NCBI GenBank assembly: GCA_022650895.1 | Contig: JALCQC010000006.1 | Location: 45,991 to 109,990 of the forward strand | Reading direction: 5' to 3' | Length of the DNA: 64,000 nt | From: Bifidobacteriaceae bacterium | GTDB lineage: Bacteria > Actinomycetota > Actinomycetes > Actinomycetales > Bifidobacteriaceae | Part shown: one piece after another, positions 1 to 64,000 of the stretch | Layout of the letters: every line of letters begins with the position of its first letter | Numbering within the stretch: the first letter of the stretch is position 1 | Position numbers and translations under genes: made by a program | The notes under the pieces: model-generated | The model's database searches: none | What the model was told of the DNA's origin: nothing | Seen by the model: the letters and a program-made list of their open reading frames with translations, nothing else

Positions 1-702
1 TCAGGTTTCGAAGCCTCCGACTCGGCATTACTCGAGGGCGCATTGTGGGCGCTCACTTTCGACGACCATACCGAATACTCTCGTTTTCTCACCATCGCCG
101 ACATGGTGACGAAGGGCTTGAAGAACTCTGTCATCGCCATCGACGACACGACTCATGACCGTGCTGCAGCGCTCATCTCGCACATGCCGCATGTCGTGTC
201 GACGGCGCTGGCGAATGAGCTGGTCGATGGTTCGTATGCGGCCCCGTCGATTGCCCTCGCTCTCATGGCAGGGTCGTGGAGAGACATGACCAGGGTGAGC
301 CTCACAGATCCGCAGCGCACACGTGCCATGGTCGAGCTCGATGCAGCCAACGTCGCCCAGTTGCTTCATTCGATGGCGCAGCGCCTGGAGGATATGGCAA
401 TGTTGCTCACCGAGGAGGAGAAGGAGGGGAAGGGGAGTGCTCAAATTCACGAGAAGGTGCAGGAGTTCTTCACCCGCTCGGACCCCTTCAGAAGTTACAA
501 GCATAGGGTCGCAGCTGGCACGGCGGACTGCCCTCCCACGTCTCTCCTTCTGGAGGAGGGGAACTGGCGGCGTCAGCTCCTTGATTCGGCACTCAGGGGT
601 GAGCGGGTGGTCGACTTTCTCACCACCCATGAGGCGCAGGTCATCAGGCGGCCTCTCTCGACGGAGGAGACGGAAAAGGCTTGCGCTCGGGAACAGGCTT
701 GA
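1..702 (+). CDS. tyrA: Prephenate dehydrogenase, C-terminal part (truncated by the window edge)
   Basis: Frame 1 is open through the 5' edge to the stop at 702; residues DRAAALISHMPHVVSTALANEL resemble the prephenate dehydrogenase C-terminal region. Confidence 0.6.
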   Translation, partial: SGFEASDSALLEGALWALTFDDHTEYSRFLTIADMVTKGLKNSVIAIDDTTHDRAAALISHMPHVVSTALANELVDGSYAAPSIALALMAGSWRDMTRVSLTDPQRTRAMVELDAANVAQLLHSMAQRLEDMAMLLTEEEKEGKGSAQIHEKVQEFFTRSDPFRSYKHRVAAGTADCPPTSLLLEEGNWRRQLLDSALRGERVVDFLTTHEAQVIRRPLSTEETEKACAREQA

Positions 703-916
703 TGATGACTATTGAGTCCGAGTCCAGCCGCACGGTTTCTGCAGGGCGCGATCCGTCGCGTGAGGGATCACGGTCGAGAACGAGGGTCATGCCATCCCAC
801 GAACGGACATGACCCAGGTAATCGGAATATTTCATACGGCCATCATGAGGATCGATTCCGGCCTTGGTTCGGACGACGATGCGCACTCCGCTGGGGATGG
901 TTTCAGGAAGTCTCAT
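644..916 (-). CDS. Small conserved protein with an SH3-like fold resembling the N-terminus of actinobacterial Rv0428c-type acetyltransferases
   Basis: ORF 644..943(-), probable start MRLPETIPSGVRIVVRTK; pattern RIVVR...LGHVRSWDGMTLVLDR...VRLDSDSIVIIKPVP; convergent with tyrA. Confidence 0.5.
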   Translation of the reverse strand: MRLPETIPSGVRIVVRTKAGIDPHDGRMKYSDYLGHVRSWDGMTLVLDRDPSRDGSRPAETVRLDSDSIVIIKPVPERKPFPSPPSREAA

Positions 917-984
917 AGAATCAGAGTAGAGCGCCGCCGGCACGGAAGACAGAGCGCCGTGTCAGGGAATGTAGGAGGAATGAA

Positions 985-2019
985 GTGACGGAACAGGCAA
1001 GGATCGACGAGGGGGACAGAAGCGATCTTCCCTCTGTGCCGTTACCGCCGTTGCCTGTCGAATGGTCTGGTCACGTGGAGGATTATCTCACTCATCTGCG
1101 TGTGAACCGCGGTCTGAGTGGCAACACCGTGAAGGCGTATGCATCGGACATTGAACAATGCCTTCGTCTTCTTCATCGGCGTGGAGTCGAGGATCTTTCG
1201 GAAGTGGATATCCGCGAAATCCGTAGTTGGCTGGCACACGAATCCAGAACGTTGGCGGCATCGAGTCTTGCACGAAAAACGGTGGCCGTCCGTTCGTTTT
1301 TCACGTATCTGTTTGACCGTGGCATCATTCCCGCCAATCCTGCGGCGACTTTGATGACACCGCAGCTGAGCAAGCCGTTGCCCACGGTTCTAAACGAGGA
1401 GCAGGCGGGCCTCATGATGGACGATGCGGATGCCACTGCTGACGCCGCGGCCAGTACCGCCTTCTCCTCCGACGCCACAGGCGACGAGGAAACGAAAGTT
1501 TCTCCACGCATTGTTGCCGAGCGGTTGCGAGACGCTGCCATGGTGGAACTTCTGTACGCCACGGGAATGCGTGTTGCCGAACTGACGGGCATCGACCTCA
1601 ACGATATCGATCTCGCTGCTCGAACCGTCAAGGTCCATGGAAAGGGAGATAAGGAGCGGGTAGTTCCCTTCGGAGCGCCTGCTGCGAAGGCGGTGGCGGA
1701 GTGGTTGGAGCGGGGCCGCGGCGAACTCGAAGCGAAGAATTCGGGACGAGCAGTGTTCCTTGGAGCTCGTGGAGGACGCATCAATCAGAGGCAAGTTCGG
1801 CAGGTTGTCCACGAACAGGCGCGGCTCGCTGGGGTACCGGACATCGGTCCGCATGCGCTGCGTCACTCCGCAGCCACCCACCTGTTGGACGGGGGAGCGG
1901 ACCTTCGTGAAGTCCAGGAGATGCTGGGACACTCTTCGCTGGCAACGACACAGCGCTACACTCATGTTTCCATTGAACAGCTGAGGGCACGCTACCGTCA
2001 GTCCTTCCCGCGCGCGTGA
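985..2019 (+). CDS. xerC: Tyrosine recombinase XerC
   Basis: 344 aa; catalytic ATGMRVAEL, HALRHSAATHLL and LGHSSLATTQRYTH motifs. Confidence 0.9.
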   Translation: MTEQARIDEGDRSDLPSVPLPPLPVEWSGHVEDYLTHLRVNRGLSGNTVKAYASDIEQCLRLLHRRGVEDLSEVDIREIRSWLAHESRTLAASSLARKTVAVRSFFTYLFDRGIIPANPAATLMTPQLSKPLPTVLNEEQAGLMMDDADATADAAASTAFSSDATGDEETKVSPRIVAERLRDAAMVELLYATGMRVAELTGIDLNDIDLAARTVKVHGKGDKERVVPFGAPAAKAVAEWLERGRGELEAKNSGRAVFLGARGGRINQRQVRQVVHEQARLAGVPDIGPHALRHSAATHLLDGGADLREVQEMLGHSSLATTQRYTHVSIEQLRARYRQSFPRA

Positions 2020-2248
2020 AATCTCAGTGCAAAATCCCAGTGCATAAAGTCTTTCGGGTTGTGGGTGGCATCTAGTGCAGAAAATGCGGAGAATATGAGG
2101 AGAAATACGGCAGACAATCCTGTTGTTTTTCTGTGAATGACCACATTATGGACATTTTTGAGGATATTTCTTGTAGGAGCGCTGACGGTGTTTACTCGTT
2201 TGAAATCAACGGGAACTAGCTTTTGACACACTTGTTAGCAGGTAATCG

Positions 2249-2266
2249 CGTTCGTTCGAACGAACG
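2249..2266. promoter_or_regulatory. 18-bp perfect palindrome CGTTCGTTCGAACGAACG upstream of oppA
   Basis: Read directly; in the 387-bp xerC-oppA intergenic region. Confidence 0.6.
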
Positions 2267-2313
2267 GACGCCCTTGCGCGATTGTCTCCCCTTCGGGGAC
2301 AATAGAGCTAACG

Positions 2314-2361
2314 GCGACGAGGCCTATCTCTTCAGAAGAGAGGTGGGATCATCGCTTTTTT
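2314..2361 (+). terminator. Terminator-like hairpin plus T6 within the oppA leader (possible attenuator)
   Basis: GCGACGAGGCCTATCTCTTCAGAAGAGAGGTGGGATCATCGC followed by TTTTTT; 46 bp before the oppA start. Confidence 0.6.
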
Positions 2362-2406
2362 AGTATTGGCTATTGTGCCTGTACGAAAACCATTTGAGGA
2401 GTAATT

Positions 2407-4065
2407 ATGCAGAAGAGTTCAAAGCTTACGGTTGTAGTGGCCGCGCTTTCTGCTGCTGTCATGTCTCTGAGTGCCTGCGGTGGATCAAGTGACACCGCTT
2501 CAACTGACACCAGCACAAGCGGCAACACTGACCAAGTCATGAGTGTGTACGGGTGCGAGCCAGCCAATCCACTTATCCCGACCAACACCAATGAGGTCTG
2601 TGGCGGTAACCCCATCGATCTGCTGTTCGCCAAGCTCGTTGCCTATGATGACAAGGGCAAGACTGAGAACGAAGTCGCCAAGGAAATCAAGGCCTCCGAC
2701 GAAAACAAGAAGTTCACCATCACACTGAACGATGGTTGGAAGTTCACCGATGGAACCGCCGTCACAGCCGAGTCCTTCACCAAGGCGTGGAGCTATGGTG
2801 CAAACGTCTCCAACGCTCAGCTGTCCTCCAGCTTCTTCCAGAACATCGTTGGTTTCAGCGATCTGCAGAAGAAGGGCGTCGACAAGAACGCACAACTCTC
2901 CGGCCTCAAGGTCGTTGATGACAAGACTTTCACTGTGGATCTGACCTCTCCAAGCTCGGTGTTCCCCACCTCTCTTGGATACAGTGCTTTCGCTCCGCTG
3001 CCTGATTCCTTCTTCAAGGATCCCAAGGCCTTCGGTGAGAAGCCGGTTGGCAACGGTCCGTACAAGTTCGAGTCCTGGACCCACAACGACTCCATTAAGC
3101 TCGTGAAGAACGACGACTACAAGGGCGTTGCTCCTGCTCACAATGGTGGCATCACCTTCAAGATGTACACCGACACAGAGCCTGCCTATGCAGACGTCCA
3201 GGCTGGCAACCTCGATGCACTGGAGACGGTTCCGGCATCGGCTTCCCAGACCTTCACCACGGACTCCAGCGTTCAGGCCTACAACAAGGCCGGCTCTGTC
3301 TTCCAGTCCTTCTCCTTCCCTGCCACTCTGAAGCACTTCGAGCTGGGAACCAAGGAAGGCACGCTGCGTCGTCAGGCGGTCTCCATGGCCATCAACCGCA
3401 AGCAGCTCGTTGATAAGGTCCTCGGTGGCATCGGTACTCCTGCAGTCGACTTCATCTCTCCTGTCATTCCAGGATATTCCGATTCCCTCAAGGGCAACGG
3501 CGTTCTGAAGTATAACAAGGACGAGGCCAAGAAGCTGTGGGCCGAGGCTGACGAGATCTCCAAGTGGACCGATTCCGACAAGCTGACCTTCGCCTACAAC
3601 ACCGATGGTGGAGCAAAGCCGGTCTATGACGCAATCGTCAACCAGGTGAAGAACACCCTGGGCATCAACGTTGCGACCAACCCTATTCCTACCTTCTCCG
3701 AGTTCCGTAATTCCATCACCGCTCGCACGATGAAGTCCGCCTTCCGCACCGGTTGGCAGGCAGATTATCCATCGGCCGAGAACTACCTGAGCCCGCTGTA
3801 CTCCAGCGCCGCTGCAGATGGTAAGGGCTCCAACGATGGAGATTACAAGAACTCCGAGTTCGACGCTCTGCTTACCAAGGCAGCAACCGCATCCGACGAG
3901 GATACAGCAAACGAGAGCTATCACGCCGCAGAAGAGCTTCTTCTCCGCGACCTGCCCTCCGTTCCGCTCTATTACTCCAACGCAGCAGGCGTTGCCGCAA
4001 AGGGCGTCAAGGGCTTCAAGATGAACTGGAAGAATCTTCCTGTTTATCAGGAGCTGACTAAGTAA
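2407..4065 (+). CDS. oppA: Oligopeptide/dipeptide ABC transporter substrate-binding lipoprotein
   Basis: Lipobox LSACGGSS; SBP_bac_5-type sequence; followed by OppB/C/DF-like genes. Confidence 0.9.
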   Translation: MQKSSKLTVVVAALSAAVMSLSACGGSSDTASTDTSTSGNTDQVMSVYGCEPANPLIPTNTNEVCGGNPIDLLFAKLVAYDDKGKTENEVAKEIKASDENKKFTITLNDGWKFTDGTAVTAESFTKAWSYGANVSNAQLSSSFFQNIVGFSDLQKKGVDKNAQLSGLKVVDDKTFTVDLTSPSSVFPTSLGYSAFAPLPDSFFKDPKAFGEKPVGNGPYKFESWTHNDSIKLVKNDDYKGVAPAHNGGITFKMYTDTEPAYADVQAGNLDALETVPASASQTFTTDSSVQAYNKAGSVFQSFSFPATLKHFELGTKEGTLRRQAVSMAINRKQLVDKVLGGIGTPAVDFISPVIPGYSDSLKGNGVLKYNKDEAKKLWAEADEISKWTDSDKLTFAYNTDGGAKPVYDAIVNQVKNTLGINVATNPIPTFSEFRNSITARTMKSAFRTGWQADYPSAENYLSPLYSSAAADGKGSNDGDYKNSEFDALLTKAATASDEDTANESYHAAEELLLRDLPSVPLYYSNAAGVAAKGVKGFKMNWKNLPVYQELTK

Positions 4066-4096
4066 CACCGCGCCCTCTCGGGCACAGTCCATCATG

Positions 4097-4132
4097 GGGG
4101 AAGGCAGGGAGAAATCCCGGCCTTCCCCTTTT
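4097..4132 (+). terminator. Hairpin between oppA and oppB
   Basis: GGGGAAGGC...GCCTTCCCC followed by TTTT. Confidence 0.7.
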
Positions 4133-4260
4133 GAAATTATGTAGTCTGTCCGCTCTTGTAGGGGTAACTGATAGACTACTGAACGTATATCTCCCAGTCG
4201 TGGTCTACGGACGGTCTTGGAAGATTGAGTTTTTAATCATTAGTCCAAAGGAGAAGACCA

Positions 4261-5187
4261 ATGGGCAAATATCTTCTGCGGCGCATCCTGCAGATGATCC
4301 CAGTGGTGATTGGCACAACGCTGCTCATCTACGCACTTGTTTTCGCGCTTCCGGGCGACCCCGTGGCAGCTATGTTCGGAGACAAGCCCGTCAACGCGGC
4401 AGTCGCAGCGCAGATTCGCAGCGAGTACAACCTCGACAAGCCATTCATCATTCAGTACCTCATCTTTTTAAAGAATGCTCTCACGCTTGACTTCGGCAAC
4501 ACCTTCGCTGGTCAGCCGGTGATCGCGGTCATAGGCCGCGCTTTCCCGGTCACGATCAAGCTCGCCATTATGGCCTTCGTCTTCGAAGCCGTCTTCGGTG
4601 TTGTGTTCGGAATTATTTCCGGTCTGAAAAAGGGCAAGTGGTACGACTCGGTCATTCTCATCGTCTCCCTCCTGCTGATCTCGGTGCCAACCTTCGTCAC
4701 CGGCTTTGTTCTTCAGTATTTTCTGGGCGTCAAATGGGGGCTGCTGCCGGTCACTGCGGGTTCGAACCCAGGCTTCATTGATTTGCTCATGCCCGCATCC
4801 GTCTTGGGAAGCGTCTCGATGGCCTACATCATTCGCCTGACCCGTACGGAAGTCTCCTCCAATATTTCCGAAGACTACGTCCGTACCGCACGAGCGAAGG
4901 GCATGTCGAACAAATCCGTCACGCTGCGCCATGTTCTGCGTAACTCCATGATTCCGGTCGTCACCTATCTGGGTGCGGACATCGGTGCGCTCATGGGAGG
5001 CGCCATGATCACCGAGCGCATCTTCAACATCAACGGAATCGGTAACACGCTTTATCAGGGCATCATTCGTGGTGAGGGAACGCTGGTCGTCTCCATCGTC
5101 ACCATTCTGGTGCTCGTCTTCGTCGTCTGCAATCTGGTCGTCGACATGTTCTATGCAGTGCTCGACCCGAGAATTCGTTACGTGTGA
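4261..5187 (+). CDS. oppB: Oligopeptide ABC transporter permease OppB
   Basis: 308 aa multi-TM; EDYVRTARAKGMSNKSVTLRHVLRNSMIPVVTYLG EAA-loop motif. Confidence 0.9.
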   Translation: MGKYLLRRILQMIPVVIGTTLLIYALVFALPGDPVAAMFGDKPVNAAVAAQIRSEYNLDKPFIIQYLIFLKNALTLDFGNTFAGQPVIAVIGRAFPVTIKLAIMAFVFEAVFGVVFGIISGLKKGKWYDSVILIVSLLLISVPTFVTGFVLQYFLGVKWGLLPVTAGSNPGFIDLLMPASVLGSVSMAYIIRLTRTEVSSNISEDYVRTARAKGMSNKSVTLRHVLRNSMIPVVTYLGADIGALMGGAMITERIFNINGIGNTLYQGIIRGEGTLVVSIVTILVLVFVVCNLVVDMFYAVLDPRIRYV

Positions 5188-5196
5188 GGCAGGGAT

Positions 5197-6189
5197 ATGA
5201 CAGATAACACAATTTCTCCAGAATCCGCAGAGGCGGAAGAGTTCTTCATGGATCCACTGCCCGGTCAAGAGCGGTTTGTCGCTCCCGTCGACGAGACACC
5301 GCTCAAGGCCGTCGACTCCGTCGACGAGTCCGAACCGGCCACCAGCATGTGGACTTCGGCATGGATCGCACTTCGCAAGAATCCGCTGTTCATCTTTGCG
5401 GCGATTCTCATCGTCTTCATCATCATCGTGGCGCTATTCCCTCAGCTCTTCACCCACAATGACCCCACGTACTGCAACCTCGACAACTCTCTCGGAAAGG
5501 CCTCGGGTTCTCACCCGCTTGGCTTCGATCAACAGGGCTGCGACGTGTATTCACGCGTGATCTACGGCGCACGCACCTCCGTGAGCGTCGGCGTTCTCAC
5601 CACCATCATCGTTGTTGCCGTCGGGGGCTTCATCGGCGCCATTGCCGGTTTCTTCGGAGGCTGGATTGATTCCCTGCTGAGCCGCATCACCGACGTGTTC
5701 TTCGCCATCCCGCTTCTGCTGGGTGCCATCGTCCTTCTCCAGATGTTCCGCACCTCGGATTCCATCTGGAAGGTGGTGTTCGCTCTTGCTCTCTTCGGCT
5801 GGGTCCAGGTGGCTCGTATCACCCGTGGCTCGGTCATGGAGGCGAAGAATCTCGAATTCAACACGGCGTCGACAGCGTTGGGTTCAACGCCAATGCGCAA
5901 CCTGTTCCGTCACGTACTTCCCAACGCACTGGCTCCGGTCATCGTGGTCGCGACCACCTCGCTGGGAACCTACATCGTTTCGGAGGCCACGCTGAGCTTC
6001 CTTGGCGTTGGTCTGCCGTCCACCACGGTCAGCTGGGGTGGAGATATCTCCACGGCGCAGTCGTTGCTGCGCATCAATCCTTCCGTGCTGTTCTATCCGT
6101 CTGCGGCACTGGCCATCACGGTTCTTGCCTTCATCATGATGGGCGACGCGGTCAAGGATGCTCTCGATCCTAAGAGCCGTACCGAGTGA
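5197..6189 (+). CDS. oppC: Oligopeptide ABC transporter permease OppC
   Basis: 330 aa; N-terminal OppC domain and EFNTASTALGSTPMRNLFRHVLPNALAPVIV motif. Confidence 0.9.
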   Translation: MTDNTISPESAEAEEFFMDPLPGQERFVAPVDETPLKAVDSVDESEPATSMWTSAWIALRKNPLFIFAAILIVFIIIVALFPQLFTHNDPTYCNLDNSLGKASGSHPLGFDQQGCDVYSRVIYGARTSVSVGVLTTIIVVAVGGFIGAIAGFFGGWIDSLLSRITDVFFAIPLLLGAIVLLQMFRTSDSIWKVVFALALFGWVQVARITRGSVMEAKNLEFNTASTALGSTPMRNLFRHVLPNALAPVIVVATTSLGTYIVSEATLSFLGVGLPSTTVSWGGDISTAQSLLRINPSVLFYPSAALAITVLAFIMMGDAVKDALDPKSRTE

Positions 6190-6203
6190 GTGGAGAAAAA
6201 CCA

Positions 6204-8204
6204 ATGAGCAATGAAACGAATAAACAAGTTCAGCAGGCCGCGCAGGAACCACTCCTTGAAGTCAAGGATCTGAGTGTTCAATTCACCACGGACAAGGGCC
6301 ACCCCATCACGGCGGTCTCCGACTCCTCCTTCACCGTCTATCCGGGTCAGTGGGTCGCGATCGTAGGGGAGTCGGGCTCCGGTAAGTCCACCTCGGCCAT
6401 GGCGGTGCTAGGGCTCCTCCCAGGAACCGGAAAGGTCGTCGGAGGCAGCATCAAGCTGCACGGTGAAGAGTTGGTCGGCAAGTCCTCCAAGGACTATGAG
6501 AAGATTCGCGGCGTCCAGATGGGTCTCGTTCCTCAGGACCCCATGAGCAACCTCAACCCTGTGTGGCGTATCGGCACTCAGGTGAAGGAAGCGCTCAAGG
6601 CCAACAACATGGACGTCTCCCGCGAGAAGCGTTCTAGCCTGTCGAAGGCGCTCAGCGATGCCGAGGTAAAGCTCAAAACCCGTGACGACGAACTCTTCAT
6701 CGGTTCCCAGGAGCGTCCCGAGCTTCTTGCCGCAGCAAAAGCTGCCCTTCAGAAAGCAGGCGTCGCCTCCGTCGACGAGAAGATGGCCACCTTCGAAGAG
6801 ACTTGGGTAACGGGTTCACAGACGCGGTGGCTCGTGGCACAGGATCTCATCAAGGCCGGCGTCCCCGACGATGACGCGTGGGCAGTCGCAAAGGCTCACG
6901 TCACCGGTTCAAACATGGACGACCGCATTGCTGGCCTCCTCGCGGAGGCGGGATTGCCTGATGCGGCAACGCGCGCCCGTCAGTATCCCCATGAGTTCTC
7001 CGGCGGTATGCGTCAGCGCGCGCTCATCGCCATCGGCCTTGCTTCGCGTCCTGATCTCCTCATCGCCGATGAACCTACTTCTGCTTTGGACGTCACCGTT
7101 CAGAAGAAGATTCTCGACCATCTGCACACTCTCACGGACTCCTTGGGAACGGCAGTGCTGTTCATCACCCACGACCTCGGCCTCGCTGCAGAGCGTGCGC
7201 AGCATCTCGTGGTGATGTACCAGGGAAGGGTCGTTGAGTCCGGCCCAAGCCTCGAGGTTCTTCAGCACCCTCAGCACCCCTACACCAAGCGATTGGTAAA
7301 CGCCGCGCCGTCACTTGCCTCTCAGCGCATCATCTCCGCGAAGGAGCGTGGTGTCGATGCCGAGAGCCTCATGGAGCATCACACCAAGGGCGAGGAGACG
7401 CTGGAGCACAGCGAGCACATCATCACCGTCGACCATCTCACCAAGGAGTTCAAGCTCCCTCGCAAACGCGAGATGTTCAAGGCTGTGGACGACGTGTCCT
7501 TCTCGGTGAAGAGGGGAACGACCCTTGCCATCGTGGGTGAGTCGGGTTCTGGCAAGTCCACCGTGGCGAACATGGTCCTCCATCTGCTCGATCCGACGTC
7601 AGGGAAAGTGACGTTCGAAGGACGGGATATCTCCACGTTCAAGTCCAAGGATCTGCTTGCCTTCCGCCGCCGCGTGCAGCCGGTCTTCCAGAACCCCTAC
7701 GGTTCGCTTGACCCCATGTATTCGATCTACCGTTCCATCGAGGAGCCGCTGCGAATTCACGGAATCGGAGACAGGAAGTCCCGTGTGAAGCGCGTTCGCG
7801 AACTTCTCGACATGGTGGAGCTTCCCGAATCCGTGATGGGACGTTACCCCAACGAGCTCTCGGGCGGACAGAGACAGCGCATTGCCATCGCGCGCGCCAT
7901 GGCGCTCAATCCCGATGTCATCATCGCCGACGAGGCCGTGTCCGCACTCGATGTGCTGGTCCAGGACGAGGTTCTGCGCCTGCTTAACGATCTTCAGGCG
8001 GAGAGTGGCCTCAGCTATCTGTTCATCACCCATGATCTGGCAGTTGTCCGTCAGATCGCCGATGAGGTAGTGGTGATGCAGCATGGCCGCTTGGTGGAGC
8101 ACGCCACAACGGACGAGGTATTTGACCATCCTAAGAGGCAGTACACGAAGGATCTGCTCGACGCAATCCCCGGTGGCAAGCTTCAGCTGGGACTGGATTC
8201 ATGA
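6204..8204 (+). CDS. Fused oligopeptide ABC transporter ATP-binding protein (OppD-OppF in one chain)
   Basis: Two Walker A motifs (GESGSGKST), two signatures (FSGGMRQR, LSGGQRQR), two Walker B motifs (LLIADEP, VIIADEA). Confidence 0.9.
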   Translation: MSNETNKQVQQAAQEPLLEVKDLSVQFTTDKGHPITAVSDSSFTVYPGQWVAIVGESGSGKSTSAMAVLGLLPGTGKVVGGSIKLHGEELVGKSSKDYEKIRGVQMGLVPQDPMSNLNPVWRIGTQVKEALKANNMDVSREKRSSLSKALSDAEVKLKTRDDELFIGSQERPELLAAAKAALQKAGVASVDEKMATFEETWVTGSQTRWLVAQDLIKAGVPDDDAWAVAKAHVTGSNMDDRIAGLLAEAGLPDAATRARQYPHEFSGGMRQRALIAIGLASRPDLLIADEPTSALDVTVQKKILDHLHTLTDSLGTAVLFITHDLGLAAERAQHLVVMYQGRVVESGPSLEVLQHPQHPYTKRLVNAAPSLASQRIISAKERGVDAESLMEHHTKGEETLEHSEHIITVDHLTKEFKLPRKREMFKAVDDVSFSVKRGTTLAIVGESGSGKSTVANMVLHLLDPTSGKVTFEGRDISTFKSKDLLAFRRRVQPVFQNPYGSLDPMYSIYRSIEEPLRIHGIGDRKSRVKRVRELLDMVELPESVMGRYPNELSGGQRQRIAIARAMALNPDVIIADEAVSALDVLVQDEVLRLLNDLQAESGLSYLFITHDLAVVRQIADEVVVMQHGRLVEHATTDEVFDHPKRQYTKDLLDAIPGGKLQLGLDS

Positions 8205-9061
8205 GCATCACCATCACGACGTCCAATGTCAATGGCATTCGGGCGGCGCATCGTAAGAACGTCGGGGAGTGGGTCGCAAAATCCCTCCCCGACGTCTGGT
8301 GTCTCCAAGAGGTTCGCGCTCCGCAGGAGAACGTCGACTCGATCGTTGAAGGTTTCGCCCTCCACTATGCCGAGCAGGGAAAGATCGAGACTCCGGATCA
8401 GTTGCACCGTATCAACGAGGTCTGCAAGATCAAAGGTAGGGCGGGAGTCGCTCTGCTGACGACTCTGCCCGTTCTCGAAACGCGGTACGGGCTGCCCGGA
8501 CTCACCGAAGACGTGGACACGGGCCGCTGGATTGAAGCGGACGTTCGTATGCCCTCTGGCTATACGGTGACGGTCGTCTGCGTCTATGTCCACTCGGGAG
8601 ATGTGGACGATCCCAACAAGATGATGCAGAAGTATCGCTTCCTCGACCATATGATCGTTCGCATGGGCCAGCTTCAACGCGAGGCGGCCAACGGTGGTAA
8701 ACAGGCGGTTCTCTGCGGCGACTTCAACATCGCGCACACCCCTCTCGACATCAAGAACGCCAAGGCCAATGTGAAGCACTCAGGCTTTCTGCCGGAGGAG
8801 CGCGCCTACGTAGACAAGTGGCTTGACGACGAGGAGTTCGTCGATGTCATGCGTTCTCTTGCCGGTCCGATTCAGGGACCCTACACGTGGTGGAGCCAAC
8901 GCGGGCGGGCTTTCGACAACAATGTCGGATGGCGCCTTGACTACCAGTTCGCCACGCCGGAATTCGCGCAGACCGCTCAGGGCTTCGTGATCGACAAGGC
9001 ACCAAGTTATGCTGCGCGGTGGTCGGATCATGCACCGCTGAGCATCACATATAACGTTTAG
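8201..9061 (+). CDS. xthA: Exodeoxyribonuclease III / AP endonuclease
   Basis: TTSNVNGIRAA, WCLQEVRA, LCGDFNIAHTPLDIKN, RLDYQFAT, SDHAPL motifs; overlaps the oppDF stop by 4 nt. Confidence 0.85.
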   Translation: MSITITTSNVNGIRAAHRKNVGEWVAKSLPDVWCLQEVRAPQENVDSIVEGFALHYAEQGKIETPDQLHRINEVCKIKGRAGVALLTTLPVLETRYGLPGLTEDVDTGRWIEADVRMPSGYTVTVVCVYVHSGDVDDPNKMMQKYRFLDHMIVRMGQLQREAANGGKQAVLCGDFNIAHTPLDIKNAKANVKHSGFLPEERAYVDKWLDDEEFVDVMRSLAGPIQGPYTWWSQRGRAFDNNVGWRLDYQFATPEFAQTAQGFVIDKAPSYAARWSDHAPLSITYNV

Positions 9062-9121
9062 AAACGCTGTGTAAAGTCAAACAGTGCAGTGTGCCTCACT
9101 GCAGACGGGCATGGAGGAATT

Positions 9122-9925
9122 ATGGGACTTTTTGGGTTCGGCAAGAAAAAACATCACAAGGGCGAAGAGTCAGGCGAGGGGTCTGTTGCGCACGACACTG
9201 TCGAGAGTGACAAAGACGACGTCTCCGATGACTCCGCCGAGACCAAAGGCTTCGACAATTTCCTTGATGATCCTGAGCGCGGTCCATGGGATGTGACGGA
9301 GGCACCGACCGAAGGAAAGTTCCTTGACCTCGGTGGCTTCAGACTCCCTGCGAAAGAGGGTATCTCCCTGCGACTTTCCGTCAGCCCGGACAAGACACGG
9401 GTGCTGGGGGTGACGGTTACTTACAAGGAATCGAGCTTGGAGTTGTCGGCTATCGCTGCGCCAAAGTCGCACGGCTTGTGGGATGAGATCTGCGCAGAAC
9501 TCCTTGCGGGCGGCAAAGAGGCCAAGCAGACTGACGGGACTTTCGGCAAGGAAATCGAGCTGACCGTCACTGTCGCTGCGGGACGGACCGTTCCCACGCG
9601 TATCGTGGGAGTCGATGGGAATCGGTGGATGCTTCGGGGCATTTTCACTGGCAAGGCGGCCCGAGAAGGCGATCAGAAGGAGGCTTTGGATGACTTCTTC
9701 GCCTCCATCGTGGTCAACCGTGGTGAGGATCCGCTTGCTCCCAGGGACCCGTTGCCACTTCACCCTCCGGTCTCGCTTGATGCGGAGAACGACGACGCAG
9801 AGGATTCCGCCGCCGGTAACGATGCGGAGGTACCCGGAAAACCGAAAGGTCCGCTGACGCCTTTGCAGAACACAGAGGTGCAGCAGACGTTGAGCCGGGG
9901 GCCGATGTTCTCTGAAGTTCGTTAG
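9122..9925 (+). CDS. DUF3710 family protein
   Basis: MGLFGFGKKKHHK start, GPWDVTEAP, LDLGGFRLPA motifs. Confidence 0.8.
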   Translation: MGLFGFGKKKHHKGEESGEGSVAHDTVESDKDDVSDDSAETKGFDNFLDDPERGPWDVTEAPTEGKFLDLGGFRLPAKEGISLRLSVSPDKTRVLGVTVTYKESSLELSAIAAPKSHGLWDEICAELLAGGKEAKQTDGTFGKEIELTVTVAAGRTVPTRIVGVDGNRWMLRGIFTGKAAREGDQKEALDDFFASIVVNRGEDPLAPRDPLPLHPPVSLDAENDDAEDSAAGNDAEVPGKPKGPLTPLQNTEVQQTLSRGPMFSEVR

Positions 9926-9957
9926 AGTGTGAGAAATGCGGGCCGGAAGGATCCTAT

Positions 9958-10779
9958 ATGAAAGCACATGATGATGCGTCATCATTGAGGTCCGGCATTG
10001 CTTCGGTTGTCGATGAGGATTTCTCTGTCAAGGACGCCATTGGGGGAGTGCGGGGAGCCATTGAGTCGGTCTTGCCCGGACTGGCTTTCGTCGTGGTGTT
10101 CGTTGCTACTCGAAATCTGGGAGTGACGGTCATCGTAGCTGCTTCCATCGCAGCCATTTGTGTGGTGGCGCGGCTGTTGATGCGTCAACAGGTGCGGTCG
10201 GCGTTGACAGGCGTGTTGTCCATCATCGTATGTCTCGTGTGGGCATGGCTGTCGAAGGATGCCAAGAATTTCTATCTTCCCGGTTTTCTCACCAATGCCT
10301 TCTGGATCATTGTCCTCGTGGTTTCACTGGGGATCAGAATTCCCGGCATCGGTGCGCTCGTAGAGTTTGTCCGCAACCCTGTCACTTCGGGATTCAGACA
10401 GTGGGTGGACGTGTGGCGCAGCGATCGGCACCTGCTGCGCGCCTACGTCGTGACCACATGGGTCTGGGTGGGGATGTTCGCTCTCAGACTCGTCGTACAG
10501 CTGCCGCTGTACCTCATGGACTCGGTGGGCTTTCTTGGAACGGCACGGCTTGTGATGGGAGTCCCTCTCTTTGCGTTGACAATATGGATTTCGTGGATTT
10601 TCATTTCCCCACAGATCCGTCGTCGTGAAGCACAGGAGGCCGCAAAAGCAGCTGTCCAAGCGGAAATCCTCGATATGGATACGGATACGGATACACACAT
10701 GGTTACAGACGCAGATACAGATACTGACGTAGACGCCAAAACAGACGTAAATACAGGTACAGGCGACGGCCAACAGTGA
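9958..10779 (+). CDS. DUF3159 family membrane protein
   Basis: Multi-TM protein with GGVRGAIESVLPGLAFVVVF; follows DUF3710 as is common in actinobacteria. Confidence 0.8.
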   Translation: MKAHDDASSLRSGIASVVDEDFSVKDAIGGVRGAIESVLPGLAFVVVFVATRNLGVTVIVAASIAAICVVARLLMRQQVRSALTGVLSIIVCLVWAWLSKDAKNFYLPGFLTNAFWIIVLVVSLGIRIPGIGALVEFVRNPVTSGFRQWVDVWRSDRHLLRAYVVTTWVWVGMFALRLVVQLPLYLMDSVGFLGTARLVMGVPLFALTIWISWIFISPQIRRREAQEAAKAAVQAEILDMDTDTDTHMVTDADTDTDVDAKTDVNTGTGDGQQ

Positions 10780-10831
10780 TCATCGTCGGATGGCGATGAT
10801 CGGAAGAGATTGACGGAGACGGAAAGAAAAA

Positions 10832-12115
10832 ATGAGTGATTCTGAAAACACCACGTATGTTGTAGAGATTGAGCGCTTCGCCGATCAAGGCCGTTGCGTC
10901 GCCCACATCGAGGGCCGCGTCGTCTTTGTGCGTTTCGCACTTCCCGGCGAAACCGTGCGTATCGTTCTCGATGAGCCACACGATCGCGATGACAGGTTCT
11001 GGACCGGCGAGGTCACGGAAGTCATCAACGCTTCGGAATACCGTATCGGGCCGGCGTGGAAGTTGGCGGGGCCTCTTGTCGACGGAGGAGGTGTTGGCGG
11101 CGCGGACCTTGTGCACACGAATCTTGAAGGTCAGTTGGCATGGAAGAAAGCCGTCATCGACGATCAGATGAAGCGCCTCGGGGGGCAGCACACCGACGTC
11201 GACGTGGTTCGTGTCAAGGGTGATGCAGAACGTGGTGGTTTGGGTTGGCGTACCCGCATCGAGATGGTTGCCGACGAGCAGGGCTTTGCTTCGATGCGCC
11301 GCCGTGGCAGCCATGAGCGTGTTCGTTTGGACTCTATGCCCCTGGCGACGGATGGCGTTGCTCAGGTCGCTCGCGACAATTGCGTCTGGAACGGTGGGTT
11401 CGCCCCGGGATCAAAGATTCGCGTGGCCGTCCCTGAGCCTGTGGAGGGTGCCTCCATTGGAGATAATTTCTCCGTGACCGTTGACGGTGAGCTGCGTGCG
11501 GGTTCCGAACGCCTCGTCGAGAGGGTCGATGGTGCCGGACGCCGTGGAAAGACGCAGGAGTACGAAATCGAGGAATCGGGATTCTGGCAGGTCCACCGCA
11601 GAGCACCGCAGACCTTGGTGTCTGCCGTCATCTCTGCAGTGAGCAAGTATTCTCAGGGGACTCCGAAGGTTCTGTGGGACCTCTACTCAGGCTCTGGCCT
11701 CTTCACGGTTGCACTTGGAAACCAGTTCACCGCCGAAGGGCAGGGTCTCTTCAGTGTGGAAGGTGCACCGCACGCCGTTCACAGTGCCCGGCTGAACCTG
11801 ACCGCTAGCGGATTGGAACGTGCGGTGACTAAACACGGCGACGTGTCACGAGTGCTGCGCACGGTTCCTCCGCGGTATTCCCACCCCGATGTCGTCGTCC
11901 TCGACCCTCCGCGTGCGGGAGCAAAGCGGACGGTATGCAAGCAGCTGGCCTACGCAAAGGTTCCCACCATCGTGTACGTGGCGTGCGACCCCACGAGCTT
12001 GGCCCGTGACACGGCAACCCTCACCAGCCTCGGCTACACGCTGTCGTTCATCAAGGCTTTCGACATCTATCCCATGACACATCATGTGGAGACTCTCGCG
12101 GTTTTCACTCTGTGA
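10832..12115 (+). CDS. TRAM-domain class I SAM-dependent RNA (uracil-5) methyltransferase
   Basis: N-terminal TRAM; DLYSGSGLFTVAL, VVLDPPRAGAK, VYVACDPTSLARD motifs. Confidence 0.85.
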   Translation: MSDSENTTYVVEIERFADQGRCVAHIEGRVVFVRFALPGETVRIVLDEPHDRDDRFWTGEVTEVINASEYRIGPAWKLAGPLVDGGGVGGADLVHTNLEGQLAWKKAVIDDQMKRLGGQHTDVDVVRVKGDAERGGLGWRTRIEMVADEQGFASMRRRGSHERVRLDSMPLATDGVAQVARDNCVWNGGFAPGSKIRVAVPEPVEGASIGDNFSVTVDGELRAGSERLVERVDGAGRRGKTQEYEIEESGFWQVHRRAPQTLVSAVISAVSKYSQGTPKVLWDLYSGSGLFTVALGNQFTAEGQGLFSVEGAPHAVHSARLNLTASGLERAVTKHGDVSRVLRTVPPRYSHPDVVVLDPPRAGAKRTVCKQLAYAKVPTIVYVACDPTSLARDTATLTSLGYTLSFIKAFDIYPMTHHVETLAVFTL

Positions 12116-12160
12116 ATCATCCTGCATTCTAAACTCTCTAGGAGATCGGAAGGAGCCTGG

Positions 12161-13195
12161 ATGCAGCGGAACCCCATCATCGATTCCTCGTGGTGCCTGC
12201 GGTATTTCAAGGTGCTCGTGGCAGTGCTGCTGACGGTGGGGTGCGTGGCATCGTTTGCCGGATGTGGCAGCTCTCAGAGTGCCATGCCGGAGCCAACACC
12301 ATCGAACGTTACCGTAGGGTTCGTGGGAATCGGCTCCACCCAGGGGGAGTGGGCGGCTTCCAGTGAAAAGAGGACAGTGGCAGGCCTACGTTCTTCGGGC
12401 TTTACCGTGAAGTATTTCAAAGCCACTTCGCTGGACCCCCAGAGACAGGTCAATGCCGTCACGAATTTCGTGAAGCAAAAAGTATCGGCCATTGTCATCA
12501 CACCGCAGTCGACCAACATGTGGACGGATACCCTCGTCTCCGTTCGTCATGCCGGCATTCCCGTCATTCTGCTGGGTCAGAAGCCGGTGTCCGTGAAGGC
12601 CTATCTCTACGATTCCTATATCGGTCCGTCAGGGTTTTCCGTCGGCAGGAAACTGGCCGACTGGGTCACGAATACCGCGAAAATCACACAGGCGGACAGT
12701 GCGGGGCAGCTGAAAACCCTGTATTTTCAGGCCCCACTCGTCTCTTCGTTCAGCTCAGATGTGCTGCATGCCTACAAGGCCGCTTCAACGGCCCTCGGTG
12801 ATGGTGTGACAGCCGTTGTGGGAAGTTGGGATACTCAGAAGGCGACCGCCATCGTAAAGAAAGCCATGAACCCCTTTTCGACTTCGGGGACGTCGGAAGA
12901 CTTCCCCGACATTGTCATCGCCGGGAATTCCGAGATGGCACAGGCAGTGGAGAAAGCGGCGAAGGAGAAGGGAATCAGTCTCTCCGACGTCCCGCAAAAA
13001 GGTAGCATCTGCGTGCTCGGCATAGGGGCGGAGACGTCAGGTGACTCTGTTTCCTCCTCAGTGACGTGGAACGGCGACTATGCCGAACGCCTTGGGACGA
13101 CGATCACGACTCTGGTTGCGGGAGGTTCTGTGCAGAAGGACGATGCCGTGACTCTCACCGAAACAGATCCTCGCGGCGATCGTTCCATCGGATGA
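12161..13195 (+). CDS. Sugar-type periplasmic-binding lipoprotein (LacI/RbsB-like fold)
   Basis: Lipobox SFAGCGSS; GFVGIGSTQGEWAASSEKRT and VSAIVITPQSTNMW pattern. Confidence 0.7.
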   Translation: MQRNPIIDSSWCLRYFKVLVAVLLTVGCVASFAGCGSSQSAMPEPTPSNVTVGFVGIGSTQGEWAASSEKRTVAGLRSSGFTVKYFKATSLDPQRQVNAVTNFVKQKVSAIVITPQSTNMWTDTLVSVRHAGIPVILLGQKPVSVKAYLYDSYIGPSGFSVGRKLADWVTNTAKITQADSAGQLKTLYFQAPLVSSFSSDVLHAYKAASTALGDGVTAVVGSWDTQKATAIVKKAMNPFSTSGTSEDFPDIVIAGNSEMAQAVEKAAKEKGISLSDVPQKGSICVLGIGAETSGDSVSSSVTWNGDYAERLGTTITTLVAGGSVQKDDAVTLTETDPRGDRSIG

Positions 13196-13265
13196 TGGCA
13201 GGAACAGGGCGACCCCAGATATCGTCACGAAGAGTGGCATAGATGACGGCAAGGATGAAGGTCTT

Positions 13266-15782
13266 ATGGAAGAAACGCTAACGGAACAACCAACAGTGAC
13301 TCCTGCGGCAGAGGAAAAGCCCACATTGCCGTACATAGAAGAGGACGGTCTGAGCACTGAGAAGGTGGAGGAACTCACCGCCGCCGGTGCCGTCAACCAT
13401 CTCGATACACAGACGTCACGTAGCTACAAGGACATCATTCTCTCCAATGTGTTCACTCTCTTCAACACCATCATTTTCGTGGCCATGATCTTGGTGATGA
13501 TCGCAGGGCAGTGGCGTGACGCTATTTTCGGCGTTGTCATCATCGTCAACACAGGCATCGGCATCTTCACGGAGCTGAAGGCAAAGCGGGCGCTTGACAG
13601 CCTCAGCATCCTCGTCGCTTCACATGCGATGGTGCGCCGCGACGGCGAGAACAAAGAAGTTGCGCATGAGGACATTGTGCTCGGTGACATCCTGTGGATA
13701 CGTTCCGGAGAACAGATTCCCGCCGATGCACAGATGCTGCATTCGTGGGGACTGGAACTCGATGAGTCCATGCTCACCGGTGAGTCTCGAACCGTTCACA
13801 AAAAGCCTGGAGATCAGGTGTTCTCGGGCTCGACGGCAGTGTCCGGCCTCGGTGTTGCCCGGGTCAGCGCAGTGGGTTCCTCCAGCTACGCGGCGACGCT
13901 GACAGCTAAAGCCAAGGTCTATAAAAAGGTTCATTCCGACTTGCAGGAGGGAATCAACAAGATCCTCAAGTACATGACCTACATCGTGATACCGCTGTGT
14001 CTTTTCCTCGCGTGGTCGCAAATCTCCGCGGTCGGTGGGTTGAGTCAGGCCTTCCAAACGGGAGCGTGGCGCGCTGCCACCGTCTCCGCAGTCGCGGGTG
14101 TCGTCGGCATGATACCTGAGGGGCTCGTACTGCTCACCAGTTTGAATTTCGCTTTGTCGGCGATTAGGTTGTCACGTCAGAACACGCTGGTGCAGCAGAT
14201 GGAATCCGTTGAGACGCTGGCACGCGTCGATTGCCTCAACCTCGATAAGACGGGGACGATCACGGACGGCGGCATCGTCTTCGACGGGCTTATCGCACTG
14301 TCGGGCAGCATCGACGTCCTGAAGCAAGCGGCGTTCGACGTTCTCAACGAGGAGACGCCCAATGGCACCGGTGCGGCTGTCATAAAGGGCTTGAGAGAAC
14401 AGGGATTTGAGAAAACCGCGGTAGAGAGCCGCATACCGTTCTCTTCGGCACGCAAGTGGAGCGCCATGCGACGCGAGGACGGTTCGACATGGTATTGCGG
14501 CGCTCCAGAGATCCTTCTCTCAGCGCTGTCCGCACCCTATCCCGACGTTCGCAAGGCCGTGTCCAGCTATGCTCGCAAAGGCAAGAGGGTCCTGCTTCTG
14601 GCACAGGGGAGTGCGTCCGCTCAGACAGACTTCACCGAAGAGTCCCTCCCAGTGGACTTGAAACCCGAGGCAATCGTTCTGTGTAGTGAATCGATCCGTG
14701 AGGACGCCGCAGAGACCCTTGCGTATTTCCGCGATCAGGGTGTTCGCTGCCGCATCATCTCGGGAGACAATCCCGAGACCGTTGGTGCCATTGCGGAGAA
14801 GGTCAATCTGATGGGGGAGAGCCATTCCCCGCGCGCTGTGGATGCGCGTGAACTGCCGAAGGATCCGGTCGCCCTAGCAGCCGCGCTCGAGGACATCGAC
14901 GTGCTCGGCAGGGTCTTGCCCGAGCAGAAGAAGGCCATCGTCGACGCACTTCATCTGAAATCCCATGTGGTGGCGATGACAGGCGATGGCGTCAATGACT
15001 CTCTGGCCATCAAGGAAGCGGATCTGGGAATCGCCATGGGCAACGCCGCTTCCGCTACGAAGTCGGTGGCACAGGTGATTCTGGTGGATTCGAAGTTCTC
15101 GCATCTTCCGGAAGTGGTGGCGCAGGGCCGCCGCGTCATGGCCAATATGGAACGCGTGGCGAGTCTGTTCCTTGTGAAGACCTGCTATTCGGCGATCATC
15201 GCCGTCGGAGTCGTCATCTCTGCGATTCCCTTCCCCTATCTTCCGCGCCATATGACCTACATCAGCGCGCTGACGATCGGCATCCCGGCCTTCATCCTGT
15301 CCCTTGCCCCCAATAATCGGCGGTATCGCAAGGGCTTTCTCTCTCGCGTGGTGCTCTTTTCACTGCCCAGCGGCATAGCGATCGGTGCCTGCACCTTGGC
15401 GGTTTCGCTGCTGCTTCCGAGCTATGCAGGCTGGAACGTGTTCGAGAACGCTCATCAGCTCACCGTGTTGCGTACGTGTTGCGCCATTGTCGTCTTCACC
15501 TTGGGAATCCTTGTGCTTGCCCGTGTCTCGAAGCCGCTCAATACCTGGCGTGGCGGCCTCGTCTTCGCCATTGCTGCGGTAGGCGTGATGGGTGCCTTCA
15601 TTCCTGCGGTTTCACGGTTCTTCGCCATTGATCTCCCCGACGACATCGGCGGAATGCACCTGTTCATCGCACTGATTCTGTCCGTCATCGTGTTCATCGT
15701 CGTCCAGGCCATCGTGCGGTGGGGTGTTCGTTGGATGAGACGACATTACCTGAGAACCCCCTACGAAATAAGAAGACGGTAA
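13266..15782 (+). CDS. Cation-translocating P-type ATPase (CtpE-like)
   Basis: MLTGES, LDKTGTIT, MTGDGVNDSLAIKEADLGIAMG; M4 motif VGMIPEGLVLLTS. Confidence 0.85.
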   Translation: MEETLTEQPTVTPAAEEKPTLPYIEEDGLSTEKVEELTAAGAVNHLDTQTSRSYKDIILSNVFTLFNTIIFVAMILVMIAGQWRDAIFGVVIIVNTGIGIFTELKAKRALDSLSILVASHAMVRRDGENKEVAHEDIVLGDILWIRSGEQIPADAQMLHSWGLELDESMLTGESRTVHKKPGDQVFSGSTAVSGLGVARVSAVGSSSYAATLTAKAKVYKKVHSDLQEGINKILKYMTYIVIPLCLFLAWSQISAVGGLSQAFQTGAWRAATVSAVAGVVGMIPEGLVLLTSLNFALSAIRLSRQNTLVQQMESVETLARVDCLNLDKTGTITDGGIVFDGLIALSGSIDVLKQAAFDVLNEETPNGTGAAVIKGLREQGFEKTAVESRIPFSSARKWSAMRREDGSTWYCGAPEILLSALSAPYPDVRKAVSSYARKGKRVLLLAQGSASAQTDFTEESLPVDLKPEAIVLCSESIREDAAETLAYFRDQGVRCRIISGDNPETVGAIAEKVNLMGESHSPRAVDARELPKDPVALAAALEDIDVLGRVLPEQKKAIVDALHLKSHVVAMTGDGVNDSLAIKEADLGIAMGNAASATKSVAQVILVDSKFSHLPEVVAQGRRVMANMERVASLFLVKTCYSAIIAVGVVISAIPFPYLPRHMTYISALTIGIPAFILSLAPNNRRYRKGFLSRVVLFSLPSGIAIGACTLAVSLLLPSYAGWNVFENAHQLTVLRTCCAIVVFTLGILVLARVSKPLNTWRGGLVFAIAAVGVMGAFIPAVSRFFAIDLPDDIGGMHLFIALILSVIVFIVVQAIVRWGVRWMRRHYLRTPYEIRRR

Positions 15783-15833
15783 AACAGAAGGCATCGATAC
15801 AGAACCTGACATTTTGACACCGTCGGAGGCACG

Positions 15834-18530
15834 ATGACACTCAAAGAAGACCAGCTGGGCACCATGGATGTGGCGGACACGACATATTCCTATTACGACA
15901 TCACGTCGTTGACGGGCATATCGCATCTTCCGTACTGCTTGAAGGTGCTTGTAGAGAATTTGGTGAGGAACCTGGATGGCACGCACATCACGGAGGAGCA
16001 GGTCTCGTCTTTACTGAACTGGGATCCGCAGGCGCAGCCGAGTGAGGAAATCCAATTCAGTCCTTCCCGTGTGGTCATGCAGGATTTCACAGGTGTTCCC
16101 TGCATCGTTGATCTTGCGACGATGCGTGACGCGGTCCGTGAACTCGGTGGGGATCCCACGGTCATCAATCCTCAGGTTCCCGCACAGATGGTCATCGATC
16201 ATTCCGTCCAGATCGACGTGGCGGGAGTGCCGGGTGCCATCGAAAAGAACATGGACATCGAATATCAGCGCAACCGCGAGCGCTATCAGTTCCTTCGTTG
16301 GGGTCAGCAGGCCTTCCGCAACTTCAAGGTGGTCCCTCCGGGAACGGGCATCATTCATCAGGTCAATCTCGAATATCTGGCGCAGTCGGTGATGACGAAG
16401 GCCGCCGACGATGGCACTACTCTGGCCTACTTAGATTCGTGTGTCGGTACCGATTCACACACCACCATGGTCAACGGTCTCGGTGTGCTCGGCTGGGGTG
16501 TGGGCGGCATCGAGGCGGAGGCGGCCATGCTGGGTCAGCCCATCTCCATGCTGATTCCGCGTGTCCTCGGGTTCAAACTCTCCGGGCACATCCGTGAGGG
16601 TGTCACTGCGACAGACGTCGTGCTGACCCTGACCGACATGCTGCGCCAACACGGCGTGGTAGGAAAATTCGTTGAGTTCTATGGCGAGGGAGTGGCGCAG
16701 CTGCCTCTGGCCAACCGTGCGACCATTGGCAACATGAGCCCTGAATTCGGCTCGACCTGCGCCATTTTCCCCATCGATGACGTCACCATCGACTACCTGC
16801 GCCTCACTGGTCGCTCGGAGGAACAGGTAAAGCTCGTGGAATCCTACGCCAAGGTGAATGGCCTGTGGCACGACGTGCATGCGGACGATTACGTGGAGCC
16901 GCAGTATTCCGAATACATGGAGCTGGATCTGGGCACGGTGGAGCCCTCGATCGCAGGTCCGAAGCGTCCCCAGGACCGCATTCCGCTGCGAGCGTCCAAG
17001 GAAACGTATGAGAAGACGCTTCCGGATTACTTGGGGGACCACGCCGGTCTCACTCCGGTTGAGGTGACGACGCAGAAGGGTACCTTTGGAGTCCATAACG
17101 GGCAGGTCGCCATCGCTTCCATCACCAGCTGCACCAACACCTCCAATCCGTCGGTCATGATCGCCGCTGGACTCCTTGCGCGGAAAGCGCACGCTCTGGG
17201 TCTGACGCCGAAACCGTGGGTCAAGACCTCCTTGGCGCCGGGTTCCCAAGTGGTCACTGATTACCTTGACAAGGCCGGTCTCACTTCCGACCTCGACGCA
17301 CTGGGATATCAGCTTGTGGGATACGGGTGCGCCACCTGCATTGGAAACTCGGGTCCACTCGATCCGGCGATCTCGCAGGCGATCAACGACAATGATCTGA
17401 CGGTGACGGCGGTGCTTTCGGGCAATCGCAACTTCGAAGGCCGCATCAGCCCCGATGTGAAGATGAACTATCTCGCTTCGCCGCCGCTGGTTATCGCCTA
17501 CGCGCTGGCAGGCTCCATGGACTTCGATTTCGAAACCGAGCCACTGGGAACGAGCGATGCGGGAGATCCCGTCTATCTGCGTGACATCTGGCCCTCCAAT
17601 GAAGAGGTGGAGAAGGTCGTTGATTCCACCATCTCACGTGAGATGTTCCTCAAGGACTACGCCTCCGTCTTTGAAGGCGATGAGCGGTGGAAGAGCCTTG
17701 ACGTTCCGGCCGGCGACGCTTTTTCCTGGGACGATGATTCCACCTACGTTCGTAAACAGACCTTCTTCGAGGGATTTTCCCACGAGCCTGCCGCCGTCAC
17801 CGACATCTCGGGGGCACGCGTGCTCGCACTGTTGGGGGACTCGGTGACGACGGATCACATCTCGCCAGCGGGTGCCATCAAGGCGTCAAGCCCGGCTGGA
17901 CTGTATCTGCAGGATCACGGAATCACTCCGAAGAACTTCAACTCCTATGGCTCGCGTCGGGGTAATCACGAGGTGATGGTGCGCGGCACCTTCGGCAATA
18001 TCCGTCTGCGCAACCTTCTGCTCTCCTCGATGGGTCAGGAGCAGCTCTCCGGTGGCTTCACCTATGACTTCCTGGAGAAAAAGACGACCTCGATTTTCGA
18101 AGCCTCCCAGAACTACAGAAAGCACGGGGTTCCGCTCGTCATTCTCGCCGGCAAGGAATACGGCACGGGCTCGTCGCGGGATTGGGCCGCCAAGGGCACG
18201 TCCATGCTGGGCGTCAAAGCCGTCATTGCGCAGAGCTTCGAACGCATTCACCGCTCGAACCTCATCGGCATGGGCGTTCTTCCGCTGCAGTTCCCGCAAG
18301 GGGAGTCGGCGGAGAGCTTGGGACTCGACGGTTCCGAAGCCTTTGCGGTGCAGGGCATGGAACAGCTCAATGGCACGACCATTCCCCACACTCTGTCGGT
18401 GAGCGCGACAAAGGAGAACGGCTCTCAGGTTAATTTCGAGGCGACCGTTCGCATCGACACCCCCGGTGAGGCGGACTACTTCCGCAACGGTGGAATCCTC
18501 CAATACGTGATGCGACAACTCATGAAATAG
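15834..18530 (+). CDS. acnA: Aconitate hydratase A
   Basis: 898 aa; [67 protein letters not shown]. Confidence 0.95.
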
Positions 18531-18551
18531 CGGTATCTCATGAAGTAAAAA

Positions 18552-18591
18552 GTGGTCCGCCTGACGGTGATAATCTCGTCAGGCGGACCAC
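18552..18591. terminator. 15-bp perfect hairpin between convergent acnA and Bax1-inhibitor genes
   Basis: GTGGTCCGCCTGACG / CGTCAGGCGGACCAC; T-run on the minus-strand side. Confidence 0.8.
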
Positions 18592-18674
18592 AATTGTTGT
18601 GTCTGTAATTCAATTTTGCATCAGTAATCTTCTGCTATGTCAGCTTTTAACACTGAGTTCTTAACTTTGCCGTA

Positions 18675-19439
18675 TCAGTCCCTGCTCCCGAAGAGCTGCA
18701 GAACGCTCATGAACATGTTGATGAAGTCAAGATACAGGTTGAGGGCCACCAGAATGGAAATGCGGCGAATCATTCCTTCGTTCGTTCCGTACCGCTGATA
18801 GAGAACCTTGGTTCTCTGGGCATCGTAGACGGTGAGACCCGCGAAGATGATGAGGCTGATGGCGGAGAGAATCATCGTGGCACCGCTCACGTTGAAGAGC
18901 ATCATGGCAAATTCCGAGATGAGCAAAACGACGAGCGCCGTCAGAAGGACGGGGCCGGCCTTGAGCATATTGCGCTGCGTGGTGAGACCGATCATGGTGA
19001 GGCAGAGGAAGAAGCCGGCCGTGAGCGCAAAGGCGATTCCGATGGACCCGATGTCATAGATGAAGAAGATCGTCGACAGAGTGAATCCCATGGTCGCCGC
19101 ATACACATAGAAAAGAACGCGCGCGAGGGCAGGGGGCATGCTCATGGCCTTGGCACCCAGAGCGATGGCCAACACCACCTGGCCGATCAGCACTGCGTAC
19201 CAGCCGAATTGACCGGCGCTGCTGAGAAAGCTGAGGACCAATCCCGAACTCGCGCTCAACCATGCGACCACTGCGGTAACGACCAGACCGATCGCCATCT
19301 CTCCGTACGCCGCCGCCACGGAATGCTGCACGCTGCGTTCGCTGACATGCACGGGCTGCTCGGTGAGCAGGGTCTGCTGGTAGACCCCGGTCTTCGCGGT
19401 CTGTGGAGAGTAGTTTCTGAAAGGATCGTTGTATGTCAT
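18675..19439 (-). CDS. Bax inhibitor-1/YccA family membrane protein
   Basis: 254 aa, 7 TM-like segments, YDAQRTKVLYQRYG and LDFINMFMSVLQLFGSRD C-terminus. Confidence 0.85.
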   Translation of the reverse strand: MTYNDPFRNYSPQTAKTGVYQQTLLTEQPVHVSERSVQHSVAAAYGEMAIGLVVTAVVAWLSASSGLVLSFLSSAGQFGWYAVLIGQVVLAIALGAKAMSMPPALARVLFYVYAATMGFTLSTIFFIYDIGSIGIAFALTAGFFLCLTMIGLTTQRNMLKAGPVLLTALVVLLISEFAMMLFNVSGATMILSAISLIIFAGLTVYDAQRTKVLYQRYGTNEGMIRRISILVALNLYLDFINMFMSVLQLFGSRD

Positions 19440-19636
19440 CGGTGATTTCCCTTCGTTTCTTTCATAGCCAGTCTAGGGACGCTCGGCTGTCATTACGCTG
19501 AGAAGGAGGTGTTTCTTCGGTGAAGAGCCTCGCGGAGTCCTTAACATGCGGTGACGTCGGTGTGTGCGGTGCGGTATGCAGCGTGCAGTGTCGACAACAG
19601 GTGTCGGTAATGCCGAGTTCGCTATGCACAGTCACT

Positions 19637-20377
19637 CTACAACAATTCGGAGAGAGAGACGGTGCCGGCTTTCTTTTCTTCCTGCTTGAGAATGTCGCGA
19701 TGAATGTTCTGCATTGATTCCTCGACGGAGGAGAGCTGACGGGAGCACTCGAGAAGCGTTGCGGAATGCTTTGCGATGTCGGCGTCGGGAAGGCTGTTCT
19801 TGTAGCGCAGCTGGTGCTCGAGGCTCGCCCAGTAGTCCATGGCGATGGTGCGGTACTGCACCTCCACCGGAGTGACGCGTGGGCCCTCGGAAAGAAAGAC
19901 GGGAACGGTATAGATGATGTGCAGGCTGCGGTAGCCGTTCGGTTTCGGATCCTTGATGTAGTCCTTCACCCGCAGAACGGACACGTCTGATTGCTTCGAG
20001 AGCAGTTCGGAGACGCGATAGACATCGTCGATGTAATTGCAGACGACGCGGATGCCGGCGATGTCGCGAATGTTGTTCTTGATGCTCTTCATCTCCAGCG
20101 GAAGTCCCCGGCGTTGCAGCTTGGCGAGGATGGATTGCAGGCTTTTGAGACGGGATTCCATGTGGTGGATGGGGTTGGAGATGTTCTTGTACTGGAATTC
20201 ATCGTCGAGGTTCTCAAGCTTCGTGCTGATCTCGCGCATCGCTCCCGCATACACCTGCATCATCGCCGAGAATTGTGTGAGACTGTCAAAGCTGCTCTGC
20301 GCTCCGAATTCCTTGAGAAGACCTGTGTACTGTCTACCAAGCTGTGCGAGATTGGGTCCCTTTTCTCGTTCCAAAAT
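19637..20377 (-). CDS. GTP pyrophosphokinase, small alarmone synthetase type (RelQ/YjbM-like)
   Basis: [62 protein letters not shown] motifs; synthetase domain only. Confidence 0.85.
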
Positions 20378-20457
20378 CATGCGATGACTGCCCTCCTTGT
20401 GGCATCTGTGACTCATCGCATGATACGCCGTGTCGTTGGCTGGAGACTGAGAATAAG

Positions 20458-21957
20458 ATGGTGACAATGAATGAAAGCATGATGACCGTTGCCGAAAAAG
20501 AACTCGGCGTTCGCGATGAACCCGGCGATTCCCCTCAAAACACTGCTGCCGCTGTGCACGACCGCGGCAAGGGGGTCTATTATGTCCACACTTTGGGCTG
20601 TCAGATGAATGCCCACGATTCCGAGCGCATCGGCGGCGTCCTCGCCCAAGAGGGCTATGTCCTGGCTTCCGCAGAGCAGTTGGCGGCGCGTGATCTGGAT
20701 CTCATCGTGCTCAACACCTGTGCGGTGCGCGAGAACGCGACCGAACGCATGTACGGCACCATCGGCCATTGGGCGAAGCTCAAGCGGGATAATCCGCGCC
20801 TTCAGATCGCCGTCGGAGGCTGTATGGCGCAGAAGGATCGCGACCGCATTGCGAAACGCGCTCCATGGGTCGACGCCGTCTTCGGCACGAAGAACATCGC
20901 CTCTCTGCCCAAGCTCCTCGACAAGGCCCGTGCTGCAGGAACCTCGCAGGTGGAAATCACGGAGGATCTTGCGTATTTCCCCAGCCAGCTTCCGGTGACG
21001 AGAGCCAGCCGCACCTCCGCGTGGGTTTCCATTTCGGTGGGCTGCAACAACACCTGCACCTTCTGCGTCGTTCCCTCGGTGCGTGGACGTGAACGCGACC
21101 GCCGTCCCGGCGACATTCTCTCCGAGATCGAGCGTGCGGTGAAGGCCGGCGCGAAAGAGGTGACGCTTCTGGGGCAGAATGTCAATTCGTACGGGTATTC
21201 CACCGGCGACCATAGGGCGTTCTCCCGGTTGCTGCGTGCCTGCGGGCAGGTGAAGGGGCTCGAGCGCGTTCGCTTCACATCTCCGCATCCCGCTGCCTTC
21301 ACCGACGATGTCATCGAGGCCATGGCCGCGACGCCCACGGTGATGCACCAGTTGCACATGCCGTTGCAATCCGGCTCGGATCGCGTTCTCAGGGCGATGA
21401 GACGTTCCTACCGCACGGCCCGTTTCCTGGACATCCTTCGCAAGGTCCGTGTGGCGATGCCGGATGCAGAAGTAACCACCGACATCATCGTCGGTTTCCC
21501 GGGAGAGACCGAAGAGGATTTCCAGGCCACCATGGATGTGGTGCGCGAGGCTCGGTTCTCCTCCGCCTACATCTTCGAGTACTCTCCGCGTCCTGGAACT
21601 CCCGCAGCGAAGATGGAACAGGTGGATCCCGCCATCGTTACGGATCGGTTCAACCGCCTGCAGGCGCTGCAGGAGGAGATCACCGCCGAACACATGAAGA
21701 GCTTCGTGGGCCGCGACGTCGAGGTCATGGTGACGGGGGAGGGGCGCAAGGACGCCGCCACCCACCGCATCACCGGACGCGATCGCGGAGGTCTCCTGGT
21801 CCATATCGGGGTGGAGGAGAATATGCCGGTTCCCAAGCCGGGCGATTTCGTGACCGCCACGGTCACCCATGCCGGCAAACATTTTCTCCTGTGCGATCCG
21901 GGAGAGAATCGACGGACCTACGAGGTTCGTGACCATTCGCGGAACACGGTGATGTAG
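20458..21957 (+). CDS. miaB: tRNA-2-methylthio-N6-dimethylallyladenosine synthase
   Basis: [34 protein letters not shown] radical-SAM Cys motif, TRAM C-terminus. Confidence 0.92.
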
Positions 21958-23040
21958 ATGGAGCCTCCGCTTCGGTACCCGGCTGGATTGCCTTCAAAAG
22001 GATCGTTGCCGGCAGAATCCCGCGGCCGGCAGAACAAGACCTCGTGGCTCATCGACGTCGACCCACGAGTCATCTCCATCGTCGGCCCCACCGCCTCCGG
22101 TAAGACGGGGTTGGGGATCGCGATGGCGAAGGCCCTTGCTGCTCGAGGGCAGAATGCCGAGATCATCAACGCCGATGCCTACCAGATGTACAAAAAGATG
22201 GACATCGGTACCGCGAAGGCCACTCCTCAAGAGCGTGCGGAGGTACCGCACCACCTTATCGACATCATCGAGCCCTCCGATTCCATGACGGCTGCACGGT
22301 TCCAGAAATGGGCGCGCGCCTGCATCGGGGATCTCGCGCGTCGTGGCGTACGGCCGATCCTAGTGGGTGGTTCTGGTCTTTATGCTCGCGCCGCCGTCGA
22401 CGCCATCTCCTTCCAAGGCACGGATCCTCAGGTGCGGCAGCGCCTTGAAAAACGTGCGGATGTTGAGGGGCCGGGAATTCTCTTCGACGAACTGACCCGC
22501 AAGGATCCTCAGGCGGCGGAGAAAATGGACCCCCACAATGTGAGGCGGACCATCAGGGCGCTTGAAATCATCGAAATTACCGGTCATCCCTACTCCGCGA
22601 GTCTGCCACGGTACGAATACGTGATTCCGACGGTGCAGATCGGTTTGGACCTGAGCCGAGACGTGTTGGACGCGCGCATCGACGAGAGAACCGCTCTCAT
22701 GAGGGAGGCGGGACTGGTCGAGGAAGCGCGAAGCCTCCGGTCCGAGATGTCAGTGACCGCACGCAGGGCATTGGGCTATCAACAGGTATTGGCATACCTT
22801 GACGGGGAGATGGGTGAGGACGAGGCCTTTTCCCTCATCGCGCAGCGGACGAAGCGGCTGGCGCGCAAGCAGATGGGATGGTTCGGCAGAGACCCCCGCA
22901 TTCACTGGCTCGATGTGATGGGGGAGAATCTCGTGGGGAGGGCCCTCGCCGTTGTCGATGCCGCCGATGCAGGTAGTTTCGATTCCAGCGATTTCGGTGA
23001 AGTGGGAAGCGTAACCCACCATCTTGGAGACGTTGCCTAG
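21958..23040 (+). CDS. miaA: tRNA dimethylallyltransferase
   Basis: [39 protein letters not shown]; starts right after miaB (true start may be internal). Confidence 0.9.
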
Positions 23041-23137
23041 ATTCACCTCAATCCGCTCGAGAATCTTCTGTAGATTTGGCGACAAAGCCCGTCATTGCAC
23101 ATATATAAAGGCTGCTTAGCGTATCCTGAGACACGCT

Positions 23138-26080
23138 ATGACTAGGACTACATCTTCACGAACGAAAGACGACGGCAGCAAAAAAACTGGCCGCCGTTCC
23201 ACTTCCTCACGCACTTCCACCTCTTCCAAGAAAGAGTCAGTGGAAGCCGAACAGGAGCCACTGTGGAAGCGCGCTCTCCTCGCCATTCCGAGGGGCGTGG
23301 GTGGCATGGTTCGTGCGGTCTCCGGAGTCGGTGAAGAATATGACATGGCCTACCGCCGCGACGGCCTGTGCTTCCTGTTCCTCATTCTCGCCGCCTTGTT
23401 CTGTGCGAGTGAGTGGTTCAGGGTCAACGGAGTCTTCGGGCGTTTCTTGCATCTCATCGGTTCAGGCGCGCTCGGTGTGATGTCGGTCATCCTGCCCGTT
23501 CTCCTGATTTATGTAGCGGTGCGGCTGATGCGGCATTCAGGAAAGAAATCCAACAATCCGAGAGTGCTGGCGGGCTGGTTTATGCTGGCGTGGGCGGTGT
23601 GCTCCATCATTGATGTCGCACGCATCTCGTCGCTGCGGACTTTCAATCTCGAGGCCATCCAGAATGCCGGAGGACTCCTCGGTTTTGTGCTCGGTTCTCC
23701 CTTGGCATGGGGACTTAGCCCCGTTTTCGCAATCGTCGTTTTTGTCATCATCGGTCTGTATTCACTACTTTTGATCACCGGAACTCACGTCACCGACATT
23801 CCGGAACAGGCCAAGAGTCTGGCGGGCAAAATCACTGGCTCCTCCTCACGCAACGAGGAAATGGCGGAAGACGATGAATCTTCCGATTCCGTTCGAGTGG
23901 ACCCTCTCACAGGTGAGATTCTTGACGATGCCCCTTCAGACTCCGGTCTCAGCTTGGCTCCTGGGGTTCCCACCCACGAAGGTGGTGACGACGCCGACAC
24001 CGTCCCGGCCTCTGGCGGAAAGCTTCCGTGGTACAAGAGGCTCTTCAGAAAACGGTCCCGCAAGGATGAGGACACGCGTCTGGATAAATACGAAGCCGAT
24101 GATCCCTTCGATACAGCGGCCCACCGCGAAGAGGCGCACCAGACCGAGAGAGTGGAGGGAGCTGGGACCGCAGCTCGGGGAGACACTGACTCACAACTCA
24201 CTCAACTGATTCCTTCGACGGACGGGGTCTCGGGTGCCGCGATGCCAGCGGGTGCTGCGGCTCCGGGTTCTTCCACATCAGGTTCGACTCAGCTCATGAC
24301 GACTGGAACTCATCCCTCCGTTGCCGGAATTGGGTCCGCGGCCGTACCGGCGGCAGTCGCTGCGGCCGCTCTCGGTGCCACTGCCGCGAAGGCTGCGGGT
24401 GCGGGTGCCGAGTTGGGTCGTTCAGACATCGATGGCGCTGCAAAGCAACAGGGTGCAGTACCGAGTCCATCGAGCGACGAGGGGTCTTCCGTGCCGCGCG
24501 ATCTTCCTCCGCAGACCCCCTACAATCTTCCGGATCTGTCGATGCTGTCCAAGGGGATTCCGCACGCACAGCGCACTCCCGCCAATGAGCACGTGATTCA
24601 GGCATTGCGGTCCACCTTCGAGCAGTTCAACATCGATGCGAAGGTTGTTGGCTTCCTGCGCGGTCCTTCCGTCACCCAATACGAGGTGGAATTGGGGCCG
24701 GGGACCAAGGTCGAAAAGGTTACCAACCTGCAGAAGAACATCGCCTATGCGGTGGCAAGCTCCGATGTCCGCATCCTTTCGCCCATCCCAGGAAAGTCGG
24801 CGATCGGCATCGAGATCCCCAACACCGATCGCGAGATCGTTCATCTGGGCGATGTCCTGCGTTCCAAGAACGCCACCGACTCCGACAACCCCATGCTGAC
24901 TGCTGTCGGCAAGGATGTGGAAGGGCGTTTCGTCGTTGCCGACCTCACGAAGATGCCACATCTCCTCGTCGCCGGCGCTACCGGTTCCGGTAAGTCCAGC
25001 TTCGTCAACTCCATGCTGATGAGCATCATCATGCGTGCGACGCCGGAGGAGGTTCGCCTCATTCTGGTGGATCCCAAGCGCGTTGAGCTCAGCGCCTACG
25101 CGGGGATTCCGCACCTGCTGACCCCCATCATCACCGATGCGAAAAAGGCTTCGCAGGCGCTCGAATGGGTCGTCAAGGAGATGGACGCCCGTTACGATGA
25201 CCTGGAGTTCTTCGGCTTCAGACACATCAAGGATTTCAACGCCGCAGTCAAGGCGGGCAAGGTCCATGCGCCGGAGGGTTCCAACCGCAAGGTGGCTCCG
25301 TACCCGTATTTGCTGGTGGTGGTCGACGAGATGGCCGACCTCATGATGGTCGCCAAGAACGATGTCGAAAGCTCCATTCAGCGCATCACTCAGTTGGCTC
25401 GTGCCGCGGGCATCCATCTGGTGTTGGCCACGCAGCGTCCTTCCGTGGACGTCGTCACCGGCCTTATCAAGGCGAACATTCCCTCTCGTCTGGCCTTCGC
25501 CACCTCGTCGGCGACGGATTCCCGAGTCATTCTGGACGCCACGGGCGCGGAGTCCCTTATCGGCCAGGGCGACGCTCTTTTCCTGCCGATGGGCATGTCG
25601 AAGCCACTGCGAGTCCAGGGCGCATGGGTCACCGAATCCGAGATTCGTGAGGCCACCGATTTCACGCGTACCCAGCGCAAGCCGTCATACCGTCAGGACA
25701 TCGAAGAGATGACCGAGAAGGAGGATCAGAAGGCCGCCATCGACGAGGAGATCGGTGACGACATGGATGAGCTCCTCGCCGCCGCCGAACTGGTGGTCAC
25801 CACTCAATTTGGATCCACCTCCATGCTGCAACGCAAGCTGCGCATCGGATTCGCCAAGGCAGGCCGTCTCATGGATCTGCTGGAGTCCCGTCAGATCGTG
25901 GGTCCCTCCGAGGGATCGAAGGCGCGGGAGGTGCTCGTGCGGCCGGAGGAGCTATCGGCCGTGCTGTCCTTCATTCGTGGCGAGACCTCCTCCATTCAGG
26001 AGGGGGAGCAGGCGTCCGGTGCCACAGCTCAGAACGCTCCCGGTGCCGGCGCTGGTGTCGGCGAGGGTCAGGGCGTCTGA
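23138..26080 (+). CDS. ftsK: DNA translocase FtsK/SpoIIIE
   Basis: N-terminal TMs, [18 protein letters not shown] Walker [16 protein letters not shown] Walker B, C-terminal gamma winged helix. Confidence 0.92.
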
Positions 26081-26205
26081 TAGATTGAGGGACGTTCAAA
26101 GTCCATTGTGGATTCATGCCGATTGAAGGTCAGTGGCGTAAGGTTGCTGTTGGTCAACGGGCTGTTCAGCGACCATGGGATTCTCGTTGACGGAAAGTGG
26201 AGTAA

Positions 26206-26868
26206 ATGGAAGGTGCCAACGTGCGGACTAAAGAGCAAACAATGTTGAATCAATGGAAGACTCCGGCAAACATCGTCACCATGGTGCGCATTGTCCTTGT
26301 CGTTGTGTTCATTGTGCTCACCATCATGGCAGGCCCCTCGGGCTTCTCAAATGTTCCGCTGCGCTGGGGCTGTGCGGTGCTGTTCATCGTTGCCGCAACA
26401 ACCGACAAGATCGACGGATATCTCGCCCGTTCCCGCAACGAGGTGACGGATCTTGGCAAGCTTCTTGATCCGATTGCAGACAAGCTGCTGATCTGCTCGG
26501 CGCTTGTCATCCTCTCGGCGTTCGGTGAGGTTTTCTGGTGGATTACCATTCTTTTCCTCATCCGCGAGCTCGGCATCACTTTGATGCGCTTCTTCGTCAT
26601 CGACAAACTCGATCTCGTCATTGCGGCATCCCAGTCGGGTAAGCTCAAGACCGTTCTGGAAACCGTTGCGATCTCCATGTATTTGGTTCCGATGTGGGTG
26701 TTTGATCCACGAGGACAGGTGTGGACGAACTATTACTACATCGCCGCCTTCGTGGTGATGATCCTCGCGTTGGAGATGTGCCTTTATTCAGGTGGTCAAT
26801 ACTTGTACAACGTCTATCAGCAGTTCAAGGCACGCGATTCCAAGGATCCATCGACGATCGCGGAGTAG
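26206..26868 (+). CDS. pgsA: CDP-diacylglycerol--glycerol-3-phosphate 3-phosphatidyltransferase
   Basis: DKIDGYLARSRNEVTDLGKLLDPIADK CDP-alcohol phosphotransferase motif. Confidence 0.88.
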   Translation: MEGANVRTKEQTMLNQWKTPANIVTMVRIVLVVVFIVLTIMAGPSGFSNVPLRWGCAVLFIVAATTDKIDGYLARSRNEVTDLGKLLDPIADKLLICSALVILSAFGEVFWWITILFLIRELGITLMRFFVIDKLDLVIAASQSGKLKTVLETVAISMYLVPMWVFDPRGQVWTNYYYIAAFVVMILALEMCLYSGGQYLYNVYQQFKARDSKDPSTIAE

Positions 26869-26991
26869 CTGCCGCGTCCTTTTCATGGCGTGCGCAGGGA
26901 CGCATTCGGAACTGTCATGAGGCTGTAGCGAGGTGTCGCCAAGTCGTGTACCGCAGTTTTGTGTCACAGGGAATGAAAAGAGGTTGCCGTT

Positions 26992-27513
26992 ATGGACGAT
27001 GAGGTATCTTCTTCGCACTCTGCCGATGCCGCATGGATTCTCGAAACGTGCGTTGCGCGGCATCTCTATCTTGCGTGTGCGGAATCGTTAACGGGTGGGT
27101 TGCTGTCGAATGCCTTCGTGGATATCGCAGGGGCCTCACGAGTCTTTCTTGGTTCGGCGGTCACCTATCATCTGGGGGCGAAGAGGGAGATCCTCGGCGT
27201 CGATGCCGACCTTTTGAATACGCAGGGAGCCGTCGATCCTCAGGTTGCCGCGCAGATGGCGGACGGAACGGCCCGTCTGTATTCCACGGCGGTTCCCTCT
27301 GATCGAGTCGTGGGAATTTCCACCACGGGTGTTGCGGGCCCAGCCTCCGATGGCTTCAAACCCGTGGGGTTGGTGTACGTCGGCGTGCATCTTCCCGACA
27401 GTGAAACACAGGTACGGGAATTGCGGCTGCGGGGGGATCGCCAACAGATCCGTTCCGGTACTGTGCAACGGGCTCTTATGTTCACGCGTGAGTTGCTGGA
27501 GGCTTCGGAGTAA
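26992..27513 (+). CDS. cinA: CinA C-terminal family protein (nicotinamide-nucleotide amidase)
   Basis: CAESLTGGLLSNAFVDIAGASRVFLGSAVTY, GISTTGVAGPASDG. Confidence 0.85.
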   Translation: MDDEVSSSHSADAAWILETCVARHLYLACAESLTGGLLSNAFVDIAGASRVFLGSAVTYHLGAKREILGVDADLLNTQGAVDPQVAAQMADGTARLYSTAVPSDRVVGISTTGVAGPASDGFKPVGLVYVGVHLPDSETQVRELRLRGDRQQIRSGTVQRALMFTRELLEASE

Positions 27514-27602
27514 TCCGCTTTGGTAGTGAACGGATCGAACTGTGGGGCACCTCACAATGATGTTGTGGAATAATTCCGCTCTGAGCTGGTTGGACCTTAT
27601 GT

Positions 27603-28205
27603 ATGGAAGATCGAAAACGAAGGGGTGAGTTGGACATGGAATTGGCACAATCCCGCATCGCAACAAATCGTCAGCACGTGGCTGGCGCGAACTCACAGGT
27701 ATCCCCGCTCGCACCGAGCGCAGGGCAGAAGGCAATAGCTCGTGAATTAACTCCCGCTCAGAAGAGGGCGGTGGCATTTGCACAGCAGCAGATCCTTCGG
27801 GCGCGTGAAGCGCAGAAGGCTCAGGCTGTTCGTAAGGCGGAACTCCTGCGGATGCAGCAGGATGAGGACAAGGATTTTGAGGCGACATTGACGGCAGGTT
27901 CCTCCACACGGAGGGGTTCTCATGCGGAGCAAGGTTCCTCCATCTCGTTCAGGCGTGTGCTTGGCGAGGTGTTGAGGTCGCTGCGCACGAAGGACAAGAA
28001 GACGCTTCGTGAGGTTTCAGAGCGTGCTGGAGTTTCGCTCGGTTACCTTTCCGAGGTCGAGCGTGGTCAGAAGGAAGCTAGTTCGGAGCTTTTGGGCTCC
28101 ATCGCCGCGGCTCTGGGAATGCGTTTGAGCGACACGCTTCGTCTCGTTGCAGATGAGATTGAAAAGTTGGAGGATGCTCAGGCACAGTTGCAGACAGCAG
28201 CATAA
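27603..28205 (+). CDS. clgR: XRE-family regulator, ClgR-like
   Basis: HTH LREVSERAGVSLGYLSEVERGQKEASSELLGSIAAALG matches the ClgR pattern; located between cinA and recA. Confidence 0.75.
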   Translation: MEDRKRRGELDMELAQSRIATNRQHVAGANSQVSPLAPSAGQKAIARELTPAQKRAVAFAQQQILRAREAQKAQAVRKAELLRMQQDEDKDFEATLTAGSSTRRGSHAEQGSSISFRRVLGEVLRSLRTKDKKTLREVSERAGVSLGYLSEVERGQKEASSELLGSIAAALGMRLSDTLRLVADEIEKLEDAQAQLQTAA

Positions 28206-28245
28206 TTTCCGTCGGCTTGTCGTCAACCCGTGATGAGGTTGAGGC

Positions 28246-28485
28246 ATGCGCGAAAGGGAATTCTGGCAGTTACTTGAAGAAGTGTTCGGTCGTAGTTACG
28301 GTCGGACACTTTCTCATGATCAGCAGTTGACGGCACTTGAGGGAATGACTGTCGTCGAGGCTCTGAGCAAAGGCGTCGAGCCCCGTGTGATATGGAATGT
28401 TCTGTGCGATCAAATGGAAATTCCCGATTCAAAGAGGTGGGGGAAAGATCATAACGCCCCGCCGATGCCACCGCGCGAACTTTAA
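28246..28485 (+). CDS. DUF3046 family protein
   Basis: REFWQLLEEVFGRSYGRTLSHDQQLTAL...RVIWNVLCDQMEIPDSKRWG; upstream of recA as in other actinobacteria. Confidence 0.8.
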   Translation: MREREFWQLLEEVFGRSYGRTLSHDQQLTALEGMTVVEALSKGVEPRVIWNVLCDQMEIPDSKRWGKDHNAPPMPPREL

Positions 28486-28508
28486 ATTTTCTACGATTGT
28501 TCTTTATT

Positions 28509-28522
28509 CGAACAAATGTTCG
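28509..28522. promoter_or_regulatory. LexA/SOS box CGAACAAATGTTCG upstream of recA
   Basis: Perfect CGAAC-N4-GTTCG match 129 bp before the recA start. Confidence 0.85.
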
Positions 28523-28650
28523 TATATACTTTCTTTTGGTAAAGCATTGTGTGGATACGTCCCATTCGACCACAGGGTTGAAATATCTGTGAGAGCACCG
28601 TCGTGGCAAGTACGGTGGAGGCATTGTTCCACAGAAGAAGGAAGGTGCTC

Positions 28651-29769
28651 ATGGCACAGAAGAAGTCAGAGGAAGCAAAGGAAGAGCGCCAGAAGGCTCA
28701 GAGACTCTCCGCACTGGACACTGCGTTGGCGCAGGTCGAGAAGAACTTCGGAAAGGGCTCGGCCATGCGGCTGGGCGACAAGCCCCATCAGGATGTCGAA
28801 GTGATCCCCACGGGCTCTTTGGCGTTGGATATGGCCCTCGGCATCGGTGGTTTGCCGCGTGGACGTATCGTCGAGGTCTATGGCCCTGAATCATCTGGCA
28901 AAACCACTCTGGCACTTCATGCCGTCGCCAACGCCCAGAAAAACGGGGGAGTGGCAGCTTTCATCGATGCCGAGCATGCACTCGACCCGGAGTATGCGAA
29001 GCACCTGGGAGTCGACATCGATTCTTTGATCGTCTCTCAGCCAGATAGCGGCGAACAGGCGTTGGAAATCGCAGACATGCTGATTCGTTCGGGCGCTCTT
29101 GACGTCATTGTGATCGACTCCGTCGCTGCGTTGGTTCCCAAGGCGGAGATCGAGGGCGAGATGGGTGACAGCCATGTCGGTCTGCAGGCTCGTCTCATGA
29201 GCCAGGCGTTGCGCAAGATGACGGGTGCCTTGAGCCAAGCGAACACCACTGCCATCTTCATCAACCAGTTGCGTGAGAAGATCGGTGTCTTCTTCGGCAG
29301 TCCAGAAACCACGACCGGCGGCAAGGCCTTGAAGTTCTACGCGTCGGTGCGTCTCGACATTCGTCGTATCCAGACGCTCAAGAACGGTGATGAGGCTGTC
29401 GGCAACCGTACCCGTGTCAAGGTCGTCAAGAACAAGATGGCTCCGCCGTTCAAGACCGCGGAATTCGATGTTCTGTATGGCCACGGAATCTCCCGCGAGG
29501 GCTCGGTCCTCGATATGGCGTTGGAAACCGGTGTCGTCAAGAAGTCCGGCTCGTGGTTCACCTATGACGGTGACCAGTTGGGGCAGGGGCGTGAGAATGT
29601 GCGTCAGTTCCTCATTGACAACCAGGGATTGACCGATGAGATCGAAACCAAGGTGAAGCAGGCATACGGTCTTATCCCTACTCCGGACAGCGAGACGGAT
29701 GCCGAAAAAGCTGCGACAGCGCCCGCTGACGCAACAGCATCAGGCACTACCACCTCGTCCGCACAGTGA
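28651..29769 (+). CDS. recA: Recombinase RecA
   Basis: [16 protein letters not shown] Walker [23 protein letters not shown]; classical RecA. Confidence 0.97.
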
Positions 29770-29791
29770 GTGAGGCGAAGGATTTCATCGC

Positions 29792-30391
29792 ATGATTGAT
29801 CCGGAGGCTTTTCTTCAGCGTCACCCCGTGCGTGAAGAGATGTCGGGAGATGTCCCCACTTCTTCCACCTCTGAGATGACGCCGAGAAATAATGCGGAGG
29901 GCTCTGATTCTTCCGTCGAATCAGATCAGGAGACCGACAGGTGTATGAAGTCGGCCTTGAGATCCCTCGACGCCGCTGGAGCGAGCGTGGAGGGGCTCCG
30001 CAAGCGTCTTGCATCGAAGGGCTTTGAAGAAGAGGCGATTGACAAAGTCATCGTCATCCTGCAGAGGATGCAGCTTCTCGATGATGAGGCTTTCGCCCGC
30101 GGCATTCTCTCCAAATGTCTGAGAAAAATGATGGGTGCCTCTGCAGTTCGCAGGGAACTGACGAGCAAGGGGATAGAACACTCGCTTGCAGCTCACGTGG
30201 TTCGGGAGGCGGAAGACAGAGGAGACTTCGAAGAGTCTGCGCATCGCTTTGTCGAGTCGATGGCGCGCAAAACACGGGGAATGGAATACGCGAAACGAAT
30301 GCGCCGATTGGCCTCTGCGGCTCAACGGAAAGGTCAACCGACGTCGAGCGTCTTGGAATACGCTCGTACCTTGATGCGGGAAGAGCAGTAA
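29792..30391 (+). CDS. recX: Regulatory protein RecX
   Basis: LASKGFEEEAIDKVIVILQRMQLLDDEAFARGIL repeat; next to recA. Confidence 0.85.
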   Translation: MIDPEAFLQRHPVREEMSGDVPTSSTSEMTPRNNAEGSDSSVESDQETDRCMKSALRSLDAAGASVEGLRKRLASKGFEEEAIDKVIVILQRMQLLDDEAFARGILSKCLRKMMGASAVRRELTSKGIEHSLAAHVVREAEDRGDFEESAHRFVESMARKTRGMEYAKRMRRLASAAQRKGQPTSSVLEYARTLMREEQ

Positions 30392-30413
30392 AAAGGGAAA
30401 GACGAAGAGGAAG

Positions 30414-30760
30414 TGAGACCTCTTATACCCCGGGTTCTGTCGCGCGTGAACGCGGATGACCATCCATCTAGGCCAATCGTTGCCGATTGGCTCAAGCGGC
30501 CTACCCGAAGACGGAACGAGCAGTTCCATTGCCTTCTGCTTGGCCTTGCTCCCGATGAGGCTTGCCGTGCGATTCCTGTCACCAGGAATCCGGTGGTCTC
30601 TTACACCGCCGTTTCACCCTTACCTTGAAAAATCAAGGCGGTCTATTCTCTGTTGCGCTATCTCTCAGGTTTCCCTGGGCGGGCGTTACCCGCCATCGTG
30701 CTCTGTGGAGCCCGGAAGTTCCTCGTCGCCCGAAGGCGCCGCGGTCATCAAGAGGTCTCA
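30414..30760 (-). ncRNA. rnpB: RNase P RNA (M1 RNA, bacterial class A)
   Basis: Minus strand reads GAGGAACTTCCGGGCTCC, CAACAGAGAATAGACCGCC, CGGGTAGGCC, ATGGATGGTCATC, GACAGAACCCGGGGTATAAG; P1 helix GAGACCTCTT (30750-30759) pairs with AAGAGGTCTC (30415-30424). Confidence 0.93.
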
Positions 30761-30936
30761 AAGAGACAATACTACCTTCTCTTCGCCGGTTCCGCGCTCA
30801 GTCATATTTTTCGGCGAGTTCCCAGCTTTCTTCATGAAAGCCTCAGTTTTTTAGGTAAAATGAAATCAGGTCGGAGAGCAAAACCTTCGACTTCCATAAC
30901 TACAAGCGGTTCGCCGCCTGACCAAAGGAGGTCACC

Positions 30937-31611
30937 ATGGAAATCATTGTCACCGGGCGTCATACTCAGATTGGACAAAGGTTCCGGGATATCGTCGAAA
31001 CGAAGATGAATCGTGTGACCACCATCGCTCCCGATGCTGCGCGCGTGCAGATCGTCGTGACGCATGAAGGAAACCCCCGTCAAGCAGACACCGCGAAGAA
31101 GGTTGAAATCACCGTTGTCGCAGGCCGCACAGTGGTTCGTGCCGAGGCGTCGAGCGCGGATGAATTCAGCGCTCTTGACATCGCCCTTGACAAATTGACG
31201 CTGCGGCTTCGCAGAAGCCGCGACCGCCGCAAGGATCATCGCCGTGGCTATGCCAACGCGGTTCCCGTCGATCTCGGCGTCGTCGAACCCCCAGCTTCCA
31301 CAAAGGAAGAGGAGACTCCAGAAGAGAGAGCGGACCATGCAGATGTCCTAGCCGCCGACCTCGGACCTGGCGAATCGGTCGAGGTACAGGTGGGAGACAC
31401 CCCCATCGTCATTCGTCGTAAGCTTCACATCGCTGAGCCGATGAGCATCGATGAGGCTCTTTATGAAATGGAGCTCATAGGGCATGATTTCTTCCTGTTC
31501 GTGAACAAGGCGACGAACCGTCCTTCGGTCGTGTATCGCCGTCATGGTTGGAGCTATGGTGTCTTCGAAATTGACACGGCGGAGAACGTGAAGAAGTCAA
31601 AGGAAAAGTAA
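30937..31611 (+). CDS. hpf: Ribosome hibernation promoting factor, long form
   Basis: MEIIVTGRHTQIGQRFRDIVETKM N-terminus and FFLFVNKATNRPSVVYRRHGWSYGVFEI C-terminus. Confidence 0.88.
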   Translation: MEIIVTGRHTQIGQRFRDIVETKMNRVTTIAPDAARVQIVVTHEGNPRQADTAKKVEITVVAGRTVVRAEASSADEFSALDIALDKLTLRLRRSRDRRKDHRRGYANAVPVDLGVVEPPASTKEEETPEERADHADVLAADLGPGESVEVQVGDTPIVIRRKLHIAEPMSIDEALYEMELIGHDFFLFVNKATNRPSVVYRRHGWSYGVFEIDTAENVKKSKEK

Positions 31612-31792
31612 TTTTTTCGGATTTTCGATTTTCCCCGCAATCGATTCGTAAAATTGGTTGCGGGGAATTTCTGTGTTCACGTCTCTTATGCGCGTCGAAA
31701 TCCAAGTCGCCGCGTACTATGGAGAAAGTTTGACCGGCTATGAAACCGCGTCGAGTCGTGAGACGAGACAGAGACATCGACAGGAGTTCCAA

Positions 31793-34693
31793 GTGGTAGC
31801 AGTACTTGACAAAGTTCTTCGTATGGGTGAGGGTCACCAGCTAAAGCGGCTTGAAGACGTCGCACGGCGCGTTAATGAACTCGAAGATGAGATCTCCGCG
31901 CTCTCAGACGACGAATTGAAGGCGCAGACGGGCAAGTTCAAAGAGCGGCTTGCCAAGGGGGAGACCCTTGACCAATTGATGCCTGAGGCTTTTGCAACGG
32001 TTCGTGAGGCGTCGAAACGAGTCCTCGGACAGCGTCACTTCGACGTTCAGCTCATGGGCGGCGCCGCCCTGCATTGGGGCAACATCGCCGAGATGAAGAC
32101 GGGTGAAGGCAAGACCTTGGTGGCCACCCTTCCAAGCTATCTGAATGCTCTTGAAGGCAAGGGCGTCCACGTAGTTACCGTCAACGACTATCTGGCGAGC
32201 TACCAGGCGGAGCTCATGGGTCGTATCTACCGTTTCCTGGGCATGTCGGTGGGGTGCATCATCACCGATCAGAAACCCGCCGAACGCAGGAAGCAATACA
32301 ACGCCGACATCACCTACGGAACCAACAACGAGTTTGGTTTCGACTATCTGCGTGACAACATGGCATGGGAAAAGTCCGACTTGGTGCAGCGCGAGCATCA
32401 CTTCGCCATCGTCGACGAGGTCGATTCGATCCTCATCGACGAGGCGCGTACGCCACTCATCATCTCTGGTCCGGCAGAGGGGGATGTCACCCGCTGGTAT
32501 CGTCAGTTCGCCAAGCTCGTTCCAACCCTCAAGCGTGATGAAGACTACGAAGTCGACGAGAAGAAGAAGGTCGTCGGAATTCTCGAGCCAGGCATCTCCA
32601 AGGTCGAGGATTATCTGGGCATCGACAACCTCTACGAGCCCAGCAACACCGCACTGATCGGCTATCTCAACAACGCCATCAAGGCGAAGGAACTCTTCAT
32701 CCGCGACAAGGACTACGTTGTCTCCGGCGGTGAAGTCATGATCGTCGACGAACACACCGGTCGTATGCTTCCGGGGCGTCGCTACAACGAAGGCCTGCAC
32801 CAGGCCATCGAGGCAAAGGAGGGCGTTGAGGTCAAGGCCGAGAACCAGACCTTCGCCACCGTCACGCTGCAGAACTACTTCCGTATGTACGACAAGCTCG
32901 CGGGTATGACGGGTACTGCGGAAACCGAAGCCGCGGAGTTCATGCAGACCTACAAGTTGGGCGTGCTCCCCATTCCGACGAACAAGCCGATGATCCGCAA
33001 GGACAAGGACGACTTGATCTACCGCACGAAGAAGGAAAAGCTTGCGGCCATCGTCAAGGATGTCGCAGGACGTTACAAGAAGGGGCAGCCGGTACTTCTC
33101 GGTACCGCCTCCGTCGAGTCCTCCGAGGTTGTTTCCTCACTCCTTGACGTCGCCAAGATTCCGCACACCGTTCTCAACGCAAAGCAGCACGGACGCGAGG
33201 CCGCAGTGGTTGCGGTCGCCGGTCGCAAAGGCGCCATCACGGTGGCCACCAACATGGCTGGTCGTGGTACGGATATCATGCTCGGCGGAAACGTCGAATT
33301 CCTGGCAGACCAAGAACTGAAGAAGCAGGGATACTCCACCGAGGACACTCCGGAGGAATACGAGAAACTGTGGGGACCCACGCTTGAGAAGATCAAGCAG
33401 CAGGTCAAGGCAGAGCACGAGGAAGTCAAGGAACTCGGTGGTCTGTACGTTCTGGGTACGGAGCGCCACGAGTCCCGGCGCATTGACAACCAGCTGCGCG
33501 GCCGTTCCGGACGTCAGGGAGACCCCGGCGAATCCCGCTTCTACCTGTCTCTTGAAGACGACCTCATGCGTCTGTTCAACACGCAGCTTGTCGCCCGCGT
33601 CATGAGCAAGGGAATGCCCGAAGGCGAGCCCATCGAATCAAAGGCCGTCTCGAAGGGTGTGCGCAACGCTCAGAAGGCCGTCGAATCCCGCAACTACGAG
33701 ATTCGTAAGAACGTGCTGAAGTATGACGATGTCATGAACAAGCAGCGCGAGGTCATTTACGCAGAACGCCAGGCAGTGCTCAAGGGCGAGGATATCTCCG
33801 AGGACATCACCAAGTTCCTGGAAGACACGATTTCCTCCTATATCAAGGGAGCAACACGCGGTTCCGATAAGCCTGCGAATTGGGATCTAGACGAGCTGTG
33901 GAAAGCCATCGGAACGATCTATCCGATTTCAGTGGACGTTGACGAGGCGAAAGAAGCCATCAAGAAGCTGAAGCATGATGCCGCCTCCGACAAGCTCAAG
34001 GAGCTCATCACCGAGGACGCCAAAAAGCAGTACGTGGAGAGGGAAGAGAAGTTCGGCTCCGACCTCATGCGTCAGCTCGAGTGCCGCGTCGTTCTTGCAG
34101 TACTCGACCGCAAGTGGCGCGAGCACCTCTACGAGATGGACTACCTCAAGGACGGTATCGGTCTGCGCGGCATGGGTCAGCGTGACCCGCTGGTTGAGTA
34201 TCAGCGCGAAGGTTACCAGATGTACAACTCCATGGTCGAAGCCATCAAGGAAGAAGCTATCCAGCTACTGTTCCAGCTCGATGTCCAGCAAGTGCAGCAG
34301 ACCACTGAACAGGAGCAGCAAGAGCAGTCCGAAGAGGCTTCTCAGACCACTGCAAGTGGTCCCACGGATCCCGACGCCAGTGCGACCGGTGACATCGATG
34401 ACGTCGCTGAAACAGACAACGCGGAGACGGCCCACGAAGATACCAAGACAGCAGAGCATGTGAGCGCACCTGCCGATGGCACGAAAGCCGATACCCAGAA
34501 ACCGGGAATTGTCGGTCCCGCGCCCATGACGCACGCGGATGAGAAGGTTCCCGCCTCCCGTCGTCCAAAGTCGGAAGAGCTGCGGTCCCCATGGTCAGAT
34601 GGCCGTGTGTTCCCCGGAACGCCGAAGAACGCGCCATGCCCCTGCGGATCTGGCCGCAAGTACAAGATGTGCCATGGTCGCAACGAAAAGTGA
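31793..34693 (+). CDS. secA: Preprotein translocase subunit SecA (GTG start)
   Basis: [48 protein letters not shown]; zinc-binding C-terminus [14 protein letters not shown]. Confidence 0.95.
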
Positions 34694-34710
34694 GTGACCA
34701 TAAATAGCCT

Positions 34711-34736
34711 CGACCCGCCACAATAACGGCGGGTCG
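34711..34736 (+). terminator. Hairpin after secA
   Basis: CGACCCGCC acaataac GGCGGGTCG. Confidence 0.6.
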
Positions 34737-34800
34737 TGTCATTATAGAGGGCATCCGCAGGACGAGGGTCTGTGCGGCAAGCAAACAACAAGGAGCAATT

Positions 34801-35868
34801 ATGTCCGAACCATTCACATGGAAGTCGATTCTGTCATCGCTCGCTTCAGGCGAGCATCTGAGTTTCGAGCAGTCCGAGTGGTTCATGAACGACCTGATGG
34901 ACGGCAACGCTTCCTCGATTCCAGTGGCGGCGGTCTTGGCGTCCCAGCAGGCCCTTGGCTTGACCCCTCAGGAAGTCGCGGGGGCTGCGAAGGCGATGGT
35001 GGAGCATGCCGTTCCTTTGAAGATTTCAGGCAACACCACCGATATCGTGGGAACCGGTGGCGACCACGCATCTACGGTGAATCTTTCGACCATGGGTTCC
35101 ATTGCCGCGGCGGCAGCGGGCGTCAAGATCGTGAAACACGGCAACCGTGCCGCAAGCTCCAAGTCGGGTGCTGCGGACTGCCTTGAGGCGCTGGGTCTTC
35201 CCCTTGACCTTCATCCAGACGATGTGGTTGCTGTGGGGGAGAAGATCGGGATCACATTTGCCTTCGCAAAGACTTTCCATCCTGCGATGCGCTTCGCGGG
35301 TCCGATTCGTTCGGAATTGGGAATCCCGACGGTCTTCAATTTGCTGGGCCCCCTGACCAACCCGGCACGTCCGGCTCACATTGCAGTAGGTGTGGCAGAT
35401 CGCACATTGTCTCCCATGGTTTCCGAGGTTTTCGCAAGCCGGCATCAGGATGGTCTCGTTTTCACTTCCCATGAGGGTCTTGACGAGATGGCTCCCACGG
35501 GCCCGGTCTCTGTCTGGGAGATTCGCGACGGCGAGGTCGCCGTCAGCGACTTCGATCCGGTTGAGGAACTGGGACTCAAGAAGATAGCCGTCGCCGATCT
35601 GCGTGGAGGAATGCCCGATTTCAACGCCCAGGTTGTCCGCGATTTCCTGAAGGGTAAGCCGGTCAGCTCCCGTGAGACCGCTCTGCTGAACGCCGCGGCG
35701 GCAATCGTGGCGGATCATAGCTTGCTCTCACATCCTCAGGCAACGCTGACGGAGAGATTCCAGGAGGCATATCAGCTGGCAGAGAACGCTGTTGATTCGG
35801 GTGCCGCTGCCCATCTTCTCGATGAGTGGATTAGCTACGCGAAGGAATTGAAGGCTGCAAGGGCGTAA
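34801..35868 (+). CDS. trpD: Anthranilate phosphoribosyltransferase
   Basis: DIVGTGGDHASTVNLSTMGSIAAAAAGVKIVKHGNRAASSKSGAADCLEALG. Confidence 0.92.
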   Translation: MSEPFTWKSILSSLASGEHLSFEQSEWFMNDLMDGNASSIPVAAVLASQQALGLTPQEVAGAAKAMVEHAVPLKISGNTTDIVGTGGDHASTVNLSTMGSIAAAAAGVKIVKHGNRAASSKSGAADCLEALGLPLDLHPDDVVAVGEKIGITFAFAKTFHPAMRFAGPIRSELGIPTVFNLLGPLTNPARPAHIAVGVADRTLSPMVSEVFASRHQDGLVFTSHEGLDEMAPTGPVSVWEIRDGEVAVSDFDPVEELGLKKIAVADLRGGMPDFNAQVVRDFLKGKPVSSRETALLNAAAAIVADHSLLSHPQATLTERFQEAYQLAENAVDSGAAAHLLDEWISYAKELKAARA

Positions 35869-35937
35869 TTGCGCGGTTGTCGGTGCCTGTGCAGTGGCTT
35901 TGGAAAAGACCAAGACTGAAAACGTTTGCATAACCTC

Positions 35938-35978
35938 AGTACCTGAGGCCTCCGACCAAGTCGGAGGCCTCAGGTACT
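35938..35978. terminator. 19-bp perfect hairpin with CAA triloop between trpD and the ROK kinase
   Basis: AGTACCTGAGGCCTCCGAC caa GTCGGAGGCCTCAGGTACT. Confidence 0.6.
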
Positions 35979-36000
35979 CTTATAGAGTCATTTGAACGTT

Positions 36001-36012
36001 AAACGCGCGTTT
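36001..36012. promoter_or_regulatory. Palindrome AAACGCGCGTTT, possible LacI-type operator upstream of the ROK kinase
   Basis: Perfect 12-bp palindrome 47 bp before the start codon. Confidence 0.35.
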
Positions 36013-36058
36013 TTTGAGGCGTTGTCGCATCAAGAACACGCAGAGGTTGGGAGTAGTA

Positions 36059-37042
36059 ATGCACACGCTTGCAATCGATATTGGTGGTACGAAGATCGCT
36101 GCAGGAATTTTCGACGAAGAGGATAAGATTCAACGTCGTTGGCAGATTCCCACTCCGACGACGTCGGAGGGCATTGATGCCCAACTCGCTAATCTGTACC
36201 GCGAAGCAAAGGAAGAGGCTCCCGATATTTCCGGCATCGGTATTTCCGCTGCAGGAAATGTGGAGGGCGATCGCCGTACGGTGAGTTTCTCCGCGAACAT
36301 TCCGACATGGATTCACTATCCGTTGGCCGATAAGCTTGAGGCTCTTATCGATCACGAATGTCCTGTGGTCGTAGAGAACGACGCCAACTGCGCCGGGTGG
36401 GGCGAATATATCTGCGGCGCCGGTAAGGGCAGTAAAAACATGGTGATGCTGACGGTGGGCACCGGCCTTGGTGGTGCCATCGTCATCAACGGTGAACTCT
36501 ATCGCGGTTCCTTCGGCATGGCCGCGGAGGCTGGGCATCTTCCCATGGTTCCGGACGGAGACACCTGCGGCTGTGGTCTGCGTGGCTGCGCCGAGCGCTA
36601 TACCTCCGGTTCCGCACTTGAGCGTTTCGCTCGTTCCGCAATTCGGCGCTGGCCTGACAAGTCGGATCGTCTGATGGAACTCGCCGGTGGTAACGTCCAC
36701 GATCTGCGTGGACAGATGGTCTCTCAGGCAGCAAAAGAAGGCGACGACCTTGCCCTCTATGCTTTCGGAAAGATCGGCGAATGGTTGGGACGCACCATGT
36801 CGGCGCTTGCGGCCGTTCTTGATCCAGACCGCTTTGTTGTCGGCGGTGGAGTGGTTTCCATCGGTGACATTCTGCTTGAGCCCGCTCGCTACAACTACGT
36901 CCGTTTCCTCGAAGCCGCCGCCTACCGCCCGCACGCAGACATTCTGGCTGCTGCCGCTGGTCCGGACGCCGGAATGGTGGGTGTTGCGGATCTCGCACTT
37001 CGCGAGGCACGTGCACAGGGGGAGTCTCAGATTAACGCTTAG
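36059..37042 (+). CDS. glk: ROK-family glucokinase
   Basis: LAIDIGGTKIAAGIFD, VVENDANCAGWGEY, EAGHLPMVPDGDTCGCGLRGCAERYTSG zinc motif. Confidence 0.85.
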   Translation: MHTLAIDIGGTKIAAGIFDEEDKIQRRWQIPTPTTSEGIDAQLANLYREAKEEAPDISGIGISAAGNVEGDRRTVSFSANIPTWIHYPLADKLEALIDHECPVVVENDANCAGWGEYICGAGKGSKNMVMLTVGTGLGGAIVINGELYRGSFGMAAEAGHLPMVPDGDTCGCGLRGCAERYTSGSALERFARSAIRRWPDKSDRLMELAGGNVHDLRGQMVSQAAKEGDDLALYAFGKIGEWLGRTMSALAAVLDPDRFVVGGGVVSIGDILLEPARYNYVRFLEAAAYRPHADILAAAAGPDAGMVGVADLALREARAQGESQINA

Positions 37043-37111
37043 CGGGTGTGCCGGAATCTCTGTGAATCGTAGAAAGAATCATAGAAAGAGATAAACCGAT
37101 AAAGCTGTGAT

Positions 37112-37159
37112 GAGGAGAGGGTGGACAGCGGTCATCATGACACTGTCCACCCTCTCCTC
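37112..37159. terminator. 17-bp hairpin between convergent glk and DUF3040 genes
   Basis: GAGGAGAGGGTGGACAG...CTGTCCACCCTCTCCTC. Confidence 0.75.
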
Positions 37160-37187
37160 TTATGTTCTGCACGCGATTTTTTAGCTT

Positions 37188-37706
37188 CTATACCCGGGCT
37201 CCATCGTCGAAGGGATCGTCGCGAGTCTCGCTATGACCGCGAAGCCTGGTGAAAAGACCCACAGCGCCGATAAGAGTGAGGACTCCGCTGATGGTTGCCA
37301 ACACGGGAGCGATGCTGGGGAAGAAGACCACGAGTATCAGTCCGAGGACACCGATGAGGGTCATGATCGCAAAGACGACGGTGCCTTTGCGCATTGAACC
37401 GATGTCCGGTGGACCGGGTGTGAAAGTGTTGTCGCCCAACGCATCATCCACATCGAGCCAGCTGTTCTGAAAATCGCGCGGACCCTTTCCGGCACCACCA
37501 GGACGGACGAAGGAATCATTGGTGAGGTCCTTCGCGTCGAGGAGCTTCTGTTTTTCCTCTTTTTCTGCATGTTTTTCAAACTTTCGAGCGGCACGCGATT
37601 TTTCGAGATCGCTGAGCTCCGAGGAATGGGTCGAAAGAAAATCCTCCCACTCCGAACCGTCATTTGGCTGCTGGTGAGAGTCGTTGGTATCCTTGTTCGC
37701 GGTCAT
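37188..37706 (-). CDS. Small membrane protein, DUF3040-like
   Basis: 172 aa, two TM segments, acidic N-terminus including LSDLEKSRAARKFEKHAEKE. Confidence 0.5.
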   Translation of the reverse strand: MTANKDTNDSHQQPNDGSEWEDFLSTHSSELSDLEKSRAARKFEKHAEKEEKQKLLDAKDLTNDSFVRPGGAGKGPRDFQNSWLDVDDALGDNTFTPGPPDIGSMRKGTVVFAIMTLIGVLGLILVVFFPSIAPVLATISGVLTLIGAVGLFTRLRGHSETRDDPFDDGARV

Positions 37707-37773
37707 ACCTCTACTCTAAACGTTCATCTTGAAACAATGACCGTCATGATGAGTTATCAGAAAAGAGTGCTTC

Positions 37774-38490
37774 GTGTATTGGTTCTATGTCGGGTTGCTC
37801 GGTCCGTTGGCGCGTCTATGGTTTACCCCTACCATCAAGGGGCTTGAGAACGTTCCGAAAGAGGGTCCGGCGATCATCGCGTCGAATCATCTTGCCGCCA
37901 TCGACGATGCGATCATTCCACTTGTCACCCCGCGCATGGTGCATTTCATGGGCAAAGCCGAGTATTTCACGGGCAAAGGCATCAAGGGCAAGCTCAAGAA
38001 GTTCTTTTTCACCACCGCAGGCGTTTTCCCTGTCGACCGCTCGGGAGGTACGAAGGCGTTGGGTGCGTTGGAATCAGCCCGTGAGATTCTCGAGGACGGT
38101 AAGTTGTTCGGAATCCACCCCGAGGGCACCCGCAGCCCTGATGGCAATCTGTACCGTGGCCACACCGGTGTGGCGCGGCTCGCCTTCGAAACCGGAGCCC
38201 CCATCATCCCGGTCGCGTTGACGGGAACGGACAAGGCCCAGCCCACGGGGAAGGTTTTCCCTCAACGTCACCATTGCACCATCACGTACGGGGAACCCAT
38301 CGTGGTGGAGAAGAAGCCGGCCGATCAACTGACGCATGAGGAAATCCGTGATCTCACTGACACGATGATGGCGAAGATCGGCGAGATGAGCGGACAGAAG
38401 TACATCGATATGTATGCCCAGGTCAAGAAGAAGCAGCTCAAAGAGGCGCGTGCGCAGGCCGAGGCGCAGCAGCAGTCACCGGTCGAATAG
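37774..38490 (+). CDS. plsC: 1-acyl-sn-glycerol-3-phosphate acyltransferase
   Basis: ASNHLAAIDDAIIP and GIHPEGTRSPDGNLYRGHTGVARLAF motifs. Confidence 0.88.
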   Translation: MYWFYVGLLGPLARLWFTPTIKGLENVPKEGPAIIASNHLAAIDDAIIPLVTPRMVHFMGKAEYFTGKGIKGKLKKFFFTTAGVFPVDRSGGTKALGALESAREILEDGKLFGIHPEGTRSPDGNLYRGHTGVARLAFETGAPIIPVALTGTDKAQPTGKVFPQRHHCTITYGEPIVVEKKPADQLTHEEIRDLTDTMMAKIGEMSGQKYIDMYAQVKKKQLKEARAQAEAQQQSPVE

Positions 38491-38491
38491 A

Positions 38492-40570
38492 TTAGACGAT
38501 CGTTAGCGTTACCGTGGTCGCCTTTCCGGAGGAGTCGCGCAACCGCACCTTTTCTCCTCCATCCGGTGACTGTCTCAGCACCATATGGAGAGTCTCGCTC
38601 TGCAGAGGAAGCGATATCTTGACTTTCAGGCCGAGGCCTTCTAGTTTCTTCACCGCCTCGTCCTTGGAGGTTCCCACCAGACTTGGCATCTCAACGGTCT
38701 CTGGTCCCTTCGAAACTGTGAGAGTCACCTCGTCTCCCCAGTGAGCCGTCGCGTTCTCGGAAGGCTCGGAGGAGATGACGGAACCGGAGGCGATGGAGTC
38801 CGAAAAGTCTTTTTTCACCGTCACCTTCAACTGAAGGGCCTCGAGCGCCTGAGTGGCATCGTCTTCCGATTTTCCTGCCAGCTGTGGTATCTCAACGGGT
38901 TTGGGACCCTGCGAAACCGTCACCGTGATCTCTGCATTGTGCGCCAGGGTTGTTCCCGGCTGCACTGATGAGGAGATGGCGCAGCCCTTGTCTGCGTCAA
39001 GACTGTATTCCTTCTTGACGGTGAGATTGGTGAATCCCAGTGAGTTCAGTGCATCTTCGGCGTCGGGCGTCGCATCGCAATCAAGCAGATCCGTGGGGAC
39101 GGTGAGTTTCTCGATTCCCTTTGACACCACGAGCCTGAGCTGTCCTCCACGCCGTGTCACATGTCCCTCAACGTCGGGATTTGCGCTGATGATCTTGCCG
39201 TCGGCGATGGTGTCGGAGTATTTCTCCGTGGTGGTGTAGTCGATGCCGAGTGCGGTGAGGGTCTGCTTATAGTGGGAGTATGAAGCGCCCGTGAGTGTGC
39301 AGCTCTGCTCGGTGCAGGGCTTGTCGGAGGCTTCAGGAACAGTCCAGTAGCTGCCCGGACCCCAGAACCACCACCAGATAACGCCCCCCGCAACAACTGC
39401 TGCGATGGCGGCGACGAGGCCGATGATGAGTCCACGCCGTTTTTTTCCGTTTTTTGTGTTGGTTTTCTTGGCTTTCCCTGTTTTTCCGATGGTAGGAGGG
39501 TATGGCGGCTGAACCGTTTTCTCCGGGGCTTCAGGATTCCTTTCCATTACGGAGGTGTGTTCGACCACCGGCGTGCCCGTGGAGTGAAGGAACTCCTCGG
39601 TGGGTTTCTCCTGAGTGTTGGGCGGAGGAGTGAGAGAGGTGGTTGCGTCAGAAGTGTCGGAAGCTGTTGATGACTGTCCTGTGACCAGCGGGGTGAACTT
39701 GTAGAACAGATCCTTCCTTGGAATCAAGGCTGCGGTCTCTTGAAGTTCCTTCAGGGCTTGGGAGGCATCGTTGGGGCGTTTCTGCGGGTCACGCGCGTCG
39801 AGACGTGAAATGAAATCGATGAGTGGCTTGGGAAAGTTTCCTCCGTGGTCGGCCAGTGACGGAACATCGTCATGGACATGCTTGAAAACCATCGTGATGG
39901 GGTTGTCGGAGGTGAAGGGAACCGACCCCGTGAGCATTTCGTACCCCATGACGCCAACGGAATAAAGATCTCCCTGAGGTGTCGCTTTGTTGGATTCGAT
40001 CATCTCCGGTGCGAGGTAGGCCGCAGTTCCGAGCAAGAGGCCCGTCGTTCCCATGGTGGCGTCGGAAACCGCCTTCGCCAGGCCAAAATCAGTGATCTGC
40101 ACATGCCCACGCGAGTTGATGAGAATGTTCTCGGGTTTGATGTCGCGATGCACAAGGCCCGCCTGATGGGCAGTGGCGAGACCGTCAAGTGTCTCGGAAA
40201 GAATGCGAAGAGTGTCACGAACGGAAAAAGTGGGGTTGCGTTCCATGGATTCGCGCAGATTCACACCATGGACGTACTCCATCACAATGTATTGAAGCCC
40301 GTCGAATTCTCCGGTGTCATAGACCTGAACGATGTGGGGGTTCGACAAGGCAGCTGCTGACTTTGCCTCCGCATGGAAGCGATGGAGAAATTGCTCGCGG
40401 TGCGGTCCCTGTGCCAGCTGTGAGTGGATGATTTTGATGGCGACGGTGCGTTCAAGACGTGAGTCCTGGGCAAGGTAGACGCTGGCCATCCCACCGTCGG
40501 CGATCCGCCGGGTGATGGTGTACCTGTTCTCCAGTACTCTGCCGACGCGCGGATCTTCCACTTCACTCAT
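38492..40570 (-). CDS. pknB: Serine/threonine protein kinase with PASTA repeats
   Basis: GGMASVYLAQD, LVHRDIKPENILI, ITDFGLAKA; single TM and multiple PASTA domains. Confidence 0.92.
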   Translation of the reverse strand: MSEVEDPRVGRVLENRYTITRRIADGGMASVYLAQDSRLERTVAIKIIHSQLAQGPHREQFLHRFHAEAKSAAALSNPHIVQVYDTGEFDGLQYIVMEYVHGVNLRESMERNPTFSVRDTLRILSETLDGLATAHQAGLVHRDIKPENILINSRGHVQITDFGLAKAVSDATMGTTGLLLGTAAYLAPEMIESNKATPQGDLYSVGVMGYEMLTGSVPFTSDNPITMVFKHVHDDVPSLADHGGNFPKPLIDFISRLDARDPQKRPNDASQALKELQETAALIPRKDLFYKFTPLVTGQSSTASDTSDATTSLTPPPNTQEKPTEEFLHSTGTPVVEHTSVMERNPEAPEKTVQPPYPPTIGKTGKAKKTNTKNGKKRRGLIIGLVAAIAAVVAGGVIWWWFWGPGSYWTVPEASDKPCTEQSCTLTGASYSHYKQTLTALGIDYTTTEKYSDTIADGKIISANPDVEGHVTRRGGQLRLVVSKGIEKLTVPTDLLDCDATPDAEDALNSLGFTNLTVKKEYSLDADKGCAISSSVQPGTTLAHNAEITVTVSQGPKPVEIPQLAGKSEDDATQALEALQLKVTVKKDFSDSIASGSVISSEPSENATAHWGDEVTLTVSKGPETVEMPSLVGTSKDEAVKKLEGLGLKVKISLPLQSETLHMVLRQSPDGGEKVRLRDSSGKATTVTLTIV

Positions 40571-40669
40571 AGGCACCATCGTAGAATGAGGTCTCCTTAA
40601 AACGGCGTGAGGGGAACGATTCTGATGAAATCTCCACCACCTCACCTGCCGACACGCTGAGATGGGTGT

Positions 40670-41839
40670 TCATCGGGTGTGAATCTGGGGCAGGAAAAGT
40701 CTGCTGGTATCGACAAGGCGAGAGGTGTCGGCGTCAGAGATTGCCAGCGAATCCTGCCAGACCGCTATTTCATCAGTGCTGCTGTTCCACAGAGTCTCGA
40801 TGCGGGCGAGGGAGCGTTCGATGGCACCGCTGCGTTCAAAAATATCGATGACGGGGGATATGTCGCCGTCATCTCGTGTCTCTCTCGAGTAGATATCCGT
40901 GAGCACCTTTCTGTCTGCTTCCGTGGAATAGGCCAAGGCGTCGGCAAGAAGCACGGTTCGTTTACCCTCCTTGATGTCGCCACCGAGAGGTTTGCCACTG
41001 GTTGAATGCTTTCGCTGTACGTCAATGAGATCGTCAGCGAGTTGGAATGCGGTCCCGAGAGGAGTCCCGATGCGCTGTGCCCACGTTTTGGCAGTGTCGG
41101 GTGCGAATCCGGCACAGATGAAACCGAGTCGCAGCGGTGCGATGGTGGTGTAGCTCGCGGTTTTCCAACGGAAAACGGACAGGCAGTTCTTGATGATGAG
41201 ATCGGGACGGTCGAGGGGGACCGCGGTATCCGCCACGTCGAGGACTTGGCCGATCTCGACTTCTTTCTGCATATCGAGAAAAGCGGTGACGACGGCTTCA
41301 TGAAGCAGGGCCGGGCCGGTCGCAGCCGCCTGCGACACGACGCCGAGACTCATCGTGGCGAGGAGATCGCCCAGCATGATGCCAAGTCCGGTGCCGACGT
41401 CTTCGCAGGTCTGATGCTGTGTATGAGGAATGTTTGAAAGAGGAGATGTCGCATTGATTGAGCTGGCGAAACTGCGGAAGACGGTGCTCAGACCTTTATG
41501 TGCTGCAGGTACACCTCTCCGTGTGTCAGAGTCGTCGATGATGTCGTCATGCACCAGAGCACCGGTTTGGAAAATCTCGATGGCACAGGCAATATCGATA
41601 ATAGCCTGATCGGTCAGCGACAAATCTCCCGAATTCCCGGAAGCCACGGTCCCCGCCGCGAGGGTGAGAAGCGCTCGCAGTCTTTTCCCGCCCTCGCTCG
41701 AATGCAAAGCCTGTTCGATGACCCCACGCATCAGGCCGGAGCTTGGCACGTCGTCAAGTGTGACGTGAGCCTGCTCCTTGATGAGTTCGGCAATCCTGGC
41801 GTCCACTGTCTGACGCACCGCATCGGTAGAGTTCTTCAT
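40670..41839 (-). CDS. Polyprenyl diphosphate synthase
   Basis: GGKRLRALL, LVHDDIIDDSDTRRG, FQLADDLIDV aspartate-rich motifs. Confidence 0.88.
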   Translation of the reverse strand: MKNSTDAVRQTVDARIAELIKEQAHVTLDDVPSSGLMRGVIEQALHSSEGGKRLRALLTLAAGTVASGNSGDLSLTDQAIIDIACAIEIFQTGALVHDDIIDDSDTRRGVPAAHKGLSTVFRSFASSINATSPLSNIPHTQHQTCEDVGTGLGIMLGDLLATMSLGVVSQAAATGPALLHEAVVTAFLDMQKEVEIGQVLDVADTAVPLDRPDLIIKNCLSVFRWKTASYTTIAPLRLGFICAGFAPDTAKTWAQRIGTPLGTAFQLADDLIDVQRKHSTSGKPLGGDIKEGKRTVLLADALAYSTEADRKVLTDIYSRETRDDGDISPVIDIFERSGAIERSLARIETLWNSSTDEIAVWQDSLAISDADTSRLVDTSRLFLPQIHTR

Positions 41840-41918
41840 CCCTTTGAGGGTAGTCCCATTCGACCACAATCCCGAAAAAGAAAGGGCTTCTGACAGATGA
41901 TCGACAAGAGTTACTCCT

Positions 41919-42617
41919 ATGAACACATCACTTTATGCAGCAACGCCGGCATCGCCGGCGAGTGCCACTGATTCCCCAGCCATCGAAGGCCTTGACGACA
42001 AGGCTCTGCGTGAGGCCATCGAAGATTTTCGAATCGCGCGCGCTTCCAAAGAAAGGACTGCGGCAGACGAAGAGTTTTTCGCGCCGCTTCTCTGCTTATG
42101 GAATCAACAGTTGCGCCATGACCCGGGAGAGGGGAAAGAGGAAGAATCGCACCGGTTGGTGGGACAGGAGCGGCGAAACTTTGTGCGTGACATAGCGATC
42201 GCCTTCAATGAATCGTTGGGAATGCGCGATGCCATGATACTGTCCGTGGTGTCGGAATTGGGGGAGAAGGCTCTCGTTAGCGCGGGGGTGAATGCCGCGA
42301 AGCAGGAGACGGCTCGTATGGTGAATACGACGCTCTCCAAGGTTTTCCGTTCAAAGACCATGGTTCCCGATTTCGAAAGATGCACCAGGGCTCTTGACCT
42401 TCTCATAGAAGTCCACACGCGGGTGCCGCGCCGCTACGCAGTCCAACCGTTGGCGGTCATGGCATACCTCCTCTGGTGGTCCGGAAAGAATGAGGAGGCC
42501 AGCGGAGCCGCTCTGCGTTGCCTCAGCATCGATGGAGAATGTACTTTGGCAGGGATAGTCTTAAGTGCCATTCGCTACCGGATATCTCCGGCATGGCAGG
42601 AGCGAGCTCGCTCATAG
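41919..42617 (+). CDS. DUF4192-like protein
   Basis: C-terminal LAVMAYLLWWSGKNEEASGAALRCLSIDGECTLAGIV resembles DUF4192. Confidence 0.6.
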   Translation: MNTSLYAATPASPASATDSPAIEGLDDKALREAIEDFRIARASKERTAADEEFFAPLLCLWNQQLRHDPGEGKEEESHRLVGQERRNFVRDIAIAFNESLGMRDAMILSVVSELGEKALVSAGVNAAKQETARMVNTTLSKVFRSKTMVPDFERCTRALDLLIEVHTRVPRRYAVQPLAVMAYLLWWSGKNEEASGAALRCLSIDGECTLAGIVLSAIRYRISPAWQERARS

Positions 42618-42746
42618 TCATTCCCTCCGAGAATTTCTCGGAAAAACGGGAATAATCGTCCCCACTGAATGGTTCACTCTTATAGGTGAAACTTGCACTT
42701 ACCCGTATTATGCCCAAAGTCGGGGAGTGCGTCTTCAGGAGGATAC

Positions 42747-44111
42747 GTGGCAACTGTTAAGAAGAAGTCGGTAACGGCACAGGACGATATGGCAACTGTG
42801 GAAGAGGGTGTAGCGAAGAAGACGGGAAAGTCTACGAAGAAGGCGACAAGTACGTCAGCGAAAGCTCAACGCACAACAAAGAAGACAACTGCCAGAAAGA
42901 CGTCCGCGAAGAAGACCAGCCGGAAATCCAAGAAGGATGAAAAAGCTGAGTCCGTCGCTCTCGGTGCTAAAGATCTTAACGGTGCGGAAGACACTGTCGA
43001 CGAGGACCTTGCAGTCACCGATGAGGATTTCGAGGCCGAGGAGTCAGAGGAAACCGACGACGAAGAGGAGACTCCCGTACGGAAGAAGAAGCCTGAGACG
43101 CCAAAGGAAAAGGGCGCGTTCGTTGTCAGTGACTCCGACGATGAGGAGGATGTCACTCCCTCTGGAAATCCGAAGCGTCGTGTTGTGGCGACGGGTGCGA
43201 CTGCTGATCCGGTCAAGGATTATCTGAAACAGATCGGCCGCGTCAGCCTTCTGAATGCGGAGCAGGAGGTCGATCTCTCCGAACGTATCGAAGCCGGTCT
43301 CTATGCGCAGCATCTGTTGGATACCGAATCCGAAGGTATGGATTTCAAACGCAAGCGTGCACTCAAATGGGCTGCCTCCGACGGCAAGAAGGCCAAGGAT
43401 CATCTTCTCGAAGCCAACTTGCGACTGGTCGTTTCGCTCGCGAAGCGCTATACGGGTCGTGGAATGCTTTTCCTAGACCTGATTCAGGAAGGTAACCTCG
43501 GTCTTATCCGTGCAGTGGAGAAGTTTGATTGGAAGAAGGGATTCAAGTTCTCCACCTATGCAACATGGTGGATTCGTCAGGCGATCACCCGAGCCATGGC
43601 CGATCAGGCCCGCACCATTCGTGTTCCTGTGCACATGGTGGAGGTTATCAACAAGCTTTCTCGCGTCCAGCGTCAGATGCTGCAGGATCTGGGGCGTGAA
43701 CCTACTCCTGATGAGCTGGCTCGCGAACTCGACATGCCGGTGGAGAAGGTCGAAGAGGTCCAGAAGTACGGACGTGAGCCGATCTCACTGCACACGCCTC
43801 TGGGAGAGGACGGAGATTCCGAGTTCGGCGATCTCATTGAGGACACCGACGCCATTGCTCCGTCGGATGCCGTCGCCTTCTCTCTGTTGCAGGAACAGTT
43901 CCGCCAGGTGCTCGAGACCTTGAGTCCCCGCGAAGCGGGTGTCATCAAGATGCGCTATGGCCTTGAGGACGGTCAGCCGAAGACTCTCGACGACATTGGC
44001 CGTGTCTACGGCGTGACGCGCGAACGCATCCGTCAGATTGAGTCGAAGACGATGTCGAAGCTTCGTCATCCCTCACGTTCACAGACTCTGCGCGACTTCC
44101 TCGATCAGTGA
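42747..44111 (+). CDS. sigA: Primary sigma factor SigA/RpoD (GTG start preceded by AGGAGG)
   Basis: [40 protein letters not shown]; region 4.2 [30 protein letters not shown]. Confidence 0.95.
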
Positions 44112-44223
44112 GAAAACCTATAGACTCACCGGAGTGAAGAAGATCGTTTTGTTGCTGCTGCCATACGTTGAATCGCGCGTGGCAGCAGCAATGACGTTAG
44201 ACGAAGTATGAGTGAGAGGTTTG

Positions 44224-46620
44224 ATGGCGAAGAAAACAGAAGCATACAACGCAAAAGATCTTGCAGTGCTCGAGGGCTTGGACGCTGTGCGCAAGCGACC
44301 TGGCATGTATATCGGCACGACTGACAGCCAGGGCTTGATGCATTGTCTCTGGGAGATCATCGACAACGCCGTGGACGAGGCGCTGGCAGGTGCCTGCGAT
44401 CATATCGTGGTGACGCTGCATGATGACGGCTCCATCTCCGTGGCGGACAACGGTCGCGGAATTCCCGTCGACATCGAGCCCAAGACCAAGCTTTCTGGGG
44501 TCGAGGTCGTTCTGACGAAGCTCCATGCCGGGGCAAAGTTTGGAGAATCCTCCTATAACGCGGTCGGTGGTCTCCATGGAGTGGGTTCGTCGGTGGTCAA
44601 TGCCCTTTCCGCGCGTCTGGACGTGGAAGTGGATCGAGGCGGCAAGACCTATCGCATGGAGTTCAAGCAGGGCCATCCTGGAGTCTATGAGGATGCGGAT
44701 CCCCAGAATCCTTCGCCCTCGTCTCCCTTCAAACGAACGCGCAAGAGACGTCCCACCGAGCTTCGTGTGGTCGGATCCGTTCCGAAAAAGAGAACCGGAA
44801 CACGCATCCGCTACTGGGTGGATCCCGAGATCTTCAACGCCACGGCACGCTTCGACTATTCCCAACTCATCTCCCGGGTGCGCCAGACGTCCTTCTTGGT
44901 GCCTGGATTAAAAATCGATGTCGTCGATGAGGCGGTTCCCGAGTCCGATGATCTCCCCGATGTCATCGAATCAGATGATGCTTTCGCCTCCTCTGCCGGC
45001 ACAGTCGGATCAGTTAAAGAGACGCAGACTCCTCTGGAGGAGTCGGGCCTTTCCGGCGCCTCCGATGATTCCGGTGTGGACGACTCTGCTTCCGATAGCT
45101 CCGAGATGGCGGGCTCGGGCGCTGACGACTCCGATTTGGAGAGCGACGCGTCAGCAGTATCCAGTGATTCCTCGGAAACACATGATGAGGACGCCGAAGG
45201 ACTTACTCCCCGCGATGCGAGCGATAAGCGCCATCCACGGGTTCAGGAGTTCCTCCATAAGGGAGGTGTCGTCGACTTCGTCGACTTCCTGTCCCACGGT
45301 GCACCCGTCTCCGACATCTGGCACATCACAGGCTCACGTGAATACGACGAGGAAACCCAGGTAGTGGGTGATGGTGGCGACCTGCACGCCATGATGGTCA
45401 AGCGGAGGTGCGACGTCGATATCGCCCTCCGTTGGACGAGCGATTGGGATGTCACCCTTCGCAGCTTCGTCAATGTGGTGGAGACCCCCGGCGGCGGCAT
45501 GCACGTCGACGGCTTCCTCAACTCCCTGACGAAGCAGGTGCGCAAGAACGTCGAGGCCAACGCCCGCAAGCTCAAGGTCAACCTCAAGGACGCCAAGACC
45601 AAGGTGGAGCGCGACGACGTGACCGCCGGCCTCGTTGCCGTGGTCACCGTACGCATCGCCGAACCCCAGTTCCAAGGGCAGACGAAGGACGTTCTCGGCA
45701 CCGCACAGGTCAAACCCATCGTCACTAAACTCACCGACGAGGAATTCGGCGAGATGATCTCGGGATCCAAGCGCGGCTACAAGGCGCAGGCGCAGCAGGT
45801 GCTCGAGAAGATCGTCGGAGAGATGCACGCCCGCATCCAGGCGAGGAAGACGAAGGAGGTCACTCGCCGCAAGAACGCTCTCGAATCGGCGTCCATGCCC
45901 GCCAAGCTTTCCGACTGCCAGCCCGGAAACGACGACATCGCCGAGCTCTTCATCGTGGAGGGTGATTCGGCACTGGGAACCGCAAAGGCGGCCCGCACCT
46001 CCATGTTCCAGGCGTTGCTGCCGATTCGTGGCAAGATACTCAACGTTCAGAAGGCCTCAGTCACCCAGATGTTGGGCAACGCAGAATGCGCCGCCATCAT
46101 CCAGGTCATCGGAGCGGGATCGGGACGGGATTTCGACATCTCGCAGGCCCGGTACAACAAGGTCATCATGATGACGGATGCCGATGTCGACGGCGCCCAT
46201 ATCCGCATCCTGCTGCTCACGCTGTTCTACCGGTACATGCGCCCGCTCATCGAATACGGTCACGTCTATGCCGCTGTTCCTCCGCTTCACCGCATCGAGT
46301 TGATGGGCAAACACAAGGGTGAGTACGTCTACACTTACTCCGAGGACGAACTGGCTCGCCGCATGAAGCAGCTGCACAACGACGGCATCGATTTCAAGCC
46401 CGACGTCCAGCGTTACAAGGGACTGGGCGAGATGGATGCCGACCAGCTGGCTGACACCACCATGGATCCGCGCTCCCGCATGCTGCGCCGCATCACCATG
46501 GACGACGCCGCAAACGCCTCGGAGATTTTCGAGCTGCTGATGGGAGGCGAGGTTCCTCCCCGCAAGGAGTTCATCGTCGAGAACGCGGATGACTTCGATC
46601 GGTCCAATATCGACGCGTGA
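44224..46620 (+). CDS. parE: Type IIA DNA topoisomerase subunit B (ParE-like second GyrB paralog)
   Basis: GHKL motifs DNAVDEALAG, DNGRGIPVDI, GGLHGVGSSVVNALS; TOPRIM EGDSALGTAK; next to sigA as in other bifidobacteria (recalled). Confidence 0.85.
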   Translation: MAKKTEAYNAKDLAVLEGLDAVRKRPGMYIGTTDSQGLMHCLWEIIDNAVDEALAGACDHIVVTLHDDGSISVADNGRGIPVDIEPKTKLSGVEVVLTKLHAGAKFGESSYNAVGGLHGVGSSVVNALSARLDVEVDRGGKTYRMEFKQGHPGVYEDADPQNPSPSSPFKRTRKRRPTELRVVGSVPKKRTGTRIRYWVDPEIFNATARFDYSQLISRVRQTSFLVPGLKIDVVDEAVPESDDLPDVIESDDAFASSAGTVGSVKETQTPLEESGLSGASDDSGVDDSASDSSEMAGSGADDSDLESDASAVSSDSSETHDEDAEGLTPRDASDKRHPRVQEFLHKGGVVDFVDFLSHGAPVSDIWHITGSREYDEETQVVGDGGDLHAMMVKRRCDVDIALRWTSDWDVTLRSFVNVVETPGGGMHVDGFLNSLTKQVRKNVEANARKLKVNLKDAKTKVERDDVTAGLVAVVTVRIAEPQFQGQTKDVLGTAQVKPIVTKLTDEEFGEMISGSKRGYKAQAQQVLEKIVGEMHARIQARKTKEVTRRKNALESASMPAKLSDCQPGNDDIAELFIVEGDSALGTAKAARTSMFQALLPIRGKILNVQKASVTQMLGNAECAAIIQVIGAGSGRDFDISQARYNKVIMMTDADVDGAHIRILLLTLFYRYMRPLIEYGHVYAAVPPLHRIELMGKHKGEYVYTYSEDELARRMKQLHNDGIDFKPDVQRYKGLGEMDADQLADTTMDPRSRMLRRITMDDAANASEIFELLMGGEVPPRKEFIVENADDFDRSNIDA

Positions 46621-46676
46621 GGTTGTTCAGACACGTGAGGTCGTGAGGTTACGCGATAGTGCGATTTTGTAGTTCC

Positions 46677-46711
46677 CTCGGGCGGGAAGCTTTTAACGCT
46701 TCCCGCCCGAG
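46677..46711 (+). terminator. 14-bp perfect hairpin after parE
   Basis: CTCGGGCGGGAAGC ttttaac GCTTCCCGCCCGAG. Confidence 0.75.
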
Positions 46712-46887
46712 TCTCGTTGATAGGGAATCCATGCCGCCAATACGATGCCTCTAAAGTGATTCCGAGATTTCATAAATCTGCTAAGATTTCGAGAAAGAGG
46801 TAGGTCTTTCCGCAGCATTCATCTCGAATGAATATCCATCCCATGAATCCCACAAATCAATGATTCTGAACCATCATCAGTCCTCGG

Positions 46888-47436
46888 ATGTCAACAACGC
46901 TGTCGGCATTGAAAACGGACTGTAAGAAGGTGAGCCTGATGCGTACGCATCATACGCTGAATATCGCGGTTACCGTTGTGATACGGCTTGCGCTAGCTGT
47001 TTTTGCCGGTTGGGTTTTATCATCGAGTTGGAATTGGCCGATGGTGATTACCCTCATTGTCGCCTGCGTCATTTTCAACTTCGTTCCTCTTTTCAGATTC
47101 GTTGAGGCGCGGCGGCCCGAAGAGGATTTCTTCTGCGTTTTCCTTGGCACGGTGGCCTTCGTCTTCTGCACGATTATCTCAGGGCAAACCATGACGTTGC
47201 CCGGTGGTTCGGCTCAGGGATACGGCTGGGCTGGATGGGTGCTGCCGGTCTGGGTCGCCGTCGCCCAGGGAATCGTCCTTTTCCGGCAATGGAGGAATGA
47301 GCGACGCCGAGAAGACCTTGATTCAAAAGGAACCGACCCGAGGAACAGCGATCCGCAAGTCCTCGATCCGCAAAGCCTTGTGAGAAGGCACATTCGAAGT
47401 GTCAGCAGCCAGAGAAGCGGCAATAGCCAGAAGTGA
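46888..47436 (+). CDS. Small membrane protein of unknown function (start may be at 46939)
   Basis: 182 aa with several hydrophobic segments and a charged C-terminal tail. Confidence 0.5.
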   Translation: MSTTLSALKTDCKKVSLMRTHHTLNIAVTVVIRLALAVFAGWVLSSSWNWPMVITLIVACVIFNFVPLFRFVEARRPEEDFFCVFLGTVAFVFCTIISGQTMTLPGGSAQGYGWAGWVLPVWVAVAQGIVLFRQWRNERRREDLDSKGTDPRNSDPQVLDPQSLVRRHIRSVSSQRSGNSQK

Positions 47437-47585
47437 CTATTTCTGAGTGACCATTCATAAGTAAATACCTAAAAGTAACTGCTCATAATTAACAGGGGCT
47501 CCAGTCAACCGACCGGAGCCCTTTACCATGAGAAGAAACCGAGCGACCTGTCTGCGCCGCTCGCACTCCGTCACTTAGTCGCGAG

Positions 47586-50294
47586 CTATGCCACCGTCGC
47601 GATGCGCGCGTTGAGCTCGGTTCCCGAGCCGTCGCGCCGCTGATCGGTGTCTGGTAGTTCAACAGCCCGTCCCGACTCGGTGAGTGCGTGGAGCGGATAG
47701 GTGCCCACCTGCGCAACGATGAGCGTGTCCTGTCCCTTGAGGAAACGCTGGGCACGGACGCCTCGTGTCGCACGCCCCTTGGAAGGGTAAAGCTCGAAGG
47801 GAGTGAGCTTAGCGAAGCCATCTTCGGTTCCAGGAAGAGCGTCGGCGGCGCCGGCCACGGTGAGGACCACCGCGCCGCTGGCCTCGGACACAAGATTCCC
47901 ATCGTCATCTCGCTGTTCATCAGTCCATGCAATTTTGCCGGCTGGAACCACGGAGAAGGCGAGTGCGGCCTGCCCTTCAGTGAGCTTGATGCCTGTCATA
48001 CCTGCCGAACTACGGCCTTGAGAACGCACTGACGAAGCGTCGAAAGTGAGAAGCGAGGCATCCGTGGTGACGAACACTAGACGGTCGGAGTCCTCGGCGG
48101 GTGCGGCGCTGAGGACCTCATCGGCTTCCCCGTTTTCCTCCTTGAGGGAGATGACGGGCCAGGAATCCATGGTGGTGGGTGAATCCATGTTCCACCGTTT
48201 CACCATGCCATGTTTGGTCCCTAGTGCCAGAGGCGTTGTGGTGTCGAGGCTGAGCGCCGCGACGACTCGTTCACCTTCCACAGGATCCGTGCTCTGTGTG
48301 CCTCGGAGAAGATCATCCGCGCGGACACCTCCGGTGACGCTGAGTTCTTCCGCCGCTGGTAGCAGGGGAAGATCGGCGACATTGGCCTTGACCAACCGGC
48401 CTGCAGAAGTCACCAGAGCGTATTCGGAGCGAGTGGTGGTGGCGAAGATCGAGCGAATGTCATCGTTGGCGACGCGCTGTGTCGACGCGGAACGCGTCTC
48501 GAAGAGATCGAGTGCGCTCGGGGTGGAACGACCGATGAGACCCGTCGTTGTCAGCATCACCGTGCAGGGTTTGTCCTCCAGTTCGAGGGCGGCAGGTGCC
48601 GCATCGGAGCCCTTGAGAGGAACCGCCAAGGGGGACAGCGAGCCGAGGCCGGCAGTCGTGCCCGTCGGACCGGCGGGAGCGGAAGCGGGGGAGAGCATGG
48701 CGGAAGCGGTGGTACTGCCCGTAGCGGATGTGGCGTTTGCACTGACAGGTGCGGTGGGATCCGCCTTCGCCCTCACCGGAGTGCCGTCCTGTTCGAGAAG
48801 CGTGGTGCGGCGCGGTGTATTCCATTGGGCGACGACCTCGTCCATCTCCGAAACCACCACATTGTCGAGGCGTTCAGGGGAGGAGAGGATTTCCGTGAGT
48901 TCATCGATGCGTTTGCGCAGGTCGTCACGCTCGGACTCGAGTTCAACGCGGCTCATCTTGGTGAGACGGCGAAGGCGCAGATCGAGGATGTACGTGGCCT
49001 GGATGTCGTCGAGATCGAAGACGGCCATGAGGCGTTCTTTTGCGGTTTCCACGTCCTCGGAGCTGCGGATGACCTGAATGACCTCGTCGATGTCGATCAT
49101 CGCGAGGAGGAGACCCTCCACCAAGTGGAGACGCTCCTGGGCCTTCGTGCGGCGGTATTCAGAGCGCGAGGTAATGACTTCCCGGCGATGATCGATCCAC
49201 ACGCGCAGCAGCTGCTTGAGCCCCATGGTGTGGGGTCTTCCATTGACGAGCGCCACGTTGTTGATGGTGTAGGAATCCTGCAGCGGCGTGTGCTTGTAGA
49301 GCTGGGCGAGCACGGCCTCGGGGTTGAACCCGGACTTGATCTCGATGATGATCTTCATGCCGTTGTGGCGATCGGTGAGGTCCACGGCGCCCGAGACGCC
49401 ATCGAGCTTCTTGTTGCGCACGGCGTCGGAGATCTTCTCAAGCACCTTTTCGGGACCGACCATGAAGGGGAGCTCGGTGACCACGATGCCCTTCTTGCGG
49501 GCGGTGATGTTCTCCAGATGGATCTTCGCACGCGTGATGAAGCTACCGCGTCCATGGGCGTAGGCGTCCTTGATTCCCTCGCGGCCTATGATGATGCCGC
49601 CTCCGGGAAGGTCGGGGCCGGGAACGAATTCCATCAGCTCTTCCAAACTGGCGTCGGGGTTACGCAGCAAGTACTTTGCGGCAGCCACGACCTCTCCCAG
49701 ATTGTGCGTGATCATGTTGGTGGCCATGCCGACGGCGATGCCGGAGGCGCCGTTCACAAGAAGGTTGGGAATCGCCGAGGGCAGGACGTCGGGTTCCTTC
49801 AGCTTGTTGTCATAGTTGGGGGAGAAGCTCACCGTGTTCTCCTCGATGTCCGCATTCATGCCGATGGCGGCCGGCGCAAGCCTGGCCTCGGTGTAGCGGG
49901 AGGCGGCCGGGCCGTCGTCGAGAGAACCGAAGTTTCCATGGCCGTCCACCAGCGGCAGGCGCATGGCGAAGGGTTGGGCGAGGCGGACCATGGCCTCATA
50001 GATGGCGGAATCCCCATGAGGATGGAGCTTGCCCATGACCTCACCCACCACTCGCGCCGACTTCATGTAGGGCTTGTCGGGCGTGAGCTTCATTTGACCC
50101 ATCTGGTACACGATGCGGCGCTGAACCGGTTTGAGGCCATCGCGGGCATCCGGTAAAGCGCGTGCGTAGATCACCGAGTAGGCATATTCCAGGAAAGACT
50201 TACTCATCTCCTCGTTGAGGGGAGTATCAACGATGTTTTCCTCGATGGTGCGAGGGTCGAACGCAGCTTTTTTGGAGGTGCGGTGTTTTGCCAT
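47586..50294 (-). CDS. parC: Type IIA DNA topoisomerase subunit A (ParC-like)
   Basis: [49 protein letters not shown] catalytic Tyr region. Confidence 0.85.
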
Positions 50295-50417
50295 GAAAGT
50301 GAAGCTCCTTCTGATTCAACGCTCCATTATCTCCCAAGGGCACGAAAAGATGGCACGCGGCGCTTTTCTTCTCACTGAGGCATGCGCATTTTGCGCTCAG
50401 CGTGCTTGAATGGAAGC

Positions 50418-51620
50418 ATGATTGAGATTCCTGATGCCGATACATTACTTGGCCTTCGTGAACTTCCCAGGGAATCACAGCTCTATTCATCTCATAGCCT
50501 TTCAGCCGTCCTTCCTGCCCTCAGTGCAGCCGTCGGCACGCCGGTGCGAACAGCCACACATGCGGATGCCGCTGCCTGCCAGAAGGCTCTCGGACTTCCC
50601 TCCGCCCCGGCCGCAGTGGTGGTTCTGGTGGATGGAATGGGTTACTGGAATCTGGCGGATCGGCTGGGGCATGCGCCCTACCTGCGCACGCTCATGAACG
50701 ATTCGGCGAATCGGCCCATCGACACGTGCTACCCCTCCACGACGGTGGCGGCCATGGGAACCTTCGGGACGGGAACGGGTCCCGGTCTCACGGGAATGCT
50801 CGGCTACACGCAGCTCAACCCTGCCAAAGATGTCATCGCGCAGATGATCCAGTGGGTTGATGCACCCAAACCTGAGGATCTGCAACGGGAGGAAACCGTC
50901 TTCCAGAAGATGCATGCACTGGGGGCGCGTGTCACATCGGTGGGATTGCCCAATTTCAAACGCTCCGCGCTCACTGTGGCCGCGCTGCGGGGGGCCGAGT
51001 ATGCCGGTCACATCAACCCCATGAAACGTGTTGAACTCGCGGCCCAGAGCGCTCGGAAACCCGGACTCACCTACTTGTACAGCCGGGATGCCGACAAGGC
51101 CGGACACCGCTATGGATGGAATTCGGATCAGTGGGTCGGAAAACTAGAGGCGATCGACACCCGGCTCCGTGTATTGCGCGACAGCGTGCCCAAGGGAACC
51201 CTCATCGTCATTACCGCCGACCATGGAATGGTGTCGATGGACCCTGCCACACAGATCGACATTGCGGACGAGCCTGAGCTCAGCCGTGGAGTGCGCTTGG
51301 TGGGAGGGGAGCCGAGAGCCCTCATGCTGTATGCGGATCCCGAAACGGATCCTGTACAGATTCGCACGCGCTGGAGCAATCGTCTGGAAGTCCATGCGAG
51401 GGTGCTGTTGAAGGATGAGGCGATCGCCGCCGGAATGTTCGGCCGTGTGGATCCGCGCATCGTTCCCATGATCGGCGACGTGATTGTCTGCTGTGCGGGC
51501 CGGTACACCATTGTTGACTCACGGACACAGAGCGAGGGCGCACGCATGATGCCGTCCGTTCATGGATCGGCGACGCAGCTGGAACAGCAGATCCCCCTGC
51601 TGATAGACGTTGCCGAGTGA
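50418..51620 (+). CDS. Alkaline phosphatase-superfamily / nucleotide pyrophosphatase-like protein
   Basis: VVLVDGMGYWNL, CYPSTTVAAMGTFGTGTGPGLTGMLGY, VITADHGMVSMD. Confidence 0.8.
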   Translation: MIEIPDADTLLGLRELPRESQLYSSHSLSAVLPALSAAVGTPVRTATHADAAACQKALGLPSAPAAVVVLVDGMGYWNLADRLGHAPYLRTLMNDSANRPIDTCYPSTTVAAMGTFGTGTGPGLTGMLGYTQLNPAKDVIAQMIQWVDAPKPEDLQREETVFQKMHALGARVTSVGLPNFKRSALTVAALRGAEYAGHINPMKRVELAAQSARKPGLTYLYSRDADKAGHRYGWNSDQWVGKLEAIDTRLRVLRDSVPKGTLIVITADHGMVSMDPATQIDIADEPELSRGVRLVGGEPRALMLYADPETDPVQIRTRWSNRLEVHARVLLKDEAIAAGMFGRVDPRIVPMIGDVIVCCAGRYTIVDSRTQSEGARMMPSVHGSATQLEQQIPLLIDVAE

Positions 51621-51621
51621 T

Positions 51622-52665
51622 TCAGTCTCCGAAAAGGATGTCGTCCCATGACGGCACCGTCGAGCGGCGGGATTTGCGCTTTTCCTGATTCTCGGCCGGC
51701 TTCGTCGGAGTCGGTTCGGATGCAGAGGAAGTGGAAGCGGTGGGGGAGGCGGAAGGTTCCGCAGGATGCCCATTCCCGGTGGCGGAAGATTCGCTCGCCA
51801 CGCCGGCGTCACCGTTTTTTTGTGTGGAATCTGTGTCAATGATGGAAGGCGTTGATGATTCTTCCGCATTCACATTCGTCGTTGCTTTCGTATCCGCGTC
51901 TATGGGGGTGGCGGCTGCGGGAGGCGCGCCGACGGAAGGAACGGGAACGTCATCGTCCTTGCCATCGTTCAGCCACGCCGGAGGAACCGGACCACGTCCG
52001 TTGAGCGCCGCCTGAATGGATCGGCTGGAGGTGTTCGCCGGCTCCTCCCCGAAGAGCAGCGTTCCAGCGCTGGCGCTCTCTCCAAGGAGACGCTTGGCGG
52101 TGGGGTCGATCGAGACGACGGAGTTGTCGCGCAGATTCCACATCCACGTGGCTTTGTACTCCTTGTCCTTACGCGTGAAACGAGCGACGATCTTCCATGG
52201 CTGACGGTTTACCTTGGTGGCCTCCCAGCGGACCGACTCCGGCTCGACTCCCGACTCCAGGAGGTTATGAGTGATGACCTCCTCCATGCTGCGCGTTGCG
52301 GCGGTCGTCTTGGCGTTGACCGACAGGAATTGAGCAATCGCATAGTGCTTTTCGGTTTCGACCGGGCCTGCGAAACGGCGGACCAACGATTCTTCGATCT
52401 TGTATTTCTGGGCGATTTCCGCATTCGTGTGCCCTTCGCGCACCAGCGTCTGAATGCTCGAAATGGGCAGGGTCGAAGGTTCCGGTGGCATGTTGGCACC
52501 TTGTGCCTCAGACTTAAGCTGCTTGGCGGAAAGTATTCCATGTTCTAGGGTGTCGGTGACATCCAGACTGACCTGGTCTCCATCGACCTTCAGAATAAGA
52601 TTGCCATTGTCGTCTACATGATCGAAAACCGCTTGCTTCATCGTGTCCTTCGTTTCGTGATCCAC
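51622..52665 (-). CDS. sepH: Cell division protein SepH (DUF3071)
   Basis: N-terminal DUF3071 with SISSIQTLVREGHTNAEIAQKYKIEESLVRRFAGPVETEK HTH. Confidence 0.85.
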   Translation of the reverse strand: MDHETKDTMKQAVFDHVDDNGNLILKVDGDQVSLDVTDTLEHGILSAKQLKSEAQGANMPPEPSTLPISSIQTLVREGHTNAEIAQKYKIEESLVRRFAGPVETEKHYAIAQFLSVNAKTTAATRSMEEVITHNLLESGVEPESVRWEATKVNRQPWKIVARFTRKDKEYKATWMWNLRDNSVVSIDPTAKRLLGESASAGTLLFGEEPANTSSRSIQAALNGRGPVPPAWLNDGKDDDVPVPSVGAPPAAATPIDADTKATTNVNAEESSTPSIIDTDSTQKNGDAGVASESSATGNGHPAEPSASPTASTSSASEPTPTKPAENQEKRKSRRSTVPSWDDILFGD

Positions 52666-52789
52666 TTTTCTGGCCCCTGCGTTGCGCTAAAAGAAAACTA
52701 CTTTCTATTGTGCCCCACGTGTCGTATATTTGCGTCGATTTTAAATCGTGTATCCTATGGCGCAGTGAACAACGTGCGTGGAAAGGTGA

Positions 52790-53089
52790 ATGATGGCACA
52801 GGACTACGATTCCCCAAGGAACAAGGAAGATGACGCCGAGTCCATCGAAGCGCTGAGCGGAGCAACACGCACCGCCGACGCTTCTGAGATCGACGACGAT
52901 GAGAATGCCATTGCAGAGGACTACGAATTGCCTGGTGCGGACCTCAGCAACGAGGATTCCTCCGTCACCGTCATTCCCACTCAGTCAGACGAGTTTATCT
53001 GCTCTATTTGCTTCCTCGTCAAGCACCGCAGTCAGTTGGCGTATATGACGAAGGACGGTCAGCCCGTCTGCAAGGAATGCGCTGCCTGA
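52790..53089 (+). CDS. DUF4193 family protein with a CxxC...CxxC motif
   Basis: FICSICFLVKHRSQLAYMTKDGQPVCKECAA C-terminus. Confidence 0.85.
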   Translation: MMAQDYDSPRNKEDDAESIEALSGATRTADASEIDDDENAIAEDYELPGADLSNEDSSVTVIPTQSDEFICSICFLVKHRSQLAYMTKDGQPVCKECAA

Positions 53090-53110
53090 TTCGGCGGAAT
53101 CATCGGCATC

Positions 53111-53143
53111 GAGCCTACCTTTCGTACAACGGAGGGTAGGCTC
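53111..53143 (+). terminator. Hairpin after the DUF4193 gene
   Basis: GAGCCTACC...GGTAGGCTC. Confidence 0.55.
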
Positions 53144-53159
53144 GACAGTTATTGTTGAC

Positions 53160-53705
53160 GTGAAGAAACACAGAACCGTGACGGGAGAGACGACTATGGC
53201 ATACGACGAGGCCTATAACGAACCTGAGAACAGCGAGGTCCTCATCAGTGGCATTGACGGTTCCGCCCCATCCTTCATCCCCACGTATGAGCATGCGGGG
53301 GACGCCGGCGCCGATCTTCGGGCTGCCGTTGATTTCAGTCTCGCGCCCTTCGAGCGCATGCTCGTTCCGACGGGCATCACAATCGCCCTTCCGAACGGCT
53401 ATGCGGCTTTTGTCTACCCGCGTTCGGGACTGGCGATAAAACGCGGTGTGTCGCTGGCGAATGCCGTGGGACTCATTGATTCCGGGTACCGCGGTGAGAT
53501 CAAGGTTCCCCTCGTCAACTTGGATCCCCACAACACCTGGCATTTCAAGAGCGGCGAGCGCATCGCCCAACTTGTGATCCAGAGGTATGTGGCGGCTCGC
53601 TTCATCGAGGCGACGACATTGCCAGGTTCGGATCGTGGCGCTCGCGGTTTCGGGTCCACGGGTCTGGGGGACTCGGCGGCCGCCTCCACCCAGAGCGTTG
53701 CGTGA
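53160..53705 (+). CDS. dut: dUTP diphosphatase (start may be at 53196)
   Basis: AGADLRAAVDF, YPRSGLAIKRGVSLANAVGLIDSGYRGEI, RGARGFGSTG. Confidence 0.93.
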   Translation: MKKHRTVTGETTMAYDEAYNEPENSEVLISGIDGSAPSFIPTYEHAGDAGADLRAAVDFSLAPFERMLVPTGITIALPNGYAAFVYPRSGLAIKRGVSLANAVGLIDSGYRGEIKVPLVNLDPHNTWHFKSGERIAQLVIQRYVAARFIEATTLPGSDRGARGFGSTGLGDSAAASTQSVA

Positions 53706-53720
53706 CATTGGAACGTTAGG

Positions 53721-56117
53721 ATGGAAACTACGGCGCGGCAGCGGAAAGAAGGAACAGCAATGGGCATGACCTCCGACTATGGGAAGACGGATATGTCCTC
53801 ACGCCTGCTGGGCGCTGAAATCACCGATGATCCTTTTGACCCCTTGCGTCCCATCATCCAGGCGACGCGGAACCACCATCCGGAGACGGATCTTTCCATC
53901 CTTCGCAGGGCCTATGACCGCGCGGTTCTTCAGCACCAGAACCAGCGCAGGCGTTCCGGAGAACCGTATATCATCCATCCGCTGGCCGTTGCCCAGATCC
54001 TTGCCGATCTTGGAATGACTCCCCGTGTCGTGGCCGCAGGACTGCTGCACGACACTGTTGAGGATACGGATTACACCCTCGACGAGTGTCGCAAGGAGTT
54101 CGGCGACACTGTTGCCGGGCTCGTGGACGGCGTGACGAAGATCTCCAACGTCGAGTACGGAGACTCCGCGCAGGCGGAGACCATCCGCAAGATGGTTGTC
54201 GCCATGAGCCGCGATGTGCGCGTGCTGGTGGTCAAGCTCGCGGACCGGGTTCACAATGCCCGCACGTGGCGATACGTCAAATCTGCGTCGGCGGAGAAGA
54301 AGGCCCGCGAGACCCTGGATGTCTATGCGCCGTTGGCCAACCGTCTTGGCATGAATGCCATCAAGACCGAACTCGAAGAGCTTTCCTTCAAACAGCTGTA
54401 CCCCAAGATCTACAACGAGATCGTGGTCCTGGTGGCGCACAGGGCGGGACAGCGCGATGTGTACCTCAAGCAGATACTCGAGGACATTCGCGGAGAACTT
54501 GAGAACCAGCACGTCGAGGCGTATGTCACCGGGCGCCCGAAGGACTACTTCAGCATCTATCAGAAGATGATCGTGCGCGGCCATGATTTCGAGGATATCT
54601 ACGACCTCGTGGGCGTTCGCATCATCGTCAACTCGATACGCGATTGTTATGCGGCGCTCGGAACGGTGCACGCGAAATGGAACCCCGTTCCAGGGCGTTT
54701 CAAGGATTACATCGCCATGCCGAAACTCAACATGTACCAGTCGCTGCACACCACGGTGGTGGGTCCCGGAGGCAAGCCTGTCGAGATTCAGATTCGCACC
54801 TGGGACATGCACCGGCGCGCGGAATTCGGCATTGCGGCACATTGGAAGTACAAGGAGAACGGAGCCGCTGGCCGTCAGCTTTCGGCACCTGACAAGACCG
54901 ACAAAGCACGTGAACAGGCCGAGGCGGGAGATCTTTCCGAAGCCGATAACCTCAAGTGGATCCAGCAGCTGGCGGACTGGACGTCGGAGACGCCTGATTC
55001 CGATGAGTTCCTAGGATCGTTGAAGCAGGATCTGGGCGCGTCCGAGGTCTACGTCTTCACTCCCAAGGGAAAGGTCATTTCACTTCCTGCAGGTGCCACA
55101 CCCGTCGATTTTGCCTACGCGGTTCACACCGAGGTCGGACACCGCACCATGGGTGCCCGCGTGAACGGACGCCTCGTCCCGCTAGACACCGAACTCGACA
55201 ACGGCGACACCGTGGAGATCCTCACCTCGAAGTCGGAGACGGCAGGGCCCTCGCGCGATTGGCTGAGCTTCGTGAAGTCCCCGAAGTCCCGCAACAAGAT
55301 CAAGCAGTGGTTCAGCAAGGAGCGTCGTTCCGAGGCCATCGAAGAGGGACGGGAGGAACTCACCCGTGCCATGCGCAAGAGGAGCCTGCCGCTCAACACC
55401 CTGCTTACCCAAGCCTCCATGGTGGGGGTGGCGGAGGAACTCAACTACCCCGATACCGACGCCGTTTTCGCCGCCATCGGCGACGGGCAGATCTCGACCG
55501 CCAATGTCATCTCGCATCTGGTGAAGGATCTCGGTCCCCAGGAGGTCGACGACGAGGTGGAGGAAGAGGTCCTTCCTCTCCGCGACATAGCCTCGAAACC
55601 GCGGACGCACAAGGACGGTTCGCCGTCAATCGCAGTGAAGGGTGTGGAAGACATCTGGGTGAAGCTCGCGAAATGCTGCACCCCCGTTCCAGGGGACCCC
55701 ATCGTTGGTTTCATCACCCGTGCGCAGGGGGTTTCCGTACACCGTGCGGACTGTGAGAATCTTCTTGATCTCAAGAAACACCAGCCGGACCGTATCGTCG
55801 AAGTGAGCTGGACCGACACCAAGGGGACCTTTCTCGTAAAAATTCAGATTGAGGCGCTTGACCGTGCACATCTGCTGTCCGACGTCACTCGTGTCCTCTC
55901 CGACTATGGGGTCAACATCCTCTCGGGCAGTCAGTCCACGGGATCCGACCGTGTGGCCATCAGCCAGTTCCAGTTTGAGATGGCCGATTCCCAGCATCTC
56001 AACATGCTGCTCGCTGCCATTCGCAAGATCGACGGCGTCTTCGACGTCTACCGACTGACCGGCTCCCGAGAATCCTCCGAGCCGCGCCTGCGTAAGCTCA
56101 CCAACAAGGCGCGCTGA
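53721..56117 (+). CDS. relA: Bifunctional (p)ppGpp synthetase/hydrolase RelA/SpoT
   Basis: HD domain GLLHDTVEDTDYTLDE, synthetase domain, TGS domain, ACT domain. Confidence 0.94.
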   Translation: METTARQRKEGTAMGMTSDYGKTDMSSRLLGAEITDDPFDPLRPIIQATRNHHPETDLSILRRAYDRAVLQHQNQRRRSGEPYIIHPLAVAQILADLGMTPRVVAAGLLHDTVEDTDYTLDECRKEFGDTVAGLVDGVTKISNVEYGDSAQAETIRKMVVAMSRDVRVLVVKLADRVHNARTWRYVKSASAEKKARETLDVYAPLANRLGMNAIKTELEELSFKQLYPKIYNEIVVLVAHRAGQRDVYLKQILEDIRGELENQHVEAYVTGRPKDYFSIYQKMIVRGHDFEDIYDLVGVRIIVNSIRDCYAALGTVHAKWNPVPGRFKDYIAMPKLNMYQSLHTTVVGPGGKPVEIQIRTWDMHRRAEFGIAAHWKYKENGAAGRQLSAPDKTDKAREQAEAGDLSEADNLKWIQQLADWTSETPDSDEFLGSLKQDLGASEVYVFTPKGKVISLPAGATPVDFAYAVHTEVGHRTMGARVNGRLVPLDTELDNGDTVEILTSKSETAGPSRDWLSFVKSPKSRNKIKQWFSKERRSEAIEEGREELTRAMRKRSLPLNTLLTQASMVGVAEELNYPDTDAVFAAIGDGQISTANVISHLVKDLGPQEVDDEVEEEVLPLRDIASKPRTHKDGSPSIAVKGVEDIWVKLAKCCTPVPGDPIVGFITRAQGVSVHRADCENLLDLKKHQPDRIVEVSWTDTKGTFLVKIQIEALDRAHLLSDVTRVLSDYGVNILSGSQSTGSDRVAISQFQFEMADSQHLNMLLAAIRKIDGVFDVYRLTGSRESSEPRLRKLTNKAR

Positions 56118-56221
56118 AACCGAACCAGAACCTCGGTGGGACTCTGTCCTTGGCGCGGTCCCGCCTGCTTCCATCCCGAACCTCTGTCCTCTCGGCATCT
56201 TGTGTCGTAACTTCTTCTCTG

Positions 56222-56241
56222 ATACATATATGCGTATGTAT
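56222..56241. promoter_or_regulatory. Inverted repeat ATACATA-N6-TATGTAT, candidate ArsR/SmtB operator overlapping the regulator start
   Basis: Perfect 7-6-7 inverted repeat. Confidence 0.5.
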
Positions 56242-56601
56242 GAAGATTCGAATATAACTGATTATGGAAGCGACAACAGCTACATCGAGCTTGCGGTGAA
56301 CGTCTTCTCTCTCCTTGCGGACCCCACGCGCATTCGTATAGTGCTTGCTCTGAAGGAGGGCGAGATGTCTGTTGGCCAACTCGCCGAACACATCGGCAAG
56401 AGCCAGACCGCCGTCTCCCAGCACCTTGCCAAGATGAGGTGGGGACGACTGGTCGAGACGAGACAGGAGGGGACGCGCGTGTATTACAAACTCAGCGATG
56501 AGCACGCCATCAACCTTGTGGACCAGGCCATCTTCCAAGCGGAACACGTCGTCGACGGCATACCGGCACACCACATGACGGCAAAAGGGGGAAAACGATG
56601 A
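56230..56601 (+). CDS. ArsR/SmtB-family metal-responsive regulator
   Basis: LADPTRIRIVLALKEGEMSVGQLAEHIGKSQTAVSQHLAKMRWGRLVETRQEGTRVYYKLSDEHAINLV winged HTH. Confidence 0.9.
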   Translation: MRMYEDSNITDYGSDNSYIELAVNVFSLLADPTRIRIVLALKEGEMSVGQLAEHIGKSQTAVSQHLAKMRWGRLVETRQEGTRVYYKLSDEHAINLVDQAIFQAEHVVDGIPAHHMTAKGGKR

Positions 56602-58526
56602 CGATCGCTCTTCAGGAGAAACAAGCGAAGACAGAGTCAGAGAGACACGAGGAAACGGCTGTCTCGCTCTTCGCACGCATCGAGCGTGGCGATCTTCTGA
56701 GGGTCTCCGCTGTCGTCGTACTTGCCGTGGTTGCCGGTATCGTGCAGTACGTGTTGCCACCTGCCCGCTGGAGCACAGTGCTTCTGATGGTCGTCACCGC
56801 AGTCGGTCTCGTTGGAGGCTGCTGGTCGATAGCGCGTGAATCCATAGAAGACATCCGTCAACATCGCATGAGCATGGATCTTTCGATGCTCATCGCCATT
56901 GTGGCAGCGGCAGCCATTGGACAGTGGACCACATCACTGGTGATCGTCGTGTTCGTCCTTGTCGCCGAGATACTTGAGGATCTCTGCATGGACAGGGGGA
57001 GAAGCGCTCTGACGGATCTCATGGCCTTTCTTCCTGCCACGGTGCGGATACGTACAGGTTCTCAAGTGCACGACATCAAGCTTTCCGACGTGGAAGCGGG
57101 CATGATACTCGTCATCTCTCCCGGAGGCCGCATACCAGTTGACGGCGTCGTTGTCTCCGGTGAGTCAAGCGTCGACCAATCCCGTGTCACAGGAGAATCG
57201 GTACCCGTATCCGTGGCGTCGGGCGACAGTGTGTTTTCGGGTTCCATCAATCAGGACGGTGCCATGGAGGTGAAGGCCACGAAGGTGGGCGACGACTCCT
57301 CGTACGGCCGTATCGTCTCAGCGCTGCGTGATGCTCAGAATTCACAGGCTCCCGTCCAGCGTCTCGCCGACAGATTGGCAATGGCGCTCGTATCGATTGC
57401 CATAGTGGGAGCCATCATCACGTGGCTGGTATCGCGTGATCTCACCAATGCGATCTCCGTCATCATCGTGGCAGGTGCGTGCGGAGTGGCGGCAGGAACT
57501 CCACTCGCCCTGCTCGCCTCGATGGCGCGTGCCGCCCGTTCGGGAGCCTTTGTCAAGGATGGATTGCACCTGGAAGTGCTTTCGGAGGTCGACACGGTCG
57601 TTTTCGACAAGACGGGCACCCTCACCACCGGCGTCCTGTCGGTGCGGCGCTGCTCTCCGGAAGGTGGCGTCACGGAGGAGGAACTACTTGCGCTCGCTGC
57701 GAGTGCCGAATCCTACTCAGAGCATCTCATCGGCGAGGCGGTGGTGGCTGAGGCACGCCGGCGCGGTATTGCGACTCAGATGCCTGAGCGTTTCGAGAAC
57801 GCCGCAGGCAGAGGAGTGGCGGCAGCGGTCGATGGACATGAGATACGTGTTGGTAGGAGTGATTATGTAGCAGGTGTATGGTCTGAGGTTTCTTCCCGGC
57901 ACAATAATGACATCCATGTTTCCTCCGACGGCCGCTATCTGGGATCGATTTCCTTTGAGGACACAGTGCGGCAGAATTCAAGTTCCAGCCTCACAGCGCT
58001 CAGACGCCTGGGCCTGCGTGTCATCATGCTGACCGGTGACCATCGCGATATCGCTGTGCGCATCGGCAAGCAGTTGGGAATCGACGATGTCCGTGCGGAT
58101 CTCCTTCCCGACGACAAGCTGGCTGTTATCGCGCATGAGCGTGAGGCGGGACACCGTGTGGTGATGATCGGAGACGGAGTGAACGACGCTCCCTCGCTCG
58201 CCGCAGCGGATGTTGGCATCGCTATGGGATCGGGAACCGATATCGCCACTGACAGCGCAAATATCGTTCTCATCAGTTCTGATCTCAACGACTTGGTTTC
58301 CCTCATCGGAACCGCACGCAGGGCTCGGAACATCATCATGTTCAACTTCTTTGGCACTATCGTCGTCGATGTCATTGGGATGGCCTTGGCCTCCATCGGA
58401 GTTTTGACACCCATGCTCTCCGCCATCGTTCATGTCGGAAGTGAATCCGCTTTCATTCTCAATTCAGCGCGTCTCATTCCCACAAGACACGTGCTCGGAA
58501 GTGAGAAGGGGAAGCGACCGGCGTAA
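56598..58526 (+). CDS. Heavy-metal-type P-type ATPase lacking canonical CPx and HP motifs
   Basis: VTGESVPV, FDKTGTLTTG, GDGVNDAPSLAAADVGIAMGSGTDIATDSANIVL; overlaps the ArsR gene by 4 nt. Confidence 0.88.
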   Translation: MTIALQEKQAKTESERHEETAVSLFARIERGDLLRVSAVVVLAVVAGIVQYVLPPARWSTVLLMVVTAVGLVGGCWSIARESIEDIRQHRMSMDLSMLIAIVAAAAIGQWTTSLVIVVFVLVAEILEDLCMDRGRSALTDLMAFLPATVRIRTGSQVHDIKLSDVEAGMILVISPGGRIPVDGVVVSGESSVDQSRVTGESVPVSVASGDSVFSGSINQDGAMEVKATKVGDDSSYGRIVSALRDAQNSQAPVQRLADRLAMALVSIAIVGAIITWLVSRDLTNAISVIIVAGACGVAAGTPLALLASMARAARSGAFVKDGLHLEVLSEVDTVVFDKTGTLTTGVLSVRRCSPEGGVTEEELLALAASAESYSEHLIGEAVVAEARRRGIATQMPERFENAAGRGVAAAVDGHEIRVGRSDYVAGVWSEVSSRHNNDIHVSSDGRYLGSISFEDTVRQNSSSSLTALRRLGLRVIMLTGDHRDIAVRIGKQLGIDDVRADLLPDDKLAVIAHEREAGHRVVMIGDGVNDAPSLAAADVGIAMGSGTDIATDSANIVLISSDLNDLVSLIGTARRARNIIMFNFFGTIVVDVIGMALASIGVLTPMLSAIVHVGSESAFILNSARLIPTRHVLGSEKGKRPA

Positions 58527-58545
58527 AGACGCGAGAGGGAAATCG

Positions 58546-58574
58546 TTGACACCCGCCCCCCGGAATGCTTTAAT
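58546..58574 (+). promoter_or_regulatory. Putative sigma70-type promoter of the riboflavin operon
   Basis: TTGACA, 17-nt spacer, TTTAAT just before the riboswitch. Confidence 0.55.
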
Positions 58575-58594
58575 GAACACGATAAATGAATAGC

Positions 58595-58702
58595 ATCTTC
58601 AGGGCGGGGTGAAATTCCCCACCGGTGGTAAAGCCCACGAGCCGCAAGGCATGATTCGGTGAAACTCCGAGGCCGACAGTACAGTCTGGATGAAAGAAGA
58701 CG
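58595..58702 (+). promoter_or_regulatory. FMN riboswitch (RFN element)
   Basis: ATCTTCAGGGCGGGGTGAAATTCCCCACCGGTGGTAAAGCCCACGAGCC...GATTCGGTGAAACTCCGAGGCCGACAGT...AGTCTGGATGAAAGAAGA. Confidence 0.96.
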
Positions 58703-58763
58703 CGGGAATCAGTTCACCTACTCTCCGTATGACGGAGTCCGTCAGTGGGCTGATTGTTGCAGG

Positions 58764-58797
58764 CTCTGAAACTCACAAAGGTTTCAGAGTTTTTTTA
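58764..58797 (+). terminator. Rho-independent terminator of the FMN riboswitch expression platform
   Basis: CTCTGAAAC tcacaaag GTTTCAGAG followed by a T-run. Confidence 0.9.
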
Positions 58798-58857
58798 TTG
58801 CCGTAACAGGGGCAGAACTCTGTCGGCACGCTCTGGGGACGTCGAAAGGAGCGTGCG

Positions 58858-59982
58858 GTGACGGCAGATCGATTCAATGAGAGGTTCATGCGCGAGGCAA
58901 TTGCGCTCGCTCGTCGGGGCTACGGCTTCGTAGACCCGAATCCATTGGTTGGTGCGGTCATCGTTCAGGATGGTCAGATCGTCGCACGTGGATTTCATGA
59001 AGAGTACGGACATGAACACGCGGAACGCAATGCCCTGAATGAGGCGGCCGCGAAAGGCGTGAACCTTCGGGGTGCCAGCATGTATGTCACCTTGGAACCC
59101 TGCTCGCACTACGGACATCAGCCGCCGTGCGCCACGGCGATCGCGGAATCGGGGATAACGGAGGTATTCGTCGGCTCGGATGATCCGAATCCGAGGGTGA
59201 ACGGCGCTGGAATCGCGATGCTGCGTGCTGCCGGACTCCGCGTGGTGACCCACGTCCTCATGCGGGACTGCGACGCGCTGAATGACTCGTTTTTCCATTT
59301 CATACGGACTACGGGGCCGTGGGTCGTTCTCAAATATGCCATGAGCCTCGATGGCAGAATCGCGCTTCATGACGGAACACCGTGGGCCGTTTCGGGACCC
59401 GAGTCGTTGCAGCGTGTGCATGAGGAACGGTCTCGGTACGCGGCAATCGTGACAGGAGTGGGCACAGTCCTCGCCGATGACCCACAGCTGACGGCACGCC
59501 CCTCCAGTCCGGCCAATCCCCGTCTCGGTGTGCATTCGCCGTGGAGAATCGTGATGGATTCACAGCTGCGCACTCCTGTGAAGTCCCGCGTGGTGCAAGA
59601 AAGCAGAGCCGATCACCTCACGGTCCTTGCCACCACGGTGACCGATGCACAAGCTCATCGCGTCTACGAGGACCAGGGGTGCACCGTGGTGAGCCTTCCC
59701 GGCGACGATGCTGGGGAGGTGAGCGTTACGGCGCTGATGGACTATCTCGGCCATCGGCGCGTTGACAGCGCGCTCCTCGAGTGTGGGGGAAGGCTCTCCG
59801 CCGCATTTCTTCGGGCGGGCAAGGTCAACAAGGTCGAGGCATTCATCGCTCCGAAAATCGTGGGGAATGCCCTGTCTCCGAGTCCGGTTGCTGGGCACGC
59901 GGTCCTCGATCCTTTGCCTCACCTGCATGACGTACAGGTGTCGAGATGTGGCCACGACGTTGTTATTGAAGGAAAGGTGTGA
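58858..59982 (+). CDS. ribD: Bifunctional diaminohydroxyphosphoribosylaminopyrimidine deaminase/reductase (GTG start)
   Basis: HAERNALNEAAAKG, TLEPCSHYGHQPPC zinc deaminase; WVVLKYAMSLDGRIAL reductase. Confidence 0.93.
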   Translation: MTADRFNERFMREAIALARRGYGFVDPNPLVGAVIVQDGQIVARGFHEEYGHEHAERNALNEAAAKGVNLRGASMYVTLEPCSHYGHQPPCATAIAESGITEVFVGSDDPNPRVNGAGIAMLRAAGLRVVTHVLMRDCDALNDSFFHFIRTTGPWVVLKYAMSLDGRIALHDGTPWAVSGPESLQRVHEERSRYAAIVTGVGTVLADDPQLTARPSSPANPRLGVHSPWRIVMDSQLRTPVKSRVVQESRADHLTVLATTVTDAQAHRVYEDQGCTVVSLPGDDAGEVSVTALMDYLGHRRVDSALLECGGRLSAAFLRAGKVNKVEAFIAPKIVGNALSPSPVAGHAVLDPLPHLHDVQVSRCGHDVVIEGKV

Positions 59983-59983
59983 C

Positions 59984-61855
59984 ATGTTCACAGGAATCAT
60001 CGAATCCATCGGGAAGGTATACACCATCGCCGAGGAGGGAAAGTCAGCGGGCGCCGGGAAGGTCCTGCGGCTTCAGGACGCGAAGATTGCTCAGGGCCTC
60101 GCGCCCGGCGACAGCCTCAGCGTCAATGGAGTGTGCCTCACGGTGGTGGCTACCACGGAGGAGGGGATCATCGACCTCGAGGTGATGCCGCAGACGCTGT
60201 CATTCACGGATCTGGGATCACTGCAGACGGGAGATCGCGTCAATCTGGAACGCTCCTTGGGTGCCAGCGGTACCGCGGGATTTGGCGGACACATCGTGCT
60301 GGGGCATGTGGATGGCGTCGGCACGGTCGTTGCGCGCGTTCAGGAGGGAATCTCCACACGCTACACGATTCAACCCGATCCTGCTCTTGGACGCTATATC
60401 GCAGCGCAGGGTTCCATCGCCATCGACGGCATCAGTCTGACTGTTGCACGGCGTGACGCCACGACCTTCGACGTCGCCATCATTCCCCACACCAAGGAAG
60501 TGACTGTGATCGGAGACCGCAAAATCGGCGATCACGTCAACATCGAAGTCGATGTGGCGGCGCGATACAGGGAACAGTACGCTCAGGGAGACCTCACCGC
60601 CGACGATCTCATCGCAATCTGGGGGGATTCAGGCTCCCAGACCGATTCCGTCGATACGGCCATTGAAGCGATTCGCAGAGGTGAACTCGTCGTGGTGATG
60701 GATGACGAGTCACGCGAAAACGAGGGTGATCTCATCTGCGCTGCCCAAGAGATGGATCCTCAGAATCTCAACGTCATGGCTTCCAAGGCCAAGGGGTTGA
60801 TCTGCATGCCGATGAGCGCCCGCCGTGCGCGCCACCTCCATTTGGAACCTATGGTCGCCGACAACACGGATAACCACCACACGGCCTTCACGGTCTCCGT
60901 CGACCATGTTTCGACGACGACGGGCATCAGCGCCTTCGACCGAGCGACCACGGCCCGTGCCTGCGCGTCCGACGAAGCACAACCGGAAGATTTTCGCCGT
61001 CCGGGACACATGTTCCCCCTGGTTGCCAAAGACGGAGGGGTCTTGGAGCGCAACGGTCATACGGAGGCGACCGTCGATCTGGTCAAGCTTGCCGGCGCAG
61101 GCGATGTGGGGCTGTGCTGCGAGATCATGGCGGAAGACGGTTCCATGATGCGCCGCCAGCAGCTGATGGTTTTCGCCCGTCTCAACGGCTGGCCGATCAT
61201 CACCATCGCACAGCTGCAGCAGTACCGTCGCGCACACCTGAGCGTCAGGAAAATTGCGGGAGCGCATTTGCCCACCAGCTTCGGCGACTTCGACATTCAG
61301 GGCTACCTCTGCGACGAGACGGGGGAGGAAGCCGTTGCCCTTGTCAAGGGAGCCGTCGCGCAAGACGCAGATAGCGACGTCCAGGGTATGCAGCCGGTGC
61401 TCGTCCGCGTGCATTCGGAATGTCTCACCGGTGATGCCTTCGGATCTCTGCGCTGCGACTGCGGCGATCAGCTCCGTGCCGCCATGAGGAGAATCGAGGC
61501 GGCAGGCAGGGGCGTCATCATCTACCTCGAGCAGGAAGGACGGGGGATCGGCCTGTTGAACAAGATCCGTGCGTATGCGGAGCAGGACGAGGGAGCGGAC
61601 ACCGTCGATGCCAACACGAGGCTCGGTTTGCCGGTGGACGCACGCCACTACGGTTTTGCCGCCGCCATTCTGAGAGCGCTGGGAATTGGAAGCGTCAACC
61701 TCCTTACCAACAACCCCGACAAGATGGAGCAACTTGAGTCCATGGGAATTTCGGTGGCGCAAAGAACGAGCGTGGAGATGCCGGCGAACCCCGTCGACCA
61801 CGACTATCTTGTGACAAAGCGTGACCGCATGGGGCACTTGCTCTCTCTTCAATGA
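59984..61855 (+). CDS. Trifunctional riboflavin synthase alpha / DHBP synthase / GTP cyclohydrolase II fusion (RibE-RibB-RibA)
   Basis: [12 protein letters not shown] and [13 protein letters not shown] (RibE), then [16 protein letters not shown] (RibB), then [21 protein letters not shown] and [15 protein letters not shown] (RibA) in one uninterrupted frame. Confidence 0.92.
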
Positions 61856-61919
61856 GCTCTACGGCAACTCGCCTCACAACTCACTTCACAATTCATCGGT
61901 AACGAAAGGAAAAATTAAA

Positions 61920-62411
61920 ATGACGACGATTCAGGGCAGGCTTGACGGAACCGGACTGAAGGTGGGCATTGTTGTCTCACGATTCAACGACTTCATCACA
62001 TCACGGCTTTTAGAGGGAGCGCTCAACGAATTGCAAAGGCTGGGAGTGGCAGAGGGGGATTGCGACGTTCTCTGGGTTCCGGGAGCCTTCGAGATTCCCT
62101 TGGCCGCCAAGAAAATGGCGGCGAGCGGCCGCTATGACGGCCTTATCGCATTGGGGGCAGTGATCCGCGGAAGCACGAGTCACTATGACTTCGTGTGCCA
62201 GCAGGTCACCAGTGGCATTGGACGAGTTCAACTCGACGCCGACATGCCGGTACTGTTCGGTGTTCTCACCACCGACACCGTTGAGCAGGCGATCGATCGC
62301 GCCGGCACGAAGTCGGGAAACAAAGGAGCTGAATGCGCCCAGGGGGTCATTGACCAAGTCGATGCTTTCCGGCAGCTGGAGGCCTTGAAGAGAGCGGGAG
62401 AAGGTCGGTAG
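61920..62411 (+). CDS. ribH: 6,7-dimethyl-8-ribityllumazine synthase
   Basis: [53 protein letters not shown]. Confidence 0.93.
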
Positions 62412-62547
62412 GCTGCGCCACCGCGCTCGTCAGTGCCGCAGCCGATTAGTTGGGGTTGCTCGTTTCTCGCAGCAGGGCTCACGGTGGTGTGGCAAGACCA
62501 GACTAACGTGAACTAGGCCAATGCGAAACAAAACCAATTGAATATGA

Positions 62548-62588
62548 TGAAGGGGTCCCGAAGTGTTTTTCACTCCGGGACCCCTTCA
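62548..62588. terminator. Strong hairpin between convergent ribH and DUF349 genes
   Basis: TGAAGGGGTCCCG...CGGGACCCCTTCA. Confidence 0.75.
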
Positions 62589-62625
62589 CGTCAGCCTTGC
62601 ATATGTGCAGACTGTTACTTTCGGC

Positions 62626-63975
62626 TTATTTCACTGCATTGAGCCACTGCTGCTTGGTTGCCTTCTCGGTCTCCAAGGCCTGCTTCTTGGCAGGATCCGT
62701 CTCTGCGGCGATCTTTGCGTCGAGCTCTTCGAGCTGGGCGGTGAGCTGGACCTCGAAGGAGGACTTGCGGGCGTCCGTCTCGGGATCCTTCTGCGTCCAT
62801 GCGGCATCTTCGACGGCCTTGATCTGCTTTTCGACGGCGGAGAGGCGATCCTCTATGCGACGCATGTCCGAACGGGGAACATAGCCGATCTGATCCCATT
62901 CATCCTGAATCGCGCCCAGCGCCGTTCGCGCCTGACGAGCCTGCTCTTCGGTGGAGACGGGGACAAGTGCTTCGGCCTTGACCAGCAGGGCTTCCTTCTT
63001 GACAAGATTGTCCTTTTCTTCGGCACCCATCTGGTCGCGGTCGGCCTGGCGTGCGTTGAAGAAGGTGTCGGCAGCGGCACGGAAGCGAGCCCACAGAGCG
63101 TCATCCTCGGAGCGTCCGACGCGGCCTGCAGCCTTCCAACGATCCATGAGTTGGTTGAACTCATGGGAGGTCTGGGCCCATTCGGTGGAGTTCTGCAGGC
63201 TTTCGGCCTCAGCAATAATCTCTTCCTTGGCAGCGCGTGCCTTGTCCCGCTGAGCATCGCGAACCTGCGCCCACTTGCGACGCGACTGGTTAAAGGTGGA
63301 CCGTGCCGTCGAGAAGCGCTTCCACAGGGCATCCGCCTGTGGTTTGTCGATGCGCGCGTCCTGACGCTGATGCTCCTGCCAGCTTTCGAAAAGCTTCTTG
63401 AATTCTTCGGCGGTGTTGCGCCAGTTCGTTCCACTTCCCAAAGAGGCGACGATGGCCTCCGCCTTTTCCACGATCTCCGTACGGTTGGCAACCGCCTTCT
63501 CCACGGCCTTCTTATGGGCCTCGGCAAGTTCTTCCTTCTTGGTCTTTGCGGCCGTGGTCAATTCGGCCAGACGGTTGCGTAGGGCTTCCAGATCGCCGAT
63601 GACGGCTGGTTGTTTGGTCTCTTCATTGAGATTCTTCAGCGATTCGTCGATTTCACGAGTCTTCACGGTAGAGGACTTGAGACGAACGGCGAAAAGCTCG
63701 ATCTTAGCTTTGAGATCAAGATAGCGGCGCGCGAAAAGCTTCAACGCCTCTGCACCGTCTCCATCGGGGAACTGCCCGATTTCGCGTTCTGTTCCATTGT
63801 CGGAAACGTAAACCGTCCCGTTCTCTCCGAGCCGACCGAATTTCTCGGCCGCTTCGAGATCCTCGGCGGAATAGTCCACTTTTGGCGCCACCGGAGTGGA
63901 CGCCTTCTTCTTGGCGACAAGGGCCGGCGACGGAATCGGCGCTGACTTCGTAGTTGTGTCTTCTGGCACGCTCAT
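62626..63975 (-). CDS. DUF349 domain-containing protein
   Basis: 449 aa with repeated helical DUF349 segments (LWARFRAAADTFFNAR, LWKRFSTARSTFNQSR). Confidence 0.88.
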   Translation of the reverse strand: MSVPEDTTTKSAPIPSPALVAKKKASTPVAPKVDYSAEDLEAAEKFGRLGENGTVYVSDNGTEREIGQFPDGDGAEALKLFARRYLDLKAKIELFAVRLKSSTVKTREIDESLKNLNEETKQPAVIGDLEALRNRLAELTTAAKTKKEELAEAHKKAVEKAVANRTEIVEKAEAIVASLGSGTNWRNTAEEFKKLFESWQEHQRQDARIDKPQADALWKRFSTARSTFNQSRRKWAQVRDAQRDKARAAKEEIIAEAESLQNSTEWAQTSHEFNQLMDRWKAAGRVGRSEDDALWARFRAAADTFFNARQADRDQMGAEEKDNLVKKEALLVKAEALVPVSTEEQARQARTALGAIQDEWDQIGYVPRSDMRRIEDRLSAVEKQIKAVEDAAWTQKDPETDARKSSFEVQLTAQLEELDAKIAAETDPAKKQALETEKATKQQWLNAVK

Positions 63976-64000
63976 GCCTTCTCCTTGGGTTTGGCGTTCG

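Follow-up and report, generated by a model that had tools for sequence, protein, structure and literature searches.

The locus described here raises the question of whether RibE, RibB and RibA are truly joined in a single protein in a Bifidobacteriaceae genome, and what such a chain might mean for riboflavin synthesis. The window, the whole stretch of 64,000 nt that was analysed, contains on its plus strand a frame (positions 59984–61855) that translates into 623 residues with zero internal stops, corresponding to a mass of 66.7 kDa. The domain order in this chain is RibE, RibB and RibA, i.e., riboflavin synthase, DHBP synthase and GTP cyclohydrolase II. In nearly all bacteria these vitamin B2 enzymes are spread over at least two proteins. 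Pfam profiles detected two Lum_binding repeats (1.9e-44), DHBP_synthase (PF00926, residues 225–414, E 2.3e-83) and GTP_cyclohydro2 (PF00925, residues 425–595, E 3.3e-67). NCBIfam agreed with Pfam on the three enzymes, each of which is full-length, and the extents given by the two libraries are 1–198 for RibE, about 221–415 for RibB and about 421–622 for RibA. The RibE part scored above the cut-offs of TIGR00187 and NF006767, and the RibA part above that of TIGR00505. The equivalog model for RibBA (NF006803) gave 533 bits, below its cut-off of 569, while both single-domain models were passed; this looks like divergence.

We compared the fused chain with unfused proteins, 35 of RibE and 35 of RibBA. 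The positions of the CLT, SLT and GHxDG motifs in the RibE part are identical to those invariant in the separate RibE proteins, and a few conserved positions outside the motifs are changed in one or more of the fused proteins. The RibB part keeps the motif positions of DDExRENEGD, TGISAxxR, RPGH and GHTEATVDL, and the RibA part keeps Cys-x10-Cys-x-Cys (C480, C491, C493), QEGRGIG and TNNPxK. Exceptions to the invariant positions are scattered and lie outside the recognised catalytic and metal motifs. Since these recognised positions are kept, loss of any of the three activities appears unlikely. The initial annotation had described one uninterrupted RibE-RibB-RibA frame with a complete DHBP synthase followed by a GTP cyclohydrolase II with a Cys metal motif, and this description is confirmed by the translation, the domain profiles and the three retained cysteines.

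The features of the operon are listed in Table 1. The order is FMN riboswitch, ribD, ribEBA and ribH, so that the fused gene indeed stands beside ribD and ribH in a riboflavin operon, as had been proposed; this follows from the order of the ORFs and the RF00050 riboswitch. One base separates the stop of ribD from the ATG of ribEBA, which is preceded by GGAAAGG. The hairpin behind the aptamer is the probable expression platform of the riboswitch, an assignment that relies on its position and on known FMN riboswitches, as terminator-like sites in the region are not more frequent than in shuffled sequences. Directly upstream of the riboswitch, an ORF of 642 aa (56598–58526, plus strand) with the motif DKTGTLT encodes, by its sequence, a P-type ATPase of the heavy-metal type. 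Between ribH and a convergent gene of 449 aa on the minus strand, a long GC-rich inverted repeat (aaggggtcccgaagtg...cactccgggacccctt, positions 62548–62595) is probably a terminator common to both genes; the terminator scan did not report it. Elsewhere in the window, an ordinary bacterial class A RNase P RNA is encoded on the minus strand (30410–30760, 316.9 bits).

Table 1. Features of the riboflavin operon, in positions of the window.
Feature	Position	Strand	Basis
FMN riboswitch aptamer (RFN element), operon leader	58591..58705	+	Rfam RF00050, 114.3 bits, E 6.7e-26
Terminator hairpin, 13-pair stem and T run, just behind the aptamer	58761..58792	+	Terminator scan
ribD, 374 aa, GTG start	58858..59982	+	ORF; related loci have ribD-like frames ahead of ribE
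RibE (riboflavin synthase alpha) part, residues 1–190	59984..60553	+	Lum_binding x2, TIGR00187, NF006767; MFTG start, GGAAAGG upstream
RibE C-terminal helix, residues 191–200	60554..60583	+	AlphaFold2 helix; position of the trimerisation coiled coil (role: PMC13376624)
Helix, residues 206–213 (ADDLIAIW)	60599..60622	+	Tail comparison, AlphaFold2; positional counterpart of the free ITxxFLxxxGF tail in unfused RibE
Linker, residues 214–222, start of the TDSV junction motif	60623..60649	+	Predicted unstructured by AlphaFold2; three-way alignment
RibB (DHBP synthase) part, residues 223–415	60650..61228	+	PF00926; invariant residues kept
RibA (GTP cyclohydrolase II) part, residues 421–623	61244..61852	+	PF00925, TIGR00505; metal site Cys480/491/493
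ribH (lumazine synthase), 163 aa	61920..62411	+	PDB matches including cage formers; single copy

A fused frame can result from an error in sequencing or assembly, and the genome of the window is a draft (88% complete, 32 contigs). However, a stop-free fusion is present in all three genomes of the genus, the window genome and two others (G164 and G163). The fused proteins of G164 and G163 share 69% and 67% identity with the window protein over essentially the whole length, all three begin with MFTG, and the motif TDSVxxA[IV]xAI at the junction is common to them in a three-way alignment. The G164 locus (JALCQD010000002.1) is part of the MAG UW_DM_BIF1_1, a member of the Bifidobacteriaceae from a dairy-manure hydrolysate bioreactor that consists of six contigs and is reported to be 100% complete (PMC9387265). 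The independent copies in G164 and G163, 67–70% identical to the window protein and alike at the junction, exclude a frameshift or a mis-assembled loss of the stop for practical purposes, and the probability of an artefact is negligible. The concern about an indel between 60590 and 60680 is answered, to the same practical extent, by the same single frame in two further genomes. In G163 (L003, 1501–3432, minus strand) the RibE part is longer by about 29 residues, which lie between residue 17 and the second strand.

Third codon positions differ by about 55% among the fused genes of the genus, compared to an amino-acid identity of 67–78%, which indicates purifying selection on the fused chain. 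A second RibB or RibH gave no match in the three genomes, two of which are incomplete drafts (88% and 76%), and the fused protein is the sole source of RibB found in them.

To see how far the fusion extends, we searched samples of other genomes. Only 25 of 189 Bifidobacteriaceae genomes matched the fused protein at all, and those outside the genus that have both parts encode them in separate frames. In the GTDB contig collection one of 80 loci is fused (L031), which is the G164 locus. No fusion outside the genus was found among the matches listed for samples of the class (395 genomes) and the order (297 genomes, cut-off 1e-122), and none among those listed for Bacillota (349 genomes sampled) and Pseudomonadota (399 genomes sampled). 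A fused protein would rank first in the matches of all four scans; at the cut-off used for the order it would appear, with split proteins hidden. A second scan of Bacillota covered largely the same genomes and adds nothing. Several candidates were rejected: apparent fusions in G161, G085, G050 and G171, suggested by equally long open frames, are separate frames on inspection, every single-piece match from Actinomycetes, Bacillota and Pseudomonadota that covers both parts is interrupted by one stop or more, and an unannotated match on a Niveispirillum plasmid consists of two ORFs (1501–2091 and 2095–3237). The term "ribEBA" in publications is a fragment of an operon name and does not denote a fusion protein. 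In the open-access literature, including the survey PMC4921024 outside its tables, we came across no account of a protein that joins RibE to RibBA. Far from being widespread and well described among actinobacteria, the 623-aa architecture was thus seen in this genus only, within the samples. These data demonstrate that the RibE-RibB-RibA fusion is real and conserved, and that it is rare and restricted to the genus in the samples scanned.

In a tree of RibBA the three fused proteins cluster in a single clade (support 100/100), which is most simply explained by one fusion that the genus inherited from its ancestor. This clade adjoins ten unfused proteins of Bifidobacteriaceae with support that is not strong (86/73). 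Fused and unfused Bifidobacteriaceae proteins stand apart from typical actinobacterial RibBA, in a broader group together with sequences from Bacillota and Pasteurellaceae. The fusion would have arisen by loss of the stop and the gap between neighbouring ribE and ribBA genes, and related loci bear out the earlier claim that it sits where relatives have these genes separate and adjacent. The unfused RibBA of another member of the family (L022, from G171) groups with Lachnospiraceae; it probably goes back to a separate transfer, with rib genes acquired separately within the family.

In at least about 50 genomes of Bacillota, 6 of Actinomycetes and roughly 15 of Pseudomonadota, ribE and ribBA share a reading frame and are separated by one to three stops. 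With such tandems in many lineages the fusion is mutationally close, yet in our samples it was seen fixed in this genus only. It is possible, though doubtful, that the fusion is functionally neutral, i.e., that the domains act as separate proteins, that joint translation is the only effect, and that drift fixed the fused form once in the ancestor. Most relatives have the two genes side by side, often in one frame, so few mutations would be needed. However, none of the roughly 70 in-frame tandems among the matches listed is fused, which hints that fusion is normally disfavoured, and the fusion has been retained while the proteins diverged to 67–78% identity.

The junction was examined in an AlphaFold2 model of the fused chain (mean pLDDT 90), which predicts helices at residues 191–200 and 206–213, no structure for 214–222 and the first helix of RibB from residue 223. 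The initial annotation had given a linker of about 25 residues. A linker does exist, but comparison of the tails together with the model suggests that most of this segment is the C-terminal tail of RibE itself, and that the true linker has about 9 residues (214–222). Linker identity among the fused proteins is 25–46%. The linker thus appears to evolve fast, under no tight constraint on its sequence, and its poor conservation would also fit a neutral fusion.

Unfused RibE proteins end in tails such as ITENFLIEHGF in the family and ITYDFLAENGF or LTLEFLRENGF in Clostridia. At this position the fused proteins have a changed sequence, which in one of them reads FTAQQLSDLFND, followed by TDSVxxA[IV]xAI as the opening of RibB. 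Judging from these alignments, the C-terminal tail of RibE became an internal segment. In Aquifex and Bacillus this tail is a cage-localisation signal that brings RibE trimers into the RibH shell, and in Aquifex a trimerising coiled coil precedes the signal (PMC13376624). The hydrophobic moment of the internal helix is not above that of shuffled sequences, and the same holds for unfused tails.

It could be argued that the cell still produces two separate proteins, through internal initiation or cleavage of the linker. The linker is predicted to be unstructured, and in-frame GTG codons occur near AGGA-like bases, e.g., GTG 229 in G164 and GTG 255 in G163. The window gene, however, has no ATG, GTG or TTG between residues 192 and 236, and its nearest start codons (191 and 237–239) fall within the C-terminal helix of RibE or the core of RibB. 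The candidate codons of G164 and G163 are absent from the window gene, and the Shine-Dalgarno-like bases are merely 2 nt away from them. As the in-frame start codons near the junction are weak candidates whose positions differ between the genomes, we see no plausible internal start ahead of RibB, and production of two proteins seems very unlikely.

RibH, encoded next to the fused chain, has cage formers among its best PDB matches (4v7g, 1rvv, 9ryi), to which it aligns without a net gap. It shows full-length homology to 60-mer forms, and its GTKxGNKG loop is without insertion. In Aquifex RibH, positions R29, E32, L121, I125 and W137 have roles in binding or locking the signal or in closure of the cage (PMC13376624). 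In the genus, the corresponding residues of RibH are Arg29, an acidic one at 32 (Asp or Glu), Val121, Ile125 and a small one at 137 (Ala or Thr), and none of 97 other RibH sequences compared combines Arg29 with an acidic residue at 32. RibH of the unfused family members has Lys29 (20 of 21), mostly Ser32, Ile121 (20 of 21) and Phe or Tyr at 137. These differences are consistent with a change of RibH together with the internalised tail of RibE and, occurring in the same clade as the fusion, they speak against a neutral fusion; as they stem from one clade, they may also be ordinary lineage drift. A more far-reaching view, which we consider rather unlikely, is that the former signal still docks on RibH from its internal position, that RibH co-evolved with it (Arg29 with Asp/Glu32, Val121, a small residue at 137), and that RibE, rather than being packed in the cage, belongs to a RibEBA-RibH metabolon that passes DHBP and ribitylamino-uracil directly to lumazine synthase.

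RibE forms trimers and RibB and RibA form dimers, as is established for these families. RibH takes two substrates, DHBP, which RibB makes, and ribitylamino-uracil, which RibE returns, so the fusion ties both sources to one chain. On balance we lean, with some reserve, towards the view that the gene encodes a genus-specific trifunctional RibE-RibB-RibA enzyme, which would fix the stoichiometry and bring the sources of both RibH substrates together. The chains would probably assemble as a closed (RibE3)2(RibBA2)3 hexamer of about 400 kDa, in which two RibE trimers are bridged by three RibBA dimers, or as a larger mesh. Assuming a cage lumen of 40–45 Å, three fused chains would fill 63–90% of its volume, compared to 21–30% for a RibE trimer. 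Due to this bulk, the usual encapsulation in the RibH cage is unlikely for the fused chain, and contact with RibH, if any, would probably be made from outside or with a partial shell. A fixed 1:1:1 ratio would raise the amount of RibBA, which is usually scarce; in B. subtilis RibAB is reported to be limiting (PMC8414670). We also infer that the fused chain may channel substrates. For B. subtilis a transient contact between RibAB and RibH was proposed with weak support, encapsulation was observed for only about 14% of RibE, and RibH had an effect on only about 3% of RibAB (PMC8414670); these low figures imply that channelling may matter little.

More than the fusion per se, the internalised cage signal and the matching changes in RibH make this locus of interest. 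In many bacteria the free tail at the end of RibE brings the enzyme into the RibH cage. A genus with an internal tail that carries a 400-residue enzyme offers a natural experiment on the importance of encapsulation for riboflavin synthesis, and also on whether encapsulation can be replaced by uniting the sources of both RibH substrates. For riboflavin production, the fused gene represents a ready-made trifunctional part.

Among known systems, RibBA (NF006803; PDB 4i14) matches the C-terminal 400 residues of the fused chain end to end (E 5.9e-112 for 4i14), but the fused chain has a complete riboflavin synthase on its N-terminus. Riboflavin synthase alpha (TIGR00187, NF006767; PDB 4e0f, 1kzl, 9ryj) shares the two lumazine-binding repeats and the motif residues with the RibE part, in which the free C-terminus is gone and the segment corresponding to the Aquifex/Bacillus signal tail is internal and changed in sequence. 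The Gram-positive ribD-ribE-ribBA-ribH operon, as in the Bacillus type and the Bifidobacteriaceae loci examined, has the same order and the FMN riboswitch, whereas ribE and ribBA are a single gene in the window. Compared to the RibE-in-RibH cage of Aquifex and Bacillus ("heavy riboflavin synthase", PMC13376624), the window RibH aligns to cage formers without a net gap, but the cargo to be packed would be about threefold larger with its signal internal, and RibH combines Arg29 with Asp/Glu32 and lacks the usual aromatic residue at 137, where it has Ala/Thr. The part of the survey of B-vitamin pathway gene fusions available to us flags triple fusions in riboflavin synthesis, and the fusions catalogued there likewise join neighbouring pathway genes (PMC4921024). 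The fusion is of a familiar type, and the joining of these three enzymes appears to be the new part.
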